From: Candidatus Blackburnbacteria bacterium RIFCSPHIGHO2_01_FULL_43_15b
GTDB taxonomy: Bacteria > Patescibacteriota > Microgenomatia > UBA8517 > UBA10165
NCBI GenBank assembly: GCA_001816385.1
Contig: MHBW01000010.1
Span: forward strand, 1 to 33,970
Direction of reading: 5' to 3'
DNA: 33,970 nt
Position 1 is the stretch's first letter, and every line of letters starts with the position of its first letter. The notes below the pieces were generated by a model that was given only the letters and a program-made list of their open reading frames with translations, ran no database searches and had not been told where the DNA came from. Of this stretch, positions 1-33,970 are shown one piece after another. The position numbers were made by a program, and so were the translations under genes.

Positions 1-27
1 AGACCCAGAAAATGTCTTGGATATTTC

Positions 28-240
28 ACTCCTTTTGAGGTATTCTTAGCTAAGTTAAATAACCAAAGGGTTGTGATTCAATCTGGAATGTAGGGTTTAT
101 CTTAAGCCCTAGAATCATAAGCACAAATATTGTAGTCAAATGCCATAATCCTCTCGGAGGGTTCTTTCGCAAGAAGGATGCAAGGCGCGATACCGTAAAA
201 AGCCGGATTCCGTGCACCCTCCACCGGGAGAGCAAGGAGT
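28..240 (+). ncRNA. candidate structured leader RNA upstream of the RT (msr/msd-like, speculative)
   Basis: No gene is seen in the first 250 bases. Three hairpins can be read directly: an 8-bp stem at 91-111 (one G-U, 5-nt loop), a 4-bp stem at 150-160, and a 5-bp stem at 162-175 with a TCGC loop. The heptamer ACTCCTT at 28-34 is complementary to AAGGAGT at 234-240, which could close the region as retron a1/a2 repeats do; a 7-bp match over this distance can also arise by chance, and the second copy doubles as a Shine-Dalgarno. Retron RTs normally have their msr-msd RNA just upstream. The RNA role is an inference and the left boundary may lie outside the window. Confidence 0.25.
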
Positions 241-250
241 CAGTTTTCGT

Positions 251-1189
251 TTGGCATCTGCCTCACAAAAACTTCTCTTCGCTCTCCCTCTTTTCTCATG
301 TTGTATGTTAAAAGAACGAGCAGATCATCATGGTAATTCTGCAGTAGAACACAGAATATTTGATGGGCGTTGGCGCAGCGTTTTTGAACCCGCCACAGAA
401 GCCGCCCGAGACAACCTGCGGAACCTAGCAACTCGAGTATCCGAATTCGTTTATTCCACACCTCAATTCCAAGAAGTATTTAAACAAAGAGCCGTCCATG
501 GCTTTGTCCCCGACAGAAGCGTCTTAACCCACGCAAAGACTCATCAAACCGCCCAAACCATTGTCCAAATGGACATCTACAGAGCCTTTGAATTCGCAAG
601 AAGAGCCCGTGTAATTACCACCCTGGACAAACTGGGGGCACCAGCCCAACTACAGCAAGAAGTCTCTGGAAAAGCATTTTTCTTTGATCTCGTACCGGCA
701 GGTTTCCCGACCTCTCCCATACTTTTTACTACAGCAATGCTTCCAGCAGATCAAGAACTAATGGATTTTGCCGCAAGACAAGGTTTTGTCTACTCTCGCG
801 ATGTTGACAACTTAGCCTTTTCCTCCCAAAGACCATGGATTAAACAAACCGAGATCGACGTCGCAAGAGAAATCCTGAAGTCACACGGATACGATACCCA
901 CAAAGTACGCGCAGAACACCCAACAACAAAGAGAGCGCTCATGTGTGGAGTTGGTATTTATAAAGGCAGACTATTGATCCCAGGAAAGACGAAAAGAAAC
1001 ATCCAATCAGGGCTTCACCACGCATTGGCCGAGGCTCCGGACAGATTTGTTGCAAAAACGGTAGGTCTGTTGGGAAGAATCATACAAGTAGAACGCCGAG
1101 TGTCAGGGAGTTTGGGTAAATACAAAGAGGCTTTCTTAACAGAACGCTATCGACAACGCCAGCAAAGACGGTGGAAAAAGAGAAAATAA
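251..1189 (+). CDS. divergent retron-like reverse transcriptase with altered YxDD box
   Basis: About 313 aa. The order of blocks matches retron reverse transcriptases: HGFVPDRSVLTHAKTH (retron NAxxH region, here HAKTH), motif A with an acidic residue in IVQMDIYRAFEF, motif B AGFPTSP (usually QGxPTSP), motif C YSRDVDNLAFS, and a C-terminal block MCGVGIYKGRLLIPGKTKR where retrons have VTG and a basic tail. Motif C aligns the usual YADD with DVDN, so the tyrosine and the last aspartate are replaced; the motif A Asp and the first motif C Asp remain. Starts are uncertain: GTG at 212, TTG at 251 (AAGGAG at 234-239, 11 nt before it) and ATG at 305 share the frame; 251 is chosen for the Shine-Dalgarno. 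The stop abuts the trpS stop with no gap. It may be inactive, or a new RT clade. Confidence 0.75.
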   Translation: MASASQKLLFALPLFSCCMLKERADHHGNSAVEHRIFDGRWRSVFEPATEAARDNLRNLATRVSEFVYSTPQFQEVFKQRAVHGFVPDRSVLTHAKTHQTAQTIVQMDIYRAFEFARRARVITTLDKLGAPAQLQQEVSGKAFFFDLVPAGFPTSPILFTTAMLPADQELMDFAARQGFVYSRDVDNLAFSSQRPWIKQTEIDVAREILKSHGYDTHKVRAEHPTTKRALMCGVGIYKGRLLIPGKTKRNIQSGLHHALAEAPDRFVAKTVGLLGRIIQVERRVSGSLGKYKEAFLTERYRQRQQRRWKKRK

Positions 1190-2173
1190 TCAAAGGAGCC
1201 CCATTACTTTTTTTACTTCGACCACGGTTTGTGAGGCAACCTTGCGGGCTTTTCCAGCACCTTCTAAAATTATACGATCCACTTTTTCTATATCAGCTTC
1301 CAGCGCGGTGCGTCTTTGCTGAATCGGTTTAAGTTCAGCAAAAATTGCTTCTGCAATCTCTGCCTTCAGGTCTCCATACCTAATCCCGCTTGTGGTGTAC
1401 TGTTCTTTTAGCTCATGCACTCTCGTGTCCCCCAGGAACAGTTCTGCAAACTTGAGCAAACTTGCTACACCACCCTCTATTGGGACGCTTTCCCCCTTGC
1501 CGCTATCAGTGGGAACTCGGGCTAATCGCTCTCTGATAGTTTCCAGACTGTCAGTTAGCAAAATTGCACTGCCTTCCACACTTTTAGCCATCTTCCCTTC
1601 TCCGGTTAAAGAAGGCACATACTCACCACTCGTTGCAAATCTTTGAGGTTCCGGCAAATTCAAACCATATCGGTCATTCATTTTTTGCGCAACCTCGCGG
1701 GCAACTTCCAAATGCGGCTCCTGATCAATTCCTACAGGCACAAGGGAGGCTTTGTAGGCCAGAATGTCAGCCGCCATCAAAACCGGGTAATATAAAAGCG
1801 CCATGTTAACGTTTTCAGGATAGCTTTTTACCTTCTCTTTAAAAGTGGGTAAATGCTGCATGCGGGCTACAGTTATAACCGTGGAGAAAAGATAAGAAAG
1901 CTCAACATGCTGGGGAACTTGAGATTGGATAAAAATTGTTGACTTTTCGGGGTCTAGCCCTGCGGAAAGATAATCCAAAACTACGTCGCGAACCGCAGCT
2001 TGGAAGTTTTCGGGGTTATACGGCACATTTATTGAATGCAAATCCGCCACCATGTAAAAAGTCTCATATGAAGGGTCCTCCTGCAAAGCCAGCATACCTT
2101 TTACGGCACCAAGATAGTTCCCCAAGTGGAGGCGTCCATTCGCACGTATTCCTGATAAAACTCGTTTTGTCAT
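1190..2173 (-). CDS. trpS: tryptophanyl-tRNA synthetase
   Basis: Charges tRNA-Trp in the cytoplasm. At 327 aa it has the usual bacterial TrpS length. The class I signature is near the N-terminus (SGIRANGRLHLGNYLG, the HIGH equivalent) and the second signature is GKMAKS (KMSKS equivalent). DIQAYKA-like and QEPHLEVAR segments typical of TrpS are present (ILAYKASLVPVGIDQEPHLEVARE). The frame is open upstream to 2227, but that extension lies in a palindromic repeat and is not TrpS-like, so the ATG at 2173 before TKRVLSGIR is the start. It is convergent with the RT gene, stop against stop. Confidence 0.96.
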   Translation of the reverse strand: MTKRVLSGIRANGRLHLGNYLGAVKGMLALQEDPSYETFYMVADLHSINVPYNPENFQAAVRDVVLDYLSAGLDPEKSTIFIQSQVPQHVELSYLFSTVITVARMQHLPTFKEKVKSYPENVNMALLYYPVLMAADILAYKASLVPVGIDQEPHLEVAREVAQKMNDRYGLNLPEPQRFATSGEYVPSLTGEGKMAKSVEGSAILLTDSLETIRERLARVPTDSGKGESVPIEGGVASLLKFAELFLGDTRVHELKEQYTTSGIRYGDLKAEIAEAIFAELKPIQQRRTALEADIEKVDRIILEGAGKARKVASQTVVEVKKVMGLL

Positions 2174-2178
2174 GTTCG

Positions 2179-2225
2179 TAGTAGCGCACACGCCTACTCC
2201 GTAGTAGCGCAATTCATTGCGCACC
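2179..2225. repeat. composite palindromic repeat, two units
   Basis: Two tandem units both begin TAGTAGCG. The first (2179-2198) folds with AGTAG against CTACT and a bulged C. The second (2202-2225) has the stem GCGCAAT/ATTGCGC. The junction is CCTACTCCGTAGTAGCG. The same architecture recurs at 32741-32792 and as a single unit at 6151-6174, with different but self-complementary stem bases. It occupies the bases just upstream of the trpS start codon and reads in frame with it. Confidence 0.75.
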
Positions 2226-2310
2226 ATCTTATTTTACACAAGTTTGACGTCTTTTGTCATTTCGAGCTTAAGCGAGCACTCTCCCTCCCAAAAAAGGGTA
2301 AATTTTAGTG

Positions 2311-2316
2311 TATAAT
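2311..2316 (+). promoter_or_regulatory. -10 box, leaderless MNT/HEPN promoter
   Basis: A perfect TATAAT ends 6 nt before the ATG at 2323, so transcription would start at or next to the start codon. No Shine-Dalgarno precedes that ATG and no good -35 hexamer is visible. Confidence 0.6.
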
Positions 2317-2322
2317 CTAAAC

Positions 2323-2628
2323 ATGGTTACAAATACAAACGACATACTAAATTTAATAAATGCAAAGAAAGCTGCCATTGGCAAACTTGGCATAACAAAA
2401 GTCGGACTATTTGGCTCATTTTCTCGTGGAGATCAAAACCAAAAAAGTGACGTTGACCTGCTTGTAGAATTCGATAAAGATAAAAAAAACTACCGAAATT
2501 ATATGGGCTTTGTAAGATTGGTAGAAAACCTTTTGGGAAGAGAAGTAGAGGTTGTAACCCCAGAGTCTCTGAGTCCATACATTGCCACACATATTAAAAA
2601 AGAAGTTAAATATGTCAAAACGGCCTGA
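2323..2628 (+). CDS. MNT-type nucleotidyltransferase, antitoxin partner of HEPN
   Basis: 101 aa with the minimal nucleotidyltransferase signature VGLFGSFSRGDQNQKSDVDLLVEF near residues 27-50: GSFSRG, then the metal-binding pair D43/D45 in SDVD. In HEPN-MNT modules the MNT protein neutralises the HEPN RNase, in studied cases by AMPylating it. The next gene starts 17 bp inside this one, the normal arrangement. The frame extends to a GTG at 2308, but the -10 box at 2311-2316 makes the ATG at 2323 the likely start, on a leaderless mRNA. Family assignment is firm; AMPylation activity is inferred. Confidence 0.88.
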   Translation: MVTNTNDILNLINAKKAAIGKLGITKVGLFGSFSRGDQNQKSDVDLLVEFDKDKKNYRNYMGFVRLVENLLGREVEVVTPESLSPYIATHIKKEVKYVKTA

Positions 2629-2946
2629 AGAATATTTGAAACATATTTTGGATGAGATCGAGTATCTACTAAAATCTTCCAAAGATATTAACGAAGACAG
2701 GTTCATGGATGACGAAACACTACAAAGGGCATATTCAAGAAGTCTTGAAATCATTGGTGAAGCCACAAAGAAGTTGTCAAAGAATTTACCGACAGACACC
2801 CTCAAATAGACTGGAGTTTAATGGCTGGCATGAGAGATAAACTTATACATCACTATTTTGGCGTTGATTATGCCATTGTTTGGGACGTTATAAAAAACGA
2901 GATCCCTAAACTCAAGCCTCAAATAAAAAGCCTTATTAATTCTTAA
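2612..2946 (+). pseudogene. HEPN toxin, frameshifted
   Basis: The ATG frame reads MSKRPEEYLKHILDEIEYL... to KNLPTDTLK and stops at 2807-2809. One frame over, from about 2797, the sequence continues HPQIDWSLMAGMRDKLIHHYFGVDYAIVWDVI to a stop at 2944-2946. That second part holds the HEPN catalytic Rx4-6H motif (RDKLIH). Adding one base near 2790-2797 would give a normal HEPN protein of about 111 aa. As written, the first frame makes a truncated product of 65 residues that ends before the catalytic Arg-His. Possible explanations are a true inactivating deletion, a programmed shift, or a sequencing error; the first is favoured because other toxins here are also broken. Confidence 0.8.
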
Positions 2947-2955
2947 TGTCCTCTG

Positions 2956-3025
2956 TTGCGGGGCCGGGAGTCGCGCCCGGCCTGCAAGATTATGAGCCTT
3001 GCGTGCAACTCTACACTACCCCGCA
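2956..3025 (-). tRNA. tRNA-Met-like (anticodon CAT), atypical D- and T-loops
   Basis: On the minus strand a 7-bp acceptor (TGCGGGG with CCCCGCA) pairs perfectly and is followed by T8 A9, a D-stem GTGT/GCAC, an anticodon stem CAAGG/TCTTG with loop CTCATAA, and a T-stem CCGGG/CCCGG. The acceptor and 3' end resemble bacterial initiator tRNAs (weak T1-A72 pair, then A73), but the three G-C pairs of the initiator anticodon stem are missing. The D-loop is only AGAGTT, with no GG, and the T-loop is CGCGACT instead of TTCGANT. Total length is 70 nt and no CCA is encoded. It has its own promoter. Confidence 0.7.
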
Positions 3026-3042
3026 TGTTGACTAACAAAGCA

Positions 3043-3071
3043 AGTATACCAAATTAGGCATCACTCATCAA
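3043..3071 (-). promoter_or_regulatory. promoter of the CAT tRNA
   Basis: On the minus strand TTGATG (3071-3066), a 17-nt spacer and TATACT (3048-3043) precede the tRNA by about 18 nt. The -35 lies inside the 3' end of the neighbouring PIN gene. Confidence 0.55.
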
Positions 3072-3483
3072 TTCCGAAACGCTTAAAACCATTCTTTTTG
3101 TAATGCTTGTCGAAACTGAATATGGTATCAATCCTCTCGCGCTTCATAACTGCCATATTTATACAGTCTGTAAAACGAGTGTTTTTAGATGTTTGTCTCT
3201 TGAGAATGTCGAGGCCCGCACGTCTCAAAACTGAATCCACCTCTACAATTTCTGCCGAACTAGCAAGGGTTCTTTCCGCAAATAAAATAGCCTTTTCTAA
3301 GCTTGTGTCTTGGGATATAACAGTTAGAGCCTCACCAAAAGCGGGATCTGAGATTATTACTTTCACACCCCTTCCATCTATTTCCCCACCTAATTTTTCC
3401 GCTATTGCATGACTCGGGTCATCCGGATTAACTAATGCGACCATTGCATCCGCATCAATAAGAATTTTATTTGGCACTTTCAT
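3061..3483 (-). CDS. PIN-domain RNase toxin (VapC-like)
   Basis: 140 aa with the four acidic residues expected of a PIN nuclease: D10 in ILIDADAMV, E51 in FGEALTV, D106 in RFTDCINMAV and D125 in FSFDKHY. PIN toxins cut RNA using metal held by these residues. The gene starts 17 bp inside the upstream RHH-like gene, as in most VapBC-type operons, so both are made from one mRNA. The reading frame and all catalytic positions are intact. The RNA target cannot be told from sequence. Confidence 0.87.
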   Translation of the reverse strand: MKVPNKILIDADAMVALVNPDDPSHAIAEKLGGEIDGRGVKVIISDPAFGEALTVISQDTSLEKAILFAERTLASSAEIVEVDSVLRRAGLDILKRQTSKNTRFTDCINMAVMKRERIDTIFSFDKHYKKNGFKRFGIDE

Positions 3484-3787
3484 TAACGAACTTGTTTATA
3501 TGTTCTATCTCTTTTTTGGTCAAACGAGGCTTATTCTTGCCATAATTCGGAGACTTATCGCCATAGAGATAGTCAAACATGTTGGTGGAAAGGTCTTTTG
3601 GGCCTCTTGCCCCAATAGCTGCTAAATCAAGCAAGAAAGTGCCGGCATTTTCTATCGGTGTTTCCATCTTCAATCCAGCCGCCAAAAATTCTCGTATAAG
3701 CTGAGCTTCACGCTTCCCTTCTTTCCGGGCAGCAATTTCAAGCTCTCTGTCCATTTCAGGGGGTATGTATAACTGTTTCCTGATCAT
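3467..3787 (-). CDS. RHH-type antitoxin of the PIN module
   Basis: 106 aa. The N-terminus RKQLYIPPEMDRELEIAARKEGKREAQLIREFLAAGL has the strand plus two helices of ribbon-helix-helix (CopG/Arc) DNA-binding proteins. The remaining charged tail (GDKSPNYGKNKPRLTKKEIEHINKF) would bind and cover the toxin. It is first in the operon and overlaps the toxin start. The ATG follows a run of three TATAAT boxes 7 bp apart, so this protein probably represses its own promoter there. Confidence 0.8.
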   Translation of the reverse strand: MIRKQLYIPPEMDRELEIAARKEGKREAQLIREFLAAGLKMETPIENAGTFLLDLAAIGARGPKDLSTNMFDYLYGDKSPNYGKNKPRLTKKEIEHINKFVNESAK

Positions 3788-3822
3788 ACATTATACATTA
3801 TACATTATACAGCATTTGTCAA
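3788..3822 (-). promoter_or_regulatory. iterated TATAAT promoter/operator
   Basis: The minus strand carries TATAAT three times at exact 7-bp spacing (3809-3804, 3802-3797, 3795-3790) directly before the ATG at 3787. A perfect TTGACA sits at 3822-3817. Distances from it to the three boxes are 7, 14 and 21 bp, none the ideal 17. The heptamer tandem is a plausible binding array for the RHH antitoxin. The -35 overlaps the -35 of the divergent tRNA promoter. Confidence 0.6.
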
Positions 3823-3844
3823 CATTACGCACTTATGGTAGAAT
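3816..3844 (+). promoter_or_regulatory. promoter of tRNA-Met
   Basis: TTGTCA (3816-3821), a 17-nt spacer and TAGAAT (3839-3844) place the start near 3851, giving a 5' leader of only about 2 nt before the tRNA at 3853. It is back-to-back with the antitoxin promoter and shares its -35 bases. Confidence 0.65.
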
Positions 3845-3852
3845 CATTGCGA

Positions 3853-3924
3853 GGCTGGGTAGCTCAATGGTGGAGCAACGGATTCATATCCCGTAGGTTG
3901 TGAGTTCGATCCTCACCCCAGCCA
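3853..3924 (+). tRNA. tRNA-Met (CAT), elongator type
   Basis: A canonical 72-nt cloverleaf: acceptor GGCTGGG/CCCAGCC, T8 A9, D-arm with GG in its loop, anticodon loop TTCATAT, and T-arm GTGAG-TTCGATC-CTCAC, then A73 and no encoded CCA. The anticodon stem ACGGA/CCCGT has one A-C mismatch next to the loop. A G1-C72 pair argues for elongator rather than initiator. A CAT anticodon could also be a lysidine-modified Ile tRNA, but a tRNA-Ile(TAT) nearby makes that unnecessary. Confidence 0.92.
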
Positions 3925-3929
3925 CAAAT

Positions 3930-4334
3930 TTAGCCTTGGAATAAAGCCTTGTTAAGCTCTGGCAAGAAGGTTTTGACCCATTGCCGCCAAACAGGTAGGT
4001 TTCCCAAACCTCCTTCTTCCACCTGCGGCTCCGGAGGGGAAAAAGTTCTTAAAACATCTTCACCGGGTAAAACCACAATCGTTTCCCCTGGTTTGGCTTT
4101 CCCAAGCTTGTCTCTAGCCTCTTTTTCTATGAAGTCGGGTGAGTTTATACCTTTTTGAATCCCTTGTAATCTTTCTTGCTCGGCTTGTTCTTGGTCTAAT
4201 TTTTGACGAGCAAGTAAAAGCTCGTTTTGTCGCCCAGAAAGGCTGAAGGCTGTGCGAATAGCTGCCATGGTAATAACAGCTACAATCAAAAATACCCCTC
4301 TTTCTTTAAAAAACCTGAAGATTTTAAACAGCAT
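3930..4334 (-). CDS. FtsB/DivIC-like septum formation protein
   Basis: About 134 aa: a short cytoplasmic start, one membrane helix (about residues 13-29, FLIVAVITMAAIRTAF), a coiled-coil stretch (QNELLLARQKLDQEQAEQERLQG) and the conserved patch NSPDFIEKEARDKLGKAKPGETIVVLP typical of FtsB/DivIC. These bitopic proteins link FtsL and FtsQ in the divisome. A GTG at 4352 is an alternative start; the ATG at 4334 is preferred because the membrane helix follows it at the usual distance. It is transcribed away from the Xer gene. Confidence 0.85.
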   Translation of the reverse strand: MLFKIFRFFKERGVFLIVAVITMAAIRTAFSLSGRQNELLLARQKLDQEQAEQERLQGIQKGINSPDFIEKEARDKLGKAKPGETIVVLPGEDVLRTFSPPEPQVEEGGLGNLPVWRQWVKTFLPELNKALFQG

Positions 4335-4345
4335 ATTATTGCAGG

Positions 4346-4374
4346 TTGACACTAGCCTCTTTTTATGATAATAT
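4346..4374 (+). promoter_or_regulatory. promoter of the tyrosine recombinase gene
   Basis: A perfect TTGACA at 4346-4351 is followed by GATAAT (4367-4372, 15-nt spacer) or TAATAT (4369-4374, 17-nt spacer). The start would be near 4380, about 6 nt before the ATG at 4386. Confidence 0.55.
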
Positions 4375-4385
4375 GGGATACTTTC

Positions 4386-5270
4386 ATGGCAGTAAACGAA
4401 ACCAACACCAACAACTCCTTACCCTCCCTCCACAGGGAATTCATCCAAGACCTCCAGCAAAGAAGCAGGTCTTCTGCCACCATTTTAGCCTACAATAAAG
4501 ATATTGAACAGTTGGTGGCTCACTTTGCTCAAAACGGCAAAACCGAAGCCCAACAGGTTGTGCCTTCAGACATTGAAGCTTTCCGCGACTCTTTAAACGA
4601 AAAAGGCTACACAGCCAAATCCATTTCTCGTAAACTGAATGCTATTAAAGCTTTTTTCCGTTGGGTTGTGTCCAAAAAGATTTTAGAAAACGATCCGGCC
4701 GCCCCAGTTGCTCACCCCAAATACGACAATCCTCCCCCACGGATATTGACCCGTATGGAATATCGAGCGTTGAGGGATGCTGCTCGTGGAGATAAAAGAA
4801 TTGCAGCCATTATTGAACTCATGCTGCAAACCGGCATCAGAATTGGCGAAGTAGCTAATCTGCACGTTGAAGATGCCAAACCGGATTCTATTTATATCCG
4901 TGCTTATGCCTCACAACCTGCGCGCGAAGTGCCTCTTAACGGTCCGGCCAAAACTTCCCTGGGCGAATACCTTAAAGAGCGCGCTGATGCCAAAAACGAC
5001 CATGTTTTTGTCACCAAAAATAATCGTCCGCTTCTTGTTCGCAATATCAGAAGCTCAATTGACCGCTATTTTAGAGAAGCCGGAATCGAAAGTGCTAAAG
5101 TCAACGATCTTCGCTCAACCTTTATCGCTCAACAGCTAAAAAGCGGGGTTGATGTGGTCACAGTTTCTAAAATTGCCGGCCACAAACGCCTTTCCACAAC
5201 CGAGCGTTATTTGGAATTTGTTGACCGTAAAAACGGCTCCGGCCGCTCCACCCACCTTGAGGAATTGTAA
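4386..5270 (+). CDS. tyrosine recombinase, XerC/XerD type
   Basis: 294 aa, the normal Xer length. It has an N-terminal SAM-like core-binding domain (residues about 10-105) and a catalytic domain with TGIRIGEVANL (R152), NDLRSTF (R243), AGHKRLSTTERYLEF (H266 and nucleophile Y275). Such enzymes resolve chromosome dimers at dif, or integrate elements. The first His of the HxLR box is Asn here (N240). The frame also has an ATG at 4365, but that lies inside the promoter, so 4386 is preferred. With no second Xer and no element boundaries seen, a housekeeping XerCD role is more likely than integration. Confidence 0.92.
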   Translation: MAVNETNTNNSLPSLHREFIQDLQQRSRSSATILAYNKDIEQLVAHFAQNGKTEAQQVVPSDIEAFRDSLNEKGYTAKSISRKLNAIKAFFRWVVSKKILENDPAAPVAHPKYDNPPPRILTRMEYRALRDAARGDKRIAAIIELMLQTGIRIGEVANLHVEDAKPDSIYIRAYASQPAREVPLNGPAKTSLGEYLKERADAKNDHVFVTKNNRPLLVRNIRSSIDRYFREAGIESAKVNDLRSTFIAQQLKSGVDVVTVSKIAGHKRLSTTERYLEFVDRKNGSGRSTHLEEL

Positions 5271-5288
5271 TCGTGCGCAAAAAGCCCT

Positions 5289-6143
5289 CTATCTCACTTC
5301 TCTCTTCTTGCTCACCGCTCCATTAATAGACTCCCAATCCCTATTCTTTCTCACTTTCAAATTCTCCTTCCATGTATCTTCCAAAATAGGTGTGTCCACT
5401 TTAAGGTTGCGGGCAAGCGATAAAAGAGCCACTATATCTTTAGGAAAACATTTCCCTCCAAACCCAAAGTCTCCATCAGGTCCGGGCGTGTTTAGGTGCC
5501 CACCAATCCGGGGATCTTCCTGTACCATTTGCCGCACATGGTCATAATCAATTCCCAAAGCCTGACTAAGACGATAATACTCATTTCCCAACATAATCTT
5601 GGCTGCCAAAAGTGTATTGGCCATATATTTGGCCATTTCAGCAGAAGTGGTATCAGTTAAAAAGTAGATGGATTCGGGGGGCAATACAGACTCATACAAG
5701 GTCTTTATTCGTTCTGCAACAGACAGTTCTGCGCCAATTATTGTTCTATCCGGTTTTAAGAAATCTTCAAAGGGGTGGGCTTCGGTCAAAAATTCCGGAT
5801 TGGAAGCAAAATCAACATCAGGATATTTCTTTTGCAAAGAAGCAGCCGTCCCCGGCACTACCGTAGATTTAATAATAATCACCCGATTCCTCCTCGCTCC
5901 CCCAATTTCCCTTACTACACTCTCAATAACCTCTTCTACAATCGATAAATCAATTCCCGAATAATCTGAAAACATTGGGGTGGGAACACAAATAAAGATA
6001 AGCTCGCTTTTTTCTATTAACTCGGGAAGTTCTACTCCGCCTTCTTTGTGGGGGTCGTGCCACAAAACAGAATGGGCCTTTTTGAAGCCTTCTCCCGTTG
6101 CCTGCCCCACAACTCCCCAGCCAACAATCCCAATATCTGCCAT
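5289..6143 (-). CDS. UDP-glucose/GDP-mannose dehydrogenase-like protein, short form
   Basis: 284 aa. The N-terminal Rossmann fold starts IGIVGWGVVGQA and includes ICVPTP and IIKSTVVPGT; the middle domain includes SNPEFLTEAHPFEDF, AEMAKYMANTLLAAKIMLGNEYY and FGFGGKCFPKD, whose C232 is the catalytic cysteine that oxidises the UDP-sugar C6. The gene stops soon after the central domain, so the C-terminal UDP-binding domain of the roughly 430-aa enzymes is missing. With all catalytic parts present this may be a short family rather than a broken gene. Its substrate is unknown; envelope sugar synthesis is likely. It converges on the Xer gene with an 18-bp gap. Confidence 0.85.
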   Translation of the reverse strand: MADIGIVGWGVVGQATGEGFKKAHSVLWHDPHKEGGVELPELIEKSELIFICVPTPMFSDYSGIDLSIVEEVIESVVREIGGARRNRVIIIKSTVVPGTAASLQKKYPDVDFASNPEFLTEAHPFEDFLKPDRTIIGAELSVAERIKTLYESVLPPESIYFLTDTTSAEMAKYMANTLLAAKIMLGNEYYRLSQALGIDYDHVRQMVQEDPRIGGHLNTPGPDGDFGFGGKCFPKDIVALLSLARNLKVDTPILEDTWKENLKVRKNRDWESINGAVSKKREVR

Positions 6144-6150
6144 AAATAAG

Positions 6151-6174
6151 TAGTAGCGGATTTCAATCCGCGCC
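6151..6174. repeat. palindromic repeat, single unit
   Basis: Starts TAGTAGCG and ends CGCGCC, with the stem GCGGATT/AATCCGC. It is the third locus of the family at 2179-2225 and 32741-32792 and again lies just upstream of a start codon (6143, minus strand). Confidence 0.7.
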
Positions 6175-6218
6175 TTTAAATTGTATCAGGCCTATCTTGG
6201 GCTTGTCGAAGGATTGGA

Positions 6219-6449
6219 CTATCTCCTTCCCTTAAAAGTATATCCAAGAGAAATGAGTTCTTTGTTAAGGCTGTCTACAAAACCTTCTAACACTTTAATC
6301 CTTACCTGTTTGATTTCAGCTGAGGAATTCTCGTGGCTTACTCCCCTAAAGTTTTTGTAGAGTTCTTTTATTTTTGCAATTGTATCTTCTCTTTTCTGAA
6401 GCAGATCTTTTATCTTTTCTTCTTTGGAGAGTTTTTGAAGTTCTTGCAT
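6219..6449 (-). CDS. hypothetical small coiled-coil protein
   Basis: 76 aa, not recognised. It is rich in Lys, Glu and Leu with heptad-like spacing (MQELQKLSKEEKIKDLLQKREDTIAKIKELYKNF), so a coiled coil is likely; no signal peptide or membrane segment is present. The ATG at 6449 lies only 3 nt after the end of tRNA-Ile, with no room for a promoter, so it is probably cotranscribed with the tRNA and released by tRNA 3' processing as a leaderless mRNA. It ends in TAG. Confidence 0.55.
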   Translation of the reverse strand: MQELQKLSKEEKIKDLLQKREDTIAKIKELYKNFRGVSHENSSAEIKQVRIKVLEGFVDSLNKELISLGYTFKGRR

Positions 6450-6452
6450 CTG

Positions 6453-6524
6453 TGGGCCTGGAAGGGGTCGAACCCTCAACCGTTCGGATATAAGCCGAAT
6501 GCTCTGCCATTGAGCTACAGGCCC
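6453..6524 (-). tRNA. tRNA-Ile (TAT)
   Basis: Canonical 72-nt cloverleaf on the minus strand: acceptor GGGCCTG/CAGGCCC, D-arm with GG, anticodon stem TTCGG/CCGAA with loop CTTATAT (anticodon TAT), T-arm GAGGG-TTCGACC-CCTTC, A73, and no encoded CCA. TAT reads AUA directly, so this genome need not depend on a lysidine-modified CAT tRNA for that codon. Confidence 0.92.
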
Positions 6525-6532
6525 AACGCCAT

Positions 6533-6541
6533 ATTATAGCA
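6533..6541 (-). promoter_or_regulatory. extended -10 promoter of tRNA-Ile
   Basis: Minus strand TGCTATAAT, an extended -10, ends 8 nt before the tRNA, so the primary transcript would begin about 2 nt upstream of its mature 5' end. The tRNA-Asn promoter at 33877 carries the identical nonamer. Confidence 0.65.
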
Positions 6542-6563
6542 TTCTGACACCCAAGTTTCTGGG

Positions 6564-6958
6564 TCATTCTCTGCCAAACTCTTTTGCTAGTTTCTCGTCA
6601 AAAGTTTCGATTTTGACTATTCCTTTTGTTTTGCAAAAAGCTAGGTGATAACAATCTTCTAAACTAAGAGTGGTATTTGCCAAAAAAGTAAGGCTTTTCA
6701 CCAAAATAGCTCGCTCTGGAAATTCAACCTCTAGGGCAAGAAGTTTTTCCAATATTTGAATTAATTCCACTTTCCCTTTGTTTTCTTTCTTGTAGGCAGA
6801 ACGAATAACCCAAGCAATCTCAAAAAAACAACTACCGATGTCGCCAACTTGACATGGCCACGTGCGGCCTGAAGAAATAACCCTTTTACTTTTGAATACT
6901 GAGGTTCGTTGTCGGCCAAGAGAAATCTTAAAAAATAATTCGTGTCAACAAAAATCAT
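6564..6958 (-). pseudogene. PIN-domain toxin, frameshifted at a T7 run
   Basis: The ATG frame reads MIFVDTNYFLRFLLADNEPQ... (D5 of the PIN site) and loses sense after VVVF. One frame over it continues FEIAWVIRSAYKKENKGKVELIQILEKLLALEVEF... through TLSLEDCYHLAFCKTKG to KEFGRE. The break is a run of seven T on the coding strand (A7 at 6822-6828); eight T would restore a 131-aa PIN protein with its catalytic Glu immediately after. As written the product lacks the later acidic residues. Transcriptional slippage or a sequencing error are alternatives to a true mutation. It follows the DUF2283 gene with a 4-bp ATGA overlap. Confidence 0.82.
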
Positions 6959-7230
6959 TTGGAACTGTATTTTTCAAGGTAATATTCACTTCTTGCGGAT
7001 TCAATAACCTCGTCAATATCCTTACCCTTCCATTCCTTGGGCACCGGCACAGATCCAGCAAGTTCTTCTACAAGAAACTCAGACGGAGTCAAGATAATCC
7101 TCCCCCGTTTGTCTTTGCTCACAATCGTCCCATCTCCGATTTCTTCACTTATTGCTTCTTTTTTAGGGTCGTCAAACCAAACAGTTAATGTTTTGCCTTT
7201 TGAATCGTAATAAACCTTAATTTTTGACAT
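6955..7230 (-). CDS. DUF2283-like antitoxin
   Basis: 91 aa. The N-terminal half KVYYDSKGKTLTVWFDDP...EEIGDGTIVSKDKRGRII matches the DUF2283 pattern of short strands; the C-terminal half KDIDEVIESARSEYYLEKYSSK is helical and charged, suited to binding a toxin. The stop overlaps the PIN start by ATGA, the typical antitoxin-first layout. Unlike many genes here it has a Shine-Dalgarno-like AGGGAG about 9 nt before the ATG. Its antitoxin role rests on position and domain combination. Confidence 0.75.
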   Translation of the reverse strand: MSKIKVYYDSKGKTLTVWFDDPKKEAISEEIGDGTIVSKDKRGRIILTPSEFLVEELAGSVPVPKEWKGKDIDEVIESARSEYYLEKYSSK

Positions 7231-7296
7231 AGATTTGCTCTCCCTCTTTGATCCGATCAGTTAAGTATGCTGACATTATAATACATGGGTTTTGAC

Positions 7297-7325
7297 TTGA
7301 CACTTATGTATTAATCCCATACAAT
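7297..7325 (+). promoter_or_regulatory. strong leaderless promoter of the RHH/RelE module
   Basis: Perfect TTGACA (7297-7302), an exact 17-nt spacer and TACAAT (7320-7325). The ATG at 7334 lies 8 nt after the -10, so the mRNA would start at or 1-2 nt before it. Confidence 0.8.
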
Positions 7326-7333
7326 AGTCATAC

Positions 7334-7636
7334 ATGGCTACAATCAACATTTCCATACCAGATAAGATGTATAAAGACGTCAAAAGAGCAGTGAAAGTTA
7401 AAAGCTATACCTCTGTAAGCGAGTTAATTCGTGCCGCTGTGAGAAAAATTTTATACGAGGAAATTACGGAAAACGGCTTTACCCCCGATTTTGAGAACCA
7501 GGTACTGGAAGCCGAAATGGAACCGGAAGGAAATGATACCGTGCTGGGAACTCCCGAAGAAGTCAGAAACTACTTTAAGCACTTAAAGAAACCTGGCCTC
7601 TCACATGCTCAAAATAAAGAACACCGGACGTTTTGA
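7334..7636 (+). CDS. RHH antitoxin (ParD/CopG-like)
   Basis: 100 aa. INISIPDKMYKDVKRAVKVKSYTSVSELIRAAVRKILYEE is a classic ribbon-helix-helix DNA-binding fold; the acidic tail (ENQVLEAEMEPEGNDTVLGTPEEV) would cover a basic toxin. It overlaps the RelE-like gene by 32 bp and is transcribed first from a strong leaderless promoter, which it probably represses together with the toxin. Confidence 0.85.
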   Translation: MATINISIPDKMYKDVKRAVKVKSYTSVSELIRAAVRKILYEEITENGFTPDFENQVLEAEMEPEGNDTVLGTPEEVRNYFKHLKKPGLSHAQNKEHRTF

Positions 7637-7877
7637 CAAAGAATATAGACTGCTGGTTCAAGACAATCCGGAACTGGCAGGATTGGTTACAAAGCAAGTT
7701 GAGTTGTTTGTTAAAAACCCCAAAGACACAAGAATAAGGAATCACAAGTTAACCAAGAGCATGTTGGGTAAATGGGCGTTCGGTGTGACAGGAGATATCC
7801 GTATTGTGTATGAGTGGCAAGGTAAAAATGTAGTCCGCTTCTTAGCAATAGGCGGACACTCCGAAGTTTACAATTAA
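7605..7877 (+). CDS. RelE/YafQ-family mRNA interferase toxin
   Basis: 90 aa, the standard RelE-superfamily size. Family features are the N-terminal FDKEYRLL helix and the C-terminal core HKLTKSMLGKWAFGVTGDIRIVYEW...VRFLAIGGHSEVYN, with the DIRIVY strand and the G-x-H-x-x-Y ending seen in YafQ-like members. These toxins cut mRNA in the ribosomal A site. The frame is intact, so this looks like a working module. The exact subfamily is not resolved. Confidence 0.87.
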   Translation: MLKIKNTGRFDKEYRLLVQDNPELAGLVTKQVELFVKNPKDTRIRNHKLTKSMLGKWAFGVTGDIRIVYEWQGKNVVRFLAIGGHSEVYN

Positions 7878-8001
7878 ACCTTCATTCCACTATCTCTTTA
7901 GAAGCTAAATCCAGGTGCAGTACCCGTTTGAAAGTGTTTAAATGTTAGCAGGTAAGCCACCAGCGTTGCAAGGAAAATTTTCTCATATATATTTGTATAG
8001 T

Positions 8002-8019
8002 TTCCCGCTTTTGTGGGAA
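8002..8019. terminator. hairpin between convergent genes
   Basis: TTCCCGC pairs with GTGGGAA (7 bp, one G-U) around a TTTT loop, between the relE-like stop (7877) and the ATPase stop (8034). There is no T-run, so termination is only possible; the flanking ATGACAGG also resembles dispersed TTCCCGC-type repeats. The rest of 7878-8033 holds no gene that I can see. Confidence 0.4.
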
Positions 8020-8033
8020 TGACAGGGCAACTG

Positions 8034-10352
8034 TTACAGTTTAGCACGTCTGTTGATTTCGGCCTCAACAAGGGCGCGGTCGCGGCCATATTTTAAGCGG
8101 GACATTTCGCGGATAATTCTGGCCACTTCTTCATTGCTTTGGGCTTTGATCGCTTTGATATCACGCGTTAAATCAACCGAGAATGGCGGAACCGGTTCAT
8201 TTCTCACGATTGTCTTCATGTAAACATGGAAACGCTCAATATTTAAAAGATCATCCTCGTCAAAAACCGGCTGAAATTCACGAGTCAGGTAGTTTGCATC
8301 CGTTACCCCTACCCTGAAAGTCATCAATGTTCCGACGTTGCCAAAGATGGCATTCTTAACTTCTTCGTCAACTTGCCCAATAAATTGGTTGGCCACACAA
8401 AGCCCAAGGTGGTATTTTCTGGCCTCTGACAAAATTTGAGCAAAGTCGGGAGTAGCAAAGTTTTGAAACTCGTCAACATAGAGGTAAAAATCCCGTCTCT
8501 GGTCTTCGGGAATGTCGGATCGGGACATGGCAGCCATGAGGATCCTCGGAACTAAAACCAAACCTAGAAAGTTTGAATTTTCTTCCCCTAATCCTCCTTT
8601 GGAAAGATTGACCAACAAAATCTTTCCTTGATCCATAACATCACGGAACGAGAAAGCAGACTTGGACTGGCCAATCATATTTCGGATCATAATGTTGGTA
8701 ACAAACCGTCCAAACTTAGAAACAACATAGTCCAAAACTTCGGATTTATGAAACTCTGCGGTTTGCGCAATTTGGTCTGTCCAATAACGCCTAACCATGG
8801 GATCTTGAACTTTGGGCAGGTACTCTTGCACCAAAGATGGATCAGTCATTAAACGAACGACTTCCACGAACGTTGCCCCTTCCTGAGAGAAAGCGGTTAA
8901 AACTGCGTTTCGAACCATGTGTTCAAAGCGAGGGCCAACAATGCCGGTTTTATAGGGATCAAAAAGCTTGTACATCATGTTAATGACGGAGGTCGCTACA
9001 AAGTGTTGTTGATCAATGGTTTTGGCTTCCAAAAGATTTAAGCCCATGGGGCGCTCCGTATCGGCGGGATTAAAGTAAATTACATCCTCTGCACGCTCCG
9101 GCGGCACCAGGCGCAAAATATCTTCTACGGCATCTCCGTGCGGATCCATAAAACACAGACCTCTGCCAGCTTTAATATCCTGCATAATCAGGTCTTTTAA
9201 AAATTCGGACTTGCCGGTTCCAGTTTTCCCAATAATGTACATATGCCTCAACCTGTCGCTTTCGGACAAGTAGACAGGCCTTTCGATGCCACGGTAAGAA
9301 CTCACGCCAATATAAAGTCCGGAGGTTGGAATCTGAGCCGGAGCCGGAGCGCGTTTGGCATTAAGCCAGTTTATGTGTGGTGTTGTTATTTGCTTATTTG
9401 GAAAATGGAAAATGGTAGCCAACTCTTCCGAATTAAGAATTGTCTGAGAGTTTCCTAAAACATTAAACATTGAATGGTACCGGTACCAAAAGTCATCAAC
9501 AAACGAACCCTTATTGCGCACTTTCCGGCTCTTAAAGCCGTTAAGTTCGCCTGAGAACTGTTCAAATGAAGCTCTAACATTGGCCAAATGTGCCTTGGCC
9601 ATCTCCTCAGTTTCTGAACAAACCACAATTCTGATACTCGTCTCAAACCCAGGTTTGCCAATTTTATTGTCAATTGCTTCAAAAGTTTTAGCGTCAACTT
9701 TATAAGAAGCTTTTGAGGGGTCTGACTCGGCTTTTTTAGTCTTGGCAAGATAAAAACTTCCGGTACTTTTCCAACTGGTGTCGGCAGGAGAAAGAAGAAT
9801 TTGAATTGCCGCCCCCTCTTTAGGACCCATTTTTGCCAAGGCCGAAGTTAAAGAAGATAAAGGATCGGTTGGCAAATCTTTGAAAGTTTTTATGGGATAA
9901 AAAAATGGAGCCCGAAGCTGAAGAGAGCTGTATGCAACACTGCCTTCTTCAAAAAAGATGTTGTGCTCCGGAGCCTCGGTAATATCAGCGTCCGCGTAGG
10001 CTCCGTGTATTTGTTTTTCAACTAAATCACGAAGCTTTTTTGACGTCCAAACGTAAAAGCGAATTTCTTCAGCTTTGCCTAATATTTCAAAGGAGATAAC
10101 ATCTTGAACATCAAATTTAGACTTCCAGCCGCCTCTTTTTACAGAGTACAAAGCAGCAAACATTTGCTCGGCGGCATCAATTTTTACTTCATTATCGCGG
10201 GGAACTTTAACTTCCAGCAAAACTGCATCTAATACTCTCTTCTCTCTCTTCCTATGTTTGAAAATTACAAATCCAAAGTAAGCCAAAAAGGATAAAATAA
10301 TTACAACTATGCCCAAAGTTGCCAGAAAAAAAAGGACATCGGAAAAGTTCAT
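8034..10352 (-). CDS. membrane-anchored VirD4/HerA-like ATPase
   Basis: 772 aa. One membrane helix (residues about 5-30), a roughly 300-residue N-terminal region, then a P-loop ATPase: MYIIGKTGTGKSEFLKD (Walker A, 375-382), GLCFMDPHGD, and LYVDEFQNF (Walker B, 624-630) followed by ARKYHLGLCVANQF. This is the pattern of VirD4/TraG coupling proteins and HerA-type DNA translocases. No relaxase or other type IV secretion gene lies nearby, so conjugation is not supported; DNA or protein translocation at the membrane is possible. Start 10352 is chosen because the helix follows at once and the previous gene ends 4 nt upstream. Confidence 0.85.
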   Translation of the reverse strand: MNFSDVLFFLATLGIVVIILSFLAYFGFVIFKHRKREKRVLDAVLLEVKVPRDNEVKIDAAEQMFAALYSVKRGGWKSKFDVQDVISFEILGKAEEIRFYVWTSKKLRDLVEKQIHGAYADADITEAPEHNIFFEEGSVAYSSLQLRAPFFYPIKTFKDLPTDPLSSLTSALAKMGPKEGAAIQILLSPADTSWKSTGSFYLAKTKKAESDPSKASYKVDAKTFEAIDNKIGKPGFETSIRIVVCSETEEMAKAHLANVRASFEQFSGELNGFKSRKVRNKGSFVDDFWYRYHSMFNVLGNSQTILNSEELATIFHFPNKQITTPHINWLNAKRAPAPAQIPTSGLYIGVSSYRGIERPVYLSESDRLRHMYIIGKTGTGKSEFLKDLIMQDIKAGRGLCFMDPHGDAVEDILRLVPPERAEDVIYFNPADTERPMGLNLLEAKTIDQQHFVATSVINMMYKLFDPYKTGIVGPRFEHMVRNAVLTAFSQEGATFVEVVRLMTDPSLVQEYLPKVQDPMVRRYWTDQIAQTAEFHKSEVLDYVVSKFGRFVTNIMIRNMIGQSKSAFSFRDVMDQGKILLVNLSKGGLGEENSNFLGLVLVPRILMAAMSRSDIPEDQRRDFYLYVDEFQNFATPDFAQILSEARKYHLGLCVANQFIGQVDEEVKNAIFGNVGTLMTFRVGVTDANYLTREFQPVFDEDDLLNIERFHVYMKTIVRNEPVPPFSVDLTRDIKAIKAQSNEEVARIIREMSRLKYGRDRALVEAEINRRAKL

Positions 10353-10356
10353 AGGG

Positions 10357-10680
10357 TTAATTTTGCAAAAACGCAAAACGTTTTAACAAGAGCTCGTAAA
10401 AGACCGCTAGCCAGTGCCGAGGGCTGGTAACCGACTCTTTTTTTGCTTCCTTAATTTGTGCCGCTGTATAAGTAACCTGATTATTCGAGGCAGCCCCTGC
10501 CGGGGTCAGTATGGGTTGCCCCTTATCGTCTGTAACAGCTTGAGGTTGGGGTACAGGTTGTATATATTGCCCCAACTCCTGCGCAATTTCTGCCACATCC
10601 GGGCGCTGTACAACTTCCGTACCGGGGAAAGTGGACTCACCAACCAGTGATGGACGATTCTCAAGTTCAGGGGCAGCCAT
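10357..10680 (-). CDS. hypothetical protein cotranscribed with the VirD4-like ATPase
   Basis: 107 aa, not recognised. Acidic and Pro/Gln-rich (GQYIQPVPQPQAVTDDKGQPILTPAGAASNNQ), so mostly disordered, ending in an amphipathic aromatic helix (RHWLAVFYELLLKRFAFLQN) that could contact the membrane or the ATPase. Its stop lies 4 nt before the ATPase ATG, so the two form an operon. A TATACT box about 14 nt upstream of the ATG may be its -10. Confidence 0.65.
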   Translation of the reverse strand: MAAPELENRPSLVGESTFPGTEVVQRPDVAEIAQELGQYIQPVPQPQAVTDDKGQPILTPAGAASNNQVTYTAAQIKEAKKESVTSPRHWLAVFYELLLKRFAFLQN

Positions 10681-10702
10681 ATAAGCAAAGTATACACCCC
10701 CG

Positions 10703-11251
10703 CTACTTCCCCTTCCAGGGTTCTTCGGGGCTGCCTGCTAAATGGTTTGCCAGACGGGCCATCACAAACAAAGCATCTGATAGACGGTTTAAGTAGCGAG
10801 CAATGGAAGCGTTTACATCTTCTTTGCGGCTTAAACGGACCACTTCCCTCTCTGCCCGCCGGCAAACACTTCTGGCCAAATGCAGTGCCGCCCCAGCCGG
10901 TGAGCCGCCCAAATAGATAAAATGGGACAATGGAGGCAAGCCTGCCTCTTGCTGGTCAATAAAGCGTTCCAGTCGCCTTGCCTTGTCCGAGTCGGCAAGA
11001 AACGGCGGATCCCGCGGGGCAACCGTGGCCACCTCAGTATTTATTTCAAACAAGTCCTGTTGAATTGAGCGAATCTCTTCCAAAAGCGAGCTTTGGTCCT
11101 GGGTTAAAAAGCTTACTGCTACTCCAAGTTGAGAATTCAATTCATCCAAACAACCCAAAGCCACAATTCGTTGGGCATCCTTTGAAACGCGCTCCGAAAG
11201 TCCAAGAAGTGCAGTGGTGCCAGAATCTCCCTTTTTAGTGTAGATGCTCAT
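10703..11251 (-). CDS. PduO-type cob(I)alamin adenosyltransferase
   Basis: 182 aa. The ATP-binding N-terminus YTKKGDSGTTALLG, the DELNSQLGVA helix, GGSPAGAALHLARSVCRRAEREVV and LNRLSDALFVMARLAN are diagnostic of PduO-type adenosyltransferases, which move an adenosyl group from ATP to cob(I)alamin to form coenzyme B12. It lies immediately downstream of the B12-dependent NrdJ on the same strand, so its job here is probably to supply or regenerate the reductase cofactor. It ends in TAG. Confidence 0.93.
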   Translation of the reverse strand: MSIYTKKGDSGTTALLGLSERVSKDAQRIVALGCLDELNSQLGVAVSFLTQDQSSLLEEIRSIQQDLFEINTEVATVAPRDPPFLADSDKARRLERFIDQQEAGLPPLSHFIYLGGSPAGAALHLARSVCRRAEREVVRLSRKEDVNASIARYLNRLSDALFVMARLANHLAGSPEEPWKGK

Positions 11252-11330
11252 GAGGAAAGTTTACCAAGGATCAAACCATCTAACGCTTTCCACTTTTTAA
11301 CATTCTTTGGGCATTTTTAACAAGTGTAAA

Positions 11331-11394
11331 TTGCAAACGCTGGGGCCGGCGTGGGGTCAGGGTTAAGCGCCGCCATGACAGCCCCAGCTTGCAA
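11331..11394 (-). other. GC-rich imperfect palindrome in the nrdJ-pduO gap
   Basis: TTGCAA plus GCTGGGGC (11331-11346, with a 2-nt bulge) pairs with GCCCCAGC plus TTGCAA (11381-11394). Inside, CGGCG (11347-11351) pairs with CGCCG (11368-11372). A competing pairing TGGGG-TCA (11352-11359) with TGA...CCCCA (11376-11386) is possible, so two mutually exclusive folds exist. It lies in the transcribed gap ahead of pduO. Function unknown: regulatory RNA, attenuator or inserted palindrome. Confidence 0.55.
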
Positions 11395-11402
11395 AATTAG
11401 TG

Positions 11403-11414
11403 CCCCCGAAGGGG
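11403..11414 (-). terminator. UUCG-loop hairpin just after nrdJ
   Basis: On the minus strand CCCC-TTCG-GGGG, a very stable tetraloop hairpin, begins 22 nt past the nrdJ stop. No T-run follows in this direction, so it may protect the nrdJ mRNA 3' end or slow transcription rather than end it. Confidence 0.45.
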
Positions 11415-11435
11415 AAAAAGAGTTAGTATCAGATG

Positions 11436-14400
11436 TTAACATTTTGAAAATCCACAAGCCGGGTTGGAACATTTTTTACAACCTTCAATAACCATTAAGG
11501 CAGATCCGCAATCAGGGCAGGCGGCAAACATTGATTGGTAAGATTGTAAGGCCGAATAGTTGAATACATCTGTAGTTTCGGAATGTCCATTCCCATTTTC
11601 CATGCCAGAAGCATAAGCTCCCGGTTTAACAGCTGTGTCTGTCGTATTATTTTCTTCCAAAGGTAATTGTCTATTAAGCGAAGTTTCAAGAATCGCTTTG
11701 CCGGCTGCATCAAACATAGACAAAATCGCCATGGGTCCAATTCCATAAGGTGTTCCGCAAGCAATCCCAATAAGTTCTGAAGCAACCTCCTCCAAAGAAG
11801 CCCCGTGTTTTAGAGCCAAAGAGGCCAGTCTTCCGGTTACTTCTGCGGCTCCGGCCACATAACCCCCAGATTTTCCAACCGTCACAAAGACTTCAACAGG
11901 CATCCCTTCGTCCGTATTAAATACGGCGGTGTAAACATTGCCCACATCGCTTTTTTTCTTAATTCTGACTCCCCAAGCCTCAGTTGGAGCCTTGACCGGA
12001 CCTAAAACTAAAGGTGTGGGAGCAGCCAGTTGGTCATAGTAGGATTTGTCTTTTTTGACCTCCAAAACCTGCTTTACCCGCGAACCATCCCTGTAAATTG
12101 TAATTCCCTTACAACCCATCTCGTAAACCATCATATAAGCCTGCCTTACCTCCCCTACCGTTGCGGCATTGGGGAAATTGATAGTCTTGGAAATAGCGTT
12201 ATCAACATGCTTTTGGAAAGCTGCCTGCATACGAACGTGCCATTCGGGGCTAATATCCTTTGTGACCACGAAAACTGCCTGCCATTTTTGGGGAACTTCT
12301 GACAAGCCTTGCACAGATCCACCGTTTTGCTCAATTTTTTCCAAAAGTTTGTCGAAATAAAAACCTTCATCCTTAGCAATTTTTAAGAAAAACGGATTAG
12401 TTGTAAAAAGCCTTTTGCCTTCAATGGTATTTTTGGCATACGAAAGTCCAAAATAGGGCTCAATGCCCGAGGAGGCATCGGCAAGCATGGCAATTGTCCC
12501 AGTTGGAGCAATGGTAGTTATTGCACCGTTTCTTACCTTTAGCTCAGTACCCAAAAAATGAGGACTTTGGGGATCATAAATTGAACCCTCCCAAGACGGA
12601 AATACCCCTCTTGTGTCTGCCAACCTTGCACTTGCCTCCTTAGCGTGTTTGTGTACAAAAGACATAACGTCTTCGGCAACTGCTAATCCTTCTTCAGAGT
12701 TATAGCCTATCCCCAGCTGTACCAAAAGATCAGCAAAGCCCATCAGTCCCAATCCGATTCTTCTGATTTTGTGCGCCATCTCGCGTATCTCAGGAATTGG
12801 ATAGCTGTTCATGTCCAATACATTATCCAAAAAGTGCACCGCTTCTTCTGCTGCCAGAGCCAGTCCTTCGTAATCTATCGTTCCATCTTTAACAAATTTA
12901 CCAACATTAATAGAACCTAAAGTACAGGAATCGTACGGCAAAAGTGGTTGCTCTCCGCATTGATGCACTATAAGCCCATTTGCAATAACTGAATGGCTCA
13001 TTGGCTCAGTCACGTCATACACTCTCTCTTTACCACACTCCTCGACACTAGTTACAACATCTAGAAACGGATTTTTTAGTTTTCTTATCGTGTGAAGGTT
13101 GAGTTCCTTGAGTCTTGTTTGTTTAGATTTGTTTATAAAACCTATCTCAGTTTTGAATTTTTCCCTCGAAGCACTAAAAATACCCAACTCATAAAGTATC
13201 CCATCAGTACTGTAAGTCCTTATACTCCCATCTTTAGCTTGATAAGGGAACATCCCCGTTCTTAGTTTTCTACGTCTATCAAAAATACTACTTTTAATCC
13301 CTAAATTGAGGAGGAGGAGTTGTACTCCTTGAAGCAACTTCTTACTTTTTGAAGTTAACGCAACCCAATCACTATTAGTTTTTGTGTTACCACCCCTAAC
13401 TGTCCCATCAGCCGAAAAGAGTCCTTGGATAAAACCAACAACCGCCTCTTCCGGAGCTGTATATATTGATTCCGGCACTACTTTATCAGATGCTTTAAGT
13501 GGTTTTACTCCTAACTGCATGAAGAAATCAACAAGTACCTTACTGTGATAAGAAAGATGGTAAGTATTTCGTTCTCTCTTTACAAACTTGATATCTTTAC
13601 CATACCAATTATTAATAATTTTTTGGAAATACTCTAGGACTTCCCTGTCATCTTCTCCAAATGTAAATCCTACTCGTAAGTTTTCATCACCGTCTCTCAA
13701 CCACCCGTCACCTATCAACCAACCAAGTATTTGTCCCAATTCTTTACTCCATCGAATTGGCAAGTTAACACCCCTCGCCTGAACCGGTAAATCATAGTTT
13801 TGGCCAAAATCTCCCTTCCCGCTTTGAATTAATACTTTATCTCCAGACTTCAAATTTTTCAGTTCCACCCAACCAGAAGGTGCCAATACTCTATGGTTAG
13901 CTGTTGCTTTTAGCTCCAAACCAGTTTTAGTTACTAATTTAAGTACGTCTCTAATACCTACATCATAAAATTTAATAGCGCTACTGGCCATGGTTCCACT
14001 TTCATTTGGATCCAAAGTTCTCTTATCTATAATTAAAGACATGTTTCCACCATAACGTTTACCGCCTGCAAAATGGCTCACCACCACATCTTTCATTGTT
14101 ACTAACCCTTCTTGGGTAGATATTAAAGTATCACCCGTAACGCAAGGGTTAGTAGCCTCAATCTGACCTAAAGCGGGAGTCGGGTTGGCACCGGATTTAT
14201 TTATCCTGTCAATCATAATCATGCCCGGATCTCCATAATGCCAAGCCAGTTGGGTAATTAATAAAAAGACTTTGTGGGCATTGAGGCGATCTGCTACTTC
14301 TCCCGTCCGGGGATTAATAAGCTCGTAGCCTTCACCATCCTCCGTGGCACGAACCAAATCGTAAAGTTTGGCTACACCTTCCTCTACTTTTTTTAATTTA

Positions 14401-16550
14401 AGATCAACATCACGAATAGCTTGGGCCGCTTTTATCTCGTTAATTACTTCTTCCCACTCCGGCTCACTTTTAACAAACTTTTCATCCTTCTTGGCCTGCT
14501 CCATCCATTCCTCTATAACCGTTACAGAAATATTAAAGTTAGTTAAGCTAAATTCGTCTACCTTCATGACCGCAAAACGCAAAATGTCAGGGTGAGTTAT
14601 GTGCATAATGCCCATATTGGCTCCGCGCCTAACTCCACCCTGCTTAACTTGCGACGTGACATCGTTATACGCTTGCAAAAAAGAACACGGACCAACAGTA
14701 GTTCCACCAGAGGAAGCAATGACGTCCCCATACGGGCGCAGCCTTGAGAAAGAAAAGCCCGTATTGTGAATCATCACTAGCCCCGACTGACCTGCAGCAT
14801 AAGTGTTCCAATCCCCAACTGATAAGTCATAATAAGTTTTGGCAATTTTTGCTTTGCTAATTGTCCTAACCTCTTGACCGGAATTTGCTATTCGTTCCAG
14901 TAGTGAAGCTGAACTCTTGTCTTTTTTGGAAAGATGTTTAGCAATTACAGCAATATCGCCACGCCTAACTCGATTATGAGATGCCCAAATTGATAACTCT
15001 GCAGCAAATATACCTTTCTTCTTTGCTCCTCTAGGAGAAGATAACCCTGCACTCACCAATTTATCCCTCCACAAGCAGAAGTTTAAAGGTAAAGATGTTT
15101 GCTTTCGGGAGGAGCTTTGCAATCTACTCTGACGCAATTTATTCGCCAGATAAGGAGCCAAGTCTACTGCTAGTTGGTTAACTTGAGGCAAGGGGCAAAT
15201 TTGTAGAATATACGTCGGACGCTTTCCCTTTCCGTAAGGATCTTTCTCTTTAAGCGATGTCCGATAACCCAAAAGCGAAACGAGGGCTGATAAATCCTCC
15301 GCCATGGCCCGAGAAACACTGCAATAAGAGGGGCTGCCATCAACAGCTACATAGCCGTCACTATCTACAAGACCCGCCAAGAAAGCTTTAACCACCTTAA
15401 TTGGCGATTTACCAATTATCTCCGGCACTCTGATTAAAGTATCTTTGGGGCCAAACTTCTCCAATCCACAGATTGCTAAAAGGCGGTGGACAAATTTTTG
15501 GTTTAAAGTACTTACACTGAAAAGCCCCCTGCGATCCTTTTGGATTGAGACTCTGATACCTTGTTTGGCAAGCACGCTTTGGACCTTCTCTAGAACATCC
15601 TTAGTGCCGCTAAACCATCTGACTCGGTATTGTCTTAATGCTTTAACATAACCGAAAGATCCATCCCCCAAAGTAAAACCAACCAACCACCCTAAATCTG
15701 AGTCTATTTTTACTCCTCCCACACTCTTTAATTTTTTCCAAGGCCAGTACCTTTCTGCTTTACCTGGACCCAAAACAATATCACCAGGAGTAAGTCTGTC
15801 CGCTCTTACTTCAACCATACTTGTTCCCCTTAAAACCATAAAAGGATGCCAGGCACTGGTTTGCACTCGTGTTCCCTCAACTGTAGTTACTATTAATTGA
15901 TCTTCTGCCGGCACGTTATATTTCCAAACATGGGTTACTTTCTGCAACCCCGCTTCACCGGTTTTAGGGTTCATCGATACCGTCTTAATATTTAAATCAC
16001 CAACATCATAGGCAATTCCCGCTCCTTGAGTAAGGCCTTTTCTGCCATCAGCCGTAGCTCTGGAAAATAAAACCTCAATGGGCTCAATACCACAAAAAGT
16101 GCTCCAAACTCTGGCGTCTCCTGAAATACAACCCCCGCCCGACTTATGAATCAAAACCATATCAACCAAAGTTTTGCCGATACTGGCCATTGTGTCCTCT
16201 ACCGGCAGCACAAAGCAGGCTGAAAGCTGCTGCATAGGTTTCCCCGCATTAAGCATGGTTGGGGTGTTGGGAATAAATCTTTGCGAGGAGAGTAATTTAT
16301 AAAAGGACTCTGCTCGTACCATCACCTGAGACTGGTCTACACCATATAAAAGCTCAGCCGTGCTGATGTTGTAGGCAACGCGCCAAAACATCTCGCGAGC
16401 TGTCTCTTCCGGCTGTCCCTTCTCGTTCCGGCGCGCATAGCGGGTCTTGGCAATATACAAAGCCGTCTCGGATAGCTGTGGCTCCGGCAAGCGCTCCGGA
16501 ACAGGTGGAATTTGAAAGCCAATTTTTAAGATCTCTTCAGTTGTTTTCAT
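11436..16550 (-). CDS. nrdJ: class II (B12-dependent) ribonucleotide reductase with two inteins
   Basis: 1704 aa precursor; removing two inteins leaves 853 aa, normal for large NrdJ. It reduces ribonucleotides using adenosylcobalamin. Host landmarks: SACFVLPVED (C112, redox Cys), KSGGG|TGFSFSRLR, NP|CGEQPLLPYDSCTLGSINV (C1198 radical Cys, C1209 second redox Cys), a TSCPD-type domain (about 1528-1600) and a C-terminal zinc-ribbon-like tail CPDCGSALMVIEGCKKC. Both inteins fall at conserved active-site segments. The ATG at 16550 has no clear Shine-Dalgarno. A weak promoter (TTGACA at 16649-16644) lies upstream. PduO follows on the same strand. Confidence 0.95.
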   Translation of the reverse strand: MKTTEEILKIGFQIPPVPERLPEPQLSETALYIAKTRYARRNEKGQPEETAREMFWRVAYNISTAELLYGVDQSQVMVRAESFYKLLSSQRFIPNTPTMLNAGKPMQQLSACFVLPVEDTMASIGKTLVDMVLIHKSGGGCISGDARVWSTFCGIEPIEVLFSRATADGRKGLTQGAGIAYDVGDLNIKTVSMNPKTGEAGLQKVTHVWKYNVPAEDQLIVTTVEGTRVQTSAWHPFMVLRGTSMVEVRADRLTPGDIVLGPGKAERYWPWKKLKSVGGVKIDSDLGWLVGFTLGDGSFGYVKALRQYRVRWFSGTKDVLEKVQSVLAKQGIRVSIQKDRRGLFSVSTLNQKFVHRLLAICGLEKFGPKDTLIRVPEIIGKSPIKVVKAFLAGLVDSDGYVAVDGSPSYCSVSRAMAEDLSALVSLLGYRTSLKEKDPYGKGKRPTYILQICPLPQVNQLAVDLAPYLANKLRQSRLQSSSRKQTSLPLNFCLWRDKLVSAGLSSPRGAKKKGIFAAELSIWASHNRVRRGDIAVIAKHLSKKDKSSASLLERIANSGQEVRTISKAKIAKTYYDLSVGDWNTYAAGQSGLVMIHNTGFSFSRLRPYGDVIASSGGTTVGPCSFLQAYNDVTSQVKQGGVRRGANMGIMHITHPDILRFAVMKVDEFSLTNFNISVTVIEEWMEQAKKDEKFVKSEPEWEEVINEIKAAQAIRDVDLKLKKVEEGVAKLYDLVRATEDGEGYELINPRTGEVADRLNAHKVFLLITQLAWHYGDPGMIMIDRINKSGANPTPALGQIEATNPCVTGDTLISTQEGLVTMKDVVVSHFAGGKRYGGNMSLIIDKRTLDPNESGTMASSAIKFYDVGIRDVLKLVTKTGLELKATANHRVLAPSGWVELKNLKSGDKVLIQSGKGDFGQNYDLPVQARGVNLPIRWSKELGQILGWLIGDGWLRDGDENLRVGFTFGEDDREVLEYFQKIINNWYGKDIKFVKRERNTYHLSYHSKVLVDFFMQLGVKPLKASDKVVPESIYTAPEEAVVGFIQGLFSADGTVRGGNTKTNSDWVALTSKSKKLLQGVQLLLLNLGIKSSIFDRRRKLRTGMFPYQAKDGSIRTYSTDGILYELGIFSASREKFKTEIGFINKSKQTRLKELNLHTIRKLKNPFLDVVTSVEECGKERVYDVTEPMSHSVIANGLIVHQCGEQPLLPYDSCTLGSINVGKFVKDGTIDYEGLALAAEEAVHFLDNVLDMNSYPIPEIREMAHKIRRIGLGLMGFADLLVQLGIGYNSEEGLAVAEDVMSFVHKHAKEASARLADTRGVFPSWEGSIYDPQSPHFLGTELKVRNGAITTIAPTGTIAMLADASSGIEPYFGLSYAKNTIEGKRLFTTNPFFLKIAKDEGFYFDKLLEKIEQNGGSVQGLSEVPQKWQAVFVVTKDISPEWHVRMQAAFQKHVDNAISKTINFPNAATVGEVRQAYMMVYEMGCKGITIYRDGSRVKQVLEVKKDKSYYDQLAAPTPLVLGPVKAPTEAWGVRIKKKSDVGNVYTAVFNTDEGMPVEVFVTVGKSGGYVAGAAEVTGRLASLALKHGASLEEVASELIGIACGTPYGIGPMAILSMFDAAGKAILETSLNRQLPLEENNTTDTAVKPGAYASGMENGNGHSETTDVFNYSALQSYQSMFAACPDCGSALMVIEGCKKCSNPACGFSKC
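12960..14144 (-). other. intein 2 in NrdJ, ending in Gln
   Basis: Residues 803-1197 (395 aa), between NP and CGEQP. It starts CVTGDTLIST, has block B TANHRVLA, endonuclease motifs LGWLIGDG and IQGLFSADG, and ends LIVHQ with Cys as +1. The terminal residue is Gln instead of the usual Asn. Junction codons were checked (TGC at 14144, CAA at 12960). The +1 Cys is also the radical cysteine of the reductase, so unspliced precursor cannot be active. Confidence 0.92.
14763..16130 (-). other. intein 1 in NrdJ, with LAGLIDADG endonuclease
   Basis: Residues 141-596 (456 aa), between GGG and TGFSFS. It starts CISGDARVW, has a block B-like TSAWHPF, endonuclease motifs WLVGFTLGDG and FLAGLVDSDG, a basic helical DNA-binding stretch, and ends VMIHN with Thr as the +1 extein residue. 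Both junctions were checked at codon level (TGT at 16130, AAT at 14763). All residues needed for splicing and both endonuclease motifs are present, so splicing and homing look possible. Confidence 0.93.
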
Positions 16551-16867
16551 TCTGACATGTGAATTTGTTAAGAATTAGACAGGAAAAAGCGTAGAGCAGG
16601 GGGATTTGTTCCTTGGGGGAATATTTTCATAACCACAAAAACGTGTCAATATAACTTTGTAGATCAGAGGGTCTCATCTTCGTGGATAACAGCCTTAGAA
16701 ATTATCTGCATTTTAAGTTTAAGCTGCCTCCACAACGGGCAATTCTACCTACTCTCTTTTGACCCAACCGATATCTTGAACATTTTTGTCTATGCAATGT
16801 AGCGAAAAGAGAATTAATAATAAGGCTCTGTCGGGAAAAGTTTGCAAAATACTAACAAGCCTGGGAG
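16551..16867. other. 317-bp gap upstream of nrdJ
   Basis: No convincing gene. On the minus strand TTGACA (16649-16644) is followed by only a weak -10 (AAATAT at 17 nt), with a leader of about 70 nt to the nrdJ ATG. I looked for a cobalamin riboswitch box and a clear NrdR box pair and found neither. Short open frames on both strands look protein-like but are interrupted by stops or under 30 codons. Confidence 0.5.
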
Positions 16868-17485
16868 TCAATTTGTAGGAGTGGGGGTGAGTAATGTTTT
16901 ACCTCTTTCGTTTAAAAAGTGACTCACCTGCTCGTTAACCTTTTTGGGAGAATCTAAAGTTTTATTTAAGATAGGTTTGCCATCTTCCGGCGCCCTACTC
17001 ATCATTTCCTCTAGCATTTGTCTGTGGGTTAGGGAAGCTTTGAAAAGCGTTTCGAAAAATCCGGCAGCATCCGTACCTTTGACATCCGCGTCCCTACCTT
17101 TTATTAGCGCTAACTCCAAATACTGTTCTGCCTTTGTGGCGGTCACAACAGCACGGCCAGAGTCACCTTCTACAAAAAGTCTTTGGGCAGCAGATAAGCG
17201 CTTATCTGCCAAAAAGAGTGTGCGTTGAGCTTTTTCCAAGGGATCAAATGTAAAAAACAAATCGAGCCGATCGCGAAAAGCCTTAAAAGGCCAGATGGGG
17301 TTATTAGGTAAAATCCCCGGATAAGGGAGAGAGTATTCCACCCCCGAGGCAAAAACAGCCTGACCAGAAGCCGAGTCATTAGGCGATGAGAAGTGATACT
17401 TTAAGGCAGTGATCCGATAAATCGAGATCAAAAGCACTAAAGTCGCCAATGTGACCGCAAAGAGAGAATAGTGAAGATGACGCAT
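16868..17485 (-). CDS. DUF5667-like membrane-anchored protein
   Basis: 205 aa. One N-terminal membrane helix (residues about 8-26, VTLATLVLLISIYRI) followed by an extracytoplasmic region. The patch LPYPGILPNNPIWPFKAFRDRLDLFFTFDPLEKAQRTLFLADKRLSAAQRL matches the DUF5667 pattern (proline-led entry, FTFDP, charged helical repeats). The molecular role is unknown. It is divergent from the first PBP gene with only 26 bp between start codons. Confidence 0.75.
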   Translation of the reverse strand: MRHLHYSLFAVTLATLVLLISIYRITALKYHFSSPNDSASGQAVFASGVEYSLPYPGILPNNPIWPFKAFRDRLDLFFTFDPLEKAQRTLFLADKRLSAAQRLFVEGDSGRAVVTATKAEQYLELALIKGRDADVKGTDAAGFFETLFKASLTHRQMLEEMMSRAPEDGKPILNKTLDSPKKVNEQVSHFLNERGKTLLTPTPTN

Positions 17486-17511
17486 AAGTTGCTATACAAT
17501 ATACTACATAC
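17486..17511. promoter_or_regulatory. 26-bp divergent promoter region
   Basis: On the plus strand TACAAT (17495-17500) and the overlapping TATACT (17500-17505) precede the GTG at 17512; on the minus strand TATATT-like boxes precede the ATG at 17485. Both directions leave a leader of only a few bases, so both mRNAs are probably nearly leaderless, and -35 contacts would lie inside the opposite gene. Confidence 0.5.
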
Positions 17512-19773
17512 GTGTTCGCCATTTCCCAACTCCCCCTTTTAAAACAAATACCAGAGCAAAAAAGGCGTTTTGCTCTATTGTCTCTCTTGCTTTTCACTTG
17601 TTCACTCTCACTGTTCGCTTATCTCTTCTGGGGCATCCCCCTACCCACTCAACTCACCTCTGAGGCCAGAAACCCTGTTTCCACCCAAATTCTTGATCGG
17701 AATGGGAAGTTAATTTACGAGATATATGAAGGCAAAAGACGAACCCCCATTATCTTAAAAGATTTGCCGCCCTACGCATATCAAGCAACAATTGCCGTTG
17801 AAGATAAAGATTTTTACAAACACCACGGTTTGTCCTTTTCAGGGATGGCCCGTGCACTTTTTAAAACCACAGTCAAACAAGACCTCCAGGGCGGTTCAAC
17901 CATAACCCAACAATTGGTAAAAACAACACTTTTATCTCCGGAGCGAACTGTCCGGCGAAAAATTAGAGAAGTTTTTTTAACCCTTCTTATTGAAGTCCTC
18001 TACCCAAAAGACAAAATTTTAGAAAGCTACCTGAACAATATTCCTTACGGTGGAACAGCCTGGGGAATCCAGGCAGCCAGCCTTACCTACTTTGGCAAAG
18101 ACACCAAAGACTTAACGCTTGCCCAAGCGTCACTCCTGGCAGGATTAACTGCCGCCCCTACCCGCTTTTCGCCTTTTGGCTCTAATCCCCAATTGGCTCG
18201 CGAAAGGCAACACCTGGTTTTGCGGCGTATGGTTGAAGAGAAATATATAACCGAAGGACAGGCCAACGATGCCGAAAAAGAAGAGTTGCCCTATGCTAAA
18301 CCTGAAAGTATTAAAGCGGCCCACTTTGCTTTATATGTTAAAGACCAGCTGGTTGATAAATTTGGCGAGAAAAAAGTGGAATACGGAGGGCTGCGGGTTA
18401 TCACCACTTTAGACCTTGACCTACAGCTTTATGCAGAAAAGGTCGTTCGCGAAGAGGTGGGCAAACTAAAAAGCGCCCGCGTAGGAAACGGTGCGGCTAT
18501 AATTACCAACCCTAAAACCGGCGAAATCTACGCCATGGTCGGCTCCAAAGATTATTTTGCCGAAGATGAAGATGGAAAAGTTAATGTCACCATTCGTCCC
18601 CGACAGCCCGGCTCCTCAATAAAGCCATTAAATTATGCACTCGCTATTGAAACTGGCAAGATAACTGCCTCCTCTGCCTTGGCAGATATTCCCACTTGCT
18701 TCCATGTGGTGGGTCAAGCGCCCTATTGTCCGGTAAATTATGACGGTCAGTTCCACGGCGCCGTACAAACCCGGTTTGCGCTTGGTAATTCGTACAACAT
18801 ACCCGCCGTGCGCACGCTTGCGTTAAACAACGTAGCCGATTTTATCGATTTTGCACAAAAGATGGGCATATCTACTCTCGAAGATCCAACACGATATGGC
18901 CTCTCTCTCACTTTAGGTGGAGGAGAAGTCAAGATGGTTAATATGACCAAAGCTTTTGGCGTCTTTGCCAATGCCGGAATAAAGCAAGACTTGGTCAGCG
19001 TCCTTAAGGTCACCGACTGGAAAGGCAACACCCTTGAGGAGACCAAAATAAAAGATGGCGATCGGGTTTTATCAACCGGCACATCATATATTATCTCTCA
19101 TATTCTTCTGGACAATAACGCCCGCGGGCAAGCTTTTGGTCCTTCTTCTTACCTGAATGTCTCGAGTCACCCTGAAGTATCTGTCAAAACTGGCACAACC
19201 AACGATAAACGCGATAACTGGACAATTGGTTATAGCCCCGAACTTGTGACAGCTGTTTGGGTGGGTAATAATGACAATACGCCCATGTCAGCCGTTGCTT
19301 CAGGAGTAACCGGCGCCTCCCCCATTTGGAACAAGATAATTAAAAAAGGCTTAGACATGATTGAAAGTGGAGACTTGTCTGGAGTTGGCCAGGAAAGGGC
19401 CAAGCACTCTCACGTTTGGACGTCCATTCCCGGGGACACTGTAGGAACCAATGTTTGTGCTACAACCGGCACTCTTCCCCCCAACGTTGCGCCAGAGGAT
19501 CCCGGGTGTCCCGTTCGTTTTGAATTTTTCCTGGAAAATTACCCACCAAAACCTTACCAACCTTTAAATCGCGATGTGAACATTTTTAACGACTCGGGTA
19601 TGCTGGCAGACCCTAATGCCGCCTCCGACCAAATCCACACTGAAAATAAACAAATTTGGGACGATCCTTTAGGAACGCCTGTATGTTTGGACTGTGCCCC
19701 ACAAACCTGGTCGGTCACGGTAAATACCACCACCATTCCACACCCCACGCAAGCCCCTCTGGGCGGACAGTAG
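17512..19773 (+). CDS. class A penicillin-binding protein (PBP1A-like), copy 1
   Basis: 753 aa bifunctional peptidoglycan synthase: membrane helix (about 21-40), glycosyltransferase 51 domain (IAVEDKDFYKHHG with E97, GGSTITQQLVK, RKIREVFLTLLIE, NNIPYGG), then transpeptidase domain with SSIK (S368/K371), SYN (427-429) and KTGT (559-562). The two domains polymerise glycan strands and cross-link peptides outside the membrane. The start is a GTG directly behind a compact promoter. The C-terminal tail has several cysteines (PVCLDCAPQTW). The following gene is a paralogue, so this pair arose by tandem duplication. Confidence 0.95.
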   Translation: MFAISQLPLLKQIPEQKRRFALLSLLLFTCSLSLFAYLFWGIPLPTQLTSEARNPVSTQILDRNGKLIYEIYEGKRRTPIILKDLPPYAYQATIAVEDKDFYKHHGLSFSGMARALFKTTVKQDLQGGSTITQQLVKTTLLSPERTVRRKIREVFLTLLIEVLYPKDKILESYLNNIPYGGTAWGIQAASLTYFGKDTKDLTLAQASLLAGLTAAPTRFSPFGSNPQLARERQHLVLRRMVEEKYITEGQANDAEKEELPYAKPESIKAAHFALYVKDQLVDKFGEKKVEYGGLRVITTLDLDLQLYAEKVVREEVGKLKSARVGNGAAIITNPKTGEIYAMVGSKDYFAEDEDGKVNVTIRPRQPGSSIKPLNYALAIETGKITASSALADIPTCFHVVGQAPYCPVNYDGQFHGAVQTRFALGNSYNIPAVRTLALNNVADFIDFAQKMGISTLEDPTRYGLSLTLGGGEVKMVNMTKAFGVFANAGIKQDLVSVLKVTDWKGNTLEETKIKDGDRVLSTGTSYIISHILLDNNARGQAFGPSSYLNVSSHPEVSVKTGTTNDKRDNWTIGYSPELVTAVWVGNNDNTPMSAVASGVTGASPIWNKIIKKGLDMIESGDLSGVGQERAKHSHVWTSIPGDTVGTNVCATTGTLPPNVAPEDPGCPVRFEFFLENYPPKPYQPLNRDVNIFNDSGMLADPNAASDQIHTENKQIWDDPLGTPVCLDCAPQTWSVTVNTTTIPHPTQAPLGGQ

Positions 19774-19774
19774 T

Positions 19775-19816
19775 TTTTCCTACTTGTGCTACTTTTCCTA
19801 CTTGTGCTACTTTTCC
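19775..19816 (+). repeat. 18-bp tandem repeat between the PBP genes
   Basis: Unit TTTTCCTACTTGTGCTAC twice without mismatch (19775-19792, 19793-19810) plus a 6-bp partial copy. The unit length is a multiple of three, so the frame of the second PBP stays open through it, but its real start is the ATG at 19826. Confidence 0.85.
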
Positions 19817-19825
19817 CTTAAGAAT

Positions 19826-22060
19826 ATGCCGGTCAGGGTTCCGGCGCAAGCCACACGAGTCAAAAAAACAGCTTCGTTTCTGGTAGCTTTCCTTGCCTTG
19901 GTTGGGAAGCCGCTGTATCTTCTTCTGTCTGCAATTTTGGGAGCTTTGTATGTTAAAGTCTTGCCCGCCAAAAAAAGAGGCCGCCCGGCAAAACCCAGGC
20001 GCTTTCCAGTCAAGCGAGCCCTTGGGCTGACTTTGCTTTCTTTTTTTATAGTTGGCTTTTTCTTTTGGGCAAGATTTATTTTTACTCTCCCCAAAATCGA
20101 TCAGCTGCAGACTAAAACTCCGCTTCTCTCAACAAAAATTTACGATAGAAGCGGCAATCTGTTATATAAAATCTACAGAAAAGAAAATAGGACACTGATT
20201 CCTTTGTCCCAAGTTCCACAAAACACACGTTCGGCAACAGTGGCCATTGAGGATGCTGAATTCTATAGCCACCATGGCTTTTCGGTGCGTGGCATATTGC
20301 GCGCTCTGCAACGCAACGTAACCCGGGGCGAAGTAACCGGCGGTTCAACCATAACCCAACAACTGATCAAAAACACTCTCCTTTCTCCGGAGAAAACCTT
20401 TAGCCGAAAAATAAAGGAGGTTGCGCTGGCCGTTTTGGTCGAGTTACGTTTTAGCAAAGACCAAATCCTTGAGATGTATTTAAACCAGGTATCTTATGGC
20501 GGAGCCTCCCAAGGCATAGAAGAAGCCTCTCAACTTTACTTTGGCAAAAGCGCCAAAGATTTAAATCTTGCCCAAGCGGCACTTCTTGCCGGCCTTCCCC
20601 GCTCGCCGACAACTTATTCTCCGTTTGGCGCCAACCCTCACTTTGCGCGAGATCGGCAACTGGAAGTTTTATCCCGCATGGTTTCTGAGGGATACATTCG
20701 CCGGGAACAGGCACTAGAGGCAGCCAATGAAAAATTAAACTTTGCCCCTCAAAGAAACGACATTAAAGCTCCCCACTTTGTCATGCATGTAAAACAACTT
20801 TTGGTGGAAAAATACGGCGAGGAAATGGTGGAGGAGGGAGGTTTATCGGTTTACACATCTTTAGATTTGCCAACCCAGGAAATGGCCGAAAAGGTTGTCA
20901 AAGAAGAGGTGCAAAAAATTCAGAAATTAAGAATTAGCAACGGCGCAGCTTTAGTCACAAACCCTCAAACCGGCGAGATTTTAGCCATGGTCGGCTCCAA
21001 AGATTATTTCGACAAAAAAATTGACGGCAACTATAATATCGCCACAGCATTGCGACAACCCGGATCCTCAATCAAACCGGTTAATTACTCGTATGCTTTA
21101 GAGTCCAAAAAATATACAGCCGCCTCTGTCATCTCTGATACCCCGATAAGTTATGTGGGCACAAATGGTGCCTCTTATGCACCTCGCAATTATGATAACC
21201 GGTATCACGGCAACGTGAGCGTCCGAACCGCCTTGGCTTCTTCTTTAAATATTCCTGCCGTTAAAGTATTAGCCTCCTACGGGGTCGGCCACATGCTAGA
21301 CCAGGGGCAGAAACTGGGGATCACGACCTGGACTGACCCATCAAGATACGGTTTATCCATAACCCTGGGAGGAGCTGAGGTAAAAATGGTAGACATGGCA
21401 GTAGTTTACGCAACGTTCGCCAATGGCGGCAAAAAAGTCGACCTCCGCCCCATCCTAAAAGTCGTCGATGCCAAAGGAAACATCTTAGAAGCTAATCCGT
21501 GCCAGCAAAGTTCCCCAACCACCCTAAATTCCCCAATTGCCCTAATTCGGTCAGCCCACGCTGAGGAAGTCACTCCCACAACATCCTGCTCCCAATCAGT
21601 ACTTGACCCAGGCGTTGCCTATATCCTCACCACTATTTTAAGCGATAATAACGCACGAACTTTGGCTTTTGGTCACCGTTCTCTTTTAGTTGTCGACGGA
21701 CACCCCGAAATTGCCGTCAAAACCGGTACAACCCAAAATCTACGTGACAACTGGGCAATTGGCTATACAAAAGACTACGCAGTTTTGGTTTGGGTTGGGA
21801 ATAACAACAACACACCTATGGCAGGCGTATCCTCAGGCATAACTGGCGCAACCCCAATATGGCACAACATTTTTACCAATCTTTTGAAGGATAAGCCGCA
21901 AGAATTCTGGCAGGCCCCACCAGGTGTTGTTACTGTTAGCAATTGTGGTCGCACGGAATACTTTTTAGAGGGAACGCAAAAAGCCATCGCCTGCCCCGTA
22001 AACATCCCCAACCCAGAAAATCAGGACAAAATCCTCCAGGGTATCTCAGCCGAGCAATAA
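19826..22060 (+). CDS. class A penicillin-binding protein (PBP1A-like), copy 2
   Basis: 744 aa. Same layout as the upstream paralogue: GT51 domain (VAIEDAEFYSHHG with E142, GGSTITQQLIK, RKIKEVALAVLVE, NQVSYGG) and transpeptidase domain with SSIK (S414/K417), SLN (473-475) and KTGT (632-635). It differs in a longer N-terminus with two hydrophobic stretches (about 17-40 and 65-85) flanking a basic segment. Open frame extends back to a TTG at 19784 through a tandem repeat; the ATG at 19826 is preferred. Its 3' end overlaps the convergent PIN gene by 15 bp. Confidence 0.94.
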   Translation: MPVRVPAQATRVKKTASFLVAFLALVGKPLYLLLSAILGALYVKVLPAKKRGRPAKPRRFPVKRALGLTLLSFFIVGFFFWARFIFTLPKIDQLQTKTPLLSTKIYDRSGNLLYKIYRKENRTLIPLSQVPQNTRSATVAIEDAEFYSHHGFSVRGILRALQRNVTRGEVTGGSTITQQLIKNTLLSPEKTFSRKIKEVALAVLVELRFSKDQILEMYLNQVSYGGASQGIEEASQLYFGKSAKDLNLAQAALLAGLPRSPTTYSPFGANPHFARDRQLEVLSRMVSEGYIRREQALEAANEKLNFAPQRNDIKAPHFVMHVKQLLVEKYGEEMVEEGGLSVYTSLDLPTQEMAEKVVKEEVQKIQKLRISNGAALVTNPQTGEILAMVGSKDYFDKKIDGNYNIATALRQPGSSIKPVNYSYALESKKYTAASVISDTPISYVGTNGASYAPRNYDNRYHGNVSVRTALASSLNIPAVKVLASYGVGHMLDQGQKLGITTWTDPSRYGLSITLGGAEVKMVDMAVVYATFANGGKKVDLRPILKVVDAKGNILEANPCQQSSPTTLNSPIALIRSAHAEEVTPTTSCSQSVLDPGVAYILTTILSDNNARTLAFGHRSLLVVDGHPEIAVKTGTTQNLRDNWAIGYTKDYAVLVWVGNNNNTPMAGVSSGITGATPIWHNIFTNLLKDKPQEFWQAPPGVVTVSNCGRTEYFLEGTQKAIACPVNIPNPENQDKILQGISAEQ

Positions 22061-22468
22061 GATTCTTTCAAAATAATCTCTTGGTGAAAATATTTTGACT
22101 CCTTTAAATTCTTTTAGCGACAATACGTGGCGTTTATCGCCTGAAATAATAAAGTCCGCTTTCCCTTCGACGGCACACTCTAAAATACGGTTGTCTTCAG
22201 GGTCGGTTGTAATCTTAGCTATCTTAATTTTAGGTTTAATAACTTCCGCAAACATTCCTATTCCGGCAATTACTTCTTTGACCTCTTCCTCGTTCCACTT
22301 AAATTTGCCGTGAAGTTTTTCGGCCAATTCAAGAAGTATGTCGTTGCTGGTTACAAGTTGAATATCCATACTCCTTGCTAGTTCTAAAAGCTCACGAGGT
22401 GCACTGCCAAAAAGAATGGCTGAGATAAAAATATTGGTGTCAAAAACTACTCTGTGGACTTTAGGCAT
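22046..22468 (-). CDS. PIN-domain toxin (COG1569-like)
   Basis: 140 aa. FDTNIFISAILFGSAPRELLEL (D10), LLELAEKL, TTDPEDNRILECA (D92) and IISGDKRHVL (D111) give the PIN active-site set and the COG1569-like pattern. It begins 8 bp inside the RHH gene, making a toxin-antitoxin operon. The frame is intact. The 3' end runs 15 bp into the convergent PBP gene. Confidence 0.87.
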   Translation of the reverse strand: MPKVHRVVFDTNIFISAILFGSAPRELLELARSMDIQLVTSNDILLELAEKLHGKFKWNEEEVKEVIAGIGMFAEVIKPKIKIAKITTDPEDNRILECAVEGKADFIISGDKRHVLSLKEFKGVKIFSPRDYFERILLLG

Positions 22469-22700
22469 GTAGAATTTTATCTACATCTTCTTCGCTCTTA
22501 ATATTAAACTTTCTGGCTGCTTCTTCTCCTCGCTTATAAATCTCCCCCCACCGATTATCCTCAACATAGCTCTCGATAAGCCGCCTAATAAAGTTAGATC
22601 TAGTTTCACCCTCTTGCTTTCTGGTTTGCTCCAATTTCTTGAAAGTTGCGCCGGGAAGAGAGAGGGAAACAACCTCAGTAGTTTGTCTGATCACTTTCAT
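22461..22700 (-). CDS. RHH antitoxin of the PIN module
   Basis: 79 aa. VVSLSLPGATFKKLEQTRKQEGETRSNFIRRLIESYVED is a ribbon-helix-helix DNA-binding domain; the tail (NRWGEIYKRGEEAARKFNIKSEEDVDKIL) is helical. The frame is open upstream to 22736, but that start is the TTG of the -35 box, so the ATG at 22700 is correct and the mRNA is probably leaderless. Confidence 0.85.
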   Translation of the reverse strand: MKVIRQTTEVVSLSLPGATFKKLEQTRKQEGETRSNFIRRLIESYVEDNRWGEIYKRGEEAARKFNIKSEEDVDKILHA

Positions 22701-22707
22701 ACACTGT

Positions 22708-22736
22708 ATTAAATCATAATCCGATACCTCTGTCAA
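22708..22736 (-). promoter_or_regulatory. leaderless promoter of the RHH/PIN module
   Basis: Minus strand TTGACA (22736-22731), exact 17-nt spacer, TTTAAT (22713-22708), then 7 nt to the ATG at 22700. The predicted start falls on or next to the A of the ATG. Confidence 0.78.
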
Positions 22737-22757
22737 GCAGATTTGAACTTAATGAAG

Positions 22758-23033
22758 TTATTCAAGAATGATTTTTTCCTCAAACTGGGGAAGCTGGAAA
22801 TTGAAGTTAAACTCCGGAAGTCTTCCCTGGCCTTTGTGCCAAAAATAAACTCCCAACAGCATCGTAATAAGCAAACTTGCAGCCACAATCGTCCTATCTT
22901 TTGCCGTCCAGGGCTTTAGGAGCTCTTTCTTTTTCCGATCTCTTTTTTTAGACTTTTGCCCTTCCGCCAAATCTCCATCTTTGTCTAGAATGTTCTTCGG
23001 TGTCTTTTTCTTTCCAATCGATAACCCTAACAT
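22758..23033 (-). CDS. hypothetical small single-pass membrane protein
   Basis: 91 aa, not recognised. A strongly basic N-terminal half (KSKKRDRKKKELLKPWTAKDR), one membrane helix (about 48-66, IVAASLLITMLLGVYFW) and a short tail (RLPEFNFNFQLPQFEEKIIL). The positive-inside rule puts the N-terminus in the cytoplasm. A TAAAAT box (23045-23040) ends 6 nt before the ATG, so it too is probably leaderless. Function unknown. Confidence 0.65.
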   Translation of the reverse strand: MLGLSIGKKKTPKNILDKDGDLAEGQKSKKRDRKKKELLKPWTAKDRTIVAASLLITMLLGVYFWHKGQGRLPEFNFNFQLPQFEEKIILE

Positions 23034-23053
23034 TAAGTCATTTTACCAGTAAC

Positions 23054-23082
23054 TTGACAAAGATAACAATGTATTGTACTAT
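23054..23082 (+). promoter_or_regulatory. promoter of brnTA
   Basis: TTGACA (23054-23059), 17-nt spacer, TACTAT (23077-23082), then 9 nt to the ATG at 23092, leaving a leader of about 2-3 nt. Confidence 0.75.
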
Positions 23083-23091
23083 TAAATACAA

Positions 23092-23394
23092 ATGCCCAAA
23101 CCAGTTGATCTCTCAACGATTGAGGGTTTCGACTGGGATGAGGCAAACACAATCCACATTGCAAAACACAATGTGGATCCCAAAGAAGCAGAGGAGGTCT
23201 TTTTCGACCCACGCTATAAAACAATTGATGATCCAAAACACTCTAAGACTGAAGAAAGATTTGTGGTCTACGGCAAAACAGGCACAGAAAGACTATTGAC
23301 TGTTGTGTTTACAGTCAGAAGCCGGAAGTTCAGAGTTGTGTCTGCAAGAGATATGAACAGGGAAGAAAGGAGGTTGTATGGAAAAGAAACTTAA
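23092..23394 (+). CDS. brnT: BrnT toxin (RelE-fold ribonuclease)
   Basis: 100 aa. The family pattern is clear: FDWDEANTIHIAKHNVDPKEAEEVFFDPR, then DPKHSKTEERFVVYGKTGTERLLTVVFTVRSRKFRVVSARDMNREERRLY. BrnT is an RNase of RelE-like fold, and in this family the toxin gene precedes the antitoxin. The ATG of brnA lies 17 bp before this stop. Frame and conserved residues are intact. Confidence 0.93.
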   Translation: MPKPVDLSTIEGFDWDEANTIHIAKHNVDPKEAEEVFFDPRYKTIDDPKHSKTEERFVVYGKTGTERLLTVVFTVRSRKFRVVSARDMNREERRLYGKET

Positions 23395-23653
23395 GCCAAT
23401 ACCAAAATTCAAAAACGAAGAAGAGGAAGCAAATTTTTGGGGTACTCACGACACCACTGACTACTTTGATTGGAGCAAAGCCCGTCACGTTGTTTTCCCA
23501 AACCTTAAACCATCAACTAGAGTAGTTACTTTCCGGGCACCACAAGGCCTTATTGACCACTTAAAAGTTATTGCCAACAAAAAGGATGTCCCCTACCAAT
23601 CTCTGATAAAGATTTACTTGGACGAAAAAGTTCGCGAAGAAATGTCTACCTGA
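23378..23653 (+). CDS. brnA: BrnA-like/CopG antitoxin
   Basis: 91 aa. KLKPIPKFKNEEEEANFWGTHDTTDYFDWSKARHVVFPNLKPSTRVVTFRAPQGLIDHLKVIANKKDVPYQSLIKIYLDEKV matches the BrnA/CopG antitoxin pattern: an N-terminal toxin-binding part and a C-terminal ribbon-helix-helix. It follows brnT with a 17-bp overlap and probably autoregulates the promoter at 23054. Its 3' end overlaps the convergent dehydrogenase gene by 40 bp. Confidence 0.9.
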   Translation: MEKKLKPIPKFKNEEEEANFWGTHDTTDYFDWSKARHVVFPNLKPSTRVVTFRAPQGLIDHLKVIANKKDVPYQSLIKIYLDEKVREEMST

Positions 23654-24636
23654 CTCCTTCTTTTCCCCCACACCTCAGGATTAACCAAATTTTCCGGCTT
23701 CTCGCCTTTCAACGTTTTAAGAATCGAGTCAACTGCCTGTTCTGCCATCTTCTCGCGAACCGCATATGTTGCCGAGGCAATGTGCGGAGTTAATATCGCA
23801 TTCTCCATTTGCATTAACTCCGGATTCATCTGTGGTTCGTTTTCGTGAACGTCTAAAGCCACCCCGGCCAATTTCCCAGCACGCAATGCCTCAACCAAAG
23901 CGTGTTCATCAATCACTGCCCCCCGCGCAGTATTAATTAAATATGCAGTTGGCCTTACCTTCGACAAACTTTCCGCATTAATAAGATGTCTCGTCTCGGC
24001 CGTTAATGGAACATGGAGTGTGATGTAGTCGCTTTCGCCAAGTAGCTGATCTCGTTCCCGATACTCTACACCCAACTCTTTTTCCGCCTTTTCGTCGCGA
24101 TTCCGACAATTGTAAACCACCTTCATGTTAAAGCCGCGTGCGCGCCTTGCAACCACAGAGCCAATCCGCCCTAGCCCCACAATCCCTAAAGTCTTTCCAT
24201 AGACATCCCGCCCCAAAAACATCTCCGGTTCCCAACTGTGGTAAGCACCCTTTTTGGCAAAGTCTTCCCCTTCACACATTCTTCTTGACAACGCAAGCAT
24301 CAATGTCCAGGTAAACTCTGCAACTGCTTCATCAACCTCCAAAGACGGCGTGTTGGTTACCAAAATGCCTCGCGCTGTGGCCGCTTTTACGTCAATATTA
24401 TCAAAACCCACTGCGTAGCTTGAGATTATCTTCAAATTTGGCCTCAAGGCATCCATTAGTTCCCCTGTCCAACGGTCTGTTAAAAGCGTCATTACAGCCT
24501 CTGCCCCTTGTCCCATTTGGACAATTTCATCAGCCGTAAGAACGCGGTCAAAAGGAGAAATAACCACCTCTCCCCCCTCGTGGAGTTTCTCCAAAGCTTG
24601 ACCTGGAACTTTTCTGGTAACTAGTATCTTTGGCAT
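23614..24636 (-). CDS. D-2-hydroxyacid dehydrogenase (glyoxylate/hydroxypyruvate reductase-like)
   Basis: 340 aa. Family landmarks: YAVGFDNIDV, dinucleotide-binding GIVGLGRIGSVVARRA, INTARGAVID (R238), DVHENEP (E267) and TPHIASAT (H285), the Arg-Glu-His set that reduces 2-oxo acids. The second strand of the Rossmann fold ends YNCRNRD, with Arg where NAD-enzymes have Asp, hinting at NADPH use. It follows the PfkB kinase by 9 bp, so the two form an operon. The substrate is inferred from family only; D-lactate, glyoxylate and phosphoglycerate-type acids are possible. Confidence 0.9.
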   Translation of the reverse strand: MPKILVTRKVPGQALEKLHEGGEVVISPFDRVLTADEIVQMGQGAEAVMTLLTDRWTGELMDALRPNLKIISSYAVGFDNIDVKAATARGILVTNTPSLEVDEAVAEFTWTLMLALSRRMCEGEDFAKKGAYHSWEPEMFLGRDVYGKTLGIVGLGRIGSVVARRARGFNMKVVYNCRNRDEKAEKELGVEYRERDQLLGESDYITLHVPLTAETRHLINAESLSKVRPTAYLINTARGAVIDEHALVEALRAGKLAGVALDVHENEPQMNPELMQMENAILTPHIASATYAVREKMAEQAVDSILKTLKGEKPENLVNPEVWGKRRSQVDISSRTFSSK

Positions 24637-24645
24637 AACAAATTT

Positions 24646-25644
24646 TTAAACCATCCTTGGCTTCACTTCTCCCCCATACAGTTTAATCATTTCCTGAAGC
24701 TTAAGTGGTGTCAACAACCCCTCTCTTGCTCCAATATATCCCACAACAGAAGTTGAATTCATTGTGCCCCAAAGCATGGCTTCAGGCAAGTCTTTGCCTG
24801 CCACAAGAGCCGCCACAAATCCCGTTGAATAAGCATCTCCCGCACCGGTTTTCTCCATAACCGGCGAAATCGTTGAAACTCCGGCATGCCAAATCTCTCG
24901 CCCATCATAAGAAGCAAAAGAGCCGTTCGCTCCGTCTGTAATAACAACACATGCCGGACCTTTTGCTTTGAGTTCTAAAATTAATTGCTTAACGTCTGCC
25001 CCATTGTTCCCTACTAACCCCGCAGCTTCTTCTTTATTTGAAATCAAAACATCGGCTAAAGATAAAATAGGCTGAAGAAGGTTTATGCCGTCACGAAGCT
25101 GATACGATCCGGGGTTAAAAGCAAGTTTGGTCTTTGTTTTTTGGATAAACTCAAGTATTTGTTCGTGAAAATGTTGATGATTGGGGCCAACTGAGGTAAG
25201 GTACATCCATTTGGGAACAGGTAGATTCATTGGTAAGTTATATTTTTTGTGCTGATGATAAACAAAAATTGTCCGCTCTCCCAAGTAGTTCAAAACAACG
25301 GACAGATTGGAACCGACAGAGGGATCAACCGAAATAAAGTTCACGTCCACTCCTTCGTTCTCAAACACCTTTTTAGAGTCGAGCGAATCCTGGTCACTCC
25401 CCAAAACTGTGTAAAGAACAGTTTTTAAACCCAGCCTGGCCGAGCCAATAGCGTTATTGGCTGCGTTTCCCGAGGCCGGAATCCTTCTGTAGGTTGAGAC
25501 AGGGATTTTGCTGCCATAGGCAAAACAAATCAAGCGCTCTTCGGCTTTCAGGTTGCAAACAGCTTCTGTATCTTTTTGCTCAACCTGCATAAAGATATCA
25601 ATTGTCGAATCGCCTACGCTGATAAGATCGAGTTGATTTTCCAT
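24646..25644 (-). CDS. PfkB/ribokinase-family carbohydrate kinase
   Basis: 332 aa. It has the N-terminal SVGDSTIDIFMQV, the substrate loop IPASGNAANNAIGSARLG, LISNKEEA, and the C-terminal signature KTGAGDAYSTGFVAAL with catalytic D270. The family phosphorylates sugars or nucleosides; given the neighbours (aldolase, TIM, GAPDH, PGK) a sugar or sugar phosphate is likely, and it could provide the phosphofructokinase step, but this cannot be decided from sequence. The ATG at 25644 is preferred to the in-frame one at 25653. Confidence 0.88.
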   Translation of the reverse strand: MENQLDLISVGDSTIDIFMQVEQKDTEAVCNLKAEERLICFAYGSKIPVSTYRRIPASGNAANNAIGSARLGLKTVLYTVLGSDQDSLDSKKVFENEGVDVNFISVDPSVGSNLSVVLNYLGERTIFVYHQHKKYNLPMNLPVPKWMYLTSVGPNHQHFHEQILEFIQKTKTKLAFNPGSYQLRDGINLLQPILSLADVLISNKEEAAGLVGNNGADVKQLILELKAKGPACVVITDGANGSFASYDGREIWHAGVSTISPVMEKTGAGDAYSTGFVAALVAGKDLPEAMLWGTMNSTSVVGYIGAREGLLTPLKLQEMIKLYGGEVKPRMV

Positions 25645-25918
25645 GGGCAGCATTTGTAACCTTATTCATATTATCATACAATTCTTTAAGGCTAATGAAT
25701 CTAAGATTACGGTTTTAGGTCGCCTTGTGTTCGCTAAAGACACTACTTGCTCTAGTCTTAAATTAAATACAGGAGAACTGAAACCAAGACTCCAGTGAGC
25801 TGTAAATAGGCTGGGCAAACTTTTTGGGCCAGATGCCGATTCCGACAACTGCCTGTATTTCAACTGGAATGACGGCAGGTTGCACTTCAACGACAAGTGG
25901 ATTTATTTGGAGGGGTAA
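25643..25918 (+). pseudogene. possible small gene with an in-frame TGA
   Basis: One plus-strand frame reads FFKANESKITVLGRLVFAKD...TGELKPRLQ, then TGA (25796-25798), then AVNRLGKLFGPDADSDNCLYFNWNDGRLHFNDKWIYLEG and TAA at 25916-25918. The second part looks strongly protein-like. The stop overlaps the convergent aldolase gene by 16 bp. A single C-to-T or G-to-A change would explain the TGA (from CGA or TGG). The true start is unclear: in-frame ATG at 25643, GTG at 25727. A TACAAT box at 25677-25682 could be its -10. Not recognised; it may be chance. Confidence 0.35.
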
Positions 25919-26661
25919 ATTATCGAAGCCAGCTTTTCAGCCACTTCGAGAGGATTCTCTGCTTGCCAAACATTGCGGCCGATGGCCAAACCGACAGCTC
26001 CGGCTTCAACTATTTCTCTTGCCGTTTCGTAAAGTTGTTCGGCATTATCAGTTTTGGGTCCACCCACTACAAACACTTTGGTATCGCCAGCCACATCTAC
26101 CACCTTTTTGTAACTTTCTAGGTCTCCGGTGTATTTAATTTTGACTGCATCCGCATTCAATTCCAACCCAAGTCGCGCCGCATAAGCCAAGGTCTCCGGA
26201 TCAGTGTCTGATTTAATGTTTTTGCCCCTGGGGTACATCCAACCAATAACAATCAATCCTTTCTCGTGAGCTTCTTTCTCAATTTCGGAAAACTCTTGAA
26301 TCATTTCGTTTTCGTGCTCTGCCCCAATATAAATCGTATAGCCCACGCCAACTGCACCCAATTCAGTTGCTTCTTCTACTGTGCAATTCTGAACCGAGAT
26401 TGGTTCTTCGCCTGAGTGAAAAGCAGTCTTGCCATTTAGCTTAACAATCAAAGGAACCTTGCGCTTGTGGTAGTAATGCGCCGCAATTCCCTTCTGGCAA
26501 ATCACACCGGTAAAATATCCCGAATCGGCAATATCCATAATCCAGGCAGGGTCTGCTGAGCGTTCGTCAAATTCAACAGGTCCATGTTCAAATCCATGGT
26601 CATACGCCAAAAGCATGCCATGGCCATTTTTTAAGATTGGAGCTAAAGAAGCGGTGTTCAT
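25903..26661 (-). CDS. class I fructose-bisphosphate aldolase, archaeal/DhnA type
   Basis: 252 aa, (beta/alpha)8 fold. LLAYDHGFEHGP at the N-terminus, KLNGKTAF, VGYTIYIGAEHENEMI, and NADAVKIKYTGD, where one of K174/K176 is the Schiff-base lysine, mark the DhnA-type class I aldolase. It splits fructose 1,6-bisphosphate into two triose phosphates without a metal ion. The end VVGGPKTDN and GLAIGRNVWQ forms the phosphate site. It lies in the carbon cluster; its ATG overlaps the stop of a decayed reading frame behind deoC. Confidence 0.92.
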   Translation of the reverse strand: MNTASLAPILKNGHGMLLAYDHGFEHGPVEFDERSADPAWIMDIADSGYFTGVICQKGIAAHYYHKRKVPLIVKLNGKTAFHSGEEPISVQNCTVEEATELGAVGVGYTIYIGAEHENEMIQEFSEIEKEAHEKGLIVIGWMYPRGKNIKSDTDPETLAYAARLGLELNADAVKIKYTGDLESYKKVVDVAGDTKVFVVGGPKTDNAEQLYETAREIVEAGAVGLAIGRNVWQAENPLEVAEKLASIIYPSK

Positions 26662-26882
26662 ATTAAACTAAAGACTTTTGCCTTGTCAAAGAGAGATCTA
26701 TGCTTTCCGTTCCTAAAAGCGAACCTAAATTTCTCGATATCTTTTTGAATCCACAGCCTCTCCCCCCGGCTTTTGTAGTCCGACCGGTCGATATAAGCAT
26801 GGCCATAAAAATATGTCTCTCCACCAATCTACCATTAACGATCGCGAAACACCTTATTAACGACTACCCAAATAAAACTCAT
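26658..26882 (-). pseudogene. decayed 74-codon frame coupled to deoC and the aldolase gene
   Basis: A frame starts at an ATG overlapping the deoC stop (TTATGA) and ends in a TGA overlapping the aldolase ATG (ATATGA). It reads MSFIWVVVNKVFRDR, TAA, W, TAG, then 56 uninterrupted residues (IGGETYFYGHAYIDRSDYK... to FDKAKVFSLI). Coupling overlaps at both ends suggest a former operon member. The two stops could each come from one C-to-T change in a Gln codon (CAA, CAG). TAG and TAA end normal genes here, so recoding is unlikely. Function not recognised. Confidence 0.4.
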
Positions 26883-27547
26883 AATTCCAATCCTTCGACA
26901 ATTTCAACTGCGTGGGAAGTGCCAATACGGTCGGCGCCGGCTTCAATAAAAGCTTTGGCCTGTTCATAATTCTCTACTCCGCCGGCAACTTTAATCCTGA
27001 TTTTGCCACCAACAACACTTTTGACGAGTTCAACATCTTTTAAAGTTGCACCTCTTGGTCCCATTCCCGAGCAGGTTTTGACATAATCTGCTCCAGAGGT
27101 CAAAACAGCTTGCGAGGCACGTTTTATTTCCTCGTCGTTCAGGTGCCCCGTTTCAATAATAAACTTCACAATAACACCGGCTTTTTGTGTCTTGGCTGCC
27201 TGAACAATGGCACACATCTCGTCTTGAGCCTTCTCCCACTCTCCGGCCTTAAAGTAACCCACATTTGCAGAAACATCCAACTCGTCTGCGCCCAATTTTG
27301 CGTAGAGAGTAGCCGCAGCAATCTTTGATTCTTTTGTGTCCTGCCCAAGGGGAAAGGAGACAACCGTTCCCACACTTGCCCCTTGTCCCAATTCTCCTTT
27401 GGCCAAAGTTATGTAGCAGGCATTTACAAACGCTGCATGGAAACCGTAAGTGCGCACTTTTTGACAAAGAATTCTAATGTCTCCTGCTGAGGCTTCCTGG
27501 TGGTGATTGGCCAGGTCTAAATACCCGGCTAACGTCTTTTTGTCCAT
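26879..27547 (-). CDS. deoC: deoxyribose-phosphate aldolase
   Basis: 222 aa. Landmarks: ADELDVSANVGYFKAG (D91), VIVKFIIETG (K128), GADYVKTCSGMGPRGAT (Schiff-base K157) and IRIKVAGGV (K186). It splits 2-deoxyribose 5-phosphate into glyceraldehyde 3-phosphate and acetaldehyde, linking nucleoside salvage with the GAPDH/PGK genes upstream. The frame extends to 27598 but overlaps the LOG gene; the ATG at 27547 lies 1 nt after the LOG stop, typical of this operon. Confidence 0.95.
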   Translation of the reverse strand: MDKKTLAGYLDLANHHQEASAGDIRILCQKVRTYGFHAAFVNACYITLAKGELGQGASVGTVVSFPLGQDTKESKIAAATLYAKLGADELDVSANVGYFKAGEWEKAQDEMCAIVQAAKTQKAGVIVKFIIETGHLNDEEIKRASQAVLTSGADYVKTCSGMGPRGATLKDVELVKSVVGGKIRIKVAGGVENYEQAKAFIEAGADRIGTSHAVEIVEGLEL

Positions 27548-27548
27548 A

Positions 27549-28103
27549 TTATCTGCTCTGGGCTTCAAATCCACGAATTGCCGGCACAACCTGATCAACT
27601 TCTGTTACAATTTTATAAACTTCCAACTCCTCTTTCCTTAACTTCATCGTTCGGGCAATTTCTTCCAAGATCGGATACCAAAACCCTCCGAACAAAATAA
27701 GTGGTTTATGCCGTCCAAAATATAATCTTGCCAATCCCCAAGACATACCAAATTCTGAAATCGTTCCTGTTCCTCCATTAAAAATCACGTAAATATCCCC
27801 ATAATCCAAAAGTTTCAAAGTTCTCTCAACGTAAGTTTTCTCTTCTAAAAGCTCGTCAACTTTATTACTTTCGTCTCTGCCCTCAAAAAAGGTAATATTT
27901 TCAGGATAAAAAGTAATACCTACAGCATGCCCCCCCACAGAATGGGCGCCTTCGGTTGATGCCCGCATAACCCCCGGCCCACCACCGTTTACAATTACAT
28001 AACCGGCCTTGGCTACTTCTGCTGCCACATCATATGCCTCCTGGTAAAGCTTCTCTCCAGGCTGGGTATCGGAATATCCCAAAAAGGTCACGTTTTTTGT
28101 CAT
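27549..28103 (-). CDS. LOG-family (SLOG) protein
   Basis: 184 aa. VTFLGYSDTQPGEKLYQEAYDVAAEVAKAGYVIVNGGGPGVMRASTEGA and IFNGGTGTISEFGMSW match the LOG/lysine-decarboxylase-like family, whose members cleave nucleotide 5'-monophosphates to the base and ribose 5-phosphate. The usual PGGxGTxxE motif has Asn for Pro (NGGTGTISE). Placed between GAPDH and DeoC with 1-nt gaps on both sides, it may feed ribose phosphate to the same pathway; this is inferred from position. Confidence 0.85.
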   Translation of the reverse strand: MTKNVTFLGYSDTQPGEKLYQEAYDVAAEVAKAGYVIVNGGGPGVMRASTEGAHSVGGHAVGITFYPENITFFEGRDESNKVDELLEEKTYVERTLKLLDYGDIYVIFNGGTGTISEFGMSWGLARLYFGRHKPLILFGGFWYPILEEIARTMKLRKEELEVYKIVTEVDQVVPAIRGFEAQSR

Positions 28104-28104
28104 G

Positions 28105-29205
28105 TTATCTTTGAAAATATGTCGTAATTGGATCCGTTGGCGCCACAGTTTTATCTACTGCCTGCCCCACTCTGACTACTTGTTCCACAAGTCGACAAGT
28201 GTAACCCCACTGGTTATCGTACCAGGCAAATACTTTAACCAAATTTCCCCCCACAACTTGAGTCAACTTCAAATCAACAATTGCAGATTCGGTTCTGCCA
28301 ATAATATCAGAAGAAACCAATGGCTCGTCAGACGTAACCAATATCCCCTTGTACAACGGGTGCTGTTCGGCCTCTTTAAACGCAGCATTTACCTCCTCCA
28401 CAGTTACTTCTTTTTTCAACAAAAAGGTAAAGTCGCCTATTGATCCGGTAGTTACCGGAACCCTCAATGCCCGACCATCGAACAAACCTTTAAGAGCTGG
28501 TATCGTCTCAGTTGTTGATATTGCAGCACCGGTTGAAGTTGGGACAATGTTTTCAGCGGCAGCCCGAGCGCGGCGCAAATCTTCATGAGAGTTGTCCTGT
28601 AAACGTTGATCGTCGGTATACGCATGCGCCGTGGTCATTAACGCCTTTTCGACACCAAATTTGGCATGCATTACCGCCGCAACCGGAGCTACACAATTTG
28701 TTGTGCAGGAAGCGTTAGACAAAACCTCTGCTTTCCCATCGTATTCATTAACCCCCAAAACGTAAGTCGGCACGTTTTCTCCCTTTCCAGGAGCCGAAAT
28801 AACCACCCTTTTTGCCCCGGCAGCCGCGTGCTTTTTGGCGTCGGCCTCGGTAACAAACTTGCCAGTCGCCTCAATAACTACGTCCACTCCATATTTTGCC
28901 CAGGGAATTTTTTCAGGATCACGTTGGGCCAGAAGTGGAACTTTCACCCCATCAACAACCAAATAGCCAAACAGTGGATCTTCGTCAGTTGCCTTTTGGG
29001 GATCCCTAACTTCTTCAAATCCAACCTCTTTCTCAAATTTTCGATATGTCGTGTCGTAATTTATCAAATGAGCCCAACCGGCAGCTTTCATTGAACCAGA
29101 AGTATTAATCGCCACAAACTGAAGCTCATTTGCGTGTCGCGTCAATCCAATTCTGACAGCAAGCCTCCCAATTCTTCCAAAACCATTCACAGCAACGCGA
29201 ATCAT
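28105..29205 (-). CDS. gap: glyceraldehyde-3-phosphate dehydrogenase
   Basis: 366 aa. VAVNGFGRIGRLAVRIG begins the Rossmann fold, SNASCTTNC holds the catalytic C167, TTAHAYTDDQ the base region, and WYDNQWGYTCRLVEQV the C-terminus. It oxidises glyceraldehyde 3-phosphate to 1,3-bisphosphoglycerate. Where NAD-type enzymes read AIND, this one reads VAINTSGSM, so the ribose-binding Asp is Thr (T35), which may allow NADP. An insertion of about 20 residues follows (KEVGFEEVRDPQKATDED), explaining the extra length. The ATG at 29205 is preferred; the LOG gene follows by 1 nt. Confidence 0.95.
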   Translation of the reverse strand: MIRVAVNGFGRIGRLAVRIGLTRHANELQFVAINTSGSMKAAGWAHLINYDTTYRKFEKEVGFEEVRDPQKATDEDPLFGYLVVDGVKVPLLAQRDPEKIPWAKYGVDVVIEATGKFVTEADAKKHAAAGAKRVVISAPGKGENVPTYVLGVNEYDGKAEVLSNASCTTNCVAPVAAVMHAKFGVEKALMTTAHAYTDDQRLQDNSHEDLRRARAAAENIVPTSTGAAISTTETIPALKGLFDGRALRVPVTTGSIGDFTFLLKKEVTVEEVNAAFKEAEQHPLYKGILVTSDEPLVSSDIIGRTESAIVDLKLTQVVGGNLVKVFAWYDNQWGYTCRLVEQVVRVGQAVDKTVAPTDPITTYFQR

Positions 29206-29274
29206 ACTTACAAGATACCCTACCAAAGTTCACTTGGCAACCCAAAAACCAAAAAAGGGCACGAGGTTCCAGTA

Positions 29275-29302
29275 TTGCCATTGTCCATTATTGTAATAAA
29301 AT
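29275..29302 (+). promoter_or_regulatory. promoter of the orphan AbrB antitoxin
   Basis: TTGCCA (29275-29280), a 16-nt spacer and TAAAAT (29297-29302), then 9 nt to the ATG at 29312: another nearly leaderless unit. Confidence 0.5.
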
Positions 29303-29311
29303 ACAACCGGT

Positions 29312-29596
29312 ATGAAAGTTGGATATATCGTCACTCCCAACACAAAAGGACAGATTGTTATCCCTAAAAAAGTCAGGGACTTCTTAAAAATTAACGAGAA
29401 TGTTCCTCTCAATCTCCAACAAGTAGACCAGGGTATATACATTCACCCCATAAGTGAAGTTGTGACAAAACAAGAAACGGAAACCTCCTTCACTGACATT
29501 CTAAGAAAAACCCAAGGCGCGTGGGCTGGAGACAACTGGCCTGAAACCGAAAGAAGGCGGTGCTCAACTCCTGACTCTAAACAAAAAGGACTTTGA
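29312..29596 (+). CDS. AbrB/SpoVT-type antitoxin, orphan, altered C-terminus
   Basis: 94 aa as read. VGYIVTPNTKGQIVIPKKVRDFLKINENVPLNLQQVDQGIYIHPI is a swapped-hairpin AbrB DNA-binding domain, as in VapB/MazE antitoxins. A toxin-binding tail follows (DILRKTQGAWAGDNWPETE). After that the frame turns to RRRCSTPDSKQKGL, which lies on the other frame of a leftover toxin end, so a deletion has fused the two genes. The DNA-binding domain is intact and may still repress its promoter. It is inserted between the divergently oriented GAPDH and PGK genes. Confidence 0.82.
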   Translation: MKVGYIVTPNTKGQIVIPKKVRDFLKINENVPLNLQQVDQGIYIHPISEVVTKQETETSFTDILRKTQGAWAGDNWPETERRRCSTPDSKQKGL

Positions 29597-29624
29597 AGGG
29601 GTACGTGGTCTTGAACTTATTTAA
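29556..29624 (+). pseudogene. 3' remnant of a deleted PIN (VapC) toxin
   Basis: In the +1 frame relative to the AbrB gene the sequence reads GGAQLLTLNKKDFEGVRGLELI then TAA. This is the usual C-terminal ending of VapC/PIN toxins (LLTLNxKDFxxxxGLxLI). Nothing else of a toxin remains, so about 110 codons have been lost between the antitoxin and this end. Confidence 0.7.
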
Positions 29625-30619
29625 CTTCGCAGCGCTTTTAGCCCTGGGAGATCACCATAAGCCAAAAACTCAAGCATTGCGCCACCGCCCATGGAGATGT
29701 GATCAAACTGACCTCCTAACTTAAATTTGTTGATCGCATGTATCGTGTCTCCCCCGCCTGCAACCTTGTACGCGCTGCTTTCACCTATCGCCATTCCCAC
29801 AACTTTTGTACCATCCCAAAATCCTGAATCAATATCCCCCATCGGCCCGCCCCAAACGATAGTTCCTGCTGTTTTTATAATCTCTGCAAAATTATGCGCC
29901 GAGTCCGGTGTAATATCTTCACCTTTGGGAGTAAGATGTGCCGCCGAAACACACATTCCCCCTTCTCTCTCGCATCCATACGATCTGACCATCTTTGGCA
30001 ACAAACCGCCGACAAGAAGCCAGTCGCATTTTTTTAGAAGTTTGGGAATAAGTAATGCTTTGTCACCCTTACCCCCGCCAAGAACAAAAACTACCGGTTT
30101 TTTTGGTTTCTCCAATACCTTGCTTAGAGCTTCAACCTCGCGCACCAGTGAAAATCCCGCCGCGTGCGGCAAAACATAAGGCAATCCCACAACTGAGGCA
30201 TGTTCTCGAACGGATGAACCAAACGCATCATTTACATAAACATCTCCGTTGGAAGCCAACTCTTTGACAAACTTTGGGTCATTTTTTTCTTCCCCGGGGA
30301 AAAATCTTAAATTTTCGGCCATGTACATATCCAAATGTTCAAAATCATGCCCCAGTTCTTTTTTTAAAAGTTTCTCCAAATGTTTTGCAATTGTACTTAG
30401 ACTTAGACTGGATACTGTTTTTCCTCCCGGTCGTCCTCTGTGCCCTAAAACTACAATTTGACCGCATTCTTCCTGGAGTAAATATTTTATGGTAGGAATT
30501 GAAGCGCGAAGCCTAGTATCATCCAAAACTTTTCTACCTTCAACGGGGACATCCGTGTCCATACGCAATAAGATCCTTTTATTTCGGAGATACTTACTTT
30601 GGAGCGCGGGTAACTTCAT
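29621..30619 (-). CDS. pgk: phosphoglycerate kinase, compact form
   Basis: 332 aa, shorter than the usual 390-415. Landmarks: LLRMDTDVPVEGRKVLDDTRLRASIPTI (normally RxDxNVP), VVLGHRGRPGG, MAENLRFFPGEE, DVYVNDAFGSSVREHAS, FVLGGGKGDKALLIP, IVWGGPMGDID, and GGGDTIHAI...SMGGGAMLEFLAYGDLPGLKAL. It transfers phosphate between 1,3-bisphosphoglycerate and ADP. Loops have been shortened throughout rather than a domain lost. The ATG at 30619 overlaps the TIM stop (ATGA), so both are translated as a coupled pair. Confidence 0.94.
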   Translation of the reverse strand: MKLPALQSKYLRNKRILLRMDTDVPVEGRKVLDDTRLRASIPTIKYLLQEECGQIVVLGHRGRPGGKTVSSLSLSTIAKHLEKLLKKELGHDFEHLDMYMAENLRFFPGEEKNDPKFVKELASNGDVYVNDAFGSSVREHASVVGLPYVLPHAAGFSLVREVEALSKVLEKPKKPVVFVLGGGKGDKALLIPKLLKKCDWLLVGGLLPKMVRSYGCEREGGMCVSAAHLTPKGEDITPDSAHNFAEIIKTAGTIVWGGPMGDIDSGFWDGTKVVGMAIGESSAYKVAGGGDTIHAINKFKLGGQFDHISMGGGAMLEFLAYGDLPGLKALRS

Positions 30620-31278
30620 ATTTTTGAAAAACAACTGGCCAATTCCAATAAAACATCACGCTGATTGGAGACTAGAATCACAGCCGAGGAAACAACCACC
30701 CCAACCGCACCTAACTTTATACTCGTTTCAACATCTTCCTTGCTTTTTACTCCGGCTCCCACAATAAGTTTGACTCCGGCAGCCTGAGCAATCTTTGCTG
30801 CCTCTTTAATCTCGTCCTGCTTGGCCTGGGCCACCGAAGTAGTAGTTGAGGCAATTAACTCGGGCGGCTCAAAAGCTACGTAATTTGGCTTGAGCTTGAC
30901 CACTTCTTTTAACTCATCAACATCTGAGGCAAAAATCATCGTCTCCAACCCAATCTTCCTACACTCCTCACTAATCACTCGACATTTATCACTCTTTAAT
31001 TTGTGTTCGGAATGATTTAAGAAAGTTCCTGTTATGCCAGTTTCTGCCACACCCTCAATAGTCACCCACCCTGTGGTCTGACCAGATTCTTGCCAATCAA
31101 CATGCTGCACCCAAACCATATACCCTGAAGTGTTGACACAAAGCCGGGCATCCACGGCTTGAACTACGGGAACTATCGGGACTTTGGTTTCGGTTTGAAC
31201 AGAAACGATGTGCTGAACCAAATCAACGGCTTTTGTGGCCGTCGCCTCTTTATAAGTCTTAAAATTTACAAAAATCAT
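30616..31278 (-). CDS. tpiA: triosephosphate isomerase, archaeal-type
   Basis: 220 aa. VNFKTYKEAT (N5, K7), FLNHSEHKL (catalytic H89), YVAFEPPELI (catalytic E137), VGAGVKSKED and GVVVSSAVI are the active-site and phosphate-site segments. The length near 220 and the EPPELI form are those of archaeal TIMs, while typical bacterial ones have about 250 aa. It interconverts the two triose phosphates made by the aldolase. It is coupled to pgk by an ATGA overlap, and a 13-codon frame ending on its ATG lies upstream. Confidence 0.93.
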   Translation of the reverse strand: MIFVNFKTYKEATATKAVDLVQHIVSVQTETKVPIVPVVQAVDARLCVNTSGYMVWVQHVDWQESGQTTGWVTIEGVAETGITGTFLNHSEHKLKSDKCRVISEECRKIGLETMIFASDVDELKEVVKLKPNYVAFEPPELIASTTTSVAQAKQDEIKEAAKIAQAAGVKLIVGAGVKSKEDVETSIKLGAVGVVVSSAVILVSNQRDVLLELASCFSKI

Positions 31279-31316
31279 AATTTCTCAAGTATTTCATTAT
31301 TTCTCAAGTATTTCAT
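31275..31316 (-). CDS. 13-codon micro-ORF between cupredoxin gene and tpiA
   Basis: ATG at 31316 overlaps the cupredoxin stop (ATGA) and reads MKYLRNNEILEKL; its TGA overlaps the tpiA ATG (ATGA). It consists of two copies of a 19-bp repeat. With no Shine-Dalgarno before tpiA it could carry ribosomes from the cupredoxin gene to tpiA. It may be a by-product of the repeat. Confidence 0.3.
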   Translation of the reverse strand: MKYLRNNEILEKL

Positions 31317-31317
31317 T
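31281..31317. repeat. 19-bp tandem duplication
   Basis: TTTCTCAAGTATTTCATTA occurs at 31281-31299 and again, bar its last base, at 31300-31317. It covers the cupredoxin stop codon and reaches to within 3 bp of the tpiA start. Confidence 0.85.
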
Positions 31318-31744
31318 CCACCACAACTTGTCCCGTCATGCCAAGCTCTTTGTGGTTTGCCACACCACAATCGAAGCTAAACTCGCCGGTTTTGTTGGGA
31401 GTTACTTCCACAGAAGTTTCTTCTCCGGGACCGACAGATTCTGTTTCTACGTTCAAATCTGGGATGACCAGGTTGTGAGTTCCAGTACCTGTATTTTTAA
31501 GGACAATTTCTGCCAACACTCCTTTTTTTAAGGAGATTGTTTGAGGAGTAAAAGAATATTCACTAGCCGCCACCTCTACTTTGCCTTCGGACGTTTGATC
31601 CTGCTCTTTGCTTACCTGGGCAGAGCTAATATCAGAATTACGACTTGCCGCTGGATTAGTAAACTTTAAGTTCTCAAGCAACACGACACCCGCAACCACT
31701 AGGGCAATTAGTACACCTAAAACAATTAGCCATGATTTACTCAT
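31313..31744 (-). CDS. membrane-anchored cupredoxin (type 1 copper)
   Basis: 143 aa. An N-terminal signal anchor (residues 4-23, SWLIVLGVLIALVVAGVVLL), a polar linker, and a cupredoxin domain from about residue 55. The copper ligands are visible: H90 in GTHNLVIPD, C126, H131 and M136 in FSFDCGVANHKELGM. It would sit on the outer face of the membrane and carry electrons or bind copper. No respiratory genes are in view, so the redox partner is unknown. The ATG at 31744 is preferred to the upstream in-frame start at 31780, because the anchor follows it directly. Confidence 0.88.
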   Translation of the reverse strand: MSKSWLIVLGVLIALVVAGVVLLENLKFTNPAASRNSDISSAQVSKEQDQTSEGKVEVAASEYSFTPQTISLKKGVLAEIVLKNTGTGTHNLVIPDLNVETESVGPGEETSVEVTPNKTGEFSFDCGVANHKELGMTGQVVVE

Positions 31745-31823
31745 TGCATATAGTAGAGTATCACGCCAACCTTCAGCCAAACAAGTAGGCTGAACAGCTT
31801 TTCACCGCATATTTACCGCGGAA

Positions 31824-32129
31824 TTACCGCTCTTCCCTCTGATCGTAAACTGTGCTGTCATACCCAGCTTGAGGTCGATCCTCTCGAGGCCGGGCTATGT
31901 TTACAACCAATTTTCTGCCTTCAATCTCGTATCCGTTAAATTGAGCAATCGCATTTTGAGCCTGTTCGTCAGATTCCATTTCGACAAACCCAAATCCTCG
32001 GGAGCGGCCGGTCATGCGATCCATAACGACATCAGCTGAAGTTACAGTACCTGCTTGAGCAAAAAGATCGTTTAAATCTTGTGAAGTTGTCTTGTAAGGA
32101 AGGTTCCCTATAAATAGTCTTACTGCCAA
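31824..32129 (-). CDS. RRM-domain RNA-binding protein
   Basis: 101 aa, a single RNA recognition motif with a short basic tail. RNP2 is LFIGNL (5-10) and RNP1 is RGFGFVEM (44-51); the beta-alpha-beta-beta-alpha-beta order is complete (KLVVNIARPRED as the last strand). Such small RRM proteins bind single-stranded RNA in the cytoplasm. The start is a TTG at 32129, giving the usual AVRLFIGNLP beginning, with GGTGAG upstream as a possible Shine-Dalgarno; the frame is open to a TTG at 32177. Tail residues SGYD-like are few, so no long low-complexity domain is present. Confidence 0.88.
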   Translation of the reverse strand: MAVRLFIGNLPYKTTSQDLNDLFAQAGTVTSADVVMDRMTGRSRGFGFVEMESDEQAQNAIAQFNGYEIEGRKLVVNIARPREDRPQAGYDSTVYDQREER

Positions 32130-32223
32130 AAATATCTCACCACCAGTCTTTTTCTTTGCCTCGTGCAAACGAAACAATATGCTTATATTGTAGCACTCTT
32201 CTGCCAGGTAAATCCAATTTTGC

Positions 32224-33834
32224 TTATATTTTGGATGGATAACGACGTTTTTCTACCTTTATTTCCCCCACTTTGGACTGCTCCAGAGAAATTGTGCCTG
32301 CTGTGGCCTTTTCGTACCACTGTGAAATATCGCCCTTCCCCCAATCAGGCCTGCCCTGAGTGAAGCCAAAGGGCTCGATTATCAAAAATACGTTGTATTC
32401 ACACCCCAAATGCGGATCTTTATACTCTTCACTGTTTGGAATATAGAGGTATTTTATCGATTTTGGCGCATTGGAGTATTCACAAGGCAGATATCCATAC
32501 TTTTTTCTCCCATACCACCAAAAAAGGTATTGGTACTTATCATCTTCAACCGTTGGAACATATGTGTATTCATTAAACCCATTTTCGTCGGCGTGTGTAT
32601 AAATCCAATCTAAAACCTTCATTTGGTTTATCAAAATTCCCGGATCGTCCGAAGGATGAAGGTATTGCGAATACCTGTCGCCAAAAAGCATTAGTTGCGA
32701 AACCCCAATTACCCCTACTATCCCAATTATCCCTACTTTGTAGTAGCGGGAGAACCCGCCTACTTCGTAGTAGCGAATTTTTAATTCGCGCCACAAAGAA
32801 AACAAGATTAACACAACTGAAACAAACAAAAGCGGCGGCAGGAAAACATCATGCCAATCTTGAAAACCACGGTTTGAAGAGAAAAAAAGATAAGAAGTAA
32901 CAAACAAGCCAAACACAAACACAATAAATGCTCTTGTGTACTCCTCCCCACTACTTCCCCTGTTGCCCTTATTCCCCCAATACAACCCCAAAATTCCCAA
33001 AAATACCAACACCCCCAACCAGGCAATTTGCGGAATTGTGGTCTCAGTTGTGTTCTGCGCAAAAACTTGCGCCATCTTTAAAAAATTTGTCCCCTGGAAA
33101 GTTCCCACGTTTGCATTCAAGACAAAAGGTATTGTGTGCGTTCTTAAATAAACTTGGGCAAACTGCTTTACGGTTAAGGCAATACCAAGCCCCGGAAGCA
33201 AACAGGCAGAGAGTATGAATTGTTTTACCTCTAACTTCCCCCTTGCTACCCCAATTACCCCAACCACTCCGTAAAAAATAAACAAAGCCACAGCACCTGC
33301 GAGTTCTGCATTTAAAGCCACCACCACAGGTATAGTCCCCCACCAATAGTTTTTCTTGGTATTCCACCATTCTGATAAAACAATCATTAGTGCAATCGAG
33401 GAGGCAACGAGTGGAAAAGGAGAAAATGCCCAGCGCGAAGAATCATAAAATGGCCAAAACAGCTGGAGAGCTGCGCCAACCAATAACCCTAACCCTGGAG
33501 AAATTCTTCTTGCCAACCACCACACCAAAACTCCTGTGACGGCCAGATTTAAAAGGATCATTACCACCAACGCCCCATACGGATCTCCGTCAAAAAGTTT
33601 GTAGCCGATTGAAATAAAGTAATACCACCCAGGCCCGGAGTAGACACCCTGAACCCCCGTTTCCGGCCCGCGGGTTAACAATCTTCCCCTGTCAAAAAAC
33701 TCTCTTGCACGAACCGCATCATCCCCTTGGTCGATAGTAAAGTAAAAATTGTAGTTTTGAGAAGGATATAAATGCAAAACTAAACCAAAAAAAAGAATTA
33801 AAGCAAAAAGGGGCCAAAACACTTTCCTATTCAC
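32224..33834 (-). CDS. polytopic membrane protein, GT-C glycosyltransferase-like
   Basis: 536 aa with about ten hydrophobic segments. The first outside loop carries FTIDQGDDAVRAREFF and GVYSGPGWYYF, the acidic loop pattern of GT-C (PMT/ArnT-like) transferases that use lipid-linked sugars; a soluble C-terminal part follows (YTYVPTVEDDKYQYLFWWYGRKKYG). Start is a GTG. Two odd insertions interrupt the membrane region: GNKGNRGSSGEE from G-rich DNA, and RYYEVGGFSRYYKVG, which is the palindromic repeat at 32741-32792 read in frame. Family assignment is moderate; substrate unknown. Confidence 0.75.
   Translation of the reverse strand: MNRKVFWPLFALILFFGLVLHLYPSQNYNFYFTIDQGDDAVRAREFFDRGRLLTRGPETGVQGVYSGPGWYYFISIGYKLFDGDPYGALVVMILLNLAVTGVLVWWLARRISPGLGLLVGAALQLFWPFYDSSRWAFSPFPLVASSIALMIVLSEWWNTKKNYWWGTIPVVVALNAELAGAVALFIFYGVVGVIGVARGKLEVKQFILSACLLPGLGIALTVKQFAQVYLRTHTIPFVLNANVGTFQGTNFLKMAQVFAQNTTETTIPQIAWLGVLVFLGILGLYWGNKGNRGSSGEEYTRAFIVFVFGLFVTSYLFFSSNRGFQDWHDVFLPPLLFVSVVLILFSLWRELKIRYYEVGGFSRYYKVGIIGIVGVIGVSQLMLFGDRYSQYLHPSDDPGILINQMKVLDWIYTHADENGFNEYTYVPTVEDDKYQYLFWWYGRKKYGYLPCEYSNAPKSIKYLYIPNSEEYKDPHLGCEYNVFLIIEPFGFTQGRPDWGKGDISQWYEKATAGTISLEQSKVGEIKVEKRRYPSKI
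32741..32792. repeat. composite palindromic repeat inside a coding frame
   Basis: Two units. Unit 1 (32741-32764) pairs AGTAG with CTACT and CGGG with CCCG around AGAA, with a bulged C. Unit 2 (32768-32792) has the stem GCGAATT/AATTCGC. The junction CCTACTTCGTAGTAGCG is almost identical to that at 2194-2209. It lies within the GT-C-like gene without breaking its frame. Confidence 0.8.
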
Positions 33835-33876
33835 AACCTATTCTACACGACCAGGCAGTAAACACACCTACTTATA

Positions 33877-33885
33877 TGCTATAAT
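33877..33885 (+). promoter_or_regulatory. extended -10 promoter of tRNA-Asn
   Basis: TGCTATAAT, identical to the tRNA-Ile promoter at 6541-6533, lies about 42 nt before the tRNA. No clear -35 is present, as expected for an extended -10. Confidence 0.6.
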
Positions 33886-33927
33886 TCCCCTGTTCCAAGT
33901 TTGAAAATTGAAAATTTTGTTTAATAT

Positions 33928-33970
33928 TCCCCTGTAGCTCAATGGTGGAGCAAGAAGCTGTTAACTTCGA
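33928..33970 (+). tRNA. tRNA-Asn (GTT), 5' part
   Basis: Acceptor strand TCCCCTG, T8 A9, D-arm GCTC with AATGGTG loop and GAGC, then an anticodon stem GAAG/CTTC around a loop containing CTGTTAA, anticodon GTT. The window ends inside the molecule, so the T-arm and 3' acceptor are not seen. Confidence 0.82.

Follow-up and report, generated by a model that had tools for sequence, protein, structure and literature searches.

A retron-type reverse transcriptase with Asn in place of the last motif C Asp, and a predicted upstream RNA, in a Candidatus Blackburnbacteria genome and its candidate phyla radiation relatives

To our knowledge, reverse transcriptases (RTs) are regarded as sharing, almost without exception, an active site with three Asp. 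The closest described systems are the retrons, whose RTs carry a motif C tetrad given as YADD, with YCDD as an altered core; in region X, the Asn is absent in two of 16 validated retron RTs (PMC6868368). When both Asp of the tetrad were changed in retron Eco8 (YAAA), defence was abolished (PMC12887533). In the Ty1 RT, the mutant D211N still polymerises in vitro, with kpol reduced 223-fold and a preference for Mn, while its transposition is lost in vivo and either of the other catalytic Asp is essential (PMC2148107). Among viral RNA-dependent RNA polymerases (RdRps), GDN is found in about 5% (PMC9125799). No YADN retron was found described in the literature searched, which consisted of open-licence papers only.

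The window, that is, the whole stretch of DNA analysed, comprises positions 1-33,970 of contig MHBW01000010.1 (assembly GCA_001816385.1) from Candidatus Blackburnbacteria bacterium RIFCSPHIGHO2_01_FULL_43_15b, whose genome is very small. The features considered here all lie near its beginning:

156..222, + strand: predicted RNA domain, stem GGAGGGU/ACCCUCC around two hairpins (fold of 148-304, z -5.2)
226..288, + strand: predicted RNA hairpin, long and imperfect, lying between the preceding domain and the start of the RT (z -6.7 for the fold of 222-304)
305..1189, + strand: retron-type reverse transcriptase, 294 amino acids (profiles, fold match, coding signal)
530..544, + strand: region X, HAKTH where most retron RTs have NAXXH (translation; definition in PMC6868368)
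566..589, + strand: motif A, QMDIYRAF, catalytic Asp kept at 572-574 (translation, alignments)
692..718, + strand: motif B, VPAGFPTSP, Ala in place of Gln (translation, alignment)
791..811, + strand: motif C, YSRDVDN where YTRYADD is expected (sequence, alignments)
941..949, + strand: MCG where VTG opens region Y (translation; definition in PMC6868368)

The reading frame of the RT is open already from 149, and a sequence-only reading of this DNA had placed the start at TTG 251. With a codon-usage model trained on 100 genes from the same genome, the coding signal is 0.149 bits per codon over 305-1186, and the coding-like usage is best around motif C; the segment 149-304 scores -0.07 bits per codon, a value equally low in only 0.4% of gene segments of the same length. 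Since no coding signal is seen in 149-304, and this stretch, which includes the hairpin at 226-288, has a strong predicted RNA fold, ATG 305, which follows the structured RNA, is probably a better start than TTG 251. The 294 codons contain no stop, whereas a random frame of that length should have 15 (P 2e-7).

The open reading frame and all the motifs named in the sequence-only reading were present. Two of the three catalytic acids are left: in numbering from ATG 305, D90 and D168 are the retained Asp, and Asn 169 is the replaced acid. In codons of motif C, Tyr is changed to Asp at 800-802, the first Asp is kept at 806-808, and the last Asp has become Asn (AAC) at 809-811. The residue D197, put forward earlier as a possible substitute for the missing acid, is the first D of DVDN when counted from GTG 212; the acid that is missing is the last of motif C. 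In place of the features by which retron RTs are defined, the protein thus reads DVDN for the YADD-type tetrad with two Asp, HAKTH for the NAXXH of region X, and MCG for the VTG that opens region Y. The same genome holds a second RT (L073 79-786, at the start of contig C1), which has GLPLGNVTSQ and RYCDDF, with both Asp intact in a YCDD, and which we take to be DGR-like by its motifs.

Profiles and folds both place the window RT with the retron RTs. The PADLOC profiles RT_III-A and RT_II-A match it at 1e-25 and 2e-22, the NCBIfam model for retron St85 at 7e-24, yet below that model's cut-off, and Pfam RVT_1 at 1e-10. Its closest solved relatives by sequence are the Ec86 RT (2e-8) and other retron RTs. 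The AlphaFold model has a mean pLDDT of 75, with a good palm and a poor C-terminal part; against the PDB, retron RTs occupy ranks 1-16, followed by DRT2, G2L4, group II and DGR enzymes. The model of a YADN relative from Woykebacteria (L054, pLDDT 85) gives the same order, with retrons at ranks 1-18. By its best profile and fold matches, therefore, the window RT is of retron type, as had been proposed from its motifs, and this kinship is far beyond chance. A DGR or group II origin finds no support in the profiles and folds, which rank retron RTs first.

Relatives sharing the Asn were found outside the immediate taxonomic neighbourhood. The five remaining genomes of its GTDB family yielded no relative, and its order (57 genomes) yielded just one further match, a retron RT that retains the two Asp of motif C. 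At class level, L003 and L004 (32% identity) were the top two matches, and each has YTRYADN; in a sample of the phylum, L011, L018 and L019 read YADN, L013 FVDN and L021 FADN, and the more distant L029 reads YVDN. A DNA pattern with fixed spacing (motif B, 24 residues, Y-x-R-x-[AV]-D-N) was run on one genome per species for 84,980 species. It returned eight matches, all of them in the candidate phyla radiation (CPR), although this restriction holds for the pattern alone, which is narrow and undercounts (L013 is excluded by design and L004 was not returned). The matches lie in Woykebacteria, Berkelbacteria, CPR2, Paceibacterota, Portnoybacteria, Falkowbacteria and Patescibacteria AMAZON01, and the contig of the eighth matches L019 of the CPR phylum sample. 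In viral contigs, the DN pattern had one match, as against at least 120 when DN was replaced by DD. Scans of the genome and viral collections with single proteins gave no matches.

In a tree built with the motif C columns omitted, and with DGR and intron RTs left out, the window RT groups with nine CPR RTs that end motif C in Asp-Asn, here written xxDN (L003, L004, L011, L013, L018, L019, L021, L053 and L056). By its Asp-Asn and its tree membership it belongs to what we define here as the CPR xxDN RT group. Support for the group is 86/35 in the full set; with nine other distant rows omitted, it is 88/72 (not starred), and the group appears in 87% of bootstrap trees. The placement of the window RT with these nine is not firm because of its very long branch, the longest (2.9) in the reduced-set tree and near the longest in the full-set tree. 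Four sequences, L029, L055, L047 and L048, fall outside the group; two of these are viral contigs with YADN RTs (L047 1-924 and L048 4950-5882), and the Asn thus occurs in other RT lineages too. A single origin of all DN RTs was rejected, since five switches between DN and DD are required on the tree, at least three of them forced by starred branches; therefore, the state has changed more than once.

Because nine CPR relatives keep the same Asp to Asn swap, xxDN has the look of a variant that is being maintained rather than of a gene that has broken. Motif C in the nearest relatives is YADN, FADN or FVDN and not YADD, so that for the group as a whole an ordinary YADD retron that has mutated alone or decayed was rejected; the refuting outcome named in the sequence-only reading, close homologues with intact YADD beside a single mutated copy, was not observed. 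It could still be that the group is functional and that only the window copy is decaying in its own genome. This copy is the most derived member, without the motif B Gln, the motif C Tyr, the N-terminal helices and the RNA hairpin that the group shares upstream, and its branch length is what decay might produce. However, its frame has stayed uninterrupted over that very long branch, its codon usage is coding-like, most of all around motif C, and both Asp and the Asn are retained, all of which make decay of this copy improbable.

The group is under purifying selection, as seen in two syntenic pairs. For L062 and L049, which are the genes of L018 and L019 and whose surrounding gene order is shared by the two genomes, pN is 0.34 against a saturated pS of 0.78; for L054 and L058, pN is 0.44 against a pS of 0.79. 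Across the alignments of the group, the motif A Asp, the first motif C Asp, the Asn and the motif D Lys are invariant, as is G-x-x-S-P in motif B. Among the aligned RTs, the last position of motif C is only ever Asp or Asn. This last fact speaks against plain loss of the acid, because loss should give other residues too. One may ask whether the group's RT has ceased to polymerise and has become a retron-derived, RNA-binding scaffold that works through binding, as a regulator might. One of the three catalytic acids is missing in the whole group, the window RT has lost Gln and Tyr from its active site as well, and solitary genes are held beside housekeeping genes in both syntenic pairs. Nevertheless, mere loss of catalysis would not predict the invariance of the other two Asp, the motif D Lys and the motif B residues, nor a substitute that is always Asn, and we regard a scaffold as unlikely, though as the most serious of the rival explanations. 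Both outcomes had been raised from the sequence alone: the new active-site variant is borne out by the nine relatives in one tree group, and the non-catalytic RT is less likely for the group, given the conservation of its other catalytic residues.

Structured RNA is predicted upstream of several members. In L054 and L058, the RNA immediately ahead of the RT has hairpins enclosed by complementary ends (z -4.9 and -5.2). The msr-msd RNA of a retron has complementary ends, a1/a2, and a priming G. Such ends are clear in the relatives L062 and L049, whose closing stems (15 and 17 pairs) were reached by none of 60 shuffles and differ from each other by compensating changes; the closing stem of L054 was reached by one of 60. 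For the majority of the remaining members, the RNA ends are not significant individually. The window domain at 156..222 may be a counterpart of the a1/a2 domain, which is a possible assignment for a fold that is not significant alone and is not confirmed by relatives; no clear a1/a2 pair or priming G emerged there. Several members can be read as having a further hairpin between RNA and RT start, placed like that at 226-288. MAFFT alignment of the whole upstream RNAs was unusable. Comparison with Rfam identified no known family, either for the window or for five related loci, and a terminator scan of window positions 1-1300 found none.

A hairpin of the form GNCAG-loop-CUGNC recurs upstream of the RTs of the group. 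In a fixed pattern drawn up after inspection of the same sequences, it is present in seven of nine members and in L029, with variant forms in L004 and L019, and the pattern has no match for any DD RT in the set. Its covariation score exceeds those of all 500 shuffles, and a model built from five members recovered only one of five others. When the phylum was scanned with a model of the hairpin, four matches were DN loci, among them the three strongest; four weak extra matches showed no RT alongside. It would be unsafe to call the hairpin exclusive to DN enzymes, as the YADD RT L012 has a weak upstream copy. The hairpin was not found upstream of the window RT.

Retrons are antiphage systems in other bacteria, as the sequence-only reading noted, and if the locus were an ordinary antiphage retron, its effector would be unrecognised or encoded elsewhere. 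The retron RT family and an RNA that precedes the RT are what such a system would show. However, nothing found links the locus to phage defence: the ten loci have no gene family in common except the housekeeping-type neighbours of the two syntenic pairs, with one weak neighbour match between L053 and L056, and the RT has neither a shared neighbour nor a fused domain that could serve as effector. No effector was recognised near the window RT, where the upstream side is seen only to the contig end. An ordinary antiphage retron is thus very improbable here.

Neighbouring genes were named by eye. Downstream of the RT, an MntA-like nucleotidyltransferase ORF is followed by a HEPN-like ORF (RDKLIHHYFG) split over two frames (window 2308-2946, +), possibly a broken toxin-antitoxin pair, and a PIN-like ORF with a small preceding ORF appears VapBC-like (window 3061-3787, -). 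A ribonucleotide-reductase-like ORF of 1704 amino acids (window 11436-16550, -) holds two in-frame intein-like stretches, CISGDARVW...HNTGFSF and CVTGDTLIST...HQCGEQPL. In a CPR genome of the same order, a type VI-like retron RT (PADLOC RT_VI 6e-72) is encoded together with a transposase-like gene and a small HTH-like one (L002 19-2696).

Overall, we give somewhat better than an even chance to the reading that the window RT is an RNA-bound, slow polymerase with two acids and an Asn in its active site, part of a solitary retron-type unit. Such a unit would consist of the structured RNA (about 156-288) and, immediately after it, the RT (305-1186), an enzyme of the CPR group with Asn for the last motif C Asp; no effector is recognisable. 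The RT would bind its own upstream RNA, the two remaining Asp and the Asn would hold the metal ions, and synthesis would be slow, perhaps Mn-preferring, with a short stretch of the unit's own RNA copied into a short product. Comparison with Ty1 RT D211N suggests that RTs of the xxDN group are probably slow but active. The activity of the window RT itself may be weak, as judged from its residues and RNA (Tyr to Asp, Gln to Ala, N-terminal helices absent, RNA changed), which makes it the weakest activity candidate in the group. More tentatively, the unit may be an effector-free RNA-protein pair derived from a retron, in which the RT was rebuilt for a job other than defence and possibly makes no ordinary cDNA; if so, a CPR RNA-protein pair stays at fixed places in related genomes.

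The locus is read as belonging to a CPR lineage of solitary retron-type RTs, each with an RNA and a two-acid-plus-Asn active site. A natural Asp-Asp-Asn lineage across several CPR groups would make the role of the third acid testable on native enzymes, and it points to retron-type elements that persist in very small genomes although no effector can be recognised.

Among known systems, the retron RTs Ec86/Eco1, Ec67/Eco2, St85 and Eco8 are relatives of the window RT in sequence and fold. In retrons, an RNA element lies directly upstream of the RT gene, as it does at the window locus, and the positions of regions X and Y are present in altered form. Unlike retron RTs, the window RT combines DVDN, HAKTH and MCG with the absence of the motif B Gln, and no effector was found. 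The viral RdRps with GDN have Asp-Asn in the matching motif and the same palm fold as the xxDN RTs; they belong to RNA viruses, and the homology is limited to the palm. The Ty1 mutant D211N carries the same change, the second Asp of YXDD to Asn, with the other two Asp kept; however, it is a laboratory mutant of an unrelated RT, whereas the Asn of the xxDN enzymes is natural and common to the group.
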